Source: Mojavia pulchra JT2-VF2 (GTDB taxonomy: Bacteria > Cyanobacteriota > Cyanobacteriia > Cyanobacteriales > Nostocaceae). Taken from it: a stretch of 64,000 bases of DNA. The stretch is from the NCBI GenBank assembly GCA_019359325.1, contig JAHHHN010000005.1, positions 62,001-126,000 on the forward strand, in the 5' to 3' direction. Position numbers and translations under genes: made by a program. The notes beneath the pieces were generated by a model. It searched no databases. It was not told the origin of the DNA and saw nothing but the letters and a program-made list of their open reading frames with translations. Each line of letters begins with the position of its first letter. The stretch's first letter is position 1. Below are positions 1 through 64,000 of the stretch, in pieces.

Positions 1-410
1 GACTTCTGACACCAAAAGTTCACTTTATTGACAGATTTTTACCTATTTAAGGTAATTTTGTTGTGGTTTAGCTTTAATTTCAAAATCTGAAATTAACTTG
101 CAAATATGATACTACTATTAGGTTCCTGAAGTTAAGTTTTTGTATGTATCCTATTTTTGAGACTTGTAACAATTAGCTTATAGAAAATACTCTAGCGAAA
201 TTCTAAGTACTCTTTATATATTCAATGATTAGGTCTTTCAGCAGAGAATCTGTTTGAAAAACGATAATATCGTTAAATGGCCGTTTTGAATAGAAGATAT
301 AGCATCAATATTAGTTTACAAACATGATAAAAAGTGATTTTATATCTTATTTAGCGATTTTTTAGATAAGTTTGTTCTTATATCTGATTGATTAAATCAT
401 TAAAGGTAAA
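1..410. other. AT-rich intergenic region upstream of the Rieske oxygenase gene
   Basis: No coding frame, RNA or strong palindrome is visible. The stretch is AT-rich and presumably carries the promoter of the gene starting at 411, but no confident -35/-10 pair could be chosen. Confidence 0.5.
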
Positions 411-1742
411 ATGCAATCTGAATTCAATTTTTTGCAAAACTGGTATCCTATTACACCAGTCGAAGACCTTGATCCAAAGCGACCAACTCCAGTAACTATT
501 TTGGGACTCCGCCTAGTCATCTGGAAACCTAAATCATCTGCAACTTACCAAGTGTTTTTAGATCAATGCCCCCACCGCCTTGCACCTTTGAGTGAGGGAC
601 GAGTTGATGACAAGACAGGTAATTTAATGTGTAGCTATCACGGCTGGCAATTTGATTCCCAAGGAATCTGTACGCACATTCCCCAAGCCGAAAATCCACA
701 AATTGTTACCAAGAATCAACAAAATTTTTGTGCAGTCGCACTCCCAGTTCGTCAAGAAAATGATTTACTCTGGGTCTGGCCTGATGTTAAATCAGCCCAA
801 CAAGCTGCTACTACACCATTACCTTTGTCACCTCTAATAGATGCCAGCAAAGGTTTTGTTTGGAATTCTTTTGTACGTGATCTGGAATATGACTGGCAAA
901 CCCTTGTAGAAAATGTGGCAGATCCCAGCCATGTTCCTTTTGCCCATCATGGAGTTCAAGGCGATCGCGAAAAAGCAAGACCTATCGCTCTAAAAGTTGT
1001 GCAATCAACACCAAATTTGATTGAAGTAAATAGTGAAGGCAGTTTTCAAACAACAATCACTTTTGAACCACCTTGTCACTTAGAGTATGCTATCAAAATT
1101 GGCGACACTGGTAAGCAGTTGGGACTTATCACCTACTGCATTCCTGTTTACCCAGGTAAATCAAGGATTGTAGCGCAATTTTCCCGGAATTTCGCCAAAA
1201 CGCTCCATCGTTTCCAACCCCGTTGGTGGGATCACATCACAAACCGTAATCAGGTTCTTGATGGAGATATGATACTTTTGCAACAGCAAGAGTATTTTCT
1301 GCAACAAAGAAAAACAGTTGAAAGCTGGAAGACTGCTTTCAATTTACCTACGAGTGCAGATCGCTTAGTGATTGAGTTTCGCAATTGGTTTGATAAGTAT
1401 TGTCACGGTCAGCTACCGTGGCATGAATTCGGCATTACTGTTCCACAAAGCCCGACAATCAATGACAACCGTTCTGTAGTGCTTGATCGCTACAAACAAC
1501 ATACTCAGCATTGTAGTAGCTGCCGCAGTACGCTTAAAACTATACAGCGCTTGCAGGTGGTGCTTTTGGTATATTTTGTTATTACTGTATCAGTAGTTGC
1601 CATTCTTCCTGATGCACTGCGAGTTAAGCTTGGTTTACCACTGATGATTACGGCACTACTGGGTCTAGGAGTTTACACTTGGCTAAAATTCTGGCTTAGT
1701 CCTAAATTTTACTTTGTGGACTATGACCATGCCCGAAGTTAA
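411..1742 (+). CDS. Rieske 2Fe-2S oxygenase, pheophorbide a oxygenase (PaO/LLS1/Tic55/PTC52) family
   Basis: Membrane-associated Rieske non-heme-iron oxygenase. A Rieske cluster motif is seen as C53-x-H55 and C74-x2-H77 (CPH ... CSYHGW). The mononuclear iron site is seen at about residues 167-179 (NVADPSHVPFAHH). A CxxC pair at C368/C371 followed by two hydrophobic segments (about 383-400 and 407-425) is characteristic of the PaO/Tic55/PTC52 branch, which act on chlorophyll-derived or related tetrapyrroles in plants and cyanobacteria. Length 443 aa is slightly under the plant homologues, which carry transit peptides. The exact substrate cannot be read from the sequence. It is monocistronic, followed by a repeat-rich region. 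Confidence 0.85.
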   Translation: MQSEFNFLQNWYPITPVEDLDPKRPTPVTILGLRLVIWKPKSSATYQVFLDQCPHRLAPLSEGRVDDKTGNLMCSYHGWQFDSQGICTHIPQAENPQIVTKNQQNFCAVALPVRQENDLLWVWPDVKSAQQAATTPLPLSPLIDASKGFVWNSFVRDLEYDWQTLVENVADPSHVPFAHHGVQGDREKARPIALKVVQSTPNLIEVNSEGSFQTTITFEPPCHLEYAIKIGDTGKQLGLITYCIPVYPGKSRIVAQFSRNFAKTLHRFQPRWWDHITNRNQVLDGDMILLQQQEYFLQQRKTVESWKTAFNLPTSADRLVIEFRNWFDKYCHGQLPWHEFGITVPQSPTINDNRSVVLDRYKQHTQHCSSCRSTLKTIQRLQVVLLVYFVITVSVVAILPDALRVKLGLPLMITALLGLGVYTWLKFWLSPKFYFVDYDHARS

Positions 1743-1744
1743 GC

Positions 1745-1848
1745 AGGGATTGGGCATGGGGCATTGGGCATTGGATAAAGAAGACAAGCAGCATGGTGTA
1801 TGGGGGGACAAGAAGCAAGAATTAATCATGGTTCTTTCCCCTTGTCCC
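1745..1848 (+). repeat. Dispersed repeat, left copy (inverted relative to 2722-2820)
   Basis: A G-rich then C-rich stretch built from words such as GGGCATT and CCCCTTG. Its reverse complement recurs almost unchanged at 2722-2820, on the other side of the J-domain gene, and a diverged copy lies near 29985-30140. The composition recalls the CCCCA(A/G)T short tandem repeats described in heterocystous cyanobacteria. Confidence 0.75.
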
Positions 1849-1969
1849 CTTGTCTCCCCTGCTCCCCCTCCCCTTGTCCCACTTGCCAGTCCCTAGCCCC
1901 TAATCACCAGTCCCCAGTGCCAAAACGACGCCTCAATCTATAATAAGATTTATATTTATTATTAATATC

Positions 1970-2596
1970 TTAAAAAATCTGCTCTAACCGTTGAAAGTCT
2001 CGCTGTACCTCATTCCACAGAGCCTTGTTGTTGGGGTCTGTTTTCAGAGCTTTTTTAAGATAAATTTTAGCTTTGAGTCGTTGATTTGTATCAATTAGCG
2101 CCCTTCCCCACAGTTGATAAGCTATAGCCTGCCACTGGCGCACTTCTGCATCTTCCGGTAATCGGTCTGCTAAAGCTTCTGCTAGGGCGATCGCTTGGGG
2201 ATACCGTTTTTCTTTTAAAAACAGCTGCAACTGCTCATAAGTTTTCCACTTCAGCCGCTGTTCTATTGCCGTGACACTAGGCGGCTTTGGTGTGGTCTGC
2301 TGTTTCTGGGTTTTCACCGACGTTGCCGATGCTGGTTCCTGAGGTGTTGGCTTTGTTGTATCACGCTCAGACATTGGCGACTGACTTGACTTTTGGGCTG
2401 TCTCCTCTGGCATTACTACCGTCAATAGGAGTTTGTAAGCCTCTGTCAAGGCAATAAACTTGTCTTTAGCTTTGTGGTCATCTGGATTAATATCGGGATG
2501 ATATTGCTGCGCCAGTCGTCTGTAAGACGCTTTGATGTCGGCAAAAGAGGCTCCCGATCTTAAACCCAATAGACGGTAGCAATCTCCAAAATCCAT
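1970..2596 (-). CDS. J-domain (DnaJ-like) protein
   Basis: Probable co-chaperone that stimulates an Hsp70 ATPase. The J domain occupies about residues 4-60 with the invariant HPD at 33-35 (QQYHPDINP). There is no G/F region, zinc-finger or DnaJ C-terminal domain, so it is a type III J protein. Residues 65-115 are a low-complexity Ser/Thr/Pro/Gln linker. The C-terminal 90 residues are helical and resemble one or two TPR-like units (KIYLKKALKTDPNNKALW). The client or partner is unknown. The gene stands alone between two inverted copies of a dispersed repeat. Confidence 0.85.
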   Translation of the reverse strand: MDFGDCYRLLGLRSGASFADIKASYRRLAQQYHPDINPDDHKAKDKFIALTEAYKLLLTVVMPEETAQKSSQSPMSERDTTKPTPQEPASATSVKTQKQQTTPKPPSVTAIEQRLKWKTYEQLQLFLKEKRYPQAIALAEALADRLPEDAEVRQWQAIAYQLWGRALIDTNQRLKAKIYLKKALKTDPNNKALWNEVQRDFQRLEQIF

Positions 2597-2721
2597 CTTG
2601 AGCTATCAGCTATCGAATACTCAGCTTAAAGCTTAAAGCTTCAAGCTTGAACTACTAATAATAAAGGTTAATTTTATAATTGACAGTTCTAAATTGACAA
2701 TTTTTTTGGGAAGGGGACTGG

Positions 2722-2820
2722 GGGGCAAGGGGAAAGAACCATGATTAACTCTTGCTTCTTGTCCCCCCATCCCCCATGCTGCTTGTCTTCTTTATCCAAT
2801 GCCCAATGCCTAATCCCCAA
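2722..2820 (-). repeat. Dispersed repeat, right copy (inverted partner of 1745-1848)
   Basis: The reverse complement matches the 1745-1848 copy over roughly 100 bp with few differences, including the shared segments AAGAAGACAAGCAGCATGG and ATCATGGTTCTTTCCCCTTG. It ends directly at the clpP stop codon. Confidence 0.75.
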
Positions 2821-2822
2821 TT

Positions 2823-3416
2823 TTATGGACGTTCTTCAATCACACGGTCAATTAAACCGTAGTCCTTGGCTTCTTGGGCAGACATGAAAAAGTCGCGATC
2901 CATGTCTTTTTCAATTTTGGCTAAAGTTTGGCCTGTGTTGTTGGCATAAATCTGATTGAGCTGGTTACGAATCCGAAGAATCTCTCTAGCTTCAATTTCG
3001 ATATCAGTTGCTTGTCCACGGGTTCCACCAGAAGGTTGGTGAATCATAATCCGTGAGTGAGGCAATGCCATGCGTTTGCCCTTGGTTCCAGCTGCTAAGA
3101 GGAAAGACCCCATTGAAGCAGCTAAACCCACGCAAATTGTGACCACATCTGATTTGATGTGTTGCATGGTGTCATAAATTGCCAAGCCAGAAGTGACCAT
3201 ACCACCAGGGGAATTGATGTATAAATAAATGTCTTTACCTGGATCTTCTGAATCCAGATACAACATCACGGCGATAATCTGGTTGGCAATTTCATCATCA
3301 ATGTCTCGCCCTAAGAAAATAATTCTTTCGCGGTAAAGGCGATCGTAGATGCTAATCCAGTCTGTAAACTGTCCTCCGGGCATCCGGTAAGGAACTTTAG
3401 GAACACCTATAGGCAT
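2823..3416 (-). CDS. clpP: ATP-dependent Clp protease proteolytic subunit (ClpP3-like)
   Basis: Serine protease subunit of the Clp machine. The catalytic triad is intact: S101 (LAASMGSF), H126 (MIHQPSGG) and D175 (MDRDFF). The 197 aa length is normal. The N-terminus [11 protein letters not shown] resembles the conserved N-terminal motif reported for cyanobacterial ClpP3, implicated in docking the ClpC chaperone; that assignment is from family knowledge. It lies 106 bp downstream of clpR on the same strand, and the two are expected to be cotranscribed and to form the mixed ClpP3/R heptamer ring. Confidence 0.93.
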
Positions 3417-3522
3417 TTTGCTACTCCGTTTGTAATTTAGTCATTCGTGAAGAGCATAGGAAACAGGAAAAAGAAAGATAATTTCTTTTTCTTCTGCCCT
3501 CTGCCATCTGCCATCTGCCTTC

Positions 3523-4185
3523 TTAAAGGATGCTTGCAGGCAGAGGCGGATTGGCGAGTTCTTCTTTTTCAAAAACTCGGTCAATCAAACCGTAGTCCCT
3601 AGCTTGATAGGGAGTCATGTAAAAGAGGCGATCCATGTCTTTAGTAATTTTTTCTGGTGCTTGCCCGCTAGTGCGAGACAGAATATCAACCATTGCTGTC
3701 TTGTTTACCAGAACTTCCCGCGCCCGAATTTGAATATCCGTTGCTTGACCTTGGGCGTAACTCTTAGGCTGGTGCAGGATAATGCTGGCGTTGGGTAAAC
3801 TGGCACGGCAACCTTTTGTGCCGGCACTGAGTAGCATCGCTGCCATGCCCATTGCGGAACCAATACAAATGGTGTGGATGGGTGGCTTGATGTATTTCAT
3901 GGTGTCAAAGATGGCGAAGGCTTCGGTTTCAAAGCCGATAGGGTCGCCACTATAACCGGAGGTGCCGGTTGAGTTGATATAAATTTTAATAGGCTTCTCT
4001 GGGTCGTCGGACTGCAAATAAAGTAATTGAGCGACGATTAACTCTGTGACAGCAGGCACCAGTGGCATCCCAAGATAGACAATTCGCTCCTTCAACAATA
4101 AGGAGGGTAAATCTGGCGGCGGTGTCCGGTAAGAGTTATCGCCGTAATAGGGGGCTTGAACAGCCTTGATGGGGGAAATGTCCAT
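3523..4185 (-). CDS. clpR: ClpR, non-proteolytic ClpP paralogue
   Basis: ClpP-fold subunit without proteolytic activity, which assembles with ClpP3 in cyanobacteria. Aligned with the neighbouring ClpP, the nucleophile position is glycine (G113 in SAMGMAAM), the aspartate position is leucine (MDRLFY instead of MDRDFF), and only the histidine (H138, ILHQPKSY) is kept. An insertion around residues 72-88 (TGTSGYSGDPIGFETEA) replaces the usual short loop, typical of ClpR. The N-terminal segment to about residue 30 (AVQAPYYGDNSYRTPPPD) fits the extended ClpR N-terminus. First gene of the clpR-clpP operon. Confidence 0.92.
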   Translation of the reverse strand: MDISPIKAVQAPYYGDNSYRTPPPDLPSLLLKERIVYLGMPLVPAVTELIVAQLLYLQSDDPEKPIKIYINSTGTSGYSGDPIGFETEAFAIFDTMKYIKPPIHTICIGSAMGMAAMLLSAGTKGCRASLPNASIILHQPKSYAQGQATDIQIRAREVLVNKTAMVDILSRTSGQAPEKITKDMDRLFYMTPYQARDYGLIDRVFEKEELANPPLPASIL

Positions 4186-4423
4186 AGCAACTGATCGCCT
4201 GAAATTATGCCGTTAACTGTAATACATCCTAGCGCGATGCTAGCTATCTTCAAGGTGTGGATTTCTGGCTAATGAGTCAGAGGGCTGAACATCTGCCAAT
4301 CCTTAGCTTCTAAGATATTCTGAATATATTAATGTATTTGTATTGGATCTTTTTTCCGTAGCTCTAATGTTACGCTTTGAAGTTATTTATAAATATGTAT
4401 ATCTTAAATAGGAACTTTGGGTT

Positions 4424-5680
4424 ATGAAGGTTAGCTTACAGCCAGCCCTGAATGATGCTAGTTTAGATGCCAATCAACTGAGTAGTCAGCGTCAGTTGGC
4501 GATTTCGATTTCTGCGATCGCCGAAACTTTGAACCGCAATGTGCCATTAAATTTATGTTTAATTCTTGATCATAGTGGTTCGATGAATGGGCAACCCCTA
4601 GAAACTGTCAAAAAAGCAGCTAACCGTCTAGTTGATAGGCTTAATCCTGGCGATCGGCTCAGTGTTGTAGTTTTTGATCACCGGGCGAAAGTTTTAATCC
4701 CTAATCAAATTATCGAAGACCCAGAACATATCAAAAAGCAAATTAATCGCTTGAGCGCGGATGGTGGTACAGCCATTGATGAAGGGTTGCGCTTGGGGAT
4801 TGAGGAGTTGGCAAAGGGCAAAAGAGAAACTGTTTCTCAAGCTTTTTTGTTAACCGATGGCGAAAACGAACATGGTGATAATAATCGCTGTTTGAAATTT
4901 GCTCAGTTGGCTGCTAACTATAATTTGACTTTGAACACGTTGGGATTTGGTGACAATTGGAATCAGGATGTTTTAGAAAAAATTGCTGATGCGGCTTCGG
5001 GTACGTTGTCATACGTTCAAACACCAGAACAGGTAGTGGAGGAGTTTAGCCGCCTGTTTAACCGTATTCAAACGATCGCCTTGACCAATGCATATTTACT
5101 ATTCTCTCTGATGCCCAATGTCCGGCTAGCAGAACTTAAACCGATTGCTCAAGTTTCTCCTGACACAATTGAGTTACCAGTGCAACCAGAAGCTGATGGA
5201 CGCTTTGCGGTGCGCTTAGGTGATTTGATGAAGGATGTAGAACGGGTAATTTTAGCTAATATTTATTTGGGACAATTGCCAGAAGGTAAACAGGCGATCG
5301 CTAATGTGCAAGTCCGCTACGATGACCCCGCTCAAAACCAGACAGGATTATTCACGCCCAATATCCCGATTTATGCAAATGTGACTAGGGCGTATCAACC
5401 TGCTACGAATCCAGAGGTGCAACAATCTATCCTGGCATTAGCCAAGTACCGCCAAACTCAGTTAGCAGAGGCGAAATTGCAACAAGGTGATCGCGCTGGT
5501 GCGGCTACAATGCTGCAAACTGCTGCCAAAACTGCGCTGCAAATGGGAGATACTGGTGCAGCGACAGTGTTGCAAACATCAGCCACTCGCCTGCAAGCTG
5601 GTGAAGAATTATCCGAGAGCGATCGCAAGAAAACCAGGATTGTCTCAAAAACAGTGTTGCAGGATACTCCTCACCAATGA
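4424..5680 (+). CDS. VWA-domain protein (first of tandem pair)
   Basis: Contains a von Willebrand factor A domain (about residues 40-215) with a complete MIDAS metal site: D49-x-S51-x-S53 (LILDHSGSMNG), a TAID segment and a downstream LTDGEN aspartate. The C-terminal half (about 230-418) is a beta-rich region followed by an Ala/Gln-rich helical tail (KLQQGDRAGAATML). There is no signal peptide or membrane segment, so it is cytoplasmic. Such cyanobacterial VWA proteins are generally uncharacterised; metal-dependent protein binding is the family expectation. Its stop overlaps the start of a paralogue by four bases (ATGA), implying translational coupling. Confidence 0.85.
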   Translation: MKVSLQPALNDASLDANQLSSQRQLAISISAIAETLNRNVPLNLCLILDHSGSMNGQPLETVKKAANRLVDRLNPGDRLSVVVFDHRAKVLIPNQIIEDPEHIKKQINRLSADGGTAIDEGLRLGIEELAKGKRETVSQAFLLTDGENEHGDNNRCLKFAQLAANYNLTLNTLGFGDNWNQDVLEKIADAASGTLSYVQTPEQVVEEFSRLFNRIQTIALTNAYLLFSLMPNVRLAELKPIAQVSPDTIELPVQPEADGRFAVRLGDLMKDVERVILANIYLGQLPEGKQAIANVQVRYDDPAQNQTGLFTPNIPIYANVTRAYQPATNPEVQQSILALAKYRQTQLAEAKLQQGDRAGAATMLQTAAKTALQMGDTGAATVLQTSATRLQAGEELSESDRKKTRIVSKTVLQDTPHQ

Positions 5681-6957
5681 AAGTAAAATTACTGTCGGCG
5701 CTCAATGATACTAATGTTGATGTGGCGCAATTAAATAGCCAGCGTCAATTAAGCATTTCGATTTCTGCGATCGCCGGGGAATTTGACCAGCACCTGCCCC
5801 TCAACTTATGCTTGATTCTGGATAAGAGTGGTTCGATGCATGGGCGACCAATCAACACCGTAATCCAAGCAGTAGAGCAATTACTCGATCAGCTAAAATC
5901 AGGCGATCGGATTTCGGTTGTGGCATTTGCTGGTTCAGCTGAAGTGATTATTCCAAACCAGGCGATTCAAGACTTAGGAAACATTAAATCACAAATCAAA
6001 AATAAACTTAATGCTAGCGGTGGTACTGTAATTGCTGAAGGTTTGGCACTGGGAATTACAGAACTGATGAAAGGCACAAAAGGAGCTGTTTCTCAGGCAT
6101 TTCTATTAACAGATGGTCATGGTGAGAACAGTTTGCGAATTTGGAAGTGGGAGTTAGGCCCAGATGATAATAAGCGGTGTCTAGAATTTGCCCATAAAGC
6201 TACTAAATTCAACCTCACTATCAACACTCTGGGATTTGGCAGTGACTGGAACCATGATTTATTAGAAAAAATTGCCGATGCTGGTGGCGGTACTCTAGCT
6301 TATATTGAGCATCCAGAACAAGCAGTAGAGCAGTTTAGCCGTTTGTTTAAACGTATTCAATCTGTGGGGCTGACTAATGCCTATTTGCTGTTGTCTTTAA
6401 TGCCTAATGTCAGGCTAGCGGAACTTAAACCTATTGCTCAAGTTGCCCCAGACACAATTGAGTTACCAGTGCAACCAGAAGCCGATGGACGCTTTGCGGT
6501 ACGCTTGGGAGACTTGATGAAAGATGTAGAGCGGGAAGTTTTAGCTAATATTTATCTAGGAAAGTTGCCCGAAGGTAGGCAAGAGATCGGTCAACTCCAA
6601 ATCCGCTACGATGACCCAGCGGTAGAGAAACAAGGCTTGCTTTCTTCTATTGTGCCTGTGTATGCAGACGTGGTTCGCGTATACCAACCTGCTGCTAATC
6701 CCCAGGTGCAACAGTCGATTTTGGCATTAGCTAAGTATCGCCAAACTCAGTTAGCAGAAGCAAAATTACAACAAGGTGATCGCGCTGGTGCGGCTACAAT
6801 GCTGCAAACTGCTGCTAAAACTGCTTTGCAAATAGGAGATACAGGTGCAGCCACAGTATTACAATCTTCTGCCACTCGCCTACAAGCTGGTGAAGAACTA
6901 TCCGAGAGCGATCGCAAGAAAACTAGGATTGTCTCAAAAACGATTTTACAAGATTGA
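5677..6957 (+). CDS. VWA-domain protein (second of tandem pair)
   Basis: Paralogue of the preceding gene with the same architecture: VWA domain with MIDAS D49-x-S51-x-S53 (LILDKSGSMHG), then the same C-terminal module. It has an insertion of about 12 residues after the LTDG motif (around SLRIWKWELGPD) that the first copy lacks. The N-terminal halves have diverged clearly, while the C-terminal blocks are almost identical at DNA level (for example 5440-5660 versus 6730-6940), suggesting recent duplication or gene conversion. The start overlaps the upstream stop (ATGA). Confidence 0.85.
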   Translation: MKVKLLSALNDTNVDVAQLNSQRQLSISISAIAGEFDQHLPLNLCLILDKSGSMHGRPINTVIQAVEQLLDQLKSGDRISVVAFAGSAEVIIPNQAIQDLGNIKSQIKNKLNASGGTVIAEGLALGITELMKGTKGAVSQAFLLTDGHGENSLRIWKWELGPDDNKRCLEFAHKATKFNLTINTLGFGSDWNHDLLEKIADAGGGTLAYIEHPEQAVEQFSRLFKRIQSVGLTNAYLLLSLMPNVRLAELKPIAQVAPDTIELPVQPEADGRFAVRLGDLMKDVEREVLANIYLGKLPEGRQEIGQLQIRYDDPAVEKQGLLSSIVPVYADVVRVYQPAANPQVQQSILALAKYRQTQLAEAKLQQGDRAGAATMLQTAAKTALQIGDTGAATVLQSSATRLQAGEELSESDRKKTRIVSKTILQD

Positions 6958-7166
6958 CCCTCTCCTGGCTAGAAATCAGAAGATTCACATTGCAAGTTCC
7001 CAGGCTGCACCACGTTTGCTCATAGAGTTTAGTGATATTTCCTTTGAAATCGTCATTGCGAGGTTTGGGCGTAGACTTTCCCGAAGTCCTGTTAGTCAGC
7101 ACTACACCCATCGCTAATGGTGATAAAAGGTAAACTATAGTTACAAAATCTTGAGGTCAAGAATAT

Positions 7167-7385
7167 ATGCTTAAAGACTCCTTAATTATTAGCTCATCTC
7201 CTGACGTTATGGGCGGCACTCCAGTTTTTGCTGGTACTAGGGTTCCTGTGCAGACGCTTCTGGACTATCTCAAAGCAGGAGAATCAATTGACGATTTTTT
7301 AGATGGATTTCCAACAGTGACTAGGGAGCAGGTCATTGCCTTACTGGAGGAGGCGGAGAAACAACTTGTTGGCATGGTAGCATAA
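7167..7385 (+). CDS. DUF433 family antitoxin-like protein
   Basis: A 72-residue protein with the DUF433 signature: PDVMGGTPVFAGTRVPV followed by a short helix-turn-helix-like region (FLDGFPTVTREQVIALLEEA). DUF433 proteins are usually the first gene of a pair with a DUF5615 PIN-like partner, and are treated as the antitoxin and DNA-binding autoregulator. Here the partner starts one base after the stop codon. Function as an antitoxin is inferred from family and context only. Confidence 0.85.
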   Translation: MLKDSLIISSSPDVMGGTPVFAGTRVPVQTLLDYLKAGESIDDFLDGFPTVTREQVIALLEEAEKQLVGMVA

Positions 7386-7386
7386 C

Positions 7387-7707
7387 ATGAAGCTCCTTTT
7401 AGATGAGTGTATTGACCGCAAACTTGCACGAGAATTTGTTGGCTATGAGGTGAAAACGGTTCCACAGATGGGATGGGCAGGGATAAAGAATGGTCAACTT
7501 CTTGCTCTTGCACAAGCCGAGTTTGATGTTTTCATCACAGTTGATCGCAACTTGTCATTTCAACAGAATCTGCCACATTTCGATATCGCGGTAATTGTTT
7601 TGCAAGCCTCATCTAATCGTTTGGCGGATCTAAAGCCTTTAGTACCAAAGGTTTTAACTATTTTAACTACAGTAGCTAAACGAGAAGCTACGATAGTCAG
7701 CGTGTAA
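7387..7707 (+). CDS. DUF5615 family PIN-like protein (putative toxin)
   Basis: A 106-residue PIN-like fold protein. Acidic residues of the presumed metal site are at the N-terminus (LLLDECID, D6/E7) and in the FITVDRNLSF motif; a conserved GIKNGQLLALA segment lies between them. DUF5615 proteins are related to VapC-type ribonucleases and pair with DUF433 proteins, as here with a one-base gap. Toxin activity has not been shown for most members, so ribonuclease action is inferred. Confidence 0.82.
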   Translation: MKLLLDECIDRKLAREFVGYEVKTVPQMGWAGIKNGQLLALAQAEFDVFITVDRNLSFQQNLPHFDIAVIVLQASSNRLADLKPLVPKVLTILTTVAKREATIVSV

Positions 7708-7912
7708 TCAAAAAATCGGTCAGTACTCACTTTACTGAAGCTATATCTGTAGAAGAACATATCAAATCTACTGAAAAGAAACAGTCAGAAAGCGAACGCA
7801 GTTATTCAATCTTTTGGTTTATTCTGATATACGTGCTATTTTGAGGCGAAAGCAAACCGCGATAGTTTGAGGAAGTACCAAAAAATAACTTACCCAAAAT
7901 TTGAATTCTGTT

Positions 7913-8299
7913 ATGAAAATCAATGGCATTCATCATATAGCCATCATTTGTTCTGAATACGAACGCTCAAAAAAATTTTATGTAGAAGTTTTAGGTTTTC
8001 CAATTATTCAAGAAACTTTTCGTGCCGAAAGAAATTCTTATAAATTAGATTTGCGAGTTGGTGAAAATACTCAAATCGAGTTATTTTCTTTCCCCAATCC
8101 TCCCCAAAGACCTAGCACTCCCGAAGCTTGTGGTTTAAGACATCTTGCATTTGCAGTTGATGATATCGAGCAAACTGTTTCTTACTTAGAATTGCAAGGG
8201 ATAGAAGTAGAAAATATCAGAATTGATGAAATTACAGATAAAAAATTTACATTTTTTAAAGACCCAGATAATTTACCTTTGGAGATTTATGAAAGTTAG
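7913..8299 (+). CDS. VOC-fold (glyoxalase/bleomycin resistance family) protein, YaeR/GloA2-like
   Basis: Single vicinal-oxygen-chelate module of 128 residues. It begins MKINGIHHIAIICSEYERS and contains the expected metal ligands: an N-terminal His (HHIAI), a Glu in the first betaalphabetabetabeta unit (TQIELFSF), His in LRHLAFAVDD and the terminal Glu (PLEIYES). The closest remembered match is the short YaeR/SMU508-like group, whose substrate is not established. The ATG at 7913 was chosen over an upstream in-frame TTG at 7901 because the family begins at this residue. Confidence 0.82.
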   Translation: MKINGIHHIAIICSEYERSKKFYVEVLGFPIIQETFRAERNSYKLDLRVGENTQIELFSFPNPPQRPSTPEACGLRHLAFAVDDIEQTVSYLELQGIEVENIRIDEITDKKFTFFKDPDNLPLEIYES

Positions 8300-8399
8300 T
8301 TTTAAACTTGATAGTTCAAACAGATAAATATATGTTTGTGTTTATCTGTGGTTTTTTAAAGGATTTTGAAGCTTATTAGTACTGCTTTATTTCCTAGTT

Positions 8400-9665
8400 T
8401 TATGAAAGCGGCAGTTGGATTTCAAAGATGGAACCTTGACCTAGTACACTGTTGGCAGTAATTTGCCCTCGGTGTGCTTGAATAATTTGCTGAGAAATCG
8501 CTAGCCCTAAACCAAAGCCTCCTGTTTGGCGCGATCGCACATTGCCCACGCGATAAAATCTTTCAAAGATATGGGGTAAATCTTCAAGTGGAATGCCAAT
8601 GCCGTTGTCTTCTACTTGGATCACAGCTCGATGGTTACGTTGCAAGAATCTTAGCTTAACTGTCCCGCCATCTGGGGTGTATTTAAAAGCATTAGCGAGT
8701 AAGTTGACAATAGCCTGTTTTAACAATTCTGGATCGGCTTTTAAATACAGAGATTGCTGGGGGAGATGAGAAGTAAAATTGAGATTTTGTGCAGTTGCTT
8801 GTTGGTGGTATTCTTCAGTGAGCGATCGCAGTAGTAGCACAAGGTCAATATTCTTGAGTGCTGCGGTATCTAAAGCTCCCTCATGACGAGCCAGAAACAG
8901 CAAATTACTAATGAGAGTACTCATTGATTTAGCAATCTTTTCGATATTTTCTAGGCGAAAATGCTGCTCTAATTCATCTTCTGGTGGCATTAATGCAACT
9001 TGTGCATTGCTCAAAACCGCAGCTACAGGAGCGCGTAACTCGTGGGAAGCATCGGCGGTAAAGCGCTGTAGTTGCTCGTAAGCACGACGAGTAGGCCGCA
9101 TGGCAAGTCCTCCCAAAAACCAACCAGTAATCCCAATCAAACCTAAGGTCACTGGTACACCTACCGTTAAAAATAATCTGGCTCGATTTAAGCTGTCACG
9201 TAAGGGTGTAAGAGGCGCAGCAATTTGCAAATAGGCGATTACTACATTATTTTGTACAATCGGTAATGTTAATTCTCGTAGCCATATTTTATCGATATCA
9301 TTAATTTGAATTGTTTTAAAGCCAGACGCAAAACTTAATCGTCTGGGAGTATTTTCATCGCTAGATTTAATTAATTTTTTATGGGAGTTGTACCAGCGGA
9401 TATACACCAATTTGCCATTCAGAGGTAATGTATCGCCAAGAATAAAAACATCATTTTTATTTACCTGCCATCGTTTTGCATAGAGACGACGCTGTGCATT
9501 GACTGTAATTGCTTTGCTGATTGAGTAAAGTTCTTCATCAAAAGCCTGAAGCTGGTTTTCAACTCCCAAGTAATAAGCTAAAGCCGCAAAGACAACGAGA
9601 ATACTCCCCATCGACAGAGCGAATAAGTAAGTTAGGTTACGGCGGCTACGAGCAAATGCGAACAT
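8400..9665 (-). CDS. rppB: Sensor histidine kinase, RppB-like
   Basis: Membrane histidine kinase of two-component signalling. Transmembrane segments lie near residues 11-33 and 163-187 and enclose a periplasmic sensor region of about 130 residues. The phospho-accepting histidine is H208 (ADASHELRAP), followed by the ATPase N box (LLANAFKYTP), G1 (VEDNGIGIP), F box and G2 (GGFGLGLAIS). The architecture and the linked response regulator at 10570-11244 fit RppA/RppB (Ni/redox-responsive NrsRS-like in Synechocystis); the stimulus here is unknown. Unusually, a lipoprotein gene lies between kinase and regulator. Confidence 0.8.
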   Translation of the reverse strand: MFAFARSRRNLTYLFALSMGSILVVFAALAYYLGVENQLQAFDEELYSISKAITVNAQRRLYAKRWQVNKNDVFILGDTLPLNGKLVYIRWYNSHKKLIKSSDENTPRRLSFASGFKTIQINDIDKIWLRELTLPIVQNNVVIAYLQIAAPLTPLRDSLNRARLFLTVGVPVTLGLIGITGWFLGGLAMRPTRRAYEQLQRFTADASHELRAPVAAVLSNAQVALMPPEDELEQHFRLENIEKIAKSMSTLISNLLFLARHEGALDTAALKNIDLVLLLRSLTEEYHQQATAQNLNFTSHLPQQSLYLKADPELLKQAIVNLLANAFKYTPDGGTVKLRFLQRNHRAVIQVEDNGIGIPLEDLPHIFERFYRVGNVRSRQTGGFGLGLAISQQIIQAHRGQITANSVLGQGSIFEIQLPLS

Positions 9666-9738
9666 AGTTATGAGTCAAGAGTTATTTTTGACTTTAACGC
9701 CTACTTTATTCTTCCTGGCTCTTTTATTCTGCTATATC

Positions 9739-10455
9739 TTAATTTGTATTGAGAGAGTAAGCCCTAACTTGATGAAATGTACCCCAACCATTCCAGTTTC
9801 CATCAGGAGGCTCCCAATATTTGACGTATCTTGCAGCGATTGGTTTGATTGCTACGTTAATATCGATTTTATTAGATCCACCTGATTCAGAATAGGGATG
9901 GATAATTTTTGAAACTAAATGCCATGATTTATTATCTGTTGATATTTCCACTTGAAAAGTCAAGGAATTTTTAAACACACCATCCCAATCGATTTTATAG
10001 CCAACTCCATTTAGTTGATAAACAGAACCTAAATCGATAATTTGAAAGGTTCCATTACCATTATTTGTTTCATTTCCCCATCGGCCCATCTGCGGATAAT
10101 TAGTGGTTGTATTGTAATCTACATCATCATTTGCATTATCCCAGCTAGGATAGGTAATTCCTCCTGCTCTGGCGATTACTTGTTTCCCTGTAGCAACTTG
10201 CTGGGCTTGTTTAGGTATTGATGGCTGATCTCCTTTTAAACCTGGATATGAATCTGTTTGAGGCGATGGCAATGTAGTTTTAGATTTGACTGGAGAAGGT
10301 ACGGGTTTTGTTGTTAAAGAAGATGTTGAAGTAGGCAATGGAGATTTGGCTTGTTGTTCCTCAGTGGAACATCCAGTTACCAATATTAGTAATGCTACAA
10401 AAAAATTAGTTCTTGGTTGTAAGAGTTTACTAATAGAATTAAAGTTAGCAAGCAT
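9739..10455 (-). CDS. Lipoprotein with F5/8 type C (discoidin) domain
   Basis: Predicted lipoprotein: hydrophobic N-terminal segment ending in lipobox LVTGC (about residues 24-28), then a Ser/Thr/Pro-rich tether to about residue 75. The C-terminal 150 residues read as a discoidin/F5-8C beta-sandwich (NGVGYKIDWDG, LTFQVEISTDNKSWHLV, ARYVKYW), a fold that commonly binds carbohydrate or cell-surface polymers. It sits between response regulator and histidine kinase genes on the same strand, so it may be an outer or periplasmic accessory or a target of that system; this is inference. Confidence 0.75.
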   Translation of the reverse strand: MLANFNSISKLLQPRTNFFVALLILVTGCSTEEQQAKSPLPTSTSSLTTKPVPSPVKSKTTLPSPQTDSYPGLKGDQPSIPKQAQQVATGKQVIARAGGITYPSWDNANDDVDYNTTTNYPQMGRWGNETNNGNGTFQIIDLGSVYQLNGVGYKIDWDGVFKNSLTFQVEISTDNKSWHLVSKIIHPYSESGGSNKIDINVAIKPIAARYVKYWEPPDGNWNGWGTFHQVRAYSLNTN

Positions 10456-10569
10456 TTGTTTACAAGAAATACTATTGACTTTAGTATTCCCATTAATAGA
10501 TAATTTTGCTCTATCTATCGATTGTTATCAGTAGTTAAGCGATTGTTTGCATTTGCTTTCATGTAGTTT

Positions 10570-11244
10570 TTATTTGGGAACGTCAAAGCGGTAACCCATA
10601 CCGTAAACATTTTCTACCCAATCTTTAGCTCCAACTGTTTGCAGTCGCTGTCGCAGCCGACGCACCAGTGTTGTTACAGCATTACTTTCCGGTTCTGCTC
10701 CCCATTCCCAAAGAGCTTGTTCAATTTGATTATGAGATAAAACTTGACGTGGGTGACGCATCAAGTATTCCATCAACTGAAATTCACGACCAGATAGTTG
10801 AACTATCACCTGATTTCGCTCAATTGTCAGGTTGTTGAGGTTGAGATGTAAATCTTCTAAGGTGAGGGTGTCTCCTAGCCAAAATGGGGAACGCCTTGCT
10901 AAAGCTCTTACCCGTGCTAGCAATTCCATAATATCTAATGGTTTTACTAAATAATCATCTGCACCTGCATCCAAACCTGTTACTTTATCGATGGTGGTGT
11001 CTTTGGCGGTAAGCATCAACACTGGAGAAGTTTTCCCCGCCCGTCGATATTCTTGGCAAAGTTGAACTCCGCTAACATGAGGAAGCATCCAGTCTAAGAT
11101 GAGCAAGTCATAATCTTTTTGAGATAAAAGCCATTGGGCAGTTTCTCCATCTTCTATGGCGTCAACAGTATGTCCGGCTTTTGATAGTGCAGCTCGCAAT
11201 GGTTCTAGTTGGGCGGGGTCGTCTTCCACCAGTAAAATCAACAT
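10570..11244 (-). CDS. rppA: OmpR-family response regulator, RppA-like
   Basis: Receiver domain (residues 1-115) with acidic pocket E7/D8/D9, phospho-acceptor D51 (LLILDWMLPH), T79-type switch residue (LMLTAKD) and lysine in YLVKPLD. The C-terminal domain (about 125-222) is a winged helix of OmpR type (SGREFQLMEYL, LVRRLRQRL, YGMGYRF). 224 aa is standard. It is the first gene of the presumed regulator-lipoprotein-kinase cluster read leftward. The name follows resemblance to cyanobacterial RppA and should be taken as family-level. Confidence 0.82.
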   Translation of the reverse strand: MLILLVEDDPAQLEPLRAALSKAGHTVDAIEDGETAQWLLSQKDYDLLILDWMLPHVSGVQLCQEYRRAGKTSPVLMLTAKDTTIDKVTGLDAGADDYLVKPLDIMELLARVRALARRSPFWLGDTLTLEDLHLNLNNLTIERNQVIVQLSGREFQLMEYLMRHPRQVLSHNQIEQALWEWGAEPESNAVTTLVRRLRQRLQTVGAKDWVENVYGMGYRFDVPK

Positions 11245-11281
11245 AGGCCGATCGCTATTTTTATTTTTTCCTGATTCTATT

Positions 11282-11674
11282 GTGTTTAAAATCCATTGGT
11301 TTCAGATATTGCGTTCTTTAGGATTAGAGTTTTGGTTACCTTTGCCTCTGTTGGGATTCGTCTTTTGGCTAGGATGCGGATTTGTGATGGATGGGGTGTT
11401 AAATCGCTCTCAACAAACAATAAGATACCTGAAAGTTGAATCTCAATTAGCAAAGCCACCTAACAGAACAGTACTGTCAATCAAACCAGAAATAAATCAG
11501 CTTCAAGGTATTTCTAGGATTAAAGTCAAGACAGATTCCCCTGTGCTTAAGGAACTACAATTTGAATTTGTAGTAACAGAGTTGAGTCAGCTGGAAGTAG
11601 CAATTAGCCAAGAGTTAGGATTACCTGTTGAGGATGTAAGGAAACTGATGCAAAATCCAACACAGAAGAAATGA
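11282..11674 (+). CDS. Conserved cyanobacterial hypothetical protein with one membrane segment
   Basis: I do not recognise a named domain. The GTG at 11282 was chosen because the longer frame back to 11156 runs antisense through the rppA coding region; the gene then starts about 38 bp upstream of, and divergent from, rppA. The 130-residue product has an N-terminal hydrophobic helix (about residues 12-35, LPLPLLGFVFWLGCGFV) and a C-terminal soluble region of about 90 residues with alternating charged beta/alpha pattern (ISQELGLPVEDVRKLM). It is probably a small anchored protein facing one side of the membrane. Confidence 0.6.
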   Translation: MFKIHWFQILRSLGLEFWLPLPLLGFVFWLGCGFVMDGVLNRSQQTIRYLKVESQLAKPPNRTVLSIKPEINQLQGISRIKVKTDSPVLKELQFEFVVTELSQLEVAISQELGLPVEDVRKLMQNPTQKK

Positions 11675-11766
11675 GGAGAAAAATTCAAACCCTCACTCCT
11701 TTCAAGAGAGAGGTTTGTTTATGGTTCATTGATTACTTGCATCACCCCTGGGGATTGAGAGTAGTT

Positions 11767-12090
11767 TTAACTTTCCTTCGGCTTGGTCAACTTTTGCACT
11801 AACAGTTGCACTGCTAAAGCCAATAAACCAAGAGTTACTATCCCAAATATCCCAGTTCCTAAGGCAACTATGCCGACAACGAGGGTACGAACAGCAGAGG
11901 TAAGATTTACCACTAATTGATTATCTGAATGGATGGGCTTTTTCGCAAAAGTTGTGGCGATTGAAATCATCAGCAAATATAGTGCATATCCTAGTCCACC
12001 AGAAATTATCGCTCCGGTGATACAGCGTAACGGAGTCGGTGGTACTTGTCCTTGAGCATCTGGCTGGGGAATTGGCTTTGAGTCACTCAT
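11767..12090 (-). CDS. DUF3082 domain membrane protein
   Basis: A 107-residue protein with a Pro/Gln-rich N-terminus and two hydrophobic segments (about 27-48, AIISGGLGYALYLLMISI; and 66-95, VRTLVVGIVALGTGIFGIV). It fits the cyanobacterial DUF3082 family, of unknown function, commonly found downstream of ispE. It is the last gene of the rsmA-ispE-DUF3082 run, 38 bp after ispE. Confidence 0.75.
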   Translation of the reverse strand: MSDSKPIPQPDAQGQVPPTPLRCITGAIISGGLGYALYLLMISIATTFAKKPIHSDNQLVVNLTSAVRTLVVGIVALGTGIFGIVTLGLLALAVQLLVQKLTKPKES

Positions 12091-12128
12091 AACAATTCAA
12101 TATTTAAAATTCAAAATTTTTTAATGGC

Positions 12129-13082
12129 TTAAACTGAGGATGCAATTTTAATTCCATGTGTCGTCGTCCGCGTCACAAATAATTCTAAATCTTCGTCAGG
12201 GATGGCAGTTCTTACTTGTTGTTTAACTGCTTCTGCTTGTTGTTGAGATTCAAGGAGGGCAAATACTGTTGGGCCTGAACCAGACATCATTGTACCTAAA
12301 ACGCCTTCAGCAGATGCAAACACATCTCGCAGTTGCAGCACTTGCGGATATTCTGGCAACACTACACGCTCTAAATCATTGTGCAGTTTTTGGGCGATGT
12401 CTACTACATTTTTATTTGCGATCGCTTTTACCATTGACCCGGAATGAACTGCATTAGCACGGGCTGTCAAACTTGCACTATCTCTAATATAAGTGCTACC
12501 AAACTGCTGCCGATAGGTATTGTATGCCCAAGCGGTGGAAACTTCCAGGCTGCGATATTTTGCCAATACTATATATATATTGTCTAAATTTGGTAGGGGA
12601 GCCAACTGCTCACCTCTACCTGTAGCAATTACTGTTCCACCTGCGATACAAAAGGGTACGTCTGAACCGAGAATGGCTCCTAATTCTTCTAGTTCTGACT
12701 GAGTTAGTCCTAAATTCCACAGTAAATCTATCCCTACCAAAACTGCTGCGGCGTTTGTTGAACCTCCAGCCAACCCAGCAGCCACGGGAATGTGCTTGTT
12801 AATGGTAATTTCTACACCGCCATACTTGGCAAACGTATCAGGAAATTGGGTAGCCATGAGTTCGGCTGCTCGGTACGCCAAATTTCTTTTGTCTGTGGGT
12901 ACTTGTGGGTGGTTGCAGTGGACGCGGATAGTGTCGATGCTGAGGGAGCGGACATCAATTTGGTCAGCTAGACCGATACTTTGCATGATCATTGCTAACT
13001 CATGATATCCATCTGGGCGATCGCCAATGATTTCCAAATACAAGTTAATTTTAGCAGGAGCGATTAAGGTATAGGAACGCAT
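12129..13082 (-). CDS. ispE: 4-diphosphocytidyl-2-C-methyl-D-erythritol kinase
   Basis: GHMP-family kinase that phosphorylates the 2-hydroxyl of CDP-methylerythritol in the MEP isoprenoid pathway, which feeds carotenoids, chlorophyll phytol and quinones in cyanobacteria. The N-terminal substrate motif [11 protein letters not shown], the ATP-binding glycine loop [15 protein letters not shown] (about 96-110) and the C-terminal GHMP motif [12 protein letters not shown] are all present. Length 317 aa is normal. It follows rsmA at about 70 bp with a palindromic repeat in the gap; the rsmA-ispE linkage is common in bacteria. Confidence 0.95.
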
Positions 13083-13117
13083 AAGAATTTGGGATTTGGG
13101 ATTTTAGATTTTGGTGA

Positions 13118-13157
13118 AGTAGTGCGGTCTTGGGGGTTCCCCCCATGAGCGACTACT
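13118..13157. repeat. Small palindromic dispersed repeat at the rsmA 3' end
   Basis: A 40 bp palindrome: outer arms AGTAGT (13118-13123) and ACTACT (13152-13157) around a G5/C6 core hairpin (GGGGGTTCCCCCC). The TAG stop of rsmA (13153-13155 on the minus strand) lies inside the right arm. It resembles the small mobile dispersed repeats reported from Nostoc genomes. Confidence 0.65.
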
Positions 13158-14010
13158 GAACCCGAAGGGATTGTTCTCCAAAACCGTTTAAATCATCGGT
13201 TACAAGTAACTGATTGGCTAGAGTTACCCATTGAAAGACGCTGAGGTCTTCGGCACGGGCTTGGGGATTTATCTCTAATTGTTCCAGTAAGTGGGTCAGG
13301 CGATCGCGTTCTACAACTGGTTGTAAATTATTTCGTAACATTTTCCGCTTTGCTCCAAACCCCAACTTAACCAAATTCTCTAATTGTCGTGGGTCAATTG
13401 CTGGGGTTTCTATTTGTCGAGGACGCAACCTGACGACTGCTGAATCAACTTTTGGTGGTGGATGAAATGCTCCGGCTGGCACTGTACAAATTAGTTCACA
13501 CTCAGCCAAGTATTGCACTCTTACACTCAAAGCTCCAAAGGCTTTTGAACTTGGTTTAGCATATAACCTTTCTGCTACTTCTTTTTGTACTAATAATACT
13601 ATTGAATCAAATGGTTTTGGATTGGGTTTAGCGATAGTCCCAAGTAGTTTTTCTATTATTGGGCCTGTGATGTTATAGGGAATATTAGCAACAACTTTAT
13701 TCTGATTTTGAAAGTTAGGAAATGCTCCTAAATGAGATGCTACGTCTAGTGTGAGAAAATCTCCTTGTAATAGCAGAAAATTTTCGGTTTTACCTAGTTG
13801 CTTTGCTAATAATTCACACAAATCGCGGTCGATTTCAACTGCGACTAAAGATTGTACCAAGGGTAGTAAACGACGAGTCAGAATGCCGGTTCCTGGCCCA
13901 ATCTCCAGAACGCGATCGCTCCCCTTACACTCGGCCGCCTTCACTATAGCATCGAGAGCCTTTTCACTTTTGAGCCAATGCTGAGCAAAACTCTTGCGCG
14001 GTCGCACCAT
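13153..14010 (-). CDS. rsmA: 16S rRNA (adenine1518-N6/adenine1519-N6) dimethyltransferase
   Basis: SAM-dependent KsgA/RsmA methylase that dimethylates two adjacent adenines in the 3' terminal hairpin of 16S rRNA. Motif I is VLEIGPGTGILTRRL (about 35-49), the acidic motif VAVEIDRDLC follows, and the catalytic motif IV is NIPYNITGPI (about 109-118). The C-terminal small domain (AKRKMLRNNL) is intact. Length 285 aa is normal. It is the first gene of the rsmA-ispE-DUF3082 group. The last residues and stop codon appear to be supplied by an inserted palindromic repeat. Confidence 0.95.
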   Translation of the reverse strand: MVRPRKSFAQHWLKSEKALDAIVKAAECKGSDRVLEIGPGTGILTRRLLPLVQSLVAVEIDRDLCELLAKQLGKTENFLLLQGDFLTLDVASHLGAFPNFQNQNKVVANIPYNITGPIIEKLLGTIAKPNPKPFDSIVLLVQKEVAERLYAKPSSKAFGALSVRVQYLAECELICTVPAGAFHPPPKVDSAVVRLRPRQIETPAIDPRQLENLVKLGFGAKRKMLRNNLQPVVERDRLTHLLEQLEINPQARAEDLSVFQWVTLANQLLVTDDLNGFGEQSLRVQ

Positions 14011-14508
14011 CTATTTTTACCTCCCTGTCTACTTTCTAGCTTTTTACGAAAAATCCATTTCTTACTTTTTTCTTACTTTTTGCTACTCTTTTTTGACCCA
14101 TCTTGCCCGCTTTGCTATTGACATTTTACTCTAAATGTGGTTAAGGCTTGGCAATTATTGAACTTGCCTGCGTGGGTTTTGATTGTATAGCCGTGACTTC
14201 TAGTCGCCATAAAATTTCAGAAAATCAGACTTTAACCATTTTCTATGAAGATGTGAATCAAGTGAAATTTAGGTGATCGCTTATTATAGCTTGATATTAA
14301 TTCCGAGAATTTTTCAACGCAGAGGGGCACGGAGGTAGCGCAGAGTAACGCAGAAGTTTTTGAATTTAACTTGTGACTATATTATCTAATTCCTCTTTGC
14401 ATCTGGTGCGTCTCTGCGTGAGACAAAACTTTTATCGAAATCACCCTTGATACCGTTGTATATATATATGGTATTTTTGAAAAATCTTAGATAAATATTT
14501 AAAGCATT
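14011..14508. repeat. Intergenic region with a CGCAGAG-type dispersed repeat
   Basis: No gene is seen. At about 14315-14353 lies a repeat of the form AACGCAGAGG..GCGCAGAGTAACGCAGA and at about 14392-14428 a partial inverted counterpart (TCTCTGCGTGAGACAAAAC), a type of sequence scattered in Nostocales genomes. It precedes the Pepco-caspase operon and could contain its promoter. Confidence 0.5.
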
Positions 14509-14898
14509 ATGCCAGAAACACCTTCGGATAGCATTTGGATTGTGACCGATGACACCCCGCAAATATCCATTCCTGAGGGTACTAGAGGCGGGATTTCTAG
14601 AGGAAGTGACTGGGGAGAAGAAACAAGAGAAATTATTAGGAGTAAAGGAGATGGAGATGCAGTTAAAGTTAGCGCGCAAAAATTAGAGCAAGAAATGACT
14701 CACTTTTTGCAAGTGGTAGGACGCTTATTCAGCCGTGCAGAACAGCAAGCTAAAGTTAACTCTGGGATGCAGCTAGAAGAAATTGAGCTATCGGTAGAAA
14801 TTAGCGGTGAAGGCGAAGTAAAGTTAATTGGTAGTGGTGCTAAAGCTAGCGGTAAAGGAGCAATTAAGCTGACCTTCAAACGGCAAGAACCAAAATGA
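14509..14898 (+). CDS. Pepco-like domain protein, partner of the caspase-FGE gene
   Basis: A 129-residue protein: an N-terminal beta segment (SIWIVTDD), a central helix (SAQKLEQEMTHFLQVVGRLFSRAEQQ, about 62-87) and C-terminal beta strands with alternating pattern (LEEIELSVEISGEGEVKLIG, SGKGAIKLTF). This matches what I recall of the Pepco and Trypco1 small domains that accompany caspase- or trypsin-like effectors in predicted bacterial conflict systems. The start codon of the caspase gene is one base past its stop, so the two are almost certainly cotranscribed. The assignment is by pattern and context; the biochemical role is unknown. Confidence 0.65.
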   Translation: MPETPSDSIWIVTDDTPQISIPEGTRGGISRGSDWGEETREIIRSKGDGDAVKVSAQKLEQEMTHFLQVVGRLFSRAEQQAKVNSGMQLEEIELSVEISGEGEVKLIGSGAKASGKGAIKLTFKRQEPK

Positions 14899-14899
14899 T

Positions 14900-16906
14900 A
14901 TGGCGAAGAATAGGGCGATCGCGATCGGCATTAACCGATATGATTTACTGCAACCGCTAAAATATGCCAAGCGGGATGCACAGTTAATGCAGGAGTTTCT
15001 CCGCAATGAAGCAGGTTTTGAGCGGATATACTTCTTCTCCGATGATTCGCCTGATGTGAACGGTAAATCAACTCGCCCAAACCGCACTAATTTGCTACGA
15101 ATTTTGCGACAGTTATTTGAACAACCCTTCTTGGGCGCAGGAGATAACTTTTGGTTCTTCTTCAGTGGTCATGGGATACGCCACAATGATCGTGATTATC
15201 TCATGCCTTGTGATGGCGATCCAGAGGATATTGAAAACACAGCAATTTCGATTAACTTTGTTACAGAACGCCTGCGTCGCTGTGGTGCTGATAACGTTGT
15301 CTTGATTTTAGATGCTTGTCGTAGTCTTGCCACTCGCGCTGGTGAAGGAATTGGGCGACAAACTGCTGAACAAGCACGTCAACAAGGAGTTATCAGCATT
15401 TTTTCTTGTAGTCCCCAGGAATATTCTTATGAAATAGAGGCGTTACAACAAGGTGCTTTTACCTGTGCGTTATTGGAAGGGTTAGGAATTCAAGGTCAAT
15501 GCGCTACTGTTGAACGGTTGAACCAGTATCTTACTTTTCGAGTCCCGGAAATTGTACGTCAGCATCAAAATGGCAGGCAAACACCTTATATTATTGCCGA
15601 GCCTGTAAATAAATCCCACCTAATACTTGTACCGCGATATGCAACCTTAGCTGATATTGCAACGCTGAAAAATGATGCTTTTAACGCTGAACTTGCGAAG
15701 AATTTTGAACTAGCAGAACAACTATGGATGCGGGTGCTAGCTGCGGCTTCTGGCCAAGATGTGGATGCTGTAAGGGGGTTACAAAGGATTGCACGGCTAT
15801 TAGCAGAACCTCAAGCGTCACCTTCACCACCTCCTAATATTACTCAGACTTCTGGGAACGGAACATCTACAAAATCTGCACCCCCACAGCTACAGTTGCC
15901 ATCGCTTATCTTACCGCGACGGCGTTTCATTCAAATTGTTGGGTTGGTAGGGGCTGGGGTTGGTTCGGCAATTGTCGGAGAACACTTCTTATTTGGTTCA
16001 AAAAATAAACCCCAACCAGCGCCCAATACAAATGAACCTACAACAACTCCGACAACACCAGCCAATTCTGTTACCCAGTCTCGCGCCTCACCAATTCGCT
16101 TACAAACCTTTAAATTTGATGTCGTTACGGTGGATGCAAAGGGAAGCATCACCAACCGCCGTAAGCAAGAAGTAAAATATTTTGTCGAGAACTTAGGGAA
16201 TAGTGTCACCTTGGATATGATGCAGATACCAGGGGGAACCTTTATGATGGGTTCGCCACCAAGAGAAGCAAAACGAGGGAATGATGAAGGGCCACAACAT
16301 CAAGTAAAAGTTCCAGGATTCTTCATGGGTAAATATGAAGTGACCCAGGCGCAATATCAAGCAATTATGGAGAATAATCCTGCCAAGTTTAAAGGAGAAA
16401 CAAGACCTGTAGAACAAGTTAGTTGGGATGATGCGGTAGAATTTTGTAAAAAATTAAGCCAGAAAACAGGACGCACCTATCGACTACCCAGCGAAGCCGA
16501 ATGGGAATATGCTTGCCGTGCTGGAACGACTACACCGTTTTATTTTGGCGAAACTATTACCACTGATTTAGCAAATTACGACGGAACTTATACTTACGGC
16601 TCTGCACCAAAAGGTCAATATCGTCAACAAACAACACCTGTAGAAAAATTTCCGCCTAACTCTTTTGGTTTATACGATATGCATGGTAATACATGGGAAT
16701 GGTGTCTAGATAAATATCATAATAATTACGAAAGAGCGCCCAAAGACGGCAGTGCATGGCTGAGTGGTAATGATAATTCTCGGCTGATGCGCGGTGGCTC
16801 TTTCCTCAGCAATCCGTGGTACTGTCGTTGTGCTAGTCGCAATAGGGACGCGCACGCGTATCGTACCGACGATGTTGGTTTTCGGTTAGTGTGTGTAGTT
16901 GCATGA
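14900..16906 (+). CDS. Caspase (C14) - membrane anchor - FGE-sulfatase domain fusion; candidate DGR target
   Basis: 668 residues. Residues 1-245 are a caspase/metacaspase domain with catalytic dyad H91 (FFFSGHGIRH) and C140 (LILDACRS). Residues about 250-300 form a helical, TPR-like stretch (NAELAKNFELAEQLWMRVL). A Pro-rich linker, one hydrophobic helix (342-366, preceded by RRR) and a Thr/Pro linker follow. Residues 434-668 are a formylglycine-generating-enzyme (C-type-lectin-like) domain: IPGGTFMMGS, YRLPSEAEWEYACRAG, YDMHGNTWEWC, GFRLV. Similar FGE domains in cyanobacteria are mostly binding modules, not sulfatase activators. The last 40 residues have the form of a retroelement-diversified variable region. 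Probable signal-triggered protease: FGE sensor on one side of the membrane, caspase on the other; topology is inferred. Confidence 0.88.
   Translation: MAKNRAIAIGINRYDLLQPLKYAKRDAQLMQEFLRNEAGFERIYFFSDDSPDVNGKSTRPNRTNLLRILRQLFEQPFLGAGDNFWFFFSGHGIRHNDRDYLMPCDGDPEDIENTAISINFVTERLRRCGADNVVLILDACRSLATRAGEGIGRQTAEQARQQGVISIFSCSPQEYSYEIEALQQGAFTCALLEGLGIQGQCATVERLNQYLTFRVPEIVRQHQNGRQTPYIIAEPVNKSHLILVPRYATLADIATLKNDAFNAELAKNFELAEQLWMRVLAAASGQDVDAVRGLQRIARLLAEPQASPSPPPNITQTSGNGTSTKSAPPQLQLPSLILPRRRFIQIVGLVGAGVGSAIVGEHFLFGSKNKPQPAPNTNEPTTTPTTPANSVTQSRASPIRLQTFKFDVVTVDAKGSITNRRKQEVKYFVENLGNSVTLDMMQIPGGTFMMGSPPREAKRGNDEGPQHQVKVPGFFMGKYEVTQAQYQAIMENNPAKFKGETRPVEQVSWDDAVEFCKKLSQKTGRTYRLPSEAEWEYACRAGTTTPFYFGETITTDLANYDGTYTYGSAPKGQYRQQTTPVEKFPPNSFGLYDMHGNTWEWCLDKYHNNYERAPKDGSAWLSGNDNSRLMRGGSFLSNPWYCRCASRNRDAHAYRTDDVGFRLVCVVA
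16781..16903 (+). other. Candidate variable region (VR) of a diversity-generating retroelement
   Basis: Encodes residues 628-668 of the FGE domain, from RLMRGGSF through RNRDAHAYRTDD to GFRLVCVVA. Known DGR targets with this fold have a conserved RGGS..CR....R.....GFR frame with randomised positions where the template has adenines (often AAC codons). Here the residues between NR and GFR are coded by GAC GCG CAC GCG TAT CGT ACC GAC GAT, which is GC-rich and unlike the A-rich codons around it. No reverse transcriptase or template repeat is visible in this window. Confidence 0.6.
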
Positions 16907-16907
16907 G

Positions 16908-16927
16908 CGCTCCCAAAAGTCAGAGCG
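16908..16927 (+). other. Small hairpin directly after the candidate VR
   Basis: CGCTC (16908-16912) pairs with GAGCG (16923-16927), with a 10-base loop, two bases after the caspase-FGE stop codon. DGR targets can carry a hairpin just downstream of the VR that aids homing, but this stem is only five base pairs and could equally be chance. It lacks the U-run of a terminator. Confidence 0.35.
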
Positions 16928-16959
16928 GATAAATGGGAATTTATCGGGCGTACATTCAA

Positions 16960-17598
16960 TCATATTTGCCCTCTTACGCAAGCCCGAAATGCCTTCATCG
17001 CAGCATTTCTCCCATCAGTTTTACTCCGCATTAAGTATTCAGGAATTGCTTGAGCAATAGGTAAATTAGGAAAAATAGCACTAGTCGTAGATGCTACATA
17101 TTTACCATTAATCATCATATTAATTTCTAACTTAGTTCCATTCCACCGCCATAATTCAGGCACACCCAATACCTCATAATTATTAAAACGGGTGCGAGAG
17201 GTAATATCAATTTCGATTGCTAAATCTGGAGGTGGGTCAACCGTTAAATCAATTCTATCCTTACCTCGAACAGCAGCTTCATTTTGTATGTAAAAACAAT
17301 CATCGGGTTCTACTCCAGCATCCATTTTTTCTTTATCAAAAGTTGTAGACCCCAAGCTCCAAAATTCAATATCGAGTTCTTCTAGTAGAGCCTTTACTAA
17401 GTCCCCTATAATAACCTTAGCTACCTCATGCTCTGGTAATGGAGCCATGATTTCTAGTATTCCTTGACTGTAAGATATCCTAGAACTGCGGCTTTCACCC
17501 AATTCTGCCAAAATATTTTTGTATGTCGACCAAGATATATCTTTAATCAATAACTGATGACCGACAGGTACAATTAGTTGGTTTAGTTGAAGTAACAT
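16960..17598 (-). CDS. Uma2 family (DUF820) PD-(D/E)XK endonuclease-like protein
   Basis: Restriction-endonuclease-fold protein of the Uma2/DUF820 family, extremely abundant in filamentous cyanobacteria; biological role unknown. Core motifs: SRISYSQGILEIMAPLPEHE, GVEPDDCFYI (first acidic residues) and PPDLAIEIDITS (E-x-D in place of ExK). The start ATG at 17598 has a GGAG 11 bases upstream; longer in-frame starts at 17619 and 17646 exist but have no obvious ribosome binding site. From 17598 the protein is 212 aa. Convergent with the caspase-FGE gene. Confidence 0.82.
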   Translation of the reverse strand: MLLQLNQLIVPVGHQLLIKDISWSTYKNILAELGESRSSRISYSQGILEIMAPLPEHEVAKVIIGDLVKALLEELDIEFWSLGSTTFDKEKMDAGVEPDDCFYIQNEAAVRGKDRIDLTVDPPPDLAIEIDITSRTRFNNYEVLGVPELWRWNGTKLEINMMINGKYVASTTSAIFPNLPIAQAIPEYLMRSKTDGRNAAMKAFRACVRGQI

Positions 17599-17770
17599 CA
17601 CTTTGCTCGCTCCTATCATTAACCTAACTAGTACCAAGTCCACCATAGTTGATGGTTAACATCAAAATAGCACGAGTTTTAGGTTGTAGCATAAGTGCTG
17701 TAATTTTCTTATACCCGCTTATGCATGAAAATAAATTTGGTGTTTTTGCAATCGCACAAAGCAAGCACTT

Positions 17771-17858
17771 TGTTCACTGATAACTGAATAAAAAAATCCC
17801 GGCAATCAACCGGGATAGGTGAACTTTTTACAAACCCCTTTACACAATTCAGTGAACA
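17771..17858. repeat. 10-bp inverted repeat flanking a terminator hairpin
   Basis: TGTTCACTGA at 17771-17780 is the exact reverse complement of TCAGTGAACA at 17849-17858. The hairpin terminator at 17790-17816 lies between the arms. No protein binding can be inferred. Confidence 0.5.
17790..17816 (-). terminator. Rho-independent terminator downstream of the integrase gene
   Basis: Read on the minus strand, ATCCCGG, a 7-base loop and CCGGGAT are followed by a run of seven T. It lies about 245 bp after the integrase stop. Confidence 0.75.
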
Positions 17859-18060
17859 GACCATTTTAGGCTTGAAAAAAATATAACCTTATTTTTTACA
17901 GCAATCTTTCTCTCTTCCTGTATATAATTTTATCTACCTAAAGTATTAGTTTTGCGTACTTTAAATATTACATTTACTACAAACTTGAGTTATGAGTGCC
18001 GAGTCAAAATTCAAAAATCTTTCTCTGCATTCCTTCTCCCCCCTCGTCTCTGCCTCCTAC

Positions 18061-19527
18061 TCAACTCAACAACTCACCTAATTGATGCTGAATCAGCAAT
18101 CCTCTAAGCGTGGCATTTTCAGCCTTCATAGCGTTATTTTCAGCCTCTAATTCACTAATTCTCGCCTTTAATGCTTCCTTGGTTGTACCTTGCCTGAGAA
18201 TAACCACTTCTCGATAAATTTCTAAATTGGCATTCTCATTCATCCATCTTTGATAAGTCTTAGTATGCTCTTGTACGGTATGCCCCATATAATCTGCCAT
18301 TGTCTTAATAGGGACTTGCAAGCGATGTCCGCGTATTGCATAAGCATGACGTAAATCATAGGGTCTAAAACCTATATTAGTCACTCTAAATCTGATATGA
18401 AGTTTTGCCGTTCTATTGCTTAATTTCCCTTCATTAAAAGGAAATTTTACATTCTTTAAATCAAATAATTCCACCCAATGGGGATGTAATGGCGGAATAC
18501 CACAACTGCGTTCACCAGTTTTAGTACCATCTGTCAGACTAGGATTTAAAATTACAACATGAAAGGTATTTTTGGGATTAGTAAATGCTTCTATATCTAC
18601 AGCGAATAATTCATGAGGTCTTAACCCGTAAGTGGCTAACATACCATATGCCCATTGCCATTGTTCGGGTTGCGTGATGTTCTCTTTACTAGCATATGCT
18701 GATAACGGCATCCCAATTTTAGTAAACCCTTGAATAATCTCTTCATCTAACGGAACTTTGCGAATCGTCGGATGAGGTTTAGGAGTTGCATATGCATCAA
18801 TTGTTTTAACACCATTAACCCCGCAAAATTCACAAAACTTCTTGAGTTGCCATGCTAAAAAAAACCTCCCCGATGTATTAGGTTTGGTTTTTTCTAGTGC
18901 TTTCTCCAAAGCTTGTAAAGACATCGGCACATCTTGAGGTAGTTTTTTTAAATGCCTTAAATAATGAGTTTCCCAAGTACGTATTCCTTGCCTATTCTGT
19001 TCATGGGTTTTCCAAAATTCTCGCTCATATTCTTGAATCCACTCACTGATGAGCTTGGTGGAATTTTCTGGCTCTGGTAATACTAGCTTTTGCGCTTGCT
19101 TACCTAATAATTCTGGTGTCCACTGAAATTGCTTTGTCATTATTAGTAAGTCTAATTCCCGTGCTTTCACGACTGCCGTTTTGACTCCGATATCATTAGC
19201 AGGAAAGCCAAATGAAATAGTATATTGTTTACTTCGACTATAATTTTTTCCCACATCACCAGGTCTACAAGGAAACGTTCCCTGTAAACCAATAGATTTA
19301 GCACTAGTTAGCTTAAGTTTAACTTTGACTCTATCCAGACTTAATGCAGAGTTAGCTTGTTGAATAGCGTGTTTTATCCTCAGATATTCACGTTCCAACT
19401 TTACGCCTTCGTCTGATATGGATTTAGGTTTCCATTGTTTCCACTTGGATGGCTCCCACTTGTCAATTGATATACCATCCCACTCAGCATTACGGGGGTC
19501 GTAGGTACTAGAATCGTTGCTAGACAT
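18061..19527 (-). CDS. Tyrosine recombinase / site-specific integrase
   Basis: 488-residue phage-integrase-family recombinase. The N-terminal ~240 residues contain a DNA-binding core-type region (ISEWIQEYEREFWKTHEQN). The catalytic domain shows the first arginine in YGLRPHELFAVD, the HxxR-type box in YDLRHAYAIRGH, a histidine in DYMGHTVQEHTK and the nucleophile tyrosine in TKTYQRWM. The C-terminus (about 445-480) is a leucine-zipper-like coiled coil (KARISELEAENNAMKAENA). Divergent from a GerMN lipoprotein gene and near a ParA cassette, which suggests an integrated-element origin, though no phage or conjugation genes or attachment duplications are seen. Confidence 0.88.
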   Translation of the reverse strand: MSSNDSSTYDPRNAEWDGISIDKWEPSKWKQWKPKSISDEGVKLEREYLRIKHAIQQANSALSLDRVKVKLKLTSAKSIGLQGTFPCRPGDVGKNYSRSKQYTISFGFPANDIGVKTAVVKARELDLLIMTKQFQWTPELLGKQAQKLVLPEPENSTKLISEWIQEYEREFWKTHEQNRQGIRTWETHYLRHLKKLPQDVPMSLQALEKALEKTKPNTSGRFFLAWQLKKFCEFCGVNGVKTIDAYATPKPHPTIRKVPLDEEIIQGFTKIGMPLSAYASKENITQPEQWQWAYGMLATYGLRPHELFAVDIEAFTNPKNTFHVVILNPSLTDGTKTGERSCGIPPLHPHWVELFDLKNVKFPFNEGKLSNRTAKLHIRFRVTNIGFRPYDLRHAYAIRGHRLQVPIKTMADYMGHTVQEHTKTYQRWMNENANLEIYREVVILRQGTTKEALKARISELEAENNAMKAENATLRGLLIQHQLGELLS

Positions 19528-19752
19528 AAGCTTTTCTAACTATTTATTAATTCAATGGCATGGAGGGTAAGTGCTTTTACTTCATGATTTAATTCCTGTA
19601 ATGGTTTTGAAGATAGCCAATTACAACCAGAAAGTAAAGCTTTGTAAGCTGGGTAGTTGAAGCTTGATAGACTGAATCAATGTTGGCAAATTTATACGGA
19701 ATTGATACCGATGCTCATGTAATTATTAAAACAACCCAACAAATCCAGAGCT

Positions 19753-20385
19753 ATGAGCAACATGATGAATACCACCAGAAGATACCTTTTATCATTTATT
19801 ATTGCGGCGATCGCTACCAGTCTCAGTAGTTGTAGTTCTAGCCCTACTCCTCGTCAGGATATCGCTAGCGAAACACCATTACCAACTACAACATCTAACA
19901 GCACACCCTCCCCATCTCCAACCCAAACCCCAAGTATGGCTCAACTACGGGATAAATCTGCCAATAATGAGCCTTCTTCACCTAAAGAATCACCTATTGC
20001 CAGCGCACCTAATTCAACATCTCAAGCTGCCACTGGCAAAACTACTAATGTTACCCTATACACAAGTGATGCCCAATGTCAAGAACTGGTTCCGCAAAAA
20101 GTTCCAGTACCATCGGAAGAACCTGTAACAAGTGCGGTGAGTAAAATTTTAGAGCAACGAGATACAGGCGACTTTAACTTATCTAGTTATCGTGTCAACA
20201 TTAAAGATGGTGTTGCTACCGTTGATTTGCGAGTAGCGCCTAACTCTAAGCGACAATTAGCTTCTCTGTCTAGCTGTGAACAGTTTGCTCTGTTTGGTAG
20301 CGTCCGTAAAACCCTCACAAGTAATGCTCAATGGAATATCAAAAAAGTTCGCTTCACTCAGAAAGGCGAAGATATTGAACTTTAA
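19753..20385 (+). CDS. GerMN-domain lipoprotein
   Basis: Predicted lipoprotein: TRRYLLSFIIAAIATSLSSC leads to a lipobox cysteine near residue 27, then an 80-residue Ser/Thr/Pro-rich tether. The C-terminal 115 residues fit the GerMN (sporulation/germination) fold: VTLYTSDAQC, a helix (EEPVTSAVSKILEQ), FNLSSYRVNIKDGVATVDLRV and a terminal KKVRFTQKGED strand. GerMN modules occur in cell-envelope proteins well outside spore formers; a peptidoglycan- or envelope-binding role is likely but unproven. Its 3' end overlaps the convergent RHH gene by four bases. Confidence 0.82.
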   Translation: MSNMMNTTRRYLLSFIIAAIATSLSSCSSSPTPRQDIASETPLPTTTSNSTPSPSPTQTPSMAQLRDKSANNEPSSPKESPIASAPNSTSQAATGKTTNVTLYTSDAQCQELVPQKVPVPSEEPVTSAVSKILEQRDTGDFNLSSYRVNIKDGVATVDLRVAPNSKRQLASLSSCEQFALFGSVRKTLTSNAQWNIKKVRFTQKGEDIEL

Positions 20386-20654
20386 TCTTGACTTTTACCC
20401 TTAGACAAAAGCCATTGTTCAACCAACTCCGTCATAATATCGCTCATCTGCCGTTCCTGGGAAGCAGCCGCAGCCTTGAGTTGTCGATGTAGTTGCTTAG
20501 GCAGATAGATAGTTGTGCGGGTATAGTCTGGGTCGGTACTTTTGCTAAGGGAAGCGGGTTTATCTTCAGTTGGCTGTGGTTTGTCTCTATGTTGACGACT
20601 GCGGGCAGCATCAATCAAATCATCAAAACGGCTAGTTTTTTTCTTATTATTCAT
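20382..20654 (-). CDS. Ribbon-helix-helix (CopG/ParG-like) protein, ParA partner
   Basis: A 90-residue protein with a disordered, charged N-terminus and a C-terminal ribbon-helix-helix: strand TRTTIYLPKQLHRQLKAAAA then DIMTELVEQWLL. The start ATG at 20654 is chosen because GGAG lies 10-13 bases upstream; a longer TTG start would sit inside that Shine-Dalgarno. It follows parA by 61 bp on the same strand, as the centromere-binding protein does in type Ib partition modules. It probably binds the repeats upstream of parA and may autoregulate. Confidence 0.8.
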   Translation of the reverse strand: MNNKKKTSRFDDLIDAARSRQHRDKPQPTEDKPASLSKSTDPDYTRTTIYLPKQLHRQLKAAAASQERQMSDIMTELVEQWLLSKGKSQD

Positions 20655-20715
20655 AGTAATCTGCTCCAAATTTAATTCTATTTCTATATAGTCAGCAGCT
20701 AAAATGCTTGCGATA

Positions 20716-21345
20716 CTAAGAGGACGTTTTTGAATTTTGAATTTTGAATTTTGAATTTTCTACTATCTCCTTGCCAGCCTCGGCGTAACAGCGCCATGCT
20801 ATTTGGGCGTAAGGGTCTTTCACAGCATTAACAGGTACTCCTTCTAAAGCAGCCCGCTGGAATACGGCCAGTCGTCGAATGCCAGACTTAAATACAGGTA
20901 GATCCGCTTTTAATAAAGCAGCCCTAGCCTCTTCTCCGGCTTTGTTTGGGTTTGGCGGGATAAGAGTCAACAAAATTCGATAATTCGTCTTTAGCTGCTT
21001 GAGTGCGTCAACCATTTGCAGGGTTGCAGCTAAGGCGATCGCATCCGGGGTGGTGGGTATTACTAAAAGATCGCATCCCTCAGCAATAGCTTTCAATTCA
21101 TCTGGATCTGGGCGGGCTGGCGTATCAATAACAATGTGTTCATAAAGCTTTGCCAGAAGTATCCCCTGCTTTTCATCAGCAACTTTAAATGGCAAACAAC
21201 CTCGGTTAGACCAGTCCAACGCACTGCGGTTCAGATCGCCGTCCACTAGCAGTGTATCAGCTGTGTTCTGAAGGTACGTAGCTAGGTGTAGCGCTGTAGT
21301 AGATTTACCAACACCCCCCTTGAAAGCCGCTACAGTAATAATCAT
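20716..21345 (-). CDS. parA: Small ParA family partition ATPase
   Basis: Deviant-Walker ATPase of plasmid/chromosome partition. Walker A is FKGGVGKSTTALHLA (about 9-23) and the later motif is HIVIDTPARPDPDE. With 209 residues and no N-terminal helix-turn-helix it is the short (type Ib) form, in which a separate RHH protein binds DNA and the repeat centromere lies upstream. Both are present here. The last ~15 residues (SKFKIQNSKTSS) are encoded by a tandem heptamer repeat and probably are not part of the fold. Confidence 0.87.
   Translation of the reverse strand: MIITVAAFKGGVGKSTTALHLATYLQNTADTLLVDGDLNRSALDWSNRGCLPFKVADEKQGILLAKLYEHIVIDTPARPDPDELKAIAEGCDLLVIPTTPDAIALAATLQMVDALKQLKTNYRILLTLIPPNPNKAGEEARAALLKADLPVFKSGIRRLAVFQRAALEGVPVNAVKDPYAQIAWRCYAEAGKEIVENSKFKIQNSKTSS
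20729..20760. repeat. Tandem heptamer repeat (TTTTGAA units) in the 3' end of parA
   Basis: Four consecutive copies of the unit GAATTTT. This short tandem repeat is a common intergenic motif in Nostocales; here it is read through as the C-terminus of ParA. Confidence 0.75.
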
Positions 21346-21386
21346 TTTGGATTGAAAAGTAAATAATCTTCAGATTCTACTGCATA

Positions 21387-21450
21387 TTTAAACATCTAGA
21401 TGCTTTGTAAATGTTTAAGTATTTAGATGTTTGAACATTTAAACATTTAA
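21387..21450. promoter_or_regulatory. Repeat cluster upstream of parA (candidate parS/operator)
   Basis: About six copies of AAACAT or its complement ATGTTT lie within 64 bp, both direct (AACATTTA twice in a row) and inverted (ATGTT-TG-AACAT at 21427-21438; palindrome CATCTAGATG at 21393-21402). They start about 40 bp upstream of the parA start. Type Ib par systems have repeat arrays bound by their RHH protein in this position. Confidence 0.55.
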
Positions 21451-21455
21451 AAAAG

Positions 21456-22148
21456 TTTAGAAACCAGATATTTAATACAAGTGCATTTAATATATGAATG
21501 TTTTAGATACGAATTTTATTAAGTAAAGTCTGACATAGATGTATAAAATTTTTCTAGTATTTTTTGTGGCTATTTATCTAAATACAGAACATCAATGAAT
21601 TAAAAATCCTCGCTCCACAAGGGGACGGGCATCCAACTAATAACAAAAACAACGCGTTGGTGAATGATCGGTTAACTCATCCCACCCTTTGAAAGGCTTG
21701 CACCCCGCCCCCTGCCCTTTTTCCTCTTGATTGACGGTAAGCACGACAATTTGTTAATTACAAAAATGGGGTAATGTCAAGGCTTAAAAAGGTAGGGGTT
21801 CTCACCCTCCCGCATTACTTTTGATAGGTAAATTAAATAAAAGTTATAAATAAAATAGATATTACAAATCAAAAATTAGTAACTGGGTAATTTATTAACT
21901 TGCTAATCATTTGCAAAACGCCTAATTACTAATCTTCTAGCCATTAAAATTGATACTCAAATTGATCCCAGGAGCGCTATCTAAATAGATAGACAGGTTA
22001 ACCAAAAGGTTCTACAATCTGACTGATGCGGTAAATTTACCTATTGCCCAATCAACATAAACATAGTAAAGATTTTCTGGCGTTTCCGCCTTGTGGCGAA
22101 AGCGTATTATTAATATTAGGAAAGTCTTTAGTAAAGGACAGCAAACCA
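21456..22148. other. Long intergenic region, no recognisable gene
   Basis: Mostly AT-rich. A central GC-richer part (about 21605-21730) contains CCTCGCTCCACAAGGGGACG and CATCCCACCCTTTGAAAGG, which look like degraded repeat or insertion-element ends; no transposase or complete inverted repeat pair was identified. Confidence 0.4.
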
Positions 22149-22271
22149 ATGGATGTAAAGCTGATTTTAGTTGGGTTAACAGTCGTATTTACAATTTCGT
22201 GCTTGTTTTTTGGCACGAAAAATGGATTTTATGATTCAGATAACTATCACGGCAATGGCTCTGCACATTGA
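22149..22271 (+). CDS. Small single-pass membrane protein, 40 aa
   Basis: Begins MDVKLILVGLTVVFTISCLFF, giving one transmembrane helix (about residues 3-22), followed by a hydrophilic tail GTKNGFYDSDNYHGNGSAH. The ATG is preceded by AAAGGA at a suitable distance. The shape (short N-terminus, single helix, polar conserved-looking tail) is like small subunits of thylakoid complexes, but I do not recognise the family. A longer frame back to 22044 has no recognisable content. A hairpin-rich segment follows. Confidence 0.6.
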   Translation: MDVKLILVGLTVVFTISCLFFGTKNGFYDSDNYHGNGSAH

Positions 22272-22276
22272 GAAAG

Positions 22277-22413
22277 CCCTGAAGGTCGGCTTTTGACCCT
22301 CAGAACTTCGGTAAGGAAAAAAGGCAAGAGGAAAACTCCCTTGGCCCCTAAATTGAGGGTTTATCGTTACCCAACTTTCACGAACCAGCGCGGGTTCGGC
22401 GGAGGTTTCCTCC
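22277..22413 (+). ncRNA. Hairpin-rich segment, candidate leader or small RNA
   Basis: Several stems in series: CTGA-A-GGTC (22279-22287) with GACC-C-TCAG (22295-22303); CCCT..AGGG near 22340-22356; CGAACC (22381-22386) with GGTTCG (22393-22398); GGAGG (22401-22405) with CCTCC (22409-22413). It lies between the 40-aa gene and the MBL gene at 22547. It does not match tmRNA, RNase P RNA, SRP RNA or a riboswitch class I know. Confidence 0.35.
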
Positions 22414-22546
22414 CCAATTAATAATCGGCATTTTCAGGGTGTAGGGGCGCACAATGAAACTTACCCCTAAGTCGCAAAACCAAAATTTTTCTAATTTTTG
22501 GCTTTTGGGATATGTCCATGGCAATGAGGTTTGAGGGGAGGAGAAA

Positions 22547-24214
22547 ATGAGGGATAATCTATCGGCATCCTCTCGTGTTGATGTTGGGGAGCCAGCTAGC
22601 GAATTAGAATGTTTGCCCTATAGTGTCCAGCACAATGATGAGGGTGTGTGTTTACTGGTTAAGATGGGGCCATACCGCATCCTGTTGGATTGTGGATTAG
22701 GGGATATTTCATCCTTGGTGAGGGGGTTAACTAAGTCGGCAAGTCAAGGTAACTCCCCTCTACCAGCAGATTTAGTGTTGATTAGTCACGCCCACCCAGA
22801 TCACGCTAGAGGGTTGCTGGCACTGCATCAGGCTTTTCCCCAGTTACCGATATACGCCAGTGAAGTAACCAGCAAGTTACTATCACTTAACTGGTTAGAT
22901 AAAAACCTTCAAGAAATTCCCCAATTTTGTCAAGCCTTACCGTTGCGATCGCCTGTGGAATTTCAAGAAGGCTTAGTGGCAGAATTGTTTCCCGCAGGGC
23001 ATTTACCAGGGGCGGTAGCAATATTACTGACCTACACAACCCAGCGGCGTTCTTATCGGCTGCTATATACAGGAGATTTTTTCTTATCTAACTCGCGGCT
23101 GGTAGAAGGTTTGCGTTTAGAAGAATTACGAGGATTAGAGTTGGATGTGCTAATTATTGAAGGTACTTATGGCACATCCCGCCATCCCCACCGCCGCAAC
23201 CAAGAAAATCAACTAGCGGAACGAATTAATCGCGCGATCGCCGACCGTTGTTCTGTGTTACTTCCCACACCCGCTTTAGGGTTGGGTCAAGAACTATTAA
23301 TGCTCTTACGCAGCCATCACCACTTTACAGGACGAGATGTAGATATTTGGGTTGATGGTGCTGTCGCCACAGGATGTGACGCCTATCTGGAATTACTGCC
23401 CCACCTTCCCCCATCAGTACAGAACTTTGCTCGTCATCAACCTTTGTTTTGGGATGAGAAAGTGCGCCCTCGTGTGCGTCGTTTGCAATCCGAACATCGG
23501 GACACTTTAGGCAAGTCCCCCTGTATTGTCCTCACTGATTCTACAACTGATTTTGGTCAATACTGCCAACTTGACAGTGGCCCTTGGGCAATCCTCCTGC
23601 CAGAAAAAATTGACATAAAAGTTAAAAAACAATATTCAGCGCCCACTACCGTTGAAAGCTATCTCCTCGCACAACACAGTGATGGCCCCGGTACTACGCA
23701 GCTAATTCATAATTTACGACCCCAGCACGTCATTTTTGTTCACGGTTCCCCTGCCTACTTAGCCGATTTAACTAGCTTAGAAGAGTTACAAAACCGCTAT
23801 CATGTGCATTCTCCTTCTGCTGGTGTCTTGGTAGAACTATCCATTGGAGATACATTTTTACAACCAGCCGCACCAGAAACGAATTATGAAGGCGAACTCA
23901 CGGAGTTGGGAACCGTCATCACGATTACGCTCCCAGACGCAATTACAGCTGATCCGCGTTGGCGGCAGCTTGCTGATACCGGTTTAATCGAAGCTCGTTG
24001 GCAGGGGGAAGAAATAGTATTACGGGGGTTATCACAACGAGAACTACTCAACCAAAGTAGCGATCGCTATACTTTGTCTGATGTAGATTGCTGTGGAACT
24101 TGCCGACATCAAAGGGGGCAACGATGTTGGAATCCCAATTCTCCGTTATATAACTTCAAGGTAACTCTTGAAGGTTACTGTCCCGCCTTTGAACCTTTAA
24201 ACGAAATTGAATAG
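22547..24214 (+). CDS. MBL-fold metallo-hydrolase, beta-CASP/RNA-exonuclease-like
   Basis: 555 residues. The metallo-beta-lactamase domain has the full zinc motif H81-A-H83-P-D85-H86 (ISHAHPDHARG), a later histidine in FPAGHLPGA, an aspartate in LYTGDFF and a C-terminal FVHGSP motif. The insert with PTPALGLGQELLMLL resembles the beta-CASP domain of CPSF-73/RNase J-like nucleic-acid hydrolases. The last ~40 residues hold five cysteines (CCGTCRHQRGQRCW ... GYC), a possible extra metal site. Strong Shine-Dalgarno GGGGAGGAG upstream. Substrate is probably RNA but not established. Confidence 0.82.
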   Translation: MRDNLSASSRVDVGEPASELECLPYSVQHNDEGVCLLVKMGPYRILLDCGLGDISSLVRGLTKSASQGNSPLPADLVLISHAHPDHARGLLALHQAFPQLPIYASEVTSKLLSLNWLDKNLQEIPQFCQALPLRSPVEFQEGLVAELFPAGHLPGAVAILLTYTTQRRSYRLLYTGDFFLSNSRLVEGLRLEELRGLELDVLIIEGTYGTSRHPHRRNQENQLAERINRAIADRCSVLLPTPALGLGQELLMLLRSHHHFTGRDVDIWVDGAVATGCDAYLELLPHLPPSVQNFARHQPLFWDEKVRPRVRRLQSEHRDTLGKSPCIVLTDSTTDFGQYCQLDSGPWAILLPEKIDIKVKKQYSAPTTVESYLLAQHSDGPGTTQLIHNLRPQHVIFVHGSPAYLADLTSLEELQNRYHVHSPSAGVLVELSIGDTFLQPAAPETNYEGELTELGTVITITLPDAITADPRWRQLADTGLIEARWQGEEIVLRGLSQRELLNQSSDRYTLSDVDCCGTCRHQRGQRCWNPNSPLYNFKVTLEGYCPAFEPLNEIE

Positions 24215-24279
24215 CCAAGAACTCAAAAGTCCAGAGTAGAAATATGGACTCTGGACTCTTGAGTATCGACTATTTTGAT

Positions 24280-24591
24280 TTATTCAGGATTCGAGTCGGT
24301 GTAACGGTTGCGGATACGTTCAGCTTCCGGACAATCTTCAGTCATGAGAGGTTCTACATTACCGCGTGGTACTGAAGCTAACTTTTGTGTTACAGCACCA
24401 ATACTTTCGAGACGAACCATCTCTTCCCAGGAACAAACTTCATCCTCTTCTTCTGTTTCATAGCGTAGGGTCACTAAATCTCCCTCTATATCAATGATGC
24501 GGGCGCGTTCAATCCAGCGTTGCTGGTCCCGCAAGAAAACACATACCTCCCGCCCATCGCAACACAATTGATAAATCTTGCGGTGTAGCAT
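24280..24591 (-). CDS. Small cyanobacterial protein, probably DUF6679 family
   Basis: 103 residues, acidic. Strand-rich core MLHRKIYQLCCDGREVCVFLRDQQRWIERARIIDIEGD is SH3/OB-like in pattern, followed by LVTLRYETEEEDE and a flexible acidic tail with a cysteine. I associate it with the cyanobacterial DUF6679 family, function unknown. Convergent with the MBL gene. Confidence 0.65.
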   Translation of the reverse strand: MLHRKIYQLCCDGREVCVFLRDQQRWIERARIIDIEGDLVTLRYETEEEDEVCSWEEMVRLESIGAVTQKLASVPRGNVEPLMTEDCPEAERIRNRYTDSNPE

Positions 24592-24763
24592 GTACTGCTT
24601 CTGCCTTTTTAAACAACGTAGTTAAACTTGTCAAAAACTGGGTTTTACCCCAATGCATAATACCCTTAATAGGTAAGTTATCTACTTCAGCAAAACTACT
24701 GACGTTTTTTGACCTAAACCAAAGAGCTTGTAATTGTTCGAGTCTAGGAAAATTTTGGGCCAT
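24509..24763 (-). CDS. Doubtful small ORF overlapping the DUF6679 gene
   Basis: 84 residues from the ATG at 24763 (MAQNFPRLEQLQALWFRS). The first 57 residues read like protein, but the last third lies out of frame over the start of the next gene, where the sequence is already explained. It may be a short real gene, a decayed remnant, or chance. No domain recognised. Confidence 0.25.
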   Translation of the reverse strand: MAQNFPRLEQLQALWFRSKNVSSFAEVDNLPIKGIMHWGKTQFLTSLTTLFKKAEAVHATPQDLSIVLRWAGGMCFLAGPATLD

Positions 24764-24810
24764 CAAGTAGTACCACTGCGTTGATGAAACTATAACTTCT
24801 TCAGGGTCAT

Positions 24811-24969
24811 TCAGCGAATGTTTACTTCATAGAAGTCATACAATTCGGGAGTTGTCCTAACCAGGTTAATACCTGCTGGTGAGTCCTGCCTACCATTATG
24901 TAATAATAAATACTCCGAAACAAACGTAGATTGCGGTTGTTTGAGTTGCCTACTTGTAATCATTGGCAT
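24811..24969 (-). CDS. Small hypothetical protein, 52 aa
   Basis: Reads MPMITSRQLKQPQSTFVSEY and continues with GINLVRTTPELYDFYEVN before TGA. Composition is protein-like and free of low complexity, in a stretch otherwise without genes. A second in-frame ATG lies at 24963. No ribosome binding site of quality and no known family. Confidence 0.4.
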   Translation of the reverse strand: MPMITSRQLKQPQSTFVSEYLLLHNGRQDSPAGINLVRTTPELYDFYEVNIR

Positions 24970-25156
24970 TTCTGGGAAGTCCGGGAACTCGGCTGTACTT
25001 TTACCCCTATGTATTTGATCTTAACTCATTCTCTTGCAGACCTGAACGGTTTTAAACAAGAACATTCCAAGAGTTTTAAGTTTAACGTTTTTAACTGATG
25101 TGACACACTCCCCCAGGAGCAATAATGCAGCGCCAGAGTCACCAATTATGGAAATG

Positions 25157-25396
25157 TTAGCAAGATTTGTATCCGAGGGGAAATTCCATGAGTAGTTTCG
25201 AGGATGCTTCTCGTTTAATTTGACCCGCACGAACTGCATCGTATAGCGCCTCAAGAGCTGCCAAATCATCTGACTGATAACACTTCGTAGCTAGTACCTG
25301 GTGGAGTAGACCCTCAGATTCAACACTAAGACATCCAGTTTGAAAAGCAGATTCAACGAGTGTGCGAATCATTTTAATTAAGGGCTTAATAGGCAA
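25157..25396 (-). CDS. Small conserved hypothetical protein
   Basis: 79 residues, helical, with no recognised domain (IRTLVESAFQTGCLSVESEG, DDLAALEALYDAVRAGQI). The start is a TTG with AGAGG seven bases upstream, giving MPIKPLIKMIRTLVE. Short helical proteins ending in QIKREASSK-type tails recur in Nostocales as far as I recall. No operon partner. Confidence 0.55.
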   Translation of the reverse strand: MPIKPLIKMIRTLVESAFQTGCLSVESEGLLHQVLATKCYQSDDLAALEALYDAVRAGQIKREASSKLLMEFPLGYKSC

Positions 25397-25686
25397 TTTG
25401 CTACCTCTAGTATGAAATAATTCCCTAGTTTACTAATTGATGCGGAACAGCAAAGCTTGGTGATTATAATTACATAATTTTGTGATCTCTGTCATATGAA
25501 AACTTTATACTAAATACTCGCAAATGGCTGATAATTTATGAAGTTTAGCGTGAAAATACATAGTATTTGCTAGATTCAACTTAGAAATATACTTAAGTAC
25601 TTACAATTAAATATACATTAGTTTATGTAAAAACCGAAAATTAGTTGCAAATATTAATTATGCAGAGAATAAAATAATATACATTT
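25397..25686. other. AT-rich intergenic region
   Basis: No gene, repeat or strong hairpin seen; it separates two minus-strand genes and probably holds the promoter of the small gene ending at 25157. Confidence 0.4.
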
Positions 25687-26475
25687 TTAGGGGAAAAACT
25701 GTCGGAAATCTTCATCTTTATGGCTTAATTGCACCCAGTCTAAATTTAAAGACCGTAGTTTTTGCACCAAGCGATCGCAAGCAGGACGTTCAGTTGCATA
25801 ATGTCCAGCATCAATTAAAATCAGACCGCGATCGCGGCTTTCTTGAAATTGATGGAACTTACAATCAGAAGTGAGATAAGCTTGAGCGCCAGTTTTGACT
25901 ACCGCCGAAATAAAACTAGCTCCCGAACCGCCCAAAACAGCCACTCGTGAAATCGTTTGCTGTAAATCAACAGTAGGTGAAACGATCAGATTTGGGGGAG
26001 CAAGCCGGGTGTGGATTAGCGTCAGTAATTCTTGTAATGTCATAAAAGGCTCTAGCACCCCTACGCGGCCATATCCTAAACTCGCTTGTGTGGGTACGAT
26101 GGGTGTAACTTCCTTGAGTTCTAAAATCTGAGCCAAAACATCAGCAGTCCCATCTTGTACTTGGTCAAAATTGGTATGGGCACTGTAGATGCCAATATTA
26201 TGGATATAAGCTAATCGCACCATATCCGCGATCGCCTCACCAGTACGTAAAGATTTGGGAGGATTAAAAATGAGGGGATGATGGGCAAAAATCAGGTTAG
26301 CATTAGAGGTGATCGCTTCTTGCATGACCGCCAAAGTTGGTGTTAAACATACCAAAACCCTAGCCTGTTCCTGTAAAATCCCTGGCTCAACCTGCCAACC
26401 ACAATTATCCCAACTTTCACACCAAGCAGGATTTGCCCATTCTTCAAACCAGCTAATTAAGTCAGCAATTCTCAT
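25687..26475 (-). CDS. Nif3-like dinuclear metal centre protein (YbgI/Nif3 family)
   Basis: 262 residues. Metal-binding motifs are seen as FAHHPLIF (about 65-72), the aspartate in AHTNFDQV (about 99-106), and the C-terminal IDAGHYATERPA. Family members form hexameric toroids with a di-metal site; proposed roles include GTP cyclohydrolase I-like and phosphatase-like activity, none firm. Monocistronic on the minus strand. Confidence 0.9.
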   Translation of the reverse strand: MRIADLISWFEEWANPAWCESWDNCGWQVEPGILQEQARVLVCLTPTLAVMQEAITSNANLIFAHHPLIFNPPKSLRTGEAIADMVRLAYIHNIGIYSAHTNFDQVQDGTADVLAQILELKEVTPIVPTQASLGYGRVGVLEPFMTLQELLTLIHTRLAPPNLIVSPTVDLQQTISRVAVLGGSGASFISAVVKTGAQAYLTSDCKFHQFQESRDRGLILIDAGHYATERPACDRLVQKLRSLNLDWVQLSHKDEDFRQFFP

Positions 26476-26618
26476 GTCTCGACATTTTGATGTGAATATA
26501 AACAGGACTTAAGCAACAATAACGTAATTTCTTCATTGCGACCGTAGGGAAGCAATCCTAAAGCCTTGTTTTTCGTTGCGAATGCGTAAGTTCTAATACA
26601 AAACAAACTTATTTACAG

Positions 26619-27455
26619 TTAATCTGTTTTCTGATGGTCTAACCAAGTCAATAAATCAGGTATTGATGAAATTCTGAGAATTGCTCTACCTAAATCTTCT
26701 AGCTGTTCCTTTTCTAAAACTTGAACTCGCTCAATAATTGACGCATCAATTTCACCGAAACGTTCATCAAGTAAAGACATACAGAATCTCAGCGCTTCTT
26801 TTTGTTCTCCTTTTTGTTCTCCCTTCTGCAAAATATCCTGATAAATCACAGATTCTTGCATAATATCCTCCCCTAAAAATTGCCGAATTAAGTCTTTTTT
26901 AAACTTTAAACCAGCTAAAATCCCTGTGTAAGCTGCGATATTCTGCCGAGTTTCTCTATCCGAAATTCTAGCAACACTCTGGGCAACCTGTGATAATAGC
27001 CTTTGGGGTGAATCTGTTTGTGTTAATGGTGCTAACGGCAATAATGCAGGGTTATCGAGAAATAAGGCGGAATCTTGTTCCCACATTCTTATAACTCGAT
27101 AGCGGTGAATTGTCATCTCATTGATATATTCTTGGGTAAAAGCGATTTCGTTACTTGTCTCTTGTAAGAAAATCACTACCTGCGTTATTGGCACATCATA
27201 CTGCCGCACTAACCTCACGAAATAATCTAACATTCGGAAAGGAATAGCAGGAGTAGATTGTATGATTGTTTGAAATTCTAAATGTAAAATACGATTCTGT
27301 GTTCGTAAGAAAGTTACAGAGTCGGCTCGAATTGGTTCAAGACTCAACTCAGTTTTTAAAACTTCAATTTTTGGTGCTTCAACCTTTAGCAACCAACGCG
27401 CAAAATCTGCTGGGTATTTTTCAGCTAAAGTCTTACATACGTTGTCAAAACTCAC
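26619..27455 (-). CDS. Rpn-family PD-(D/E)XK nuclease with C-terminal DUF4351
   Basis: 278 residues. N-terminal half (LAEKYPADFARWLLKVEAP, ILHLEFQTIIQ with the ExQ active-site form) matches Rpn/PDDEXK transposase-derived nucleases, related to RpnA-type recombination-promoting nucleases. After a repeat-like EKGEQKGEQK linker (about 212-220) the C-terminus (FCMSLLDERFGEIDASIIERVQ ... LTWLDHQ) is the DUF4351 helical tail. Start is GTG. A decayed relative lies 850 bp away at 28302-28803. Confidence 0.82.
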   Translation of the reverse strand: MSFDNVCKTLAEKYPADFARWLLKVEAPKIEVLKTELSLEPIRADSVTFLRTQNRILHLEFQTIIQSTPAIPFRMLDYFVRLVRQYDVPITQVVIFLQETSNEIAFTQEYINEMTIHRYRVIRMWEQDSALFLDNPALLPLAPLTQTDSPQRLLSQVAQSVARISDRETRQNIAAYTGILAGLKFKKDLIRQFLGEDIMQESVIYQDILQKGEQKGEQKEALRFCMSLLDERFGEIDASIIERVQVLEKEQLEDLGRAILRISSIPDLLTWLDHQKTD

Positions 27456-27492
27456 AAATAGCGCCCAAGATTATGCCAGTACGATTTGATTA

Positions 27493-27906
27493 TTAACTAG
27501 AGATGTGGACAACTAACTCTCTAACATGACTGCGTTGGCGATGTTCCCAAACATAAATACCTTGCCAAGTACCCAAAACTAAATGACCGCGATTAATGGG
27601 GATATTTTCGGAAGTGTGGGTAAGGGCTGAACGGATATGTGCCGGCATATCATCAGGGCCTTCAGCATCATGAATGTACTTGCCTGATTCTGGTACAAGT
27701 TTCGCCATAAAGTTAGCGAGATCCACCAACACATCTGGATCAGCATTTTCTTGAATCACTAAACTAGCTGAAGTGTGGCGTAAAAATAGAGTACAAAGTC
27801 CAGTTTCCACCCCCGACTCGGCAACGATCACTTCAATTTTTGAGGTGATATTTTGAAAAGACTTGCCAGTAGTGGAAACTCTGAGTAGCTTTTGGTAATG
27901 AGTCAT
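27493..27906 (-). CDS. YjbQ family protein (UPF0047)
   Basis: 137 residues. Signature motifs: GLCTLFLRHTSASLVIQENA, the histidine-rich FMAKLVPESGKYIHDAEGPDD and the terminal LGTWQGIYVWEHR. YjbQ proteins are trimeric, with a His/Asp cluster and weak thiamine-phosphate synthase activity reported in E. coli; physiological role unclear. The ATG at 27906 is preferred over an upstream TTG at 27912. The final five residues VHISS end 37 bp before the next minus-strand gene begins. Confidence 0.88.
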   Translation of the reverse strand: MTHYQKLLRVSTTGKSFQNITSKIEVIVAESGVETGLCTLFLRHTSASLVIQENADPDVLVDLANFMAKLVPESGKYIHDAEGPDDMPAHIRSALTHTSENIPINRGHLVLGTWQGIYVWEHRQRSHVRELVVHISS

Positions 27907-28062
27907 CTGCAATGAGTTAAAAGTCTACTGAGCGTTAGAATTTGCTTGCTGATTGAGAATATATCATACAACCTGGGAAGAGGTGGTCTGTCCGGTGGCT
28001 GTGTTACCAGAGATTGAGTGGCTTATATCTTATTATGTGTTGCTTGATGTTGGAGTTGAGGC

Positions 28063-28143
28063 ATGGAAAAGGAAAGGATTACTGCTGAAAACTTGCTCAG
28101 ACGTTATGCTGCTGGGGAAAGAGATTTTCGTAACTTGAGTTGA
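28063..28143 (+). pseudogene. N-terminal remnant of a pentapeptide-repeat protein
   Basis: The 26 codons starting at ATG 28063 read MEKERITAENLLRRYAAGER then DFRNLS and stop. Full-length cyanobacterial pentapeptide-repeat proteins often start with this ITAEELLRRYAAGERDF lead, followed by repeats, but here a TGA ends the frame at the first repeat. Probably a truncated relic. Confidence 0.45.
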
Positions 28144-28301
28144 GCAACGAATGAAATAACTATAGCAACCTTGATTATACGGAATTTAGAGATGCGATCG
28201 CCTAGCATTCTTGAAAGTAAATCGTCTTTGGTTTGGCAATAATCGGCGCTCTCTGTATTCTTTAATATATCCGTCGAATAAATGCCAAATTTCAAATCTA
28301 C

Positions 28302-28803
28302 ATGACTGAGGAATTAGAAAGAGCCGATAATGATTCACCGTGGAAAGAAATATTAGAAGCATACTTTTCCCAAGCCATGCATTTTTTCTTCCCAGAAACA
28401 GCCAGATTAATTAACTGGGAACGTACCCATACGTCGATTGTACGAACAAGAACTGCAAGAAAGAGATATTCGTAACCTATACCGATTTATTGATTGGGTT
28501 ATGATTTTACCAAAAGCATTGGAAGCGGAATTTTGGCAAGAATTTAAGCAGTTTGAGCAGGAGCGTAGTATGAGTTATGTAACCACTGGTGAACGTATTG
28601 GCTACGAACGGGGAAAACAAGAAGGTGAGCAAAGTCTCGTGCTTCGACAAGTAAAAAAACGGGTGGGAGAGTTACCGCAAGAAGTTCAAGAACGCATTCA
28701 ATCGCTTTCCCTAGAGCAATTAGAAGCACTTGGCGAGGCTTTGTTAGATTTTACAGGACTAGAGGATTTACTTAGCTGGTTAGAAGAAAATCCTGCTGGG
28801 TAG
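28302..28803 (+). pseudogene. Rpn-family nuclease with large internal deletion and frameshift
   Basis: The first part from ATG 28302 reads SPWKEILEAYFSQAMHFFFP and then INWERTHTSI, a standard start of this family. At about 28438 the frame changes and the sequence resumes at the family's later region (LYEQELQERDIRNLYRFIDW), continuing through the ERGKQEGEQ linker to the DUF4351-like tail ending LLSWLEENPAG. The central part of the catalytic domain, about 150 codons in intact homologues I know, is missing. Not expected to be active. Confidence 0.75.
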
Positions 28804-28907
28804 GATTTTCGGGTGTGGGAATGTTTTGGTTGTAGCCTTTGATTAAGTACGATTGGGCAAAACCCACTGTCGGAGGCGATCGCTTATCACTCGTAAATTG
28901 AGTTAAC

Positions 28908-29981
28908 TTAAAAATATTTGATCACAGCATCAGCGATCGCTTCATTTCCATTTTTAGCAATCGGTTGAGATTGCTTTGGTTGCAGAAGAGGTTGAGAGAG
29001 AAAATCCCAACTACCTTGAAAAAATTCTGTTGGAGTCAAGATTTGATGCTGATTGTAATTGCTCAAACCTTCCAACATAAAAGCTGCTTCTGCAAAGTCA
29101 TCACGAGTAATCGTAACAATAGGTACTTGTAAACGTGTAGCTTCTGCAAAAGTACCGTAACCAGGTTTAGAAACGACTCGTCCACAAATGGGCATAAAAT
29201 CTACAGGGCGGTATTTACGGTCAGTAACTTTCACCAAATTAGGTAAATCAGGGGCAGATTCATCAAAGACAATGAATTGCCAATCGGGAAAATGGTGCAG
29301 GTTATCGTAGGGAATTTGTTGCAAACCCAAGCCGCCAAAAGTTAGCAAAATAGTTTTTTCTAGGGGTGCAGTAATACCCCAACTAGAACGTAAATCATCA
29401 GCCGTGTAACGAGGAGAACCACCTGTTAAGCCCACATCTGTAATATTTGGGAAAGCCTGCATCGGTTCATGGAAGGGAAGACGAAACAGGCGATCGCACT
29501 TTGAATAACAATCACTAATCCAATCAGCAATTTCTAAAAATTCGCCTCCCCAATCTCGATAAATTAAGTCCCAGCCAAAGTTACTGATCATCCAGCAGGG
29601 GATATTTGCAGCTTTAGCGATGAGAGGGGCGAGGAAAGGAATATCTGCCAAAATAAGATGAACGCGATTTTGACGGATAAAATTTACTTCCGAGGCAATC
29701 AGTGAATTTTGATTTTTCTTAATTTCTAGTAACTTTGCCAGAGTCGCCTCTTTATCCATTGTCAAGCTATCTGCTTGCACCACACCCAAATCAAAAGCAC
29801 GGGGACGATGGATAAAATCGCCATCTATGTAGCACTCTAGCAACCACCTGGGGGCAGTTGTCACCATAATTAACAAGACATCTGGGCATAACTTTTGAAT
29901 TGTGGCAGCAATCGATGCAGTACGAGTAGCATGACCGAAGCCGTGGTTAGTGATAGCTAAGTATAAAATTGGGCGTTCCAT
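28908..29981 (-). CDS. Glycosyltransferase, GT-B fold (MurG/UGT-like)
   Basis: 357 residues from ATG 29981 (MERPILYLAITNHGFGHATR). The longer frame back to 30086 only adds translated dispersed-repeat sequence, so it is rejected. The N-terminal NHGFGHATR loop is the glycine-rich acceptor/membrane motif of MurG-like enzymes; the C-terminal half has ILLTFGGLGL, a central DFMPICGRVVSKPGYGTFAEA nucleotide-sugar site and a final helix. Donor and acceptor are unknown. It is followed downstream by no linked sugar genes, so pathway cannot be inferred. Confidence 0.82.
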   Translation of the reverse strand: MERPILYLAITNHGFGHATRTASIAATIQKLCPDVLLIMVTTAPRWLLECYIDGDFIHRPRAFDLGVVQADSLTMDKEATLAKLLEIKKNQNSLIASEVNFIRQNRVHLILADIPFLAPLIAKAANIPCWMISNFGWDLIYRDWGGEFLEIADWISDCYSKCDRLFRLPFHEPMQAFPNITDVGLTGGSPRYTADDLRSSWGITAPLEKTILLTFGGLGLQQIPYDNLHHFPDWQFIVFDESAPDLPNLVKVTDRKYRPVDFMPICGRVVSKPGYGTFAEATRLQVPIVTITRDDFAEAAFMLEGLSNYNQHQILTPTEFFQGSWDFLSQPLLQPKQSQPIAKNGNEAIADAVIKYF

Positions 29982-29984
29982 GTA

Positions 29985-30140
29985 GTTAGGGATTGGGAAT
30001 TGGGTATTAGGCATCGGGCATGGGGCATTGGGTGAAGAGGACAAGGAGCATGGGGGATGGGGGGACAAGGAGCAAGAGTTATTCATAGTTCTTTCCCCTT
30101 GTCCCCTTGTCCCCCCATCCCCAGTCCCCAGTCACCAGTC
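29985..30140. repeat. Dispersed CCCCA(A/G)T-type repeat, third copy of the 1745/2722 element
   Basis: Contains the same ordered segments as the repeats flanking the J-domain gene (GGGCATTGGGTGAAGAGGAC, GGGGGGACAAGGAGCAAGAG, TTCTTTCCCCTTGTCCCCTT), but more diverged, and then tandem CCCCAGTC words. Confidence 0.65.
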
Positions 30141-30141
30141 C

Positions 30142-31341
30142 CTAATCCCCAATCCCCTTACAAAACCGTTGCACACCTTCAACCAATTGGTCGATTTCCG
30201 ATTCTAAAGTAAAGTAATGAACGCAGGCGCGTACACAGTTGGGATCGGCAATTTTCCGGGTAAATAATCTTTGTGATTCTAAAAAATTCACCAACTCCTG
30301 ACTAGTTTGAGGTTGAGAATTCGCAATTTGAAACGATACTAAACCACTTTGAGGCGGGGAAGTCCGTAAACATTTGACATCGGGTAATTTTACCAACTGT
30401 CGCCAAAGGTATTCACTGTTGCGGAGAATTTGCTGATAACGTTCCTGTGGTGTTCCCCATTGCTGATGGACTGCGATCGCCTCCTTCAAGGCAACATACA
30501 ACGGATAATCTGAGGTAGCCACTTCATATTTTTGCCCATCCTGATGCCAATCCACAGGCTTGCCTTGATTGTTGAGAACAACACCGCGCCAACCAATAAA
30601 AGTAGGCTTTAAGCTTTCTTGTGCTTCTGGTCGGATATACAAACCCCCCACACCCGCAGGGCCACATAACCACTTATGACCAGTAAAAGCATAAAAATCT
30701 ACTCCCAATTCAGTTAAATTTAAAGGCATAGAACCAACAGACTGGGCAGCATCTATTAAAAGTCGGGAATAATTACCCCTGCATAAATCTGCAATTTTGT
30801 CTAGAGGTAAAACTTGCCCTGTATTCCAAAGGATATGACTTAAAACCACAAGGCGAGTATTAGGGCGTAAATGTTGGGCAATAACTTCTACAGGATCGCC
30901 TTCGTTTAAAGTAGCCATGAGTGGGCAAGTAGTTACTTCAACAGCGAATCTGCGCCCGATTTCCTGTGCTGTGGCGATAATGCCTTGGTGTTCGCAATCA
31001 GAAAGCAGCAGATGATCGCCAGCTTGCCACTCAATACCCCACATCGCAATATTGCAACCAAAAGTTACATTTTCTGTAAGAGTAATAGTTTGCGGTGGCG
31101 CATTCAACTCAGATGCGATCGCTTCTCTGGTAGCTTGAATATTTAATCCAATCCAGCGGCCAACTTCAGCGCCAAACGGGCCTAGTTGCTGAATATGAGC
31201 TTGAGCTTGGCTAATGGCATCCATTGCTGTTTGGGGCATCGGCCCTTGACCCCCATAATTGAAATAGCTCTTATTCGCTAAAGCTGGAAACTGCTCTCGA
31301 TGGTGATGCAATTTGGATGTTGCAGTAGAAATACTAGTCAT
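30142..31341 (-). CDS. PLP-dependent class V aminotransferase (cysteine desulfurase-like)
   Basis: 399 residues from ATG 31341 (a TTG two codons earlier is less likely). The PLP lysine is in AFTGHKWLCGPAGVGGLYI, the aspartate-alanine pair in LLIDAAQSVGSM, and the cofactor histidine region in LVVLSHILWNTGQV. The N-terminus YFNYGGQGPMPQ is typical of the isopenicillin-N epimerase/cysteine-desulfurase-like group in cyanobacteria. No NifS-type catalytic cysteine loop is clear, so sulfur transfer is doubtful and the substrate is unassigned. Confidence 0.82.
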   Translation of the reverse strand: MTSISTATSKLHHHREQFPALANKSYFNYGGQGPMPQTAMDAISQAQAHIQQLGPFGAEVGRWIGLNIQATREAIASELNAPPQTITLTENVTFGCNIAMWGIEWQAGDHLLLSDCEHQGIIATAQEIGRRFAVEVTTCPLMATLNEGDPVEVIAQHLRPNTRLVVLSHILWNTGQVLPLDKIADLCRGNYSRLLIDAAQSVGSMPLNLTELGVDFYAFTGHKWLCGPAGVGGLYIRPEAQESLKPTFIGWRGVVLNNQGKPVDWHQDGQKYEVATSDYPLYVALKEAIAVHQQWGTPQERYQQILRNSEYLWRQLVKLPDVKCLRTSPPQSGLVSFQIANSQPQTSQELVNFLESQRLFTRKIADPNCVRACVHYFTLESEIDQLVEGVQRFCKGIGD

Positions 31342-31499
31342 ACCCAATTTAAGTTTTAGATTTTAGAGTGAAGATAAGGAATCAGATAACTTCATGCTTA
31401 ACGTATCTTCGGGTTTTTCGTAGGTAATTGTGATTTGATTACTGACTTTCCTTCTCTGGCTGACTCCCAGAAAGTACTAATTATTGCTAGCTTAATGGA

Positions 31500-33008
31500 A
31501 TGTTAATTAATGCTGATCTGTTACTGCAATATCAACGCTGTAAGCGCCGACCTTTTTTAGATAGTCACGGTGACAAAAACCAGCGAGATACTCCCAATGA
31601 GTTACTGCTAAAACTGCAACACGACAAAATCGCTTATCAAAGCAGTGTCTTAGCTAATTTGTCTTACCACAGACCAAATTATCCCAAAGGAAATTGGCAA
31701 GCAGGGCAAGCAGCAACTTTAGAATTGATGCAGCGTGGAGTTGAGTACATTCGTCAAGGTGTGCTGTTAGCCAGTTACGACGATTGGGTAAACACAGGGA
31801 ATGAAGAGGTTTCTCTATCCCCAAGTTATCAAGGGTATACCTTACTCAGTCGTCCAGATTTACTTGTGAAACAGCCAGGAGAATCTTGCTTTGGAGATTG
31901 GATGTACGTTCCGGCGAGTCTGGAAATGGGTAAACGCCCCAAACAAGAATATCAAGTTGGAGTAGCATTTCACGCCCAAGTCTTGGCGACAGTGCAGGGA
32001 GTTATGCCCCAAACAGCTTGGCTGAAACTGCGGACTAAAGATAGTAGTTATGCAGTAGATTTGCAAAGATGGAACCCAGAGATGCAACGCATTCTCGCCG
32101 AGTTGATTCAAACTTTAGAGTTAGCCGATGGGCCAGAAGTATTTATTTCTCGACAAAAATGCAGTCTTTGTCATTGGTACAGTAATTGTTATGCGATCGC
32201 CCAATCACAAAAACATCTTTCACTGTTACCAGGAGTAACACCTGTTCGCTACACTCAACTACAAGCTCTCTCGATCACCACACTGGAATCTCTTGCTAGT
32301 ACCAGCCCCAGCGTACTAGAAAACTTGCCTGGGTTTGATAGTGAGGTAGCGCCCAAGCTAATAGTACAAGCTCAATCTGTATTACAAAGTCGTCCGTTTA
32401 TCTTACCCTACCCAGCAGCAACAGAAAATATCACCTTCACTGCTCCCATAGAAATTTACTTTGATATTGAGGCACAACCAGACTTGAATTTAAATTATTT
32501 GTTGGGAGTGTTGATTGTTGATCGGCAAACTAACACAGAACAGTTTTATTCTCTCCTCGCAGACAGACCAGAAGATGAAGAATTAATCTGGCAGCAATTT
32601 TTAGATTTGATTGGGCAATATCCCGAAGCCCCAATTTATCATTTTTGTGCTTACGAATTTGATACAGTCAAACGACTGGCAAAGCTGTACCACACACCTT
32701 ATTCCTCAGTGCGCCCTGTATTAAATCGCTTTGTGGATGTGTATGAACAACTAACCCAAAGCGTCGCCTTACCCATAGAAAGTTATGCCCTCAAAGCCAT
32801 TGCCCGTTGGTTAGGATTTGAATGGCGAGACAAAGAAGCTAGCGGTGCTAAGTGTATTTACTGGTATGATCAGTGGCTAGAAACAGGCGATCGCACCTTA
32901 TTGGAATTAATTCAACGCTACAACGAAGACGACTGCCGCGCCACCCGCAATGTCAAAGATTGGTTAGTCAAATTTTTTCAGGAAGAATATTATTTGCGAC
33001 CTGCTTAA
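31500..33008 (+). CDS. TM0106-family RecB-like nuclease
   Basis: 502 residues. N-terminal RecB/Cas4-like nuclease domain (LLQYQRCKRRPFLD; GDWMYVPASLE; YQVGVAFHAQVLA) with four cysteines in the Cas4-like pattern: C14 and the later cluster CSLCHWYSNC, probable 4Fe-4S ligands. A HhH-like middle (LQALSITTLESLASTS) and a C-terminal RNase H-like/DEDD exonuclease domain (YFDIEAQPDLN; HFCAYEFDTVKRLA; YNEDDCRAT) follow. It likely acts in DNA repair or end processing; no CRISPR genes are nearby. Confidence 0.85.
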   Translation: MLINADLLLQYQRCKRRPFLDSHGDKNQRDTPNELLLKLQHDKIAYQSSVLANLSYHRPNYPKGNWQAGQAATLELMQRGVEYIRQGVLLASYDDWVNTGNEEVSLSPSYQGYTLLSRPDLLVKQPGESCFGDWMYVPASLEMGKRPKQEYQVGVAFHAQVLATVQGVMPQTAWLKLRTKDSSYAVDLQRWNPEMQRILAELIQTLELADGPEVFISRQKCSLCHWYSNCYAIAQSQKHLSLLPGVTPVRYTQLQALSITTLESLASTSPSVLENLPGFDSEVAPKLIVQAQSVLQSRPFILPYPAATENITFTAPIEIYFDIEAQPDLNLNYLLGVLIVDRQTNTEQFYSLLADRPEDEELIWQQFLDLIGQYPEAPIYHFCAYEFDTVKRLAKLYHTPYSSVRPVLNRFVDVYEQLTQSVALPIESYALKAIARWLGFEWRDKEASGAKCIYWYDQWLETGDRTLLELIQRYNEDDCRATRNVKDWLVKFFQEEYYLRPA

Positions 33009-33085
33009 ATCAAGTCTCATAAATAGTTAATAACTTGAGCGTGATATTGTGTTGGGTGACTTTTACACTTTAGCGATCGCTATCC

Positions 33086-34270
33086 ATGCAGCTCATCAAG
33101 AAACTCTTGACATTGCCAAGAATTATTTACTTTAGCATCCCAATTTTAATTATCAGCCTTTTCTTCACCAATTTAGCATCTACTGCCGTTACCGTTAGTG
33201 GCATAGAGTTTATCGGACAAGCAACTTTACCGCAAGGATTATCCTTCCAAAAAACGGCTGTGGGAGGATTATCTGGAATTACCTACGACGCAAAAAACGA
33301 CCTTTATTATGCCATCTCAGATGACCGCAGCCAAAAAGCTCCCGCTCGTTTCTACACCCTAAAAATTGACCTCAGTAAAGGTACATTGAAAAATGGCGGT
33401 GTTGTTCCTGTCGGTGTGACCACACTATTAAATGAAAGTGGTGAAAAATATCCTCCAGGTACGACTGATACAGAAGGTATTGCTTTAACTAGTAAAAAAA
33501 GTGTCTTTATCTCTTCTGAAGGTGATCCTAAGCAATTAATTAATTCTTTTATTAAAGAGTTTTCCCTATCTACTGGCAAAGAAATAACAACTCTACCCAT
33601 ACCAAACAAGTTTTTGCCAGATAAAAAGGGTCAGCAAGGGTTCCGTAACAATTTAGCTTTTGAAAGTCTAACAATTACACCAGATGAAAAGCATTTATTT
33701 ACAGCCACCGAAAATGCTTTAATTCAAGATGGTGCAGAAGCTCAACCCAGAATCGGCACTCCTTGCCGGATTTTACAATACAACCTATTTATCAACCAAC
33801 CAGAAAAGGAATTTCTTTACCAGACTGAACCAGTTACGCCTATTTTAAATCTTACAGGCAAATTTGCTAGCGGCTTACCTGATTTAGTTGCCCTTGATAA
33901 TCAAGGAAATTTCCTTAGTTTAGAAAGGTCTTTTACAGGCTTGGGATTTGCAATTTCCCTATTCCAGATTTCTTTAAAGGGTGCTGATGACATTCATAAG
34001 ATTAATAGCTTTTCAGCTGTTGACTCCAAAACAATTAAACCTGTTCAGAAAAAACAGCTTTTAGATTTGAGAAATTTAGACGTGTTGCTAGATAATATCG
34101 AAGGCTTAACCCTTGGCCCGAAATTGCCAGATGGACAGCGCTCATTAATTCTAATTAGTGATAACAACTTCAATGCTCTACAACGTAATCAAATACTAGC
34201 CTTTAAGTTGAAGATTGAATCACCAATAAGTAGGCTATTACGCCGTTTATTTCCAAATTATAATCACTAA
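33086..34270 (+). CDS. Secreted phytase-like esterase (esterase-like activity of phytase family)
   Basis: 394 residues. An N-terminal signal segment (IIYFSIPILIISLFFTNLAS) precedes a beta-propeller-like region containing GGLSGITYDAKNDLYYAISDD, DTEGIALTSKKSVFISSEGD, AFESLTITPDEKHLFTATEN and DNIEGLTLGPKLPDGQRSLI, all hallmarks of the phytase-like/DUF3616-type domain. Probably periplasmic or exported; substrate uncertain (phosphate ester or phytate by analogy). It has its own short leader and no operon partner. Confidence 0.82.
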   Translation: MQLIKKLLTLPRIIYFSIPILIISLFFTNLASTAVTVSGIEFIGQATLPQGLSFQKTAVGGLSGITYDAKNDLYYAISDDRSQKAPARFYTLKIDLSKGTLKNGGVVPVGVTTLLNESGEKYPPGTTDTEGIALTSKKSVFISSEGDPKQLINSFIKEFSLSTGKEITTLPIPNKFLPDKKGQQGFRNNLAFESLTITPDEKHLFTATENALIQDGAEAQPRIGTPCRILQYNLFINQPEKEFLYQTEPVTPILNLTGKFASGLPDLVALDNQGNFLSLERSFTGLGFAISLFQISLKGADDIHKINSFSAVDSKTIKPVQKKQLLDLRNLDVLLDNIEGLTLGPKLPDGQRSLILISDNNFNALQRNQILAFKLKIESPISRLLRRLFPNYNH

Positions 34271-34631
34271 GTTTTCCTATAAAATACTTCGTAGTTGCGC
34301 TGAACTGCAACTATAAATTTCATCTTTATAAATGGAACTTATTTCTATAGATTACGTATATTTACTGAACGAATTCTACAAATCTATTGGAGCAATCTAT
34401 GGATTCAGTGAAATTTCCCATACGCTTGCTTTAATAAATATGTTACACCTAGCTTAAGAACTATTACAGACAGATTTCGTTCTTATTTATGGATAGTTAA
34501 CATAAAATTGTAGTAATTTTTACATCATATGATTGACTCTCTAAAATTTATGTTCTTTTTTTCGGATAAAATAAAGGTTTAAGGAGAGCTATAAACTTAA
34601 CTTCTTAGGTTTATTTTTCATAAATAATTTT
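34271..34631. other. AT-rich intergenic region upstream of the kinase pair
   Basis: No gene or clear hairpin. An AAGGAGAG lies 50 bp before the kinase start, too far to be its ribosome binding site; the start at 34632 follows an AT-rich leader without a clear Shine-Dalgarno. Confidence 0.4.
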
Positions 34632-36257
34632 ATGGTGCATAATCCAATTCCAAGCCTAGGAAATTCTAAAAATGAAGTAGATATATATATTGGTAAATTA
34701 TTAAATAATCGCTATTTAATAAGAGATTTGATTGGCAAAGGCGGGATGGGTAGGGTTTACCTAGCAGAAGATATTGCTAAAGGCGGAATGCCAGTCGCAG
34801 TAAAAATTCTATCCTTAAGTCTGGCAAATCAGCAAATGTCCCAACGCTTTGCCAGAGAAATTTTTATTGGTGCTCAATTAGGTCGTAAAAGTAAAAATAT
34901 TGTCCGGGTATTTAGTTACGGTGTAACCGAAGAAAATGTTCCTTTTTATGTAATGGAATATCTTCAAGGTAAAAATTTAAAACGTATCCTTAAAAATAAG
35001 ACTATAACAATAACAGAAATTTTAGATATTTGTTATCAAATTTGTTTAGGTTTAGAATGCGCTCACCAAGGTATTGTCCTTAAAGGAGAAAATTATCCTA
35101 TTGTTCATCGAGATATTAAGCCAGAAAATATCTTTATTACTGGAGATCCTAAAAGAGGGAATATTGTAAAGATTCTCGATTTTGGTATTGCCAAGTTTTT
35201 AACAGAGCGTAGTGGGATGACTATCACTGATTCTTTTATCGGTAGTTTACCTTATTGTTCTCCAGAACACATGGAGGGACGTAAACTACTCGATGTAAGA
35301 TCTGATATTTACAGTTTGGGAGTACTGATGTTCGAGATGTTAGCTAGAAAACATCCATTTCAGGCAACAACTAACTCTTTTGGTAGTTGGTATCAAGCTC
35401 ATCACTTTCAAACTCCACCGACATTTGAGGAAGTGAATCCGCAAATAGCAGTACCCCAAACATTACAAAAATTAGTGATGAGTTGTTTAGCAAAAGAAGT
35501 TAATGATCGACCCCAAAATACTAGGGAAATATTAGAAAGATTAAAACAAGTTAAGTGGGAACTTGAAAATACTCCGACTATTAGTAATAGTGATAGTTCA
35601 GACACATCGTCTACATTACAAATAGTACCTGTAACTTCATTATCTGAAAAAGAGTGCTTACAGAAAAAATGGCCAAAAAATCGGCCAATTGCACCAATTG
35701 GGTTTCCCTATTTATTACATACATTTAAAGCTACTATACCAACTTTTTGGGCAATGTTGCCCCAACAAGAAATTGCTAAATTTATAGATAAAATTCATGG
35801 CACTGAATTTATCGCCAAAATGAATGTATACCCGATGCTTTTATGGGTAACAGTACTATATGATAGCCAAAATTCTCAAACAAGGTGGTTATCTTGTTTT
35901 TTAGATATGAAAGATAGTAAAGGGCAAAAAATAGTACGTGTTTTAGCAGAAACAGGATACTACCATTTGTTATTTTTCCCTTTAGAGGAACCACAAAATT
36001 GCACTCATGTAATGACATTAACTCTCACTGCTAGTCAACGTCAGCAACTTACAGATTGGTTAGCGGTTAACCAAAATACAAATGAATTAATTTCTGTAAA
36101 ACAAGCAAAAATTATTTTAAAAGCAGAGTACGAAAGGCTGAAAGCGACAATACTACGTAAAGCTGTAGATAATAAACAAAAAAGTGAAGAAGCTGCTTTA
36201 AAAGGTTGGGCTGCTAAGTTATTTTATCAAATTTTACAATTTTTATTGCGGCGTTGA
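34632..36257 (+). CDS. Hanks-type Ser/Thr protein kinase with unrecognised C-terminal domain (1)
   Basis: 541 residues. The kinase domain (about 30-310) has glycine loop IGKGGMGRVYLAED, lysine in PVAVKILSL, catalytic HRDIKPENIF, DFG (ILDFGIAKFL), an activation segment ending SPEHMEGRKL and ALARK-region LGVLMFEMLARKHPF. A Ser/Thr linker precedes a ~170-residue C-terminal domain (KWPKNRPIAPIGFPYLLHTF; YPMLLWVTVLYDSQ; LSCFLDMKDSKGQ) that recurs in the next gene and matches nothing I know. No transmembrane segment is evident, so it is probably cytoplasmic. Confidence 0.88.
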   Translation: MVHNPIPSLGNSKNEVDIYIGKLLNNRYLIRDLIGKGGMGRVYLAEDIAKGGMPVAVKILSLSLANQQMSQRFAREIFIGAQLGRKSKNIVRVFSYGVTEENVPFYVMEYLQGKNLKRILKNKTITITEILDICYQICLGLECAHQGIVLKGENYPIVHRDIKPENIFITGDPKRGNIVKILDFGIAKFLTERSGMTITDSFIGSLPYCSPEHMEGRKLLDVRSDIYSLGVLMFEMLARKHPFQATTNSFGSWYQAHHFQTPPTFEEVNPQIAVPQTLQKLVMSCLAKEVNDRPQNTREILERLKQVKWELENTPTISNSDSSDTSSTLQIVPVTSLSEKECLQKKWPKNRPIAPIGFPYLLHTFKATIPTFWAMLPQQEIAKFIDKIHGTEFIAKMNVYPMLLWVTVLYDSQNSQTRWLSCFLDMKDSKGQKIVRVLAETGYYHLLFFPLEEPQNCTHVMTLTLTASQRQQLTDWLAVNQNTNELISVKQAKIILKAEYERLKATILRKAVDNKQKSEEAALKGWAAKLFYQILQFLLRR

Positions 36258-36359
36258 AGTTTGGCTGTATAGATTAAACTACTTACAACCAGTAGCTGAT
36301 AAAAACTTCAAATTTTTAGTAATTAATTTTGACTTTTGGAGTACTAAGAGGTTGTAAAA

Positions 36360-37907
36360 GTGAATCAAAGAGCATTTGCATCTCCAAATAATACAGGTCT
36401 ACTTGCTAATCGTTATCAAATTAAACAGTTAATTGGTAAGGGAGGCATGGGCAAGGTTTTTCTAGCAAATGATGTTTTACTAGGAGGAATACCAGTTGCT
36501 ATCAAATTTCTTGCTCAAACTGTTTCATCTGCCAAGATGCAAAAGGACTTTGCCCGTGAAGCTCTCATGAGTGCAGCTTTGAGCCAAAAAAGTATACATA
36601 TTGTTCGAGCGTATGATTACGGTGTAAATGAAAAAGGTAACCCCTTTTACGTCATGGAATATTTGTCTGGCAAGTCTTTAAAGGAATTAATACCGATGAA
36701 TTTGCCAAGGTTTATGACGATAGCACGTCAGATTTGCTTAGGCTTAGAATGTGCTCATCAAGGCCTTAACATAGACGGCAAAATTTATGCGCTAGTTCAT
36801 CGAGATATTAAGCCAGCTAACATATTAGTTATCCCAGATCCTATATTGGGTCAGTTAGTCAAAATTTTAGATTTTGGAATTGCTAAATTTTTAAATTACA
36901 CAGCAACACACAGCACAAATAAAGGATTTTACGGTACTCTGGCATATTCTTCTCCAGAACAACTAGAGGGAGGAGAATTAGATAGTCGCTCTGATATTTA
37001 TAGCCTGGGTGTGATGATGTTTGAGATGCTCACAGGTGAAAAACCATGGCAACCAGAAACAGACCACTTTGGAGCTTGGTATAAAGCACATAATTTTGAA
37101 GCACCAAGAGCGATCGCAGATGTTAAACCCAATCTCCAAATACCTCAGGATCTAAATAATTTAATTATGGCTTGTCTTGCTAAATCAGCAAGCGATCGCC
37201 CCCAAAATGTTGGTCAAATTCTGCAAGTTTTAGAAAGTATAAATCGATCTAATTATCTCAAGCCTACAAACTTGAAGTTAGAAGATGCTTCCCCTACATC
37301 TAAAGCTGCGTCTCATACTGAGTTACCTGTAGCTGTAGAGCAAGCCTGTTGGCAACTTACCTGGCCCCAGAATAAACCGATTCAGGAAATTGTTTTTCCT
37401 CACCTTCTGGATACCGAACAAGGAACTATAGCGTCACTATGGCTGATGTTGTCTCAACAAGAAATTAAAGGTCGAGCACTTTCTATCCGTTACAACCAAT
37501 TTATCTTCATCACATCCCCTCATCCCATGCTGCTATGGTTGACAGTCCTTTACAATCGCAAACTCGGCCCAAAGTGGCTACCCTGTTACCTAGATATGCA
37601 AAATCCTCAAAATCATAAACTGGTTAACTCATTATCAGAAAATGAACGCTACCCTTTGATTTTCTTTAATCTAGAAGCACCTCACGTCTGCGCCAGCGTT
37701 GTCAGCAGCTATATTGAGCCAATTCAGCGGCAAAAGCTGAAAACTTGGATAGAACAAAGTCAAAGCCTACCGCCTTCCTCCCAGCCTCATTTGAGCAAAC
37801 AACTGTTAAAGCAGCAGTATAAGCAAATGCAACCCCAGATACAGCAGTATCTGGCAGCAACACCGCAGGTTGCAGAATCAGGCTCCATAGACGCTAAAAT
37901 ACACTGA
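36360..37907 (+). CDS. Hanks-type Ser/Thr protein kinase with unrecognised C-terminal domain (2)
   Basis: 515 residues, GTG start with AAGAGG upstream. Kinase motifs: IGKGGMGKVFLAND, VAIKFLAQ, HRDIKPANIL, ILDFGIAKFL, LGVMMFEMLTGEKPW. The C-terminal ~190 residues match the equivalent part of the upstream kinase (TWPQNKPIQEIVFPHLLDTE; HPMLLWLTVLYNRK; LPCYLDMQNPQNHK; PLIFFNLEAPHVCASV). It starts 102 bp after that gene on the same strand, so the pair arose by duplication and may be coexpressed. Substrates unknown. Confidence 0.88.
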   Translation: MNQRAFASPNNTGLLANRYQIKQLIGKGGMGKVFLANDVLLGGIPVAIKFLAQTVSSAKMQKDFAREALMSAALSQKSIHIVRAYDYGVNEKGNPFYVMEYLSGKSLKELIPMNLPRFMTIARQICLGLECAHQGLNIDGKIYALVHRDIKPANILVIPDPILGQLVKILDFGIAKFLNYTATHSTNKGFYGTLAYSSPEQLEGGELDSRSDIYSLGVMMFEMLTGEKPWQPETDHFGAWYKAHNFEAPRAIADVKPNLQIPQDLNNLIMACLAKSASDRPQNVGQILQVLESINRSNYLKPTNLKLEDASPTSKAASHTELPVAVEQACWQLTWPQNKPIQEIVFPHLLDTEQGTIASLWLMLSQQEIKGRALSIRYNQFIFITSPHPMLLWLTVLYNRKLGPKWLPCYLDMQNPQNHKLVNSLSENERYPLIFFNLEAPHVCASVVSSYIEPIQRQKLKTWIEQSQSLPPSSQPHLSKQLLKQQYKQMQPQIQQYLAATPQVAESGSIDAKIH

Positions 37908-37962
37908 CAAACGGCAGGGGTGATGAAACAAAAAAACTATTAACTTCTAACTCCAATACCCC

Positions 37963-37991
37963 TTGACAAACCCAAAAAAAACATACATAAT
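37963..37991 (+). promoter_or_regulatory. Promoter of tRNA-Asp
   Basis: A perfect -35 TTGACA (37963-37968), 17-base spacer and -10 CATAAT (37986-37991) precede the mature tRNA start by 18 bases. Confidence 0.75.
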
Positions 37992-38009
37992 AGCAAAGTT
38001 GCCAATTAA

Positions 38010-38083
38010 GGGACTGTAGTTCAATTGGTTAGAGCACCGCCCTGTCACGGCGGAAGTTGCGGGTTCGAGCCCCGTCAGTCCCG
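38010..38083 (+). tRNA. tRNA-Asp (anticodon GTC)
   Basis: Full cloverleaf: acceptor arms GGGACTG (38010-38016) and CAGTCCC (38076-38082) with discriminator G; D loop with AATTGG; anticodon stem-loop CCGCC-CTGTCAC-GGCGG giving GTC; T arm GCGGG-TTCGAGC-CCCGT. CCA is not encoded. Confidence 0.97.
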
Positions 38084-38253
38084 TTAAAAGTTAAGAGTTA
38101 TAAGTGCTGATTCCTGAGTTGATCGGGGTAAAAAATTCATTGTTAATACATACACGAGAATTTCTTTCTACCACAACTCTTTTAGCGATCGCTCTCAACT
38201 CAGCATTCAGCGCTTGTTATAGTTATCATGCTTTGTGAAAGAGAGAAAGAACT

Positions 38254-39699
38254 GTGACTGTTAGAGTTCGTATTGCTCCAAGTCCAACTGGGAATTTACA
38301 TATTGGTACAGCCAGAACAGCTGTATTTAACTGGTTATTTGCCCGCCACCACGGTGGGACATTTATCCTGCGAATTGAAGATACCGACCTAGAGCGATCG
38401 CGTCCCGAATACACCGATAATATCCTGGAAGGGTTGCGCTGGTTGGGGCTGAACTGGGATGAAGGCCCATTTTTTCAATCTCAACGCCTGGAACTCTACG
38501 AAGAAGCGGTGCAAAAACTGCTAGAGCAAGGATTAGCTTATCGCTGCTATACCACCAGCGAAGAACTAGAAGCCCTACGAGAAGCCCAGAAAGCTAAAGG
38601 GGAAGCACCCCGCTATGATAACCGTCACCGCAACCTCACCCCAGAACAAGAAGCTGCTTATAAAGCTGAAGGCCGTAGCTTTGTGATTCGCTTCAAAATT
38701 GAAGATGAGCGAGAAATTGTTTGGCATGACCTAGTACGAGGAAAAATGTCCTGGCGAGGTAGTGACCTTGGTGGCGATATGGTGATTGCCCGTGCTGCCG
38801 AAGATGGTATTGGTCAACCACTGTACAACTTTGTTGTTGTGGTTGATGACATAGATATGCAAATCACTCATATCATTCGCGGAGAAGACCACATAGCCAA
38901 TACCGCCAAGCAGATTCTGCTATACGAAGCTTTAGGAGCTAAGATACCAGAGTTTGCCCACGCGCCTCTAATTTTGAACATGGAAGGGCGCAAACTTTCT
39001 AAGCGAGATGGAGTCACTTCCATTTCTGACTTTAAACAAATGGGCTTCACACCCGAAGCTTTAGCGAATTACATGACATTACTGGGTTGGTCACCCCCAG
39101 ACTCAACTCAGGAAATATTTACCTTAGAAGCAGCAGCCAAAGAGTTTAGCTTTGAGCGTGTGAATAAAGCAGGCGCTAAGTTTGACTGGGCGAAGCTGGA
39201 TTGGTTAAACAGTCAGTATATCCACAATTTGCCTGTAGATAAATTGACAGATTTATTAATACCCTACTGGCAAGAAGCTGGGTATAAATTTGATGGAGGA
39301 CGCGACCGCGGCTGGTTAGAACAGTTAGTAGCTTTAATTGGAGCAAGCCTAACTCGTCTCAAAGATGCCGTAGCGATGAGCCAACTGTTTTTTACCGACA
39401 CAGTTGAATTTAGCGAAGAGGCAAGTAAACAGTTGCAGCAAGAAGGTTCTGCCGCCGCCCTCAAGGGAATTATCGCCGCTTTAGATAATCAGCCCAAACT
39501 CGAAGAAAGTAGTGCCCAGGAGATAATTAAACAGGTGGTAAAAGAGCAGAATGTGAAAAAAGGGTTAGTAATGCGATCGCTCCGAGCGGCCTTAACTGGA
39601 GATGTCCATGGGCCTGACCTGATCCAATCCTGGTTACTACTTCATCAGATTGGTTTAGATAAGCCACGGTTGAGTAGGGCCATAACAGCAGGCAATTAA
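38254..39699 (+). CDS. gltX: Glutamyl-tRNA synthetase
   Basis: Class I synthetase, 481 aa, charging tRNA-Glu; the product also feeds ALA and chlorophyll synthesis through glutamyl-tRNA reductase. HIGH-type signature [19 protein letters not shown]-type motif KLSKRDG and the ILNMEGRK context are present, along with a normal anticodon-binding C-terminus. The start is GTG at 38254 preceded by GAGAGAAAG. In many cyanobacteria GltX is non-discriminating and also charges tRNA-Gln; the sequence alone does not decide this. Confidence 0.95.
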
Positions 39700-39737
39700 C
39701 CACTACCCGCAGTCTTGGGAAATATTCTAGATGATAA

Positions 39738-39757
39738 GGGCGCACGTACATGCGCCC
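39738..39757. repeat. Hairpin GGGCGCA..TGCGCCC in the gltX 3' region
   Basis: A 7-bp perfect stem (39738-39744 with 39751-39757) and 6-base loop, 38 bp after gltX. No T-run follows, so it is more likely a dispersed palindrome than a terminator. The rest of 39700-40020 shows no gene. Confidence 0.5.
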
Positions 39758-40020
39758 CTATCCATAATTTAGATGAAGAGTCCTAATACCAATTAAAAAT
39801 TCAAAATTAGGAAAGCCAGATGCCAAAAGAGTTTCTGAGTTTTTATCTCTTGCTGAATTTTAAAGAATTGGTATAAGTCCATAAAAACCCTCAGAACTTA
39901 TGACTGTGTTCACTTCATTACTCAGAACTCAGCACTAAGCTTAGTCAATTCTTCTTCTTTTGGGAACCTGGCGTGTAAAATTCATGTCTTCAACAACACT
40001 TAGATAGATATGTAATTAAT

Positions 40021-40515
40021 ATGCCGAAGAAAGTATTCAATAAAGGAATCAGATTATCGTTGACGGTATTTACGCTTTTAGTTGCATCGACAATTAATGC
40101 TGTAGCTGATGTTCAGCCAACACCGACGATATTTGGAGATGTCACTATCGGCAAAGATTTTTCCCCAGATCCTTTTACAGTTCGTGGTATGAGTGGTGGC
40201 TCTGTACCTGGGAGTCAAGTTGCTAAAAGATCTGAAACCGCCACTGGCCCATGCACCGGATTTGTTGATGAAACACCAGACCACACATTGGAATTAACAA
40301 GTAAATTCGATTACCTGAAGCTGCGAGTGGACAGTCCTAAAGATACCACCCTAATTGTCAAGGGCCCTGGGGGTACATGGTGCAATGACGAGTTTGATAA
40401 TCAAAATCCTGGCATAGTTGGTGAATGGCTTCCAGGAACTTACCAGATTTGGGTTGGCTCTTACGACCAAGGTCAATATTTCCCTTACACTCTACAAATT
40501 ACAGAAGTTAAGTAA
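40021..40515 (+). CDS. Exported protein, pre-peptidase-like beta-sandwich, function unknown
   Basis: 164 residues with a signal peptide (FNKGIRLSLTVFTLLVASTINAVA) cleaved near residue 29-31. The mature part is a beta-rich single domain: the strands LELTSKFDYLKLRVDSPKDT, LIVKGPGGTWCNDE and GEWLPGTYQIWVGSY resemble the PPC (bacterial pre-peptidase C-terminal) fold often used as an exported binding domain. Two cysteines could form a disulfide. No clear partner nearby. Confidence 0.65.
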   Translation: MPKKVFNKGIRLSLTVFTLLVASTINAVADVQPTPTIFGDVTIGKDFSPDPFTVRGMSGGSVPGSQVAKRSETATGPCTGFVDETPDHTLELTSKFDYLKLRVDSPKDTTLIVKGPGGTWCNDEFDNQNPGIVGEWLPGTYQIWVGSYDQGQYFPYTLQITEVK

Positions 40516-40980
40516 GTAAGCATCATTAACTGCGTACACTAGAATACGTGAAAAACTTTCTTTCCTTCTAGCTTGAAAGAGTGGTGAGTTCTGAGTAACA
40601 AGTAAGGATTTATCCCCTTGTCCCCTTGTCCCCCCGCTTTTTCAAGCCAAACCTTTGAGTTGTCAAGATATACGCATAAATTTATTAAATAGTTTTTAGT
40701 GCAAGGATTTAATTATCCAAAATAGTATAGAGGGATAGGGGAAAGTCGATAACTGTAAAAGTAGGGTTTTCCGAATGCTTGATGTCTTGACGCCCCCATA
40801 TTCTCGTTTCTGTTCTGGTGCCATCATGTATTAAAATTAAGTTAACTTTAATTAAGATTCTGGTTGTTGCTATGGATCTGCTGTAACGGCCTTAAAGCTT
40901 CCATGGCAATTCACGTAAGACATCAGATTAAACAAAATGGATTTATCAAGATCCGTTTCATAGCTAACTAGTAACGCAAA

Positions 40981-41106
40981 AAGGATGAAGTATCAAGGAT
41001 TTAGAAGCCACTGACACTGCTTTATGGAAGTTAATCCTGTAATTCGGTGTCCCTCTGTGAGCGGTGTAGTCATTGGCTAAAATGAAAAATTTTATACTTC
41101 ATCCTT
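40981..41106. repeat. Inverted repeat (AAGGATGAAGTAT arms) upstream of ftsH
   Basis: AAGGATGAAGTAT at 40981-40993 is the exact reverse complement of ATACTTCATCCTT at 41094-41106, enclosing 100 bp of non-coding sequence. The size and lack of genes fit a MITE-like element, though no target-site duplication was confirmed. It ends about 60 bp before the ftsH start, so it may carry or disrupt promoter elements. The remaining part of 40516-41167 is non-coding, with a CCCCTTGT tandem repeat near 40615-40636. Confidence 0.6.
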
Positions 41107-41167
41107 GATTGACACCATTCGCTTGCTAAAGCTGATGAATTTTATTGGCATCTAGAGGCAAATTAAG

Positions 41168-43054
41168 ATGAAATTTTCCTGGAAAGTCCTAGTACTCTGG
41201 ACAGTGCCTGCATTGGTAATAGGCTTTTTCTTCTGGCAGGGAGCTTTTGCTAGCGTTCCTGCGGACATGACTAAGAATGCAGCCAATACCCGTATGACCT
41301 ATGGTCGCTTTCTAGAATACTTGGACGCCGATCGCGTTAGTAGCGTGGATCTTTACGAAGGCGGTAGGACAGCAATTGTAGAAGCTGTAGACCAAGATAT
41401 CGAAAATCGTATCCAACGGTGGCGGGTGGATCTGCCTGTTAACGCTCCTGAGTTGATTAGCAAACTCAAAGAAAAAGGAATTAGCTTTGATGCTCACCCC
41501 ATGCGGAATGATGGGGCTATCTGGGGACTGCTGGGCAATCTGATTTTTCCAATTTTATTGATTACCGGGTTGTTCTTTTTGTTCCGTCGCTCTAGCAACC
41601 TTCCCGGTGGGCCAGGTCAAGCCATGAATTTTGGCAAATCTAAGGCTCGCTTCCAAATGGAGGCTAAAACTGGAGTCAAATTCGACGATGTAGCAGGTAT
41701 CGAAGAAGCTAAAGAAGAACTGCAAGAAGTCGTCACCTTCCTCAAACAACCAGAAAGATTTACTGCTGTAGGCGCGCGCATTCCCAAAGGCGTGTTGTTA
41801 GTTGGGCCTCCTGGCACAGGTAAAACTTTATTGGCAAAAGCGATCGCCGGGGAAGCAGGTGTACCGTTCTTCAGCATTTCCGGTTCAGAATTTGTAGAAA
41901 TGTTTGTCGGTGTAGGTGCGTCCCGCGTGCGTGACTTGTTCAAGAAAGCCAAGGACAACGCCCCTTGTATCATCTTTATTGATGAAATTGATGCCGTAGG
42001 CAGACAACGGGGTGCTGGTATCGGTGGTGGTAACGATGAGCGAGAGCAAACCCTCAACCAACTGCTCACCGAAATGGATGGTTTTGAAGGCAACACAGGC
42101 ATCATTATTATTGCCGCCACTAACCGTCCCGACGTATTAGACTCAGCCTTGTTGCGTCCGGGACGCTTTGACCGCCAAGTCACAGTAGATGCACCGGATA
42201 TCAAAGGGCGTTTGGAAATTTTACAAGTTCACGCCCGCAACAAGAAACTCGACACCAGCGTCTCTTTAGATGCGATCGCTCGTCGTACTCCTGGTTTTAC
42301 TGGTGCTGACTTAGCCAACTTACTTAACGAAGCTGCTATTCTCACCGCCAGAAGACGCAAAGAAGCGATCACCCTGCGCGAAATTGATGATGCGGTAGAT
42401 CGGGTAGTGGCTGGGATGGAAGGCACTCCCTTAGTAGATAGCAAGAGCAAGCGCTTGATTGCTTACCACGAAGTCGGACACGCCTTAGTAGGAACTCTGT
42501 TAAAAGACCATGACCCAGTACAAAAAGTCACCCTCATCCCCAGAGGACAGGCGCAGGGTTTAACTTGGTTTACTCCCAACGAAGAACAGGGGTTAATTTC
42601 CCGTTCTCAACTCAAAGCCCGGATTACTGGTGCTTTGGGTGGCCGCGCCGCCGAAGAAGTAATTTTTGGCCCTGCGGAAGTAACAACTGGTGCTGGTGGA
42701 GACCTACAACAGTTGTCGGGAATGGCACGGCAAATGGTGACTCGGTTCGGGATGTCTGACTTAGGCCCATTGTCGCTGGAAAGCCAACAAGGAGAAGTGT
42801 TCTTGGGACGTGACTGGACGACGAGATCGGAATATTCCGAATCTATCGCCGCCCGTATCGATGCTCAAGTCAAGGCGATCGTGGAAGAATGCTACGAAAC
42901 AGCCAAGAAAATTTTGCGTGAAAATCGTAGTGTTACAGACCGCTTAGTGGATCTGTTAATAGAAAAGGAAACCATTGACGGCACTGAATTTCGTCAGATT
43001 GTAGCTGAATATACTGACGTACCTGAAAAGCCGCAATACGTACCCCAACTGTAA
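41168..43054 (+). CDS. ftsH: ATP-dependent zinc metalloprotease FtsH
   Basis: Membrane-anchored AAA+ protease, 628 aa, that degrades damaged or misassembled membrane proteins, in cyanobacteria including photosystem II D1. Two transmembrane segments (about 7-25 and 120-140) flank a lumenal/periplasmic loop. Walker A GPPGTGKT, Walker B IIFIDEID, second region of homology ([20 protein letters not shown]) and zinc site HEVGH ([10 protein letters not shown]) with later acidic ligand are complete. AGAGG precedes the ATG. A strong terminator follows, so the gene is monocistronic. Confidence 0.95.
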
Positions 43055-43076
43055 TCACAATTAGATTATAGGCAAA

Positions 43077-43110
43077 ATGGGTGTGGTCTTCTTACCACAC
43101 CCATTTTTTT
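43077..43110 (+). terminator. Rho-independent terminator of ftsH
   Basis: ATGGGTGTGGT (43077-43087) pairs with ACCACACCCAT (43094-43104), 6-base loop CTTCTT, followed by seven T. Confidence 0.9.
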
Positions 43111-43264
43111 AGTAGGTAAACACTGCTGTATGTTCTTACTATTGAGTTTATTTTATACAAAGAGGAAGCGCTATCAATTAGAGATTAATACCAAGCAGTT
43201 CTAAAGTCCGAAAATGCCTACATGGGTGTTGTATATAAGAATCTAACCTTTTAATTTCTCAAAG

Positions 43265-43810
43265 ATGAATAGTAAAGCTAAATTATTGACTCTTGCTAGT
43301 TTAGCCGTTACCTTTTCTGGTCTTACAGTAGGGACAGTTCTAGCACAGTCAAAATTAACAAATCAGCCCAAACTAGCTATTAATGGAATTGGGTCAGTCA
43401 GAGTTGGGATGACTGTTTCCCAAGCAGCACAAGCTGCTGGTACTCGGCTAACTGGCGATGCGCCCAATAAATATTGTTACTACGTTAAGCCACAAGGGAA
43501 ATCTCAGGATATTGGCTTCATGGTTGCAGAAGGTCGTATTGCTAGGGTAGATGTATGGAGAAATAGCAAGATTAGTACCCTCAAAGGTGCAAAAATCGGT
43601 GATACCGAAGCGCGGATTAAGTCACTCTATCGAGGACAAATTCAAGTTATGCCGCATCACTATGTTCAAGGTGGACATTACTTGACCTTTATACCGAAGG
43701 ATGCAGCGGATAAAAACTATCGCGTAGTGTTCGAGACGGATGGCAAACGGGTTACTCAATTCAGATCGGGTAAACTCCCAGAAGTCCAATTTGTAGAAGG
43801 ATGCAGTTGA
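43265..43810 (+). CDS. Exported protein of unknown function
   Basis: 181 residues with a signal peptide (LTLASLAVTFSGLTVGTVLAQS). The mature region has a repeated small motif: GIGSVRVGMTVSQAAQAAG and LKGAKIGDTEARIKSLY resemble two BamE/SmpA-like or DUF-type 'GMT..ea' units, followed by DKNYRVVFETDGKRVTQFRSG. No catalytic motif seen. Cell-envelope binding is possible; no stronger assignment is supported. Confidence 0.65.
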   Translation: MNSKAKLLTLASLAVTFSGLTVGTVLAQSKLTNQPKLAINGIGSVRVGMTVSQAAQAAGTRLTGDAPNKYCYYVKPQGKSQDIGFMVAEGRIARVDVWRNSKISTLKGAKIGDTEARIKSLYRGQIQVMPHHYVQGGHYLTFIPKDAADKNYRVVFETDGKRVTQFRSGKLPEVQFVEGCS

Positions 43811-43892
43811 TTCCCATGCTTGACACATGGGATAGTGCGTTGGCTAGGACTAACGCACCCGAAAATAGGCGATCGCTTTTTTCAATTCAAAA

Positions 43893-45200
43893 TTACCTTT
43901 CCACTTCATCCACTGCTTTAGGAACCCCAGCAGTTAGCACCTCATGTCCTGTGCTTGTAACTAAGACATCATCTTCGATGCGAATCCCAATCCCCACCCA
44001 GCGAGGATCTATTTCTGGCTGGTCTTCTGCTGGCTTAGTATCTGGCACAATATAAAGTCCTGGTTCTATAGTCAAAACTTGACCTGGTTGTAAAAGCTGC
44101 GGGTTATCGCCATGCTGATAAACTCCCACATCATGAACATCCAAGCCTAACCAATGACTGGTGCGATGCATATAAAATGGCTTATATTTTTCTTCCTCAA
44201 TTAATTTGTCAATTTCACCTTTGAGGATGCCAACTTCGACTAAACCTTCAGTGAGAATGCGTACTGCTGTATCGTGAGCTAAATTGAAGGGATTACCTGG
44301 TTGTACTTGAGCGATCGCCTGTTTTTGTGCTTCTAATACAATCTCATACAATGTCTTTTGTTCTGGCGTAAACTTACCCCCTACCGGAAATGTCCGGGTA
44401 ATATCGGAGTTGTAATAACCATAAGCACAACCAGCATCGATCAGCAGCAAGTCTTGCTGTTGCATTTGGCGGGTATTCTCAATGTAGTGCAGTACGCAAG
44501 CATTGGCCCCAGAAGCCACAATTGAAGGATAAGCAGGCCCCATTGCACCTCGCAGCCGAAATATGTGTTCTATCTCTGCTTGGATCTCGTACTCATAACG
44601 TCCGGGTGCTGTAACTTCTAATGCATAATTGTGTGCTTCAGTGGCGATCGCCGCAGCTTGACGCATCAAATCCAACTCCGATGGACTTTTCACTAGTCTC
44701 ATGCTGTGTAGGATTGGGCCAGTATCTTCAATCGCAATTGGCCCTGTACCGCGCTTGGGATAAGTCCGCAGTAAATGCTGATAATGACCTAAAATTTTGT
44801 CATTAAAAGTGCGATCGCGTCCTAAATGGTAATACAGGCGATCGGCTTTTTCCAAATACTGTGGCAACTTTTCATCCAGATCAGTAATTGGGTAAGCTTC
44901 ATCTGCACCGTAAATTTCCTTCGCTGCATCTACCCCACAACGATAACCAGTCCAAACCTCCTTCTCCCGCTCCTTCGGTTGGACAAACAGGATAAACTGA
45001 TGTTCTGGGTGATGGGGTGCTAACACAGCCACAGCCTGGGGTTCGTTGAAACCAGTCAGGTAAAAGAAATCACTATCTTGACGATAAGTGTATTCCACAT
45101 CGTTGTGCATCACTGCCATTGGCGCACTCCGAAAAATAGCAGTGCCATTGCCAAGTTTTGACATTAACTGCTGACGACGCTCCCGATATTCTGCTTGCAT
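43893..45200 (-). CDS. pepP: Xaa-Pro aminopeptidase (aminopeptidase P, M24)
   Basis: 435 residues from the ATG at 45200; a TTG at 45218 gives six more residues and is less likely. The N-terminal aminopeptidase-P domain (about 1-150) precedes the creatinase-fold catalytic domain. Dimetal ligands: aspartates in LIDAGCAYGYYNSDITRTF, histidine in HWLGLDVHDVG, glutamates in LTIEPGLYI and IRIEDDVLV. Removes N-terminal residues before proline during peptide turnover. Divergent from the FG-GAP gene. Confidence 0.92.
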   Translation of the reverse strand: MQAEYRERRQQLMSKLGNGTAIFRSAPMAVMHNDVEYTYRQDSDFFYLTGFNEPQAVAVLAPHHPEHQFILFVQPKEREKEVWTGYRCGVDAAKEIYGADEAYPITDLDEKLPQYLEKADRLYYHLGRDRTFNDKILGHYQHLLRTYPKRGTGPIAIEDTGPILHSMRLVKSPSELDLMRQAAAIATEAHNYALEVTAPGRYEYEIQAEIEHIFRLRGAMGPAYPSIVASGANACVLHYIENTRQMQQQDLLLIDAGCAYGYYNSDITRTFPVGGKFTPEQKTLYEIVLEAQKQAIAQVQPGNPFNLAHDTAVRILTEGLVEVGILKGEIDKLIEEEKYKPFYMHRTSHWLGLDVHDVGVYQHGDNPQLLQPGQVLTIEPGLYIVPDTKPAEDQPEIDPRWVGIGIRIEDDVLVTSTGHEVLTAGVPKAVDEVER

Positions 45201-45218
45201 AGCCACTTTGTTTCTCAA

Positions 45219-45601
45219 ATATGGTGATATCTTAACGTTTACTTACTACAGATTACATACATGACACGTATTAGACGTATTCAATAATTCAAATGATTTA
45301 ACTAGTTGGACATAAATAAATTAATTTATGGAGATCGGGAACAGACAAATTATGTCTTGAATAAATAACAATTGATATTAACAGTAATTATGTTTACAGA
45401 AAATAACATACATAAAAATATTTTTGAACGGTTCATATTAGACTTGAAAATTTTAAAACAATCATTTATAAATGCATATCTGACATTTATCCAAAAAAGA
45501 TTATAAACAAATATTCTAATCGAGGTAAATGTTATCAGTTAACAGAAATGACATCGATAAAATAGCTAAAACTTTTATGACACCAATCATAAAAACACAT
45601 C
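45219..45601. other. AT-rich divergent intergenic region
   Basis: Separates pepP and the FG-GAP gene. It contains no recognisable gene, repeat or hairpin; it should hold both promoters. Confidence 0.4.
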
Positions 45602-46942
45602 ATGCTTGGACAAAAAAGCAATTCAAACTTAGCATTAGGAAATAGTTCAACAGCATCATCTGGTCTAGAACAGTTGAGATGGAATGATTATAAATTTGAT
45701 ATCAGTAATGGAAATCAGTCATTTTTAGGCAGAAGCAGTTCCTCATCTGAATATGCAGGAGCACAGTCGAGACTGCCATCAACAAAGTCTTTATTTGGAG
45801 CCAACCCAAATCCGAATCCTTACTTAACTAGTGCGGCGATCGTTCCTGATTTTAACGCTGATGGCAAGACAGATAAAATCTGGGTCGATAGTCAAACAGG
45901 TGAAACTCAAGTCTGGCTGATGGACGGTACAAATGTTATCCAGAAAGGTTCTCTGGGTCAAATTGATGTATCTTCCACGGTATATAAAATTGGCGATTTT
46001 AACGCCGATGGTAAGACAGATTTCCTGTTGCGTAATCAGGTAACAGGTGAGAATAGCATTGTGCTAATGGATGGAACAAACGTTGCCAACTTCATTCCCA
46101 TAGATACACTTGACGCATCTTGGACTCCTTATATTGGCGATTTTGATAGCGATCGCAAAACCGATATCCTATGGCGTAATAATCAAACAGGTCAAAACGC
46201 CATCTGGCTAGTGGATGCTACCAACCCCAACCAAGTCGTTAAAAGTGCAACCTTTATCGAATCAGTTGATCCAAGTTGGACTCCTACCATGGTCGATTTC
46301 GACGGTAATGGCAGAACAGACATCTTCTGGCGTAGCGCAACGGGTGAGAACAGCGCTTGGTTTATAGATGGTACTCAGGCTAATAAGAGTGCGCTAGAAA
46401 CACTAGACCCAACCTGGACTTTTAGCCTTGGTGATTTCAACGGTGATTTCCGCTCAGATCTCCTCTGGCGGAACACTACAACAGGTGAGAACAAAATTTG
46501 GCAAGCAAATTCCTTATTACCAAATAGCGTCTTCTTCACTGAGGGGTCTCTGACAACGCTTGATGCTAACTGGAAATCTAGTATTGCTGATTTCAACGCC
46601 GATGGTAAGACAGATATCTTCTGGCACAATGAGGCAACTGGTGAAAACACCTCATGGCTAATGGATGGTGCAACAATCACTACTGAAACTTTCCTTTCAC
46701 CCACCCCAACATCTTCAAAAGCATCGTTTGGCGATTTCAATAACGATGGCAGAACCGACATCTACTGGCGCGATTACGCAGGTGGTGCGGATGAAATTTG
46801 GACAACGAATACAGATGGCACAACAGTCACTAAGACTCCTATCGCCGAGACAGATAGGCTTTCTCCTGTACAAGTAGGAGAAGATGGTCAAGTAATAGTA
46901 GGGCCAGATGGTCTACCTCTACAAAAGTGGATTACCTTCTAA
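45602..46942 (+). CDS. FG-GAP/VCBS repeat protein (Ca-binding beta-propeller-like)
   Basis: 446 residues. After a ~75-residue low-complexity N-terminus, about seven repeats of some 48 residues run to residue 415, each with a D-x-[ND]-x-[DN]-G-[RK]-[TS]-D calcium-type loop (DFNADGKTDKIWVD; DFDSDRKTDILWRN; DFNGDFRSDLLWRN) followed by TGENxxWLxDG. Such integrin-like propellers are usually cell-surface or exported. No classical signal peptide is seen at the N-terminus, so export would need another route. Individual repeat DNA is similar, favouring unequal recombination. Confidence 0.8.
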   Translation: MLGQKSNSNLALGNSSTASSGLEQLRWNDYKFDISNGNQSFLGRSSSSSEYAGAQSRLPSTKSLFGANPNPNPYLTSAAIVPDFNADGKTDKIWVDSQTGETQVWLMDGTNVIQKGSLGQIDVSSTVYKIGDFNADGKTDFLLRNQVTGENSIVLMDGTNVANFIPIDTLDASWTPYIGDFDSDRKTDILWRNNQTGQNAIWLVDATNPNQVVKSATFIESVDPSWTPTMVDFDGNGRTDIFWRSATGENSAWFIDGTQANKSALETLDPTWTFSLGDFNGDFRSDLLWRNTTTGENKIWQANSLLPNSVFFTEGSLTTLDANWKSSIADFNADGKTDIFWHNEATGENTSWLMDGATITTETFLSPTPTSSKASFGDFNNDGRTDIYWRDYAGGADEIWTTNTDGTTVTKTPIAETDRLSPVQVGEDGQVIVGPDGLPLQKWITF

Positions 46943-47287
46943 GACCTGACCTATTTGTTTAGGCAGCAAATTAGTTACACCTTTAGTTCTATGTCAGCAG
47001 TGAAAAAAAGTCAAAGCGTACTTCTAGCTTTGCCATCAAGAGCTTTGACTGATTACATAGTTACAGTTTTGTAGCCAAGCTGAGTAGAGTTTAACAATAA
47101 TATTTTCTCTACTCATACTGAGTTAGTTTCAGGGAGAGATTGCCATTCTGAGTACGGAACATAGCAGAAGATCAAGGTAGCTTTACCACTACGCGACTAC
47201 CCCTGCTCAGAAAACTTTGAACTGTGGAGAAGAAAGCAAGCTGTAAAGAGGAAAGATTCTCTTCCTCCCTCTTAGTCCAACCTAGTT
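46943..47287. other. Convergent intergenic region with a long-loop hairpin
   Basis: AGTCAAAGC (47009-47017) and GCTTTGACT (47042-47050) form a 9-bp stem with a 24-base loop just after the FG-GAP gene. Without a T-run it is at best a weak terminator. No gene seen. Confidence 0.4.
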
Positions 47288-48055
47288 TTAAAACTTGTAA
47301 CTCAAGGTTTGAATTACACTATTCTCTGGCAAGTTACCAGAGCTAATAGTAATCGAGTCACTATTACTACGACGTACTGTTGTACCGTCCATCACGGTCA
47401 AAAACTCATCTAATGGCGAAATATCGCACTTAGCAGCATCTGCGGCTTGTGTACGATAATGGGTGGGAATTACCAGCTTGGGATTTAATATCTGAACTGC
47501 TTGCTTTGCTTCTTGGGCATTGTAAGCTTTTGCACTTCCCCCTACAGGGATGAATGCCACATCAGGACGCCCCATAAGAATTTTTTGCTCAATGGAAATA
47601 GGTGCAGCAGCGCCCCCTAAGTGCAGGATATTAACTCCCGCTTGCTTCCAACTCCAAGCAGTATTGATACCAAATTGTCTACCACCTTTACGATCGTGGT
47701 CTATGGCAATACCTTGGAACTTAATACCTTGGAACTCGTAAACTCCAGGTTCGTAAATTAGCTTTGGCTTTCCTGGAAGTCCATCCACTGCACCTTCATC
47801 CAGCAGTTGACTACTAATTAGTACTAAATCTGCCACTACTTTCGGTGAACGATACCCAGCAGTGCAGCCAACGGGACGAAATGGATTTACGAGAATTCTC
47901 ACACCGCCGCCCGTAAACAGAAAGCAAGTATGACCCAACCATTGAACTGATAAACCGCTAGATTGCGCGTCAGCTTGAGATTCAGAAATTAAGGTAGTAA
48001 GAAAAGCTGTTGCCAAGCCCGCCCCAGCATAGCCCATCAACTGTCGTCGTTTCAT
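47288..48055 (-). CDS. Exported UlaG-like MBL-fold protein with degenerate metal site
   Basis: 255 residues. N-terminal Tat-type signal (MKRRQLMGYAGAGLATAFL). The fold is metallo-beta-lactamase of the UlaG/YycJ-like group (VQWLGHTCFLF, KLVIPTHYRTQ). Where functional enzymes carry HxHxDH this protein has SSQLLDE (residues 81-87), and the later GD(T) motif is GGA (LHLGGAAAP). Only one or two ligand positions remain, so hydrolase activity looks lost; a binding or structural role is more likely. It is 3 bp after trpG, in an operon-like order. Confidence 0.75.
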   Translation of the reverse strand: MKRRQLMGYAGAGLATAFLTTLISESQADAQSSGLSVQWLGHTCFLFTGGGVRILVNPFRPVGCTAGYRSPKVVADLVLISSQLLDEGAVDGLPGKPKLIYEPGVYEFQGIKFQGIAIDHDRKGGRQFGINTAWSWKQAGVNILHLGGAAAPISIEQKILMGRPDVAFIPVGGSAKAYNAQEAKQAVQILNPKLVIPTHYRTQAADAAKCDISPLDEFLTVMDGTTVRRSNSDSITISSGNLPENSVIQTLSYKF

Positions 48056-48058
48056 TAA

Positions 48059-48658
48059 TTACTCTCTCGACTGTAATTGTTCCAGAAAGTTTCGCAGCAA
48101 TTGCTTGCCTGAAGATGTTAAAACACTCTCTGGGTGAAACTGGACGCCTTGAATATGAGGATAGTTCCGGTGTCGTACTCCCATAATAGTACCATCTTCA
48201 ACCCAAGCGGTGATTTCTAACACATTGGGGCAAGTCTCGCGGTCAATAACCAGACTGTGATATCTGGTTGCAGTTAGGGGATTTTCTAATCCCTGGAAAA
48301 CTCCTACTCCGGTGTGAGACACCTGAGAAGTTTTGCCATGCATTAACTCTGGAGCAGAAACGATTTTACCACCGAACACCTGACCAATGCTCTGATGTCC
48401 TAAACAGACGCCCAAAATTGGCAAACTAGAACCTAGTTGTTCAATTAAACTTAGGCTGATTCCGGCATCTTCTGGGCGACCAGGGCCTGGGGAAATAACT
48501 ACAACCTCAGGATTTAAAGCCCGAATCTCATCTACAGATATTTTATCGTTGCGAAAAACCTTGATATCTGCCGCCACTGGGAACTCTGCCGCTAGTTCTC
48601 CCAGGTACTGCACTAAATTATAAGTAAAACTGTCGTAATTATCGATGACTATAATCAC
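48059..48658 (-). CDS. trpG: Anthranilate/aminodeoxychorismate synthase glutaminase subunit (TrpG/PabA)
   Basis: Class I glutamine amidotransferase, 199 aa. Supplies ammonia to the TrpE or PabB partner for tryptophan or folate synthesis. Triad: C85 ([10 protein letters not shown]), with His and Glu in [10 protein letters not shown]; the N-terminal [15 protein letters not shown] is diagnostic of TrpG/PabA. Start is GTG with GGAG nine bases upstream. Because no trpE neighbour is present it may serve both pathways. It precedes the MBL-fold gene by 3 bp. Confidence 0.92.
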
Positions 48659-48774
48659 AGCTCATAGCTCCTGGTTATTACCACTTATACCATTTTGTTG
48701 AATTATTACCAGATTTAAATTGCTGTAAACGTCATCAATTATGGAATAAAACAAAGATGAGTGCTTAACCAAAC

Positions 48775-49230
48775 CTACAAAGCTGACATAATTAAATTTG
48801 CCAGGCGGGGGAGTAAGAGCATCCCAGCTACCAGCACTGCTACCAAAGCTGATACCAGCACAGCGCCAGCAGCACAGTCTTTAGCAATTTTTGCTAACTC
48901 ATGATAGGTCTGCTTTACAGTTAAGTCAACCAGCGACTCAATGGCTGTATTGAGTAACTCTAAAGCCAAAACTAAACCACTAGTTATACCAATTACTGCT
49001 ATTTCTACCGGAGAAAGATGCAACACAATGCTTAAGGCGATCGCCATAGCGCAAACAGCTACATGGATGCGAAAGTTGCGTTGAGTATGAAAACTATAGC
49101 TGATTCCAGCCCAGGCATACTTAAAACTAATCAATAAACTAGAAGCAACTTGCCAAGAGAGTTCCCGTTCGTTAGTCACAAGTGATGGTAAGCAGTTTGG
49201 CGTTGATGGAGGAGAGATTTGTTGGGACAT
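48775..49230 (-). CDS. dgkA: Diacylglycerol/undecaprenol kinase (DgkA family)
   Basis: 151 residues, integral membrane kinase. After a ~30-residue hydrophilic N-terminus come three transmembrane helices, with the signature FHTQRNFRIHVAVC, the catalytic ALELLNTAIESLVDL and AKDCAAGAVLVSAL. In gram-positive-like and cyanobacterial members the substrate is often undecaprenol, giving phosphorylated lipid carrier for envelope synthesis. It follows ybeY by 155 bp, a common cyanobacterial pairing. Confidence 0.9.
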   Translation of the reverse strand: MSQQISPPSTPNCLPSLVTNERELSWQVASSLLISFKYAWAGISYSFHTQRNFRIHVAVCAMAIALSIVLHLSPVEIAVIGITSGLVLALELLNTAIESLVDLTVKQTYHELAKIAKDCAAGAVLVSALVAVLVAGMLLLPRLANLIMSAL

Positions 49231-49385
49231 AGGCTTAAAAATCCTAAAATGGAGTGTGTCAAGTCAGTCAAGTCAGAATCTGCGGCGATTTTAAGGGCAA
49301 AATCAAGTTTTAAGCAATTTTCTTCAAAAGCATTTTTTAAATCAATACCCCTAAACATTCACTTTTAAAGAGATACAGATAATTG

Positions 49386-49913
49386 CTACTCTATGTCAAG
49401 AGCAATACCTATTTCTCTCAGCAATATTACTTGCTGTTCTAACATTCTTACCAAACTTTCTTCATCAGGATGATCCCAGCCCAATAGGTGGAGTAAGCCG
49501 TGAGCAACTAACCAAGCCAGTTCAGTTCGCAAACTATGCTCCTGCTGTTGGGCTTGGCGTTGTGCAGTATCTACAGAAACTACAATATCACCTAGATACA
49601 AAGGTTCAGAAGCAAACATTTCCTCGATTTGAGGATAATCTACCTCTAAGCCAGCAAAGGCTAAAACGTCTGTGGGCTTGTCCTGGTGGCGATATTGGGC
49701 ATTCAGTGACTTAATTTCCGCATCATCTGTCAAACGCAGTCCTATTTCATAACTTGACGCTGGCGGAAGATCAGGGTGAAGTATTTCCAACCAGCGAACA
49801 AACCATGTTTCCCAAGTTTCACCAGCGATACGGTCATCAGTAGCCCCAAAAGTCAGTATTTTTTCTGGGGACGACTCATAAAAACAATCTTGCACATCTA
49901 GTTCAACTTGCAC
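49386..49913 (-). CDS. ybeY: Endoribonuclease YbeY (16S rRNA maturation)
   Basis: 175 residues, GTG start. Single-strand endoribonuclease required for 3' maturation of 16S rRNA and ribosome quality control. The zinc motif HGLLHLLGWDH (H-x3-H-x5-H) is complete, as is the NAQYRHQDKPTDVLAF strand region and GDIVVSVDTA. It heads the ybeY-dgkA-trpG-MBL run on the minus strand. Confidence 0.95.
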   Translation of the reverse strand: MQVELDVQDCFYESSPEKILTFGATDDRIAGETWETWFVRWLEILHPDLPPASSYEIGLRLTDDAEIKSLNAQYRHQDKPTDVLAFAGLEVDYPQIEEMFASEPLYLGDIVVSVDTAQRQAQQQEHSLRTELAWLVAHGLLHLLGWDHPDEESLVRMLEQQVILLREIGIALDIE

Positions 49914-49955
49914 CAGTTACAAAGTCTCCTAGGCACTCAGGGTTTTGGTTTGTTG

Positions 49956-50111
49956 TCAGCGAGTTAGGTAAGCAAGACCTACAAATACAGCTAAAAGCCC
50001 CACAGTGGTAAGTACAAAATGTTTCACAGAGGTGCCACCCTTCCTCACCATGTTTCGCATGGCGAGTTTGACGTAGCTAGGTTGAGGTTCCGTTGATGGA
50101 GAGTTGCTCAT
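49956..50111 (-). CDS. DUF3285 family small membrane protein, 51 aa
   Basis: Reads MSNSPSTEPQPSYVKLAMRN, then MVRKGGTSVKHF and a single C-terminal transmembrane helix (VLTTVGLLAVFVGLAYLTR). The SYVKLAMRNMVRK core and terminal AYLTR match the cyanobacterial DUF3285 family as I recall it. Function unknown. It lies 42 bp upstream of ybeY on the same strand and may share its transcript. Confidence 0.75.
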   Translation of the reverse strand: MSNSPSTEPQPSYVKLAMRNMVRKGGTSVKHFVLTTVGLLAVFVGLAYLTR

Positions 50112-50281
50112 GATGGTTTGATAACAAACTCTTTTATATATAAATGTAACAGTTAACCTTGAGTAAAACTTTCATTTTGCTGATTTAGGATTGGGGATTG
50201 GGGATCGGGTATTGGCTATTAGATATCTAAAAACACTCTTTCCCAGCCCCCAGTCCCCAGTCGCTAGCTCCTAATCTCCAA

Positions 50282-51404
50282 TTACGCAGGAGTACTTTCT
50301 ACCAATTGGTTTTCTTGCCGCAGATAAGCTTGGATAAACGCGTCAAGGTCGCCGTTCATCACATCTGTAATAGCAGTCGTTTCCGTATTGGTACGCAAAT
50401 CTTTCACCATTTGATAGGGGTGAAACACATAATTACGGATTTGGTTACCCCAAGAAGCTTCCACCATATCACCTCGAATTTGGGCAATTTCTTGAGCGCG
50501 TTGCTCACGGGCAATTACCAACAGCTTTGCTTTGAGGCGAGTGAGGGCTTTCTCTTTATTTTGTAGCTGGGAGCGTTCTTCTGTACAGCGCACAGCAATA
50601 CCAGTAGGAAGGTGAACAATCCGCACTGCCGTTTCTACCTTGTTGACATTCTGTCCACCTTTACCACCAGCTCGGGATGTGGTAATTTCCAAATCCTTTT
50701 CTGGAATATCTAGATGCACGGAGCTATCTATTTGTGGCATTACTTCCACCCCAGCAAAACTAGTTTGCCGTTTGCCGTTGGCATTAAATGGTGAAATCCG
50801 CACTAAGCGATGTGTACCAGTTTCCGATCGCAAATAACCATAGGCATAGCGACCAGTAATTTCCAAGGTTGCTGACTTAATTCCGGCTTCATCACCTTCC
50901 GACTCTTCAGCTAAAGTCACCTTATAACCGTGGGCTTCTGCCCAACGGGTGTACATCCGCATCAGCATAAACGCCCAGTCTTGGGCATCTGTGCCACCAG
51001 CACCAGCATTAATTGTCAGTACTGCTCCTTTATCGTCATAGGGCCCGGAAAGTAATTGTTGTAACTCCCACTGATCGAGTTCCCTATTGAGCTTAGTAAT
51101 AGTAGATTCCGCTTCTTGCAATAGCGCTTCGTCGGTTTCTAACTCCAGCAACTCAACAACAGCCTTGGTATCTTCTAGACTAACTTGCCAGTGATGATAC
51201 TGCTGGAGGTGAGCTTTGAGGTCATTAAGTTCTTGCAGTGTTTGTTGAGCCTGCGTTTGGTCGTTCCAAAATTCTGGCTGGGCTGATATTTGTTCCAGGT
51301 CTTGAATTTTGGCAGTCAGTGCAGGTACGTCAAAGATAGTCCTGGGTTTTACCCAGGCGGCTAGACAACGTTTCGATTTCGCGTTTGAGTTCTAAGACAT
51401 CCAT
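50282..51404 (-). CDS. prfB: Peptide chain release factor 2, with programmed +1 frameshift
   Basis: RF2 recognises UGA and UAA and releases the peptide. The gene is split by an in-frame UGA: ATG at 51404, 24 codons ending in CTT, then TGA at 51332-51330. Shifting +1 at CTT-TGA-C (51335-51329) continues as [14 protein letters not shown] to the stop at 50282, a 373-residue product. The tripeptide SPF that reads UGA/UAA ([11 protein letters not shown]) and the GGQ peptidyl-hydrolase motif ([14 protein letters not shown]) are intact. This is the classic autoregulatory frameshift: low RF2 raises shifting. Confidence 0.95.
51329..51335 (-). promoter_or_regulatory. prfB +1 programmed frameshift site CTTTGAC
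   Basis: CTT-TGA-C at codons 24-25. An AGG-containing Shine-Dalgarno-like stretch (CCCAGG) lies just upstream in the message, weaker than in E. coli. Reading in both frames around it is required to give a full-length RF2. Confidence 0.9.
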
Positions 51405-51560
51405 AGTGCTTATTCAAAGATAGAGCGCTTTGATTTTTGGAGCATTGCGCTTGAGTCTATTTGTATTTTTGATTTTAGCTGTAGTTGAGCAAGTTCTTTC
51501 GCCACACTTAGATAAGTTGCAAAAATTACTTGAAACTATCCGGTAATAGCTCATCTAATG

Positions 51561-51592
51561 AAAAAACCGTGGTTGTTGAGGTTAAACCACGG
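51561..51592 (-). terminator. Rho-independent terminator of the Bax-inhibitor-1 gene
   Basis: On the minus strand CCGTGGTT and AACCACGG form an 8-bp stem (51567-51574 with 51585-51592), followed by six T. It lies 46 bp past the stop of the gene at 51638. Confidence 0.9.
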
Positions 51593-51637
51593 CAATAATT
51601 TATACAAACTTACAGAATGTTGAGTACCTACGGGTGC

Positions 51638-52366
51638 TTAATCACGGCTGTTGAGAGCAATAAGCAAGCGCAAGATAAAGATGAACAGGTTGATGTAGGT
51701 GAGGTACATCGACAAAGCCGCAGGCAAATACTCGTCATTGCGATAAGTGCGGGGCAAGATGTAGAAATCAACTACAGATGCCCCAGCAAACAGAAATACT
51801 CCCAAACCAGAAATAGCGATTTCTAACCAAGTTGGTGTGTAAACCCCAAACAAGGCAAACACGAATTGAGTCAGACAAACTACCACTAAGGCGATAACGC
51901 CGAGAGAGATGGTTTTTGTCAAAGCCATGCCGTCTTGTTCAGAAAGATTTGAACCAATTTGACGGGCGGCAATAAAGGTGATGCCACAACCAAGGGCGGC
52001 CAAACCAATGCCTTGAATGCCAACGCCTTGGGTTCTCAAGGCGACAAACACTAAACCACTGAGAGTATATCCAGATAAAAGGCTGTAGGTAGCCAAAACA
52101 GGCAGGGCAACACCCTTGTTACCTTTTGCAGCAACATTTTGAGCCACAAAGAACAGAATTAACTCCAAAATGACCGCGCCAATGAAGGTGGGGAAAAATA
52201 ATCCGGGGTTGGTACGGATAACTCCTAAACCACCGTAGGTTCCTAATGCCGTTAGCACAAGACCGCCACCGACAAAAGGAAGAGCATTGGCAATGACATT
52301 TGGCCCCACGATCGCTTGAGTTTTAGCCTCACGAATCGCGTCACGAAAATTGCTGGTATTGCTCAT
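51638..52366 (-). CDS. Bax inhibitor-1/YccA family membrane protein
   Basis: 242 residues with seven predicted transmembrane helices and the BI-1 C-terminal pattern (ASVVDFYILPRTYRNDEYLP, LSMYLTYINLFIFILRLL). Homologues (TMBIM, YccA, BsYetJ) are pH-sensitive calcium-leak channels or modulators of FtsH; which applies here is unknown. It is transcribed alone, ending at a strong terminator. Confidence 0.88.
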   Translation of the reverse strand: MSNTSNFRDAIREAKTQAIVGPNVIANALPFVGGGLVLTALGTYGGLGVIRTNPGLFFPTFIGAVILELILFFVAQNVAAKGNKGVALPVLATYSLLSGYTLSGLVFVALRTQGVGIQGIGLAALGCGITFIAARQIGSNLSEQDGMALTKTISLGVIALVVVCLTQFVFALFGVYTPTWLEIAISGLGVFLFAGASVVDFYILPRTYRNDEYLPAALSMYLTYINLFIFILRLLIALNSRD

Positions 52367-52906
52367 AATTCAAAACGGATTCCAATAAACATCCTGATTA
52401 TTTCCATTTTTACCAATATTTCCAGCTACTAACTAGGCGTTGGTACTCCTCGTACTAAAGTAGCAATGAACTTACTTAGGTGCAGCAATGCGTGCTGTGA
52501 GTAATTTTTCTGTCCGTGGTGCAGAAATTATAAACTTTAATTAAGAATTCAAATTAGACGAATTTTTTTCTGAGATTAATGCAAAATCGGTCTATGTTTC
52601 CCTCGGCATTAGAGATGTTTGCTAGATAAATAGTACATTTTTTGGCATAAATAGTTGGCGTTTATTGGGCAAACTAAAGATTAAGAGCCGCTGCAATTGT
52701 TGTCTATAAAAGAAAATTAACCTGCAATAGATCAGGAAGCAAAATCATGCGTATAAATACTGAAAAGTGGAGTAAGACCCCCCACAAGTTCAGTAAAACG
52801 ACGATGGTTTAATCAACGTTGTCTAAGGAAAATAATTACAGCTTTGATGACAATATACGCAACTCCATTTTTTCAGAAAAAGGAGTTTCACCAAAGGAAT
52901 TTTTAT
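52367..52906. other. Divergent intergenic region upstream of sigF
   Basis: No gene, RNA or repeat recognised over 540 bp. It must contain the promoters of the BI-1 gene (leftward) and sigF (rightward). The SD AAAGGA at 52894-52899 belongs to sigF. Confidence 0.45.
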
Positions 52907-53692
52907 ATGGCAGCAAGTGAGTCCTCTGTGCGAATTGATGGTATAGAGCTGTTGCACTCATACCACCAGAATCCTTCTATTAAACTGCGTAATCAACTTG
53001 TACAGCTACATACTGGCTTAGTAAGAAAGATGGCTCATAAGTTCAGCCATCAGTGTAATGAACCTTATGAAGATTTAGAACAAATCGGTTATTTCGGTTT
53101 AATTAGGGCAATTGAACGTTTTGATCCCAGCCAGGGATATGCTTTTAGTTCCTTTGCTGTTCCATATATTCGCGGTGAGATGCTGCATTTTTTGCGCGAT
53201 CGCAGTACACTTTTAAAAATTCCCCGTCGTTGGCAAGAATTATATAATGAGGGGCAAAAGGTACGTAAAGAATTAGCAATGTCTTTAGGTCGCCCTCCCA
53301 AAGATGCTGAAATTGCCAGCCAGCTTCGTGTATCTGTGCAAGAATGGCAAGAAACCAAATTAGCTGCTCAAAATCGGATGCCTTTGAGTTTAGATGCGAC
53401 CGCAACTAACTATGTTGATTGCCAAATAACTTTGGGTGAGGCGCTTCCTTGTCCCCGTTCTGCTACTCTTCAACAACAAGAAGAAGAACGGCAACAACTC
53501 CAAGGAGCAATAAGTTTGTTAGAAGAAAAGCCCCGCATGGCAGTTGAATTAGTATTCTTAAAAGAACTTTCGCGTAAAGATGCTGCTAAAAAAATTGGCA
53601 CCAGTCCGATGACGGTAACGCGATATCTGCAAAAGGGAATTCAAGACCTCATTTGTTGTTTACAACCACAGGTGATTGCAACAGGGTCTTGA
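52907..53692 (+). CDS. sigF: RNA polymerase sigma factor SigF (group 3)
   Basis: 261 residues from the ATG at 52907, which has AAGGA upstream; a longer frame to 52844 has none. Sigma-70 regions 2 (YEDLEQIGYFGLIRAIERFDP, FSSFAVPYIRGEMLHFLRD), 3 (PRRWQELYNEGQKVRKEL) and 4 (LKELSRKDAAKKIGTSPMTVTRYLQ) are all present; region 1.1 is absent, as in group 3 factors. Cyanobacterial SigF controls pilus and motility genes, and in Nostoc hormogonium development. The sequence does not show its own regulator. Confidence 0.9.
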   Translation: MAASESSVRIDGIELLHSYHQNPSIKLRNQLVQLHTGLVRKMAHKFSHQCNEPYEDLEQIGYFGLIRAIERFDPSQGYAFSSFAVPYIRGEMLHFLRDRSTLLKIPRRWQELYNEGQKVRKELAMSLGRPPKDAEIASQLRVSVQEWQETKLAAQNRMPLSLDATATNYVDCQITLGEALPCPRSATLQQQEEERQQLQGAISLLEEKPRMAVELVFLKELSRKDAAKKIGTSPMTVTRYLQKGIQDLICCLQPQVIATGS

Positions 53693-53739
53693 TTAATTCA
53701 AAATTCAAAATTCCAGTATGACCAATTATTACTAATTAA

Positions 53740-55767
53740 TTATCGGGATTTTAAGTCGGCGATCGCACCTTTGGTCATGGCAGCAATAGCTTTATCGGTC
53801 GCTTTTGGCAAATGATAATACTTACCTCCCGCAGTTTGCGCTAATTCCTTAGCAAAGCCAGTAGAAACAAATTTACTCTCCGTATCAATTACTAATAGTT
53901 GCATCCCCAAAGCTCGGATTCGAGCAGCAATTTCTAACAATTCGGCTTTGATATCTGGCTTCTCACCTGGTTCTAGCTGTTCACCTAAAGAACGTGCTAA
54001 GGGAATATTGCCCCGCCCATCGGTTATCGCTACAACCACGACTTGCCCAATATCTCCACTCATTTGGGCATTCAAGCCAACGCGTACAGCTTGGGTTAAA
54101 CCATGAGCTAAGGGCGAACCACCGCCACAAGGCAACCTTTCCAAACGGTTACGTGCCAAGGCTATCGAACGTGTTGGAGGTAATAACACCTCTGCTTGTT
54201 CTCCTCGGAAGGGGATTAAAGCCACCTGGTCGCGGTTTTGATAAGCTTCGGTTAAAAGTTGCATTACTGCACCTTTAGCTGACTGCATCCGATTTAGAGC
54301 CATAGAGCCAGAAGCATCTACCACAAACACTATTAGCGCCCCGGCTTTGCGTACCAAGCGCTTGGCGCGAATGTCTCCTTGTTCGACAATTACTTTGCGA
54401 TCGGGGTGTCTTTCGCGTCGTGCTTTTTGATATGGAGCAGCAGCTCTCAAGGTAGCATCTACTGCAATTCGTCTCACTTTGCCTTTGGGCAACATTGGCT
54501 TAATATAGCGTCCTCGGTCTTCGGAAAATATCACACTCCGACTACCAGATTTGCCTTGGCGCTTGGCCATTTGGGCAAAATAAAGCACGCTGTCATCGAG
54601 GATTACCCCTTCCGGATCAAAAATAAATTCTTCCGGGATGCTTGGTGGTTCTTGTTGTTCTTGCTCCTCTTGCTCTTCTTCCTGTTCGTCTTGTTCTTGT
54701 TCTGATTCGTCTTGAGCTTCAGGCGGGGGAGGAGGTGGCGGTGGTGGTGGTGCTTGTTCGGGTGGTGGTGTCTGCACGATTGTCGCCCGTGGTACAATTA
54801 CCAACTCTACAGCACGACGCAAATCTTCAGCATTGACTGTATTGCGTCCTTCCAAAGCTGCTGCGGCTTTGGCAACTCGCACAGCAAATAACTCAGCACG
54901 GTGTCCTTGGACTCCGCCACGAAGTGCCTCATCTACTAAATAAGCAATTTGTTCGCGGGTAATGGTTACATCTTTCAACCATTCCCGCGCCAGGATTATT
55001 TGAGTTTTGAGAGCGTCTAAGTCTTCATTATATTGTTGAAGAAACTCTTGGGGAGACTGGGAGTAAGCGATCGCTTGCTCTACTGCTTGTACTCTTTGAT
55101 CTAAGCCGAGTACACCGTCTGCTGAAAGGGCGATCGCAATTCTATCTAGTAAATGCTCCCGTAATGCTCCTTCTTCTGGGTTATAGGTGGCAATAAACAG
55201 TGACTTGCAGGAATGTTGAAAGCTTATGCCTTCTCGCTCTATTTGGTTGCGTCCCTCGGATAATACTGTCAGTAGCTGATTGCTGATTTGGTCATCTAGT
55301 AAGTTAATTTCGTCCACATATAAGACACCCCGGTTGGCTGTGGCGAGTAACCCAGGCTGAAATACAGTGTCTCCTTGTTTTACTGACTGTTCCACATCCA
55401 CAGAACCCAGGAGTCGGTCTTCTGTCACTCCTAGAGGAATTTGCACAAAAGGTGCAGGGATAATTTCGGTGGGAACATCTTGAATATCTTTATCTGCGTA
55501 TTCTGCTAAAAGTTTGTCATCCCAATCTTCTGGGTGATTAGGGTCGCAATTGCTGATTGAGCCTTGAACAACTTCAATCGGTGGTAGCAGAGCATGGATT
55601 GCACGAGCCATCACAGATTTTGCCGTACCGCGACGACCTGCGATCGCTACTCCCCCCAACCCAGGATCGACTGCTGCTAAAAGTAAAGCTAATTTAATTG
55701 CTTCTTGCCCAACTACGGCTGTTAGGGGAAAAGAAGTGATTGTAGGGTTAATAGTAGGCGCAGGCAT
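53740..55767 (-). CDS. chlD: Magnesium chelatase subunit D
   Basis: 675 residues from the ATG at 55767. Subunit of the ChlI/D/H complex inserting Mg into protoporphyrin IX, the first committed step to chlorophyll. N-terminal AAA domain with degenerate but recognisable Walker A ([17 protein letters not shown]) and ATYNPEEG; a central proline run and acidic Glu/Gln segment (about 340-380) is the usual linker; C-terminal VWA domain with MIDAS ([15 protein letters not shown]). chlI and chlH are not in the window. Confidence 0.95.
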
Positions 55768-55863
55768 TGTTTGCAAAATAGCTAGTCTCGGCTCTTAGCA
55801 TATCAATGTTCTGGCACATTTAGAATAAGTGTTGTGACAAGTTTCCCCAAGGGAGCAAAATGT

Positions 55864-56451
55864 ATGAGTATTGCTCAAGCTAAACGCTTCACTTTAGACG
55901 AATATCACAGACTTACAGAATTGGGCTTTTTCCATGAGGATGACCATATTGAATTAATCAACGGAGAAATCATCCAAATGGTATCAAAGGGTAGACCACA
56001 TGAAACTTGTTTGCGAAGGTTATGGAAAGAACTCCCAAAACTTGTAGGAGATAGGGCAACTTTGCAATCTCAAGCCCCAGTTACGTTACCTCCTAACAGC
56101 GAACCTGAACCAGATTTTGCTATTCTCCAAAACCGATCTGATGATTATCTATCCGCTCACCCTGCACCTACTGATGTGTTACTGGTCGTAGAGGTTTCAG
56201 ATTCTTCTTTAGATTATGACCAAGTTGTGAAAATTCCCCTTTATGCTAAAGCTGGAATTTCTCATTATTGGATATTCAATTTATTTGATAATCATTTGGA
56301 ATGTTACAGCGAACCCTATCAGGATAGTTTAGGTAAATCTGGTTATGCAAATAAACGAATTATTTTACCCGATCAAATAATATCTTTACCGGGCTTACCT
56401 GATTTATCTGTTGATTTAAGTAAGATATTCCCGCCAAAACTGAATTATTAA
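55864..56451 (+). CDS. Uma2 family (DUF820) PD-(D/E)XK endonuclease-like protein
   Basis: 195 residues from the ATG at 55864 (AAGGGA nine bases upstream); a GTG at 55834 extends without a Shine-Dalgarno. Core motifs: RFTLDEYHRLTELGFFHEDD, EPEPDFAIL, LLVVEVSDSSLDYD with the ExS/ExK position, and KAGISHYWIFNL. Same family as the gene at 16960 but clearly divergent. It lies 6 bp before a second PD-(D/E)XK-like gene. Confidence 0.85.
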   Translation: MSIAQAKRFTLDEYHRLTELGFFHEDDHIELINGEIIQMVSKGRPHETCLRRLWKELPKLVGDRATLQSQAPVTLPPNSEPEPDFAILQNRSDDYLSAHPAPTDVLLVVEVSDSSLDYDQVVKIPLYAKAGISHYWIFNLFDNHLECYSEPYQDSLGKSGYANKRIILPDQIISLPGLPDLSVDLSKIFPPKLNY

Positions 56452-56457
56452 TATTTT

Positions 56458-57066
56458 ATGGCTTATAGTGATTTCAAACTTGCTAATATCATCGATACTT
56501 TTGGTTTAATTATCCACGAGTCATCTGGAATGTTTGCAAGTGTACAGGAGCAAGAATGTAGTGATTTATTATCTACAATTCTTAGAGAAAATGTTGACTT
56601 AGCCGTAGCTATCAGTTCCGATAAAGCTCGTAGCGAAATGATAATTAGCCCGATTTTATTAGAAATTAGACGCAAATTTAATTATGAAATCAGTTTGTTT
56701 TCTGGAGTCGATTTTACTGTTGATAGCCAACGTGGGCTAAATGGTTTTTGTGATTTTATCTTAAGCCTGTCTTCCGAGCAGTTGCTTGTACGCAGCCCGG
56801 TGATTGTCCTTGTAGAGAGCAAAAAGGAAAACTTAAGGTCTGGTTTAGCACAATGTATTGCCGAAATGGTAGCTGCCCAATTTTTTAACGAGAAAAGTCA
56901 AAATCAAATCAAGGCTATATATGGTGCTGTTACTATCGGTACTATCTGGCAATTTATGAAGCTTGAAGGAAATATAGTTTCGATTGATTTGAGTGAATAT
57001 TATATCAATGATATTAAAAAAATATTAGGCATTTTGTATAGTGCGATCGCAGAAAGTAAGCTGTAA
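56458..57066 (+). CDS. Putative PD-(D/E)XK nuclease-like protein, partner of Uma2
   Basis: 202 residues. Residues about 80-150 show the restriction-endonuclease pattern: a Gly-Phe-x-Asp strand (GLNGFCDFILSL), the paired acidic-lysine strand (VIVLVESKKENL, E-x-K) and a following helix with conserved Gln (GLAQCIAEMVAAQFF). N-terminal ~70 residues are helical. It starts 6 bp after the Uma2 gene, so they are probably cotranscribed. Nuclease activity is inferred from motif spacing; it does not resemble any restriction subunit I know. Confidence 0.6.
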   Translation: MAYSDFKLANIIDTFGLIIHESSGMFASVQEQECSDLLSTILRENVDLAVAISSDKARSEMIISPILLEIRRKFNYEISLFSGVDFTVDSQRGLNGFCDFILSLSSEQLLVRSPVIVLVESKKENLRSGLAQCIAEMVAAQFFNEKSQNQIKAIYGAVTIGTIWQFMKLEGNIVSIDLSEYYINDIKKILGILYSAIAESKL

Positions 57067-57631
57067 ATTATTTATCAGTGTGAAAACTGAGAAAAGACTT
57101 TAGTTTAATTATTCAAGTTGATATATAGGAATCCGATTTGATTTTTGAACAAATGACCTACTCTTGAAGCTTAAGTGTAGGGGGGTAATGTACTGTAGTC
57201 AAAATGCTGTATTATTATTTACTAAAAAATATATTGACAACCGTATTCAGTTGTGTAAGTCTATATTTAGACAGCAAAACAACTGCGCTCTAAAGTAAAA
57301 CTCTCAGGTGCAAGTATTGGTAGCTGTCTCAGCGGTATAATTCCTATTTTACCTGCTATATTTCTTGTTTACCTTCGGCTGATTATTTAGCTGAATGTTA
57401 CTTTAAGACTTCTATAAATTTAGAGTCCAAGAACAAAAAGATTATTTATCTAAATGTTCATCCGGAAGTAAACGCGAAATGCAGCAGTTAAAGTAGGAAT
57501 TCTATAACTGAGACTGAAACTAATTCAGCTTGTAATAGTGAGACGTTGTACTATTAAAGCAATTTTTAGTACAAATATATTTTAGATGTATTATCTGTTG
57601 AAGCTGTCCAGTTCACTAAAATACTGGAACA
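57067..57631. other. AT-rich intergenic region upstream of the NYN gene
   Basis: No gene or repeat recognised over 565 bp. A TTGACA occurs at about 57234, but the best -10 candidate (TATATT) is 22 bases downstream, so a promoter is not claimed. Confidence 0.4.
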
Positions 57632-58423
57632 ATGAAAATGGTTGCTCATCTAGCCTCAAACGGACAAATAAATCAGCAGAAGCGTTTAGTTTCCATCTAT
57701 TGGGATTATCAGAATACTAAATTAAGCCTAGATACAGTCAAACTGTTATTGGACTTTTCCAAATGCAAAGGACGTTTAATTTGTAAAAACGTTTATTATA
57801 ATTCGCAGTGTGCAGATCAAGCTGCTGCAAGGAATAGTATAGCTAATCTTGATTTTAAGTGTCTTGATGTTCCTTGCCCTCTTAAAAACAGTGCAGACAA
57901 TCAATTAATAGCTGACTGTCTTGAAGATATTCACAGCAATGTATCTCCAGACATAGTTATTCTTATATCTGGAGATGGAGACTTTGTGAAATTGGTTCGG
58001 AATCTGCAAAAATTAGGTAAACAGGTTATCATTTTTGCTCAAATAGGTAATGTAAAACAAAAACTAAAAGAGCTTGCTGATGAATTTCGTTTTGTAGAGG
58101 AGTTACGTGAGTTAGTTGGTAATAAGGCTCAAACTCAAAACACTGCTGTTGATTCTCAAATTAATTACAATGAGGCTAAAGATTACTTGATTGCAGCTAT
58201 CAAAACTGCCTTAAGTCAAAATAAGCCTACGGCATTTGGCTGCATTGACAAATTGATGCGTCAGCTTTGCCCTAAATATCAGGGAGTTTCTTCTATTTGT
58301 ACATCTAAAGGCAATAAATTTAAAAAATTTAGTCAGTTTGTTGATGCTGCTGTAAAGGATGGGAAAGTCACAAGGCAGAATCAACAATTGTTTTTACATG
58401 AGTTAGACAAAGTTGCTGCTTGA
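57632..58423 (+). CDS. NYN (PIN-like) domain ribonuclease with C-terminal winged-helix-like region
   Basis: 263 residues. The NYN domain (about 20-160) has the expected acidic residues: D in SIYWDYQNT, D in NSADNQLIADCLED and the ISGDGDFVKLVRN pair. The C-terminal 75 residues (NYNEAKDYLIAAIKTALSQN, KYQGVSSICTSKGNKFKKFS, AAVKDGKVTRQ) resemble an OST-HTH/LOTUS-type RNA-binding unit, a pairing known from NYN proteins in bacteria and eukaryotes. Followed by tandem terminators and the RNase III gene. Confidence 0.75.
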   Translation: MKMVAHLASNGQINQQKRLVSIYWDYQNTKLSLDTVKLLLDFSKCKGRLICKNVYYNSQCADQAAARNSIANLDFKCLDVPCPLKNSADNQLIADCLEDIHSNVSPDIVILISGDGDFVKLVRNLQKLGKQVIIFAQIGNVKQKLKELADEFRFVEELRELVGNKAQTQNTAVDSQINYNEAKDYLIAAIKTALSQNKPTAFGCIDKLMRQLCPKYQGVSSICTSKGNKFKKFSQFVDAAVKDGKVTRQNQQLFLHELDKVAA

Positions 58424-58438
58424 ACTTGCTTTTGAGAA

Positions 58439-58466
58439 CCTAGTTGAGCAAAACAACTAGGTTTTA
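58439..58466 (+). terminator. Terminator hairpin after the NYN gene (first)
   Basis: CCTAGTT (58439-58445) pairs with AACTAGG (58455-58461), followed by a short T-rich stretch (TTTT). Confidence 0.7.
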
Positions 58467-58472
58467 TAAAAC

Positions 58473-58492
58473 ACCGCTATTCGCGGTTTTTT
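58473..58492 (+). terminator. Terminator hairpin after the NYN gene (second)
   Basis: ACCGC (58473-58477) pairs with GCGGT (58483-58487), 5-base loop, then six T. A stop signal here makes it unlikely that rnc is translated from the ATG at 58494. Confidence 0.75.
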
Positions 58493-58562
58493 CATGTTTA
58501 AAGATAATCAAACCTGCATAATTACCCAACAATCTATTTCTGCAACAAGCCAAATCATCAAA

Positions 58563-59246
58563 ATGCATAAACTTCTAACATTCCGCGATGAAAAACTTCT
58601 GCGTCGTGCGCTTACTCACCGTTCTTATGTTCATGAGAACCCAGGAGAAGGTGAACACAATGAACGTCTAGAGTTTCTTGGTGATGCTTTACTGAATTAC
58701 TTAAGTGGGGATTACCTCTATCATCGTCATCCAGAAAAGGGAGAAGATGAATTAACACGGCGGCGTTCGGCGCTGGTAGATGAGAAGCAATTGGCAAAGT
58801 TTGCCGAAGAGGTAGATTTAAACTTTAAGATGCGTTTAGGAAAAGGTGCTATTCAAGATGGAGGATACTATAACCCCAATTTACTCAGCAGTACCTTTGA
58901 AGCTGTCATTGCCGCTTACTATCTAGATAACGATTCTAATATTGAAGCAGTTCGTGCAATTATAGAACCACTGTTTGATTCAGTATCTGAAAATATTGTT
59001 ATAATTCGCTCTAATGTAGACTCAAAAAATCGCTTTCAAGAATGGGTGCAATGTAATATCACCCCAACTCCCCCCAAATATGTCACAGTGCAAATCGGTG
59101 GTTTATCTCATGCACCAGAGTTTTTAGCACAAGTTTTTGTGGATGAAAAAGTGTATGGAGAAGGTAAGGGACGCAACAAGAAAACTGCTGAGAAAGCTGC
59201 GGCTGAGGATGCACTAGCTAAGTTAAAAAAACAAGGGTTGTTGTAA
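58563..59246 (+). CDS. rnc: Ribonuclease III
   Basis: 227 residues from the ATG at 58563; a start at 58494 (250 aa) lies directly in the T-run of the preceding terminator, so the internal ATG, at a family-consistent distance before ALTHRS, is preferred. Signature NERLEFLGDALL with catalytic Glu/Asp residues, then TFEAVIAAYYLD, and a C-terminal double-stranded RNA-binding domain (YGEGKGRNKKTAEKAAAEDAL). Processes rRNA precursors and antisense duplexes. Confidence 0.9.
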   Translation: MHKLLTFRDEKLLRRALTHRSYVHENPGEGEHNERLEFLGDALLNYLSGDYLYHRHPEKGEDELTRRRSALVDEKQLAKFAEEVDLNFKMRLGKGAIQDGGYYNPNLLSSTFEAVIAAYYLDNDSNIEAVRAIIEPLFDSVSENIVIIRSNVDSKNRFQEWVQCNITPTPPKYVTVQIGGLSHAPEFLAQVFVDEKVYGEGKGRNKKTAEKAAAEDALAKLKKQGLL

Positions 59247-59262
59247 AGATGATTTTTTATTT

Positions 59263-59288
59263 AGCGCAAAGGAGTTGCACCTTTGCGG
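59263..59288. other. Convergent hairpin between rnc and the histidine kinase
   Basis: CGCAAAGG and CCTTTGCG form an 8-bp stem in the 56 bp between converging genes. Neither strand has the expected T-run after it, so its terminator role is doubtful. Confidence 0.4.
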
Positions 59289-59302
59289 TATAATTAGCTA
59301 TT

Positions 59303-60535
59303 TTAAATTTTCAATTGCAAAGGCAAAGTCACAGAGAAAGTGGAACCAACTCCTACCTGAGAAACTAAATTAATTTCTCCTTGCAGTAGTTTTACTAGTC
59401 GTAAAACTATTGCTAACCCTAGTCCAGTGCTTTCGGGAAGGTAAGACATATCGCTAGAACCTACTCGAAAGTACGGTTCAAAGATTCGGGTTTGGTTTTC
59501 TGGTGTAATACCAATTCCGGTGTCAGCAACTGCAATTACAAAGTGTGAGGGGATTGCTGATTCTGGATTTTGCAATACCTCACAGTTTATATTTATAGTT
59601 CCTGATTCTGTGTAGCGAATCGCATTGCTAACTAGATTTGTGACTATTTGTTGTAATTGCAAAGCATCTGTAATTACTTCTTCGCAAGCGCGTTCGCCTT
59701 TGGCGTTGGCGAAGCCATCGCAATCAACTACAATTTCTAAATTTTTCTCTCTAGCTAAAGGTTCCAACATTTCACAGACATTGCTAATTAATTCACGTAC
59801 ATCTGTAGGTGCTGGTTCAGGCATTATCTTTCCTGCATCATATCGTGAGAGTTCTAATACATCGTTGATTAGCCGCAGTAGGTGCCTACCATTACGTAAC
59901 ACGCGCTCAATATGTTCTACATTTATATAGTTCTCTATTACCGCAGTTTGCTGTCGTTGTTGGCGCAAAAATAGATCCGAGTAGCCAATAATTGAAGTTA
60001 GAGGACTTTTTAATTCGTGGGCTAGTTGGGAAAGATTATCTTGATTACTGCTAACTAAGCGATTTAATTCTTCATTATGCAGCCTAAGCGACAAATATAG
60101 TTGCTGTAGTTCTCGCAAACTTGCCTCAAAATAACTATTAAAACACCGGGCGATCGCTTCATCAATCACAGTATCAATCAAACGCATAGCACGAATGATT
60201 TCTGCTGGTGTTCCCTGCAATAAATATGTTTCTATAGTTTCAAATATAACTGTTCTTAGCAAATGATATTCTCGCGCAATTTCTGATGGGTCAAAGCCTT
60301 GTTCTGCCCGGAGTATTCCATGCTCCCAACTAGCAACAACTATTGATTTAACATCATTACCTTGAGATTTAGAAAGCACTGTTACCATCGCTTTAATAAC
60401 CTCAGGCAGATGATTTCTTATTGCTGTGTAAGATAAGTCATCAGCACTTTCAATATGCCTATCTTGACGAACCTCTTCCACCCACTTTTGAAGGATAGAT
60501 TCAGTTTTTTCAGCCAGTAATTGACTAAAATCCAT
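59303..60535 (-). CDS. Sensor histidine kinase with N-terminal RsbRD-like domain
   Basis: 410 residues, no transmembrane segment. N-terminal ~130 residues (ILQKWVEEVRQD, LLRTVIFETIETYLLQG, IDTVIDEAIARCFNSYFEA) resemble the helical RsbRD/STAS-associated sensor domain found in soluble cyanobacterial kinases. Phospho-acceptor histidine is in SQLAHELKSPLTSIIGYSD; ATPase boxes follow: LVSNAIRYTESG, VADTGIGITPE, STGLGLAIVL. A ~12-residue insert (GFANAKGERACEE) next to the N box is encoded by an inserted small repeat. The cognate regulator is not adjacent. Confidence 0.88.
   Translation of the reverse strand: MDFSQLLAEKTESILQKWVEEVRQDRHIESADDLSYTAIRNHLPEVIKAMVTVLSKSQGNDVKSIVVASWEHGILRAEQGFDPSEIAREYHLLRTVIFETIETYLLQGTPAEIIRAMRLIDTVIDEAIARCFNSYFEASLRELQQLYLSLRLHNEELNRLVSSNQDNLSQLAHELKSPLTSIIGYSDLFLRQQRQQTAVIENYINVEHIERVLRNGRHLLRLINDVLELSRYDAGKIMPEPAPTDVRELISNVCEMLEPLAREKNLEIVVDCDGFANAKGERACEEVITDALQLQQIVTNLVSNAIRYTESGTININCEVLQNPESAIPSHFVIAVADTGIGITPENQTRIFEPYFRVGSSDMSYLPESTGLGLAIVLRLVKLLQGEINLVSQVGVGSTFSVTLPLQLKI
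59682..59721. repeat. Small palindromic dispersed repeat inserted in frame in the histidine kinase gene
   Basis: TTCGCC (59693-59698) and GGCGAA (59708-59713) form a hairpin inside a GC-rich ~40 bp block that is out of character with the flanking AT-rich coding sequence. It adds about 12-13 residues without disrupting the reading frame. Confidence 0.6.
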
Positions 60536-61170
60536 TATCTTAAATATTACAAATAGATAGATGTTTAAAATTCCAGATGCAATTAGTCTATCAAGAGCGG
60601 TGTCAAAATTACAAAATTAAGAATAAAACAAAACTACCAAAAGATATAGATTTTACTTGATTTACTTATCAACCGCTGAATTACCGAAAGTCGGCGATAA
60701 AGCCCACTCCAACAAGAGGGGTAGGATGAATCTTCCCCTTGGCTTGGGGCATTGGGGAGCCAGTGTCGTGAGCGGGTTTCCGGACTTGAGGCAACTGGCG
60801 CGATCGGGCATTGGTGATTCTTCCCCATGCCCCATGCCCTTTTCCCACTTGGACGCGAAATCCCACTCATAGGGTGGGATGAGCTTAACTTGATTACTAA
60901 AACCGTATGTCTTAAGATAGAATGTATTATATTTAACTTAAACACAACAAAATAGCTAAAAGTACAACTCTGTTGATACTTGACTATTTAGCGTTGTGTA
61001 CCTCTCCAGGCAGGAGATTCGCTAGGTAGCACGGCTAAATATATAAACCCAGAGATTACCAAATACTTAAAATAGCTAATATATTTCGGTATTTAAATCA
61101 ACAGGTTTAATCTCAGGAGGTATGTTTTTACTGAGCAATCGTGTTATATTGTGCAAAATTAGAGTAAGTC
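60536..61170. repeat. Repeat-rich intergenic region with terminal-type hairpin
   Basis: GGGGCATTGGG/CCCATGCCC words fill about 60720-60845. ATCCCAC (60860-60866) and GTGGGAT (60874-60880) form a hairpin of the kind found at ends of IS200/IS605-type or derived non-autonomous elements, but no transposase or TnpB is present, so this is unproven. No gene. Confidence 0.45.
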
Positions 61171-61177
61171 AGCCTAA

Positions 61178-61343
61178 TCCAGCACATCGCGGTGCGTAAC
61201 GCTGGAGCGGAGGAACCAAATTGTGGGGCGTATCTTTATAAAAAGGATAAATGTGGAATCACATTTGATCCTTTAGAAGAGGGGCATCTCTCAGCCCTAG
61301 CCCGTCAGCTAACTTCGTAGGCATTGAGAGGAGACTGAAGAGA
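61178..61343 (+). promoter_or_regulatory. Candidate c-di-AMP (ydaO/yuaA-type) riboswitch
   Basis: Conserved ydaO-type elements occur in order: a closing P1-like stem CCAGC..GCTGG (61179-61183 with 61201-61205), GGAGCGGAGGAACCAAATTG, GGGGCGTATC, then AGCCCGTCAGCTAACTTCG and GTAGGCATTGAGAGGAGA. The tail GTCAGCTAACxTCGxAxGC is the most diagnostic part of the class. It ends about 85 bp before the permease start, so it should control the whole ABC-transporter operon by c-di-AMP. Other riboswitch families I considered do not fit. Confidence 0.75.
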
Positions 61344-61426
61344 TCACATTTTTGTAATCTCATCAGTGTCCAAGGCTGGTACTGCTCGGATTATTGTACC
61401 CGTGCTTACATCTGTTGAGGTTGTAG

Positions 61427-62278
61427 ATGATATTTCAACTAAATTTAGCAGCGATCGCTGCGATCGCCAGTCAAGCGGCGTGGAAAAAAGCAAAACCTGT
61501 AATTGCCAGGGATGTATTCTTTTTGCCCGCCTTGGGGTTTTTGGGGATAATCGTACTGTGGTGGGTTGTGGCGCTTGCCAATCACGAATTGATGCCCACT
61601 CCGCCGGAGGCGCTAGTTGCTAATCTGGATTATATCTTCAACCCGTTTTATGAGCGAGGCCCTGGCAACTTGGGAATTGGTTGGTTGTTGATAGCCAGTC
61701 TGCGACGGGTATTAATAGGTTTTGTGTTAGGTGCAGTTGTAGCTATTCCTTTAGGATTTCTCATTGGTATGTCTAAATCGGCAATGCTGGCGTTGAATCC
61801 TGTGATCCAAATTTTTAAACCCGTATCGCCTTTAGCTTGGCTGCCTATTTCCTTATCTATATTCCATCTGGCAGATCCTTCAGCCATTTTCGTAATTTTT
61901 ATAACCTCTTTATGGCCAACAATTATTAATACTGCTTTAGGAGTTTCTAGCGTACCTCAAGATTATTTAGATGTGGCACGAGTCCTAGAAATACCCCGTT
62001 GGCGGCGGATTACAAAAATTATTTGGCCTGCAAGTTTGCCTTATATTTTTACAGGTTTACGTATTAGCTTAGGGATTGCTTGGTTAGTAATTGTAGCTGT
62101 GGAAATGCTCACAGGTGGTATTGGAATTGGCTTTTTTGTTTGGGATGAATGGAGCCGTTTAAATCTGAGTTCAGTTTTTTTAGCAGTGCTGGTAATTGGT
62201 ATAACTGGGTTAATTCTTGATTATGCTGTGGGCAAACTTCAAGAATTAGTAACTCGCCGCCCCATAGCTTCTAAATGA
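61427..62278 (+). CDS. ABC transporter permease, NrtB/SsuC/TauC family
   Basis: 283 residues with six or so transmembrane helices. Binding-protein-dependent membrane component of the nitrate/bicarbonate/sulfonate/taurine family, with the EAA-type loop carrying VARVLEIPRWRRITKIIWPASLPYIFTGLR. The N-terminus (PALGFLGIIVLWWV) and the operon order permease-binding protein-ATPase match this family. The substrate cannot be fixed from the permease. Confidence 0.85.
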   Translation: MIFQLNLAAIAAIASQAAWKKAKPVIARDVFFLPALGFLGIIVLWWVVALANHELMPTPPEALVANLDYIFNPFYERGPGNLGIGWLLIASLRRVLIGFVLGAVVAIPLGFLIGMSKSAMLALNPVIQIFKPVSPLAWLPISLSIFHLADPSAIFVIFITSLWPTIINTALGVSSVPQDYLDVARVLEIPRWRRITKIIWPASLPYIFTGLRISLGIAWLVIVAVEMLTGGIGIGFFVWDEWSRLNLSSVFLAVLVIGITGLILDYAVGKLQELVTRRPIASK

Positions 62279-62365
62279 TAAAAATTGATTGAAAGCAAAA
62301 CAGTAAGATACAGCGAGACTCTGCGTGAGCTTACTACTAAATTAATCACCATTGGAGCTACAGAA

Positions 62366-63817
62366 ATGGGTGATACTAATCACAATAACTGGACTCGACG
62401 CGACTTTTTATTAGGAATGGGAGCAACGACAGCGGGAATGGCGCTGTCATCATGTGCAATTTCAGGAAATACTGGCGCTAAAGGATTGACGGAAGAAGCT
62501 TTAGCAGTAGAGCCAGTAGTTAGATCCCAAGACTTAGAAAAACCCGATATTACTGTGGGATACGTTCCCGTTAATGATTGTGCGCCATTTGCGATCGCCT
62601 GGAAAAAAGGTTTCTTCCGCAAATACGGTTTGAACGTCAAACTCAACCGAGAAGCTAGTTGGGCAACCTCCCGTGACGGATTAATTTTTGGTCGCTTGGA
62701 TGCTTCACCCGTCGTATCTGGTGCTGTCACCAACGCCAGAGTTGGCGCTGAAGGCGCACGCCATGCCCCTTTATGTGCGGCGATGACCATTCACCGCCAC
62801 GGTAACGCCATGACAATGAACAAAGCCATGTGGGATTTTGGGCTACGTCCATGGTACGAGTATCAAGAAAAATATGGCGATGGCGCTTTAGAAGCATTCG
62901 GAAGGGATTTTCGCAACTACTTTAACAAGCAGCCTTCAGAAAATAAAGTTTGGGCAGTAGTGTTGAGTTCTGCGATTTACGAATACTTTGTCCGTTACAT
63001 ATCTGCGGCGGCTGGCGTTGATCCGCTCAAAGAGTTTCGCGTCATTATTGTACCACCACCCCAAATGGTGACAAACGTGCGGATCGGTGCGATGCAAGCT
63101 TACATGGTGGCAGAACCTTGGAATACCAGAGCAATTACAGGTAACGAAGGCATCGGCTTTACTTTCGCCCAAGGCAAGGAAGTCTGGTTAGGGCATCCAG
63201 ATCGGCTACTGGGGGTGATGGAATCTTTCATCGACAAATATCCCAAAACCTATCGTTCTCTGGTGAAGGCGATGATTGAAGCTTGCCAGTATTGTAGTAA
63301 AGTAGAAAACCGCCAAGAAGTTGCCGAACTGATTACAGATCGCTCCTTTACAGGTGCAAAACCCAAAAAACCGGGTGCTGACATTACTAAGTTTACAGGC
63401 CCGGCAATTCTCGGCAATTACAACTATGGTGGGTTTGATGGCAAAGACCGCACCATCAAAGCTGCTGATACCACGATTTTTTATGATATTCCTGATAATC
63501 TCCCCAAGCAGCCAGGAGAACACGCGACATTCTTATGGAGATCCAGAAGTATCTGGTTAATGACACAGGCAGCTCGTTGGGGACAAATTAAGGAATTTCC
63601 CAAAAATGCTGAAAAGCTAGCTGCACAAGGCTGGAAAACAGACCTTTATCGGGAAATAGCCTCGGAAATGGGGATTAAATGCCCCAAGGATGATTACAAA
63701 GTAGAACCTCCAGAAGTTTTCATCGATAAAAAAGGCTTTGACCCCAGCGATCCCGTTGGCTATTTAAATAGTTTTGAAATTAGGGCTAACGCTCCCACTC
63801 GTTTCTTCATATCTTAA
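62366..63817 (+). CDS. Tat-exported lipoprotein, NrtA/CmpA-type anion-binding protein
   Basis: 483 residues from the ATG at 62366 (GGAG upstream); a longer frame from TTG 62285 has no ribosome binding site. Twin-arginine signal TRRDFLLGMGATTAGMAL leads to a lipobox cysteine (ALSSC), so a membrane-anchored periplasmic protein. Binding-domain motifs ITVGYVPVNDCAPFAIAWKKGFF and FGRLDASPVVSGAV resemble NrtA/CmpA of nitrate and bicarbonate transporters. It is a few residues longer than usual NrtA. Which anion is bound is undetermined; the c-di-AMP riboswitch hints at ion/osmotic or carbon homeostasis. Confidence 0.85.
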   Translation: MGDTNHNNWTRRDFLLGMGATTAGMALSSCAISGNTGAKGLTEEALAVEPVVRSQDLEKPDITVGYVPVNDCAPFAIAWKKGFFRKYGLNVKLNREASWATSRDGLIFGRLDASPVVSGAVTNARVGAEGARHAPLCAAMTIHRHGNAMTMNKAMWDFGLRPWYEYQEKYGDGALEAFGRDFRNYFNKQPSENKVWAVVLSSAIYEYFVRYISAAAGVDPLKEFRVIIVPPPQMVTNVRIGAMQAYMVAEPWNTRAITGNEGIGFTFAQGKEVWLGHPDRLLGVMESFIDKYPKTYRSLVKAMIEACQYCSKVENRQEVAELITDRSFTGAKPKKPGADITKFTGPAILGNYNYGGFDGKDRTIKAADTTIFYDIPDNLPKQPGEHATFLWRSRSIWLMTQAARWGQIKEFPKNAEKLAAQGWKTDLYREIASEMGIKCPKDDYKVEPPEVFIDKKGFDPSDPVGYLNSFEIRANAPTRFFIS

Positions 63818-63866
63818 TTCCCAAGCCTAAATCTTGGCTAACGACTAAATTATTCAGGAGCATTTG

Positions 63867-64000
63867 ATGATGGAATATACCCCATTAGCTATCAATACCC
63901 AGAACGAAGTATTACCCCGTAATGGATTTTTAGAAATTGAAAATTTAGTCAAGTCTTATCCAACACCAGATAAAGGAAATTTTGTCGTGTTAGATGGTGT
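63867..64000 (+). CDS. ABC transporter ATPase, NrtD/CmpC-type (cut by window end)
   Basis: Partial, 44 residues seen. Starts with a double ATG (63867, 63870) behind CAGGAG. After an N-terminal ~22-residue extension the FLEIENLVKSYPTPDKGNFV strand-turn is the usual start of NrtD/CmpC-like ATPases; Walker A lies beyond the window. Third gene of the transporter operon. Confidence 0.8.
   Translation, partial: MMEYTPLAINTQNEVLPRNGFLEIENLVKSYPTPDKGNFVVLDG

Follow-up and report, generated by a model that had tools for sequence, protein, structure and literature searches.

The caspase-FGE gene and its neighbours

The window analysed here is a stretch of 64,000 nt from Mojavia pulchra JT2-VF2 (assembly GCA_019359325.1, contig JAHHHN010000005.1, positions 62,001-126,000 of the forward strand). 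At 14900..16906 (+) it carries an ORF of 668 aa encoding a caspase-FGE protein, a target protein of the type used by diversity-generating retroelements (DGRs). Pfam assigns two domains to it: Peptidase_C14 (caspase) at aa 4-233 (14909..15598, +; E 7.1e-27) and an FGE-sulfatase domain of the C-type-lectin fold at aa 439-664 (16214..16891, +; E 4.8e-60). Within the caspase domain, a His in SGHG and a Cys in DACRS were seen by eye, and we take them to be the usual dyad of the family. By its domain and this His/Cys pair the protein counts as an orthocaspase (Peptidase_C14), with a predicted protease activity.

The structure predicted for aa 421-668 has a pLDDT of 88.6. Foldseek ranked PvdO (5hha) as the best match to this FGE-domain model, followed by Treponema denticola variable protein 1 (PDB 2y3c; TM 0.81, sequence E 2.6e-28) and then by FGE. 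The Treponema protein thus shares the FGE-like fold. It is a chain of 294 residues, presumably with no caspase domain, and we also take it to be a DGR target with a C-terminal variable region (VR). A title in the reference list of PMC7159879 says as much of the Treponema target.

A Pepco-domain gene (14509..14898, +; PF24393, E 1.3e-36) lies directly upstream of the caspase-FGE gene, and tblastn found a Pepco relative in many related loci. Downstream of the caspase-FGE gene, a convergent Uma2 gene (16960..17646, -) has relatives in loci L080, L089, L091, L099, L076 and L067. Further on, the second of the ORFs listed behind that gene (18061-19527, -) encodes a 488-aa protein with a weak phage integrase match below the Pfam cut-off.

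The variable region is homologous to DGR templates

The VR spans 32 codons, 631-662 (RGGSF...GFR; 16790..16885, +), as defined by template alignment and by variability among orthologues. It encodes RGGSFLSNPWYCRCASRNRDAHAYRTDDVGFR and lies within 16781-16906, the segment that a first, sequence-only reading had named as a probable DGR variable region. These codons can be aligned with the DGR templates found in other Nostocaceae. A search with the gene's final 147 bases gave matches in 47 of the 192 family genomes of our comparison set (the own genome included in both counts). One template found in the matching loci reads RGGSWNNNPRNCRSANRNRNARANRNNNVGFR; in most templates the adenine fraction of the core is 0.29-0.41. 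Being C-terminal, situated in a C-type-lectin-fold domain and homologous to templates, the VR is a DGR-type target by descent.

We compared the VR with the templates of relatives base by base. Against the nearest of 35 such templates, that of L061, 12 of 25 template adenines are changed, all non-synonymously, along with 11 of 71 other bases, five of them non-synonymously. The Fisher p for adenine bias is 0.0019 with this template, which was picked as the nearest, and ranges from 0.0002 to 0.12 over the 35 foreign templates. With a consensus template the window gives p 0.017, and two controls behave alike, namely L099 (0.009), an FGE end whose DGR past is not established, and the own paralogue on C35 (L054; 0.018). 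The test does not separate the window from the controls and is weak evidence. Since it is unspecific, the case rests on hypervariability and on the 3' flank.

Two details of composition bear on the same comparison. Residue 635 is encoded by TTC in the window versus TGG in the templates, a change at non-adenines. The GC-rich look of the VR (GCGCACGCG) is also present in the templates (GCGCRCGCG), so it is not in itself a signature of mutation.

Hypervariability is concentrated in template-adenine codons

The genus is represented in the collection by a single genome, the own one, so the VR comparison runs between species. Sixteen orthologue loci were tried and 13 used; a stop interrupts the ORF of L167 and the start pattern was unmatched in L168 and L169, so these three were left out. 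At the 13 VR codons for which the templates of relatives have adenine-bearing Asn or Arg codons, mean identity to the window is only 0.148, versus 0.684 at the other 19 VR codons. Mean identity is 0.771 for the FGE domain before the VR (aa 439-630) and 0.848 for the caspase domain. When 13 FGE positions were drawn at random 20,000 times, no draw was as low as the template-adenine codons. Moreover, the third position is C or T in 11 of these 13 codons in the window, versus 50% in the gene upstream of the VR.

Most of what the sequence-only reading had said about the protein therefore agrees with the data. The 668-aa ORF does combine Peptidase_C14 with FGE-sulfatase. The fixed frame with a variable core is borne out by the identity values above, and the proposed comparison of the VR with the rest of the FGE domain likewise came out in its favour, the adenine codons varying much more from one related species to another. 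Template homology, these hypervariable codons and the spacer behind the gene described below support the view that the caspase-FGE protein carries a DGR-type variable region. As for the claimed GC-rich core with codons departing from an adenine-rich template, the changes at 12 of 25 template adenines agree with it, within the limits of a weak and unspecific test, and its GC-richness does not distinguish it from the templates.

Two orthologous VRs carry larger changes. In L094 (genome G143) there is an in-frame insertion of about 21 residues. In L080 (G055), about 340 bp with 15-nt inverted repeats (1590-1936) interrupt the VR; the neighbouring Pepco and Uma2 of that locus are 93% and 87% identical to those of the window.

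The gene is followed by a remnant of a template-type spacer

Behind the VR, the gene's 3' end encodes LVCVVA and the stop codon; together with one further base this segment (16886..16907, +) is identical at 19 of 22 positions to both the VR and the template repeat (TR) of L061. It belongs to a tract common to VR and template in relatives, and is likely the tract in which a crossover would have occurred.

The 47 nt behind the stop (16908..16954, +) are a remnant of the spacer RNA that is found 3' of templates in relatives, and thus a template-type flank. The flank comparison covered three loci, in which the window matched the TR flank versus the VR flank at 45 and 12 of 47 positions (L061), 42 and 10 (L079), and 42 and 12 (L062). 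The spacer hairpin GATAAAT/ATTTATC (16928..16945, +) is preserved; the remainder of the RNA is gone, including the 3' side of the outer closing stem, and the stop codon of Uma2 follows just behind the truncated spacer.

We built a covariance model of the spacer (R1, 149 positions), trained on 29 loci from 27 family genomes with the window excluded. In the 29 sequences, 99.2% of cells are paired in the modelled structure, versus 29-51% when it is slid, and 14 pairs show changes on both sides. R1 matches the window at 16916-16958 with 30.4 bits over model positions 17-59, with an E of 9.1e-7 in the window and, roughly, 1.2e-4 in the genome. This is the sole significant place in the whole genome, the next match having an E of 3.28.

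The flank behind the VRs of relatives differs from the spacer. It typically starts with GAGGA[CT]TC, is pyrimidine-rich and often contains, by eye, a short GC-rich inverted repeat; for the VR flanks of L061 and L051, the repeat finder (arms of at least 6 nt) listed no such repeat. With the same minimum arm length, the window at 16886-17000 contains just the spacer hairpin and a 6-nt palindrome. In phage BPP-1, excerpts of PMC3240598 state, a recipient VR must be followed by an IMH and a hairpin. Judged by this BPP-1 rule, the window VR appears to be without the target-type flank (IMH) and the hairpin, and its template-type flank should block homing if cyanobacterial DGRs behave likewise.

DGR machinery in the M. 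pulchra genome

The assembly is an 8.19 Mb draft of 85 contigs, listed as 100% complete. With the RVT_1 profile, four genes gave five matches in all at E <= 0.001. Three of these genes (L001, L002 and L003) encode group II intron reverse transcriptases (RTs) with maturase or HNH domains (Pfam, PADLOC), and the fourth (L004; C72, 1216-2265(-)), near a contig end, a DRT2-type defence RT (PADLOC E 1.6e-129). The best match in the own genome to the BPP-1 Brt query had an E of 0.0155. A cyanobacterial DGR RT query found two weak matches there, the better at E 4.9e-9, and no clear DGR RT or fragment of one. Across the family, the BPP-1 RT query matched at 1e-10 in 67 of 192 genomes, some of these being weaker matches to other RT types. 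The cyanobacterial query identified an intact RT, meaning an alignment of at least 300 residues, in 45 of 192 (E 1e-149 or better; genomes tallied manually).

Searching the assembly DNA with the VR returned the VR itself and one paralogue at E 7.7e-4, and no template repeat. With a relative's template as query, the matches were the own VR (E 1.0e-22) and two FGE paralogue ends on C50 and C7 (3.3e-9 and 4.0e-8), whose core adenine fractions are 0.19 and 0.24. R1 found no second spacer in the assembly.

The sequence-only reading had envisaged a receptor that still modifies itself and had proposed looking for a near-identical template repeat next to a DGR RT. Neither was found in the 85-contig draft, and the VR flank is of the template type. 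We rejected an active self-modifying receptor in this genome because TR and DGR RT were not found in it.

Both paralogue ends deserve a brief description. The C50 gene (L051, 1474-3303(-)) encodes a second caspase-FGE protein whose VR-like end is followed by the target-type flank GGGAGGATTC, which makes it a possible orphan DGR target whose flank has survived. On C7 (L053), a third FGE end resembles a VR, and its flank (CAGGCTCTTC) looks degenerate.

Cassettes, compact pairs and fusions in related genomes

In L026, whose cassette we read from end to end, the target with its VR comes first, followed by the bAvd accessory gene, the RT and the TR; the other RT-bearing loci mostly have comparable VR-TR distances. 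VR-TR differences in RT-bearing loci fall almost exclusively on template adenines (20/20 in L019, 14/14 in L026). Nine loci have a compact layout instead, with VR and TR 312-326 bp apart and no RT between them, and in a tenth, L035, the distance is 358 bp and the RT stands just behind the TR; the pair listing that gave these distances was filtered (no fewer than 60% of the mismatches at A and no more than 12 elsewhere) and so is biased to adenine-pure pairs. Compact pairs with a spacer, in genomes that yielded no intact DGR RT, are present in L061 (G079), L062 (G108), L063 (G130), L066 (G009), L070 (G006), L073 (G171), L074/L096 (G162) and L092 (G109); possibly they were once trans-acting cassettes.

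The R1 search of 32 of 80 related loci found a full spacer in 18. In eight of these the spacer begins 333-345 nt behind the VR, and our pattern caught a TR in seven of the eight. In the other ten, VR and spacer are fused, the spacer beginning 12-18 nt behind the GFR codon of the VR and matching R1 over its full length; the reading frame of one, L167, is broken. In a second set of 14 fused loci the spacer scored 147-160 bits in 12, and 83 and 80 bits in L060 and L100. Preservation this good in 12 of 14 means that the fusions are of recent date or that the fused arrangement has a role of its own.

We examined eight VR-TR pairs for identical runs and found them at both ends, 15-39 nt at the 3' end and 10-60 nt at the 5' end, so that simple recombination would give two products. 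A crossover in the 3' end would leave the mutated VR joined to the spacer, and one in the 5' end would leave the unmutated template in the gene, again with the spacer behind. Both predicted products are seen, the unmutated-template form in L067 and L112; by eye, no clear VR/TR chimera was recognised among the fused loci. In L067 (G101) and L112 (G127) the gene encodes the adenine-rich template in frame, directly followed by the spacer, and both genomes have an intact DGR RT.

Loss of the RT is accompanied by mismatches at non-adenines

We next consider VR-TR mismatches in an unfiltered set, for which 43 loci were tried and 32 pairs scored; for each locus we kept whichever pair had the lowest number of mismatches at non-adenines. 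Non-adenine positions account for 5 of 379 mismatches where the genome has an intact RT (25 pairs) and for 13 of 97 where it has none (seven pairs). The excess is significant by Fisher's test (p 1.8e-6) and, over the 32 pairs, by the Mann-Whitney test (p 6.6e-4), although mismatches within one pair are not independent. No pair was obtained in 11 loci (L018, L020, L024, L031, L038, L045, L064, L069, L071, L074 and L098). Manual scoring added three of them, with non-adenine mismatches of 3/18 (L018), 0/14 (L069) and 4/14 (L074); eight loci are still without a pair. The totals then become 8/411 with an intact RT and 17/111 without (p 3e-7).

Such an excess is the pattern to be expected of pairs that drift once homing has ceased. 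In this comparison, layout is in part confounded with RT loss, as the RT-less pairs are all compact and the RT-intact ones mostly classical cassettes; the compact pairs with an intact RT have non-adenine mismatches of 1/18 (L035), 0/15 (L079) and 0/14 (L069).

The spacer is more widespread than the enzyme. It occurs in 91 of 192 family genomes, and by manual tally 44 genomes have both spacer and intact RT, one the RT only, 47 the spacer only and 100 neither.

A probable frozen former DGR target

Taken together, the locus is in our judgement likely to be a frozen former DGR target whose template collapsed into the VR. Observed directly are the homology and hypervariability of the VR, a flank of the template type, an assembly in which our searches turned up neither TR nor DGR RT, and relatives with the same kind of fusion. 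From these observations we infer in what order the events took place, that recombination caused them, and that the protein has ligand-binding and effector roles. The ancestor would have had a caspase-FGE gene ending in the VR, then about 200 bp of target-type flank and template leader, the TR and the spacer RNA. Mutagenic retrohoming would once have rewritten adenine positions of the VR, and the RT would later have been lost from the genome. VR and TR, as direct repeats about 315 bp apart, could then have recombined in their common 3' end, which would have deleted the TR and the DNA between the repeats. This would have joined the mutated VR to the template's spacer, a template-type flank taking the place of the homing flank. 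The rest of the spacer would then have been deleted as far as the Uma2 stop codon (16960), and the protein would retain a caspase-type effector domain with a single, unchanging tip for ligand binding.

Several points count against the frozen target. No single lineage shows all the proposed steps. The assembly is a draft, so that a DGR on missing DNA is possible. A purely dead remnant also leaves the undecayed spacers of most fused relatives unexplained unless the fusions are recent. The want of a clear chimera among the fused loci by eye, the adenine-bias test that scores controls like the window and the TTC at residue 635 weigh on the same side, and with one genome in the genus the comparison is confined to other species.

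The spacer could also have entered by aberrant retrohoming: instead of VR-TR recombination, a cDNA extending into the first part of the spacer would have delivered it to the target. In BPP-1, cDNA synthesis is primed within the spacer, and the length of the window's remnant, about 47-51 nt, brings its end near that place. We nevertheless regard this route as unlikely. The spacer match is full length in all ten fused loci, and Uma2 relatives also lie downstream of L091, L076 and L067, fused loci that all have the full spacer; later trimming thus explains the short remnant.

A second alternative holds that an RT and template on DNA missing from the assembly continue to diversify the VR in trans. 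The draft state of the assembly is compatible with it. In excerpts of PMC10907252, the diversification of RT-less Thiohalocapsa loci is best explained by trans activity, and the own paralogue L051 still has a target-type flank behind its VR. We consider trans diversification improbable here all the same, because the assembly yielded no clear DGR RT, no fragment and no second spacer, and because the window VR has a template-type flank, whereas a recipient VR in BPP-1 needs an IMH and hairpin according to the excerpts of PMC3240598.

The fusion may, on a further reading, be a recurrent configuration in which the 3' end of the gene itself serves as template, the mRNA tail with repeat and spacer RNA being copied by an RT in trans; the window would then be the end stage of such a DGR. 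This is suggested by L067 and L112, by the fusion in ten of 18 spacer-bearing loci and by the good preservation of the spacer in 12 of 14, and we give it very little credence. Ordinary evolution of an FGE-like surface loop with no DGR history, for which the unspecific adenine test (L099, L054 and the window alike) may be cited, is hardly credible: we rejected it because the template spacer stands directly behind the gene, a chance match having an E of roughly 1.2e-4 in the genome, and the variability is also concentrated in template-adenine codons.

If the locus is indeed a frozen target, it and its relatives would offer a readable route, by RT loss and template-target fusion, to a fixed receptor on a death-type effector. 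DGRs belong to the small number of known mechanisms that let a lineage of cells mutate one of its receptors on purpose. The template's spacer RNA is a marker able to outlive the enzyme, 47 of the 91 spacer-bearing genomes being without an intact DGR RT, and with it one could test whether multicellular cyanobacteria fix receptor variants that serve them or just shed the machinery.

Relation to known systems

Excerpts of PMC7517822 (Vallota-Eastman et al. 2020) describe cyanobacterial DGR variable proteins that combine an orthocaspase with a C-terminal CLec domain. They also report remote DGR targets and, for Nostoc PCC 7120, two DGRs as well as a remnant without RT. The window's protein resembles these in its orthocaspase-like N-terminus, its C-terminal CLec domain and a VR near the 3' end. 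Unlike the systems described in those excerpts, the own genome has no TR or DGR RT that we could find, and a VR-spacer fusion would account for the loss of its template.

Degenerate and trans-diversified DGR loci have been published for Thiohalocapsa PB-PSB1 (PMC10907252, 2024, in excerpts). There, too, loci are without RT or TR, and the targets are putative antigen sensors of conflict systems. In that genome, components have given way to MITE-like arrays and transposons, and complete DGR loci are present at other places, whereas the window is best read as a repeat collapse and no DGR RT was found. Excerpts of PMC7159879 likewise link DGR targets to conflict systems, and from these papers and its domains the window's protein might be expected to act as a protease that a ligand triggers within a conflict or cell-death system.

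Both the DGR-diversified caspase-CLec protein and the RT-less remnant thus have published precedents; a description of VR-spacer fusion, VR-TR collapse or orphan VRs was not found among the results of our literature searches, outside which most subscription journals lie. The excerpts of PMC8144416 contain nothing on VR-TR collapse or orphan VRs.

A further comparison is provided by the BPP-1 target Mtd, a phage tail protein with the CLec fold. Its DGR (PMC3240598, in excerpts; record AY029185) copies TR to VR in an adenine-directed manner, as would once have happened at our locus, and, unlike that of the window, is complete and active.

Among known RNAs, Rfam RT-14 (RF02921) matches the spacer behind cyanobacterial templates, with 49.0 bits for L019 (gathering cut-off 48.1) and, both below that cut-off, 44.6 for L037 and 42.3 for L026. 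Under default filters none of 15 loci was listed, L019 included, and the Rfam search of 16700-17300 gave nothing at the window's spacer remnant. At L019 the RT-14 RNA occupies 2729-2880, directly 3' of a DGR template, a position which suggests that RT-14 is the RNA flanking DGR templates.
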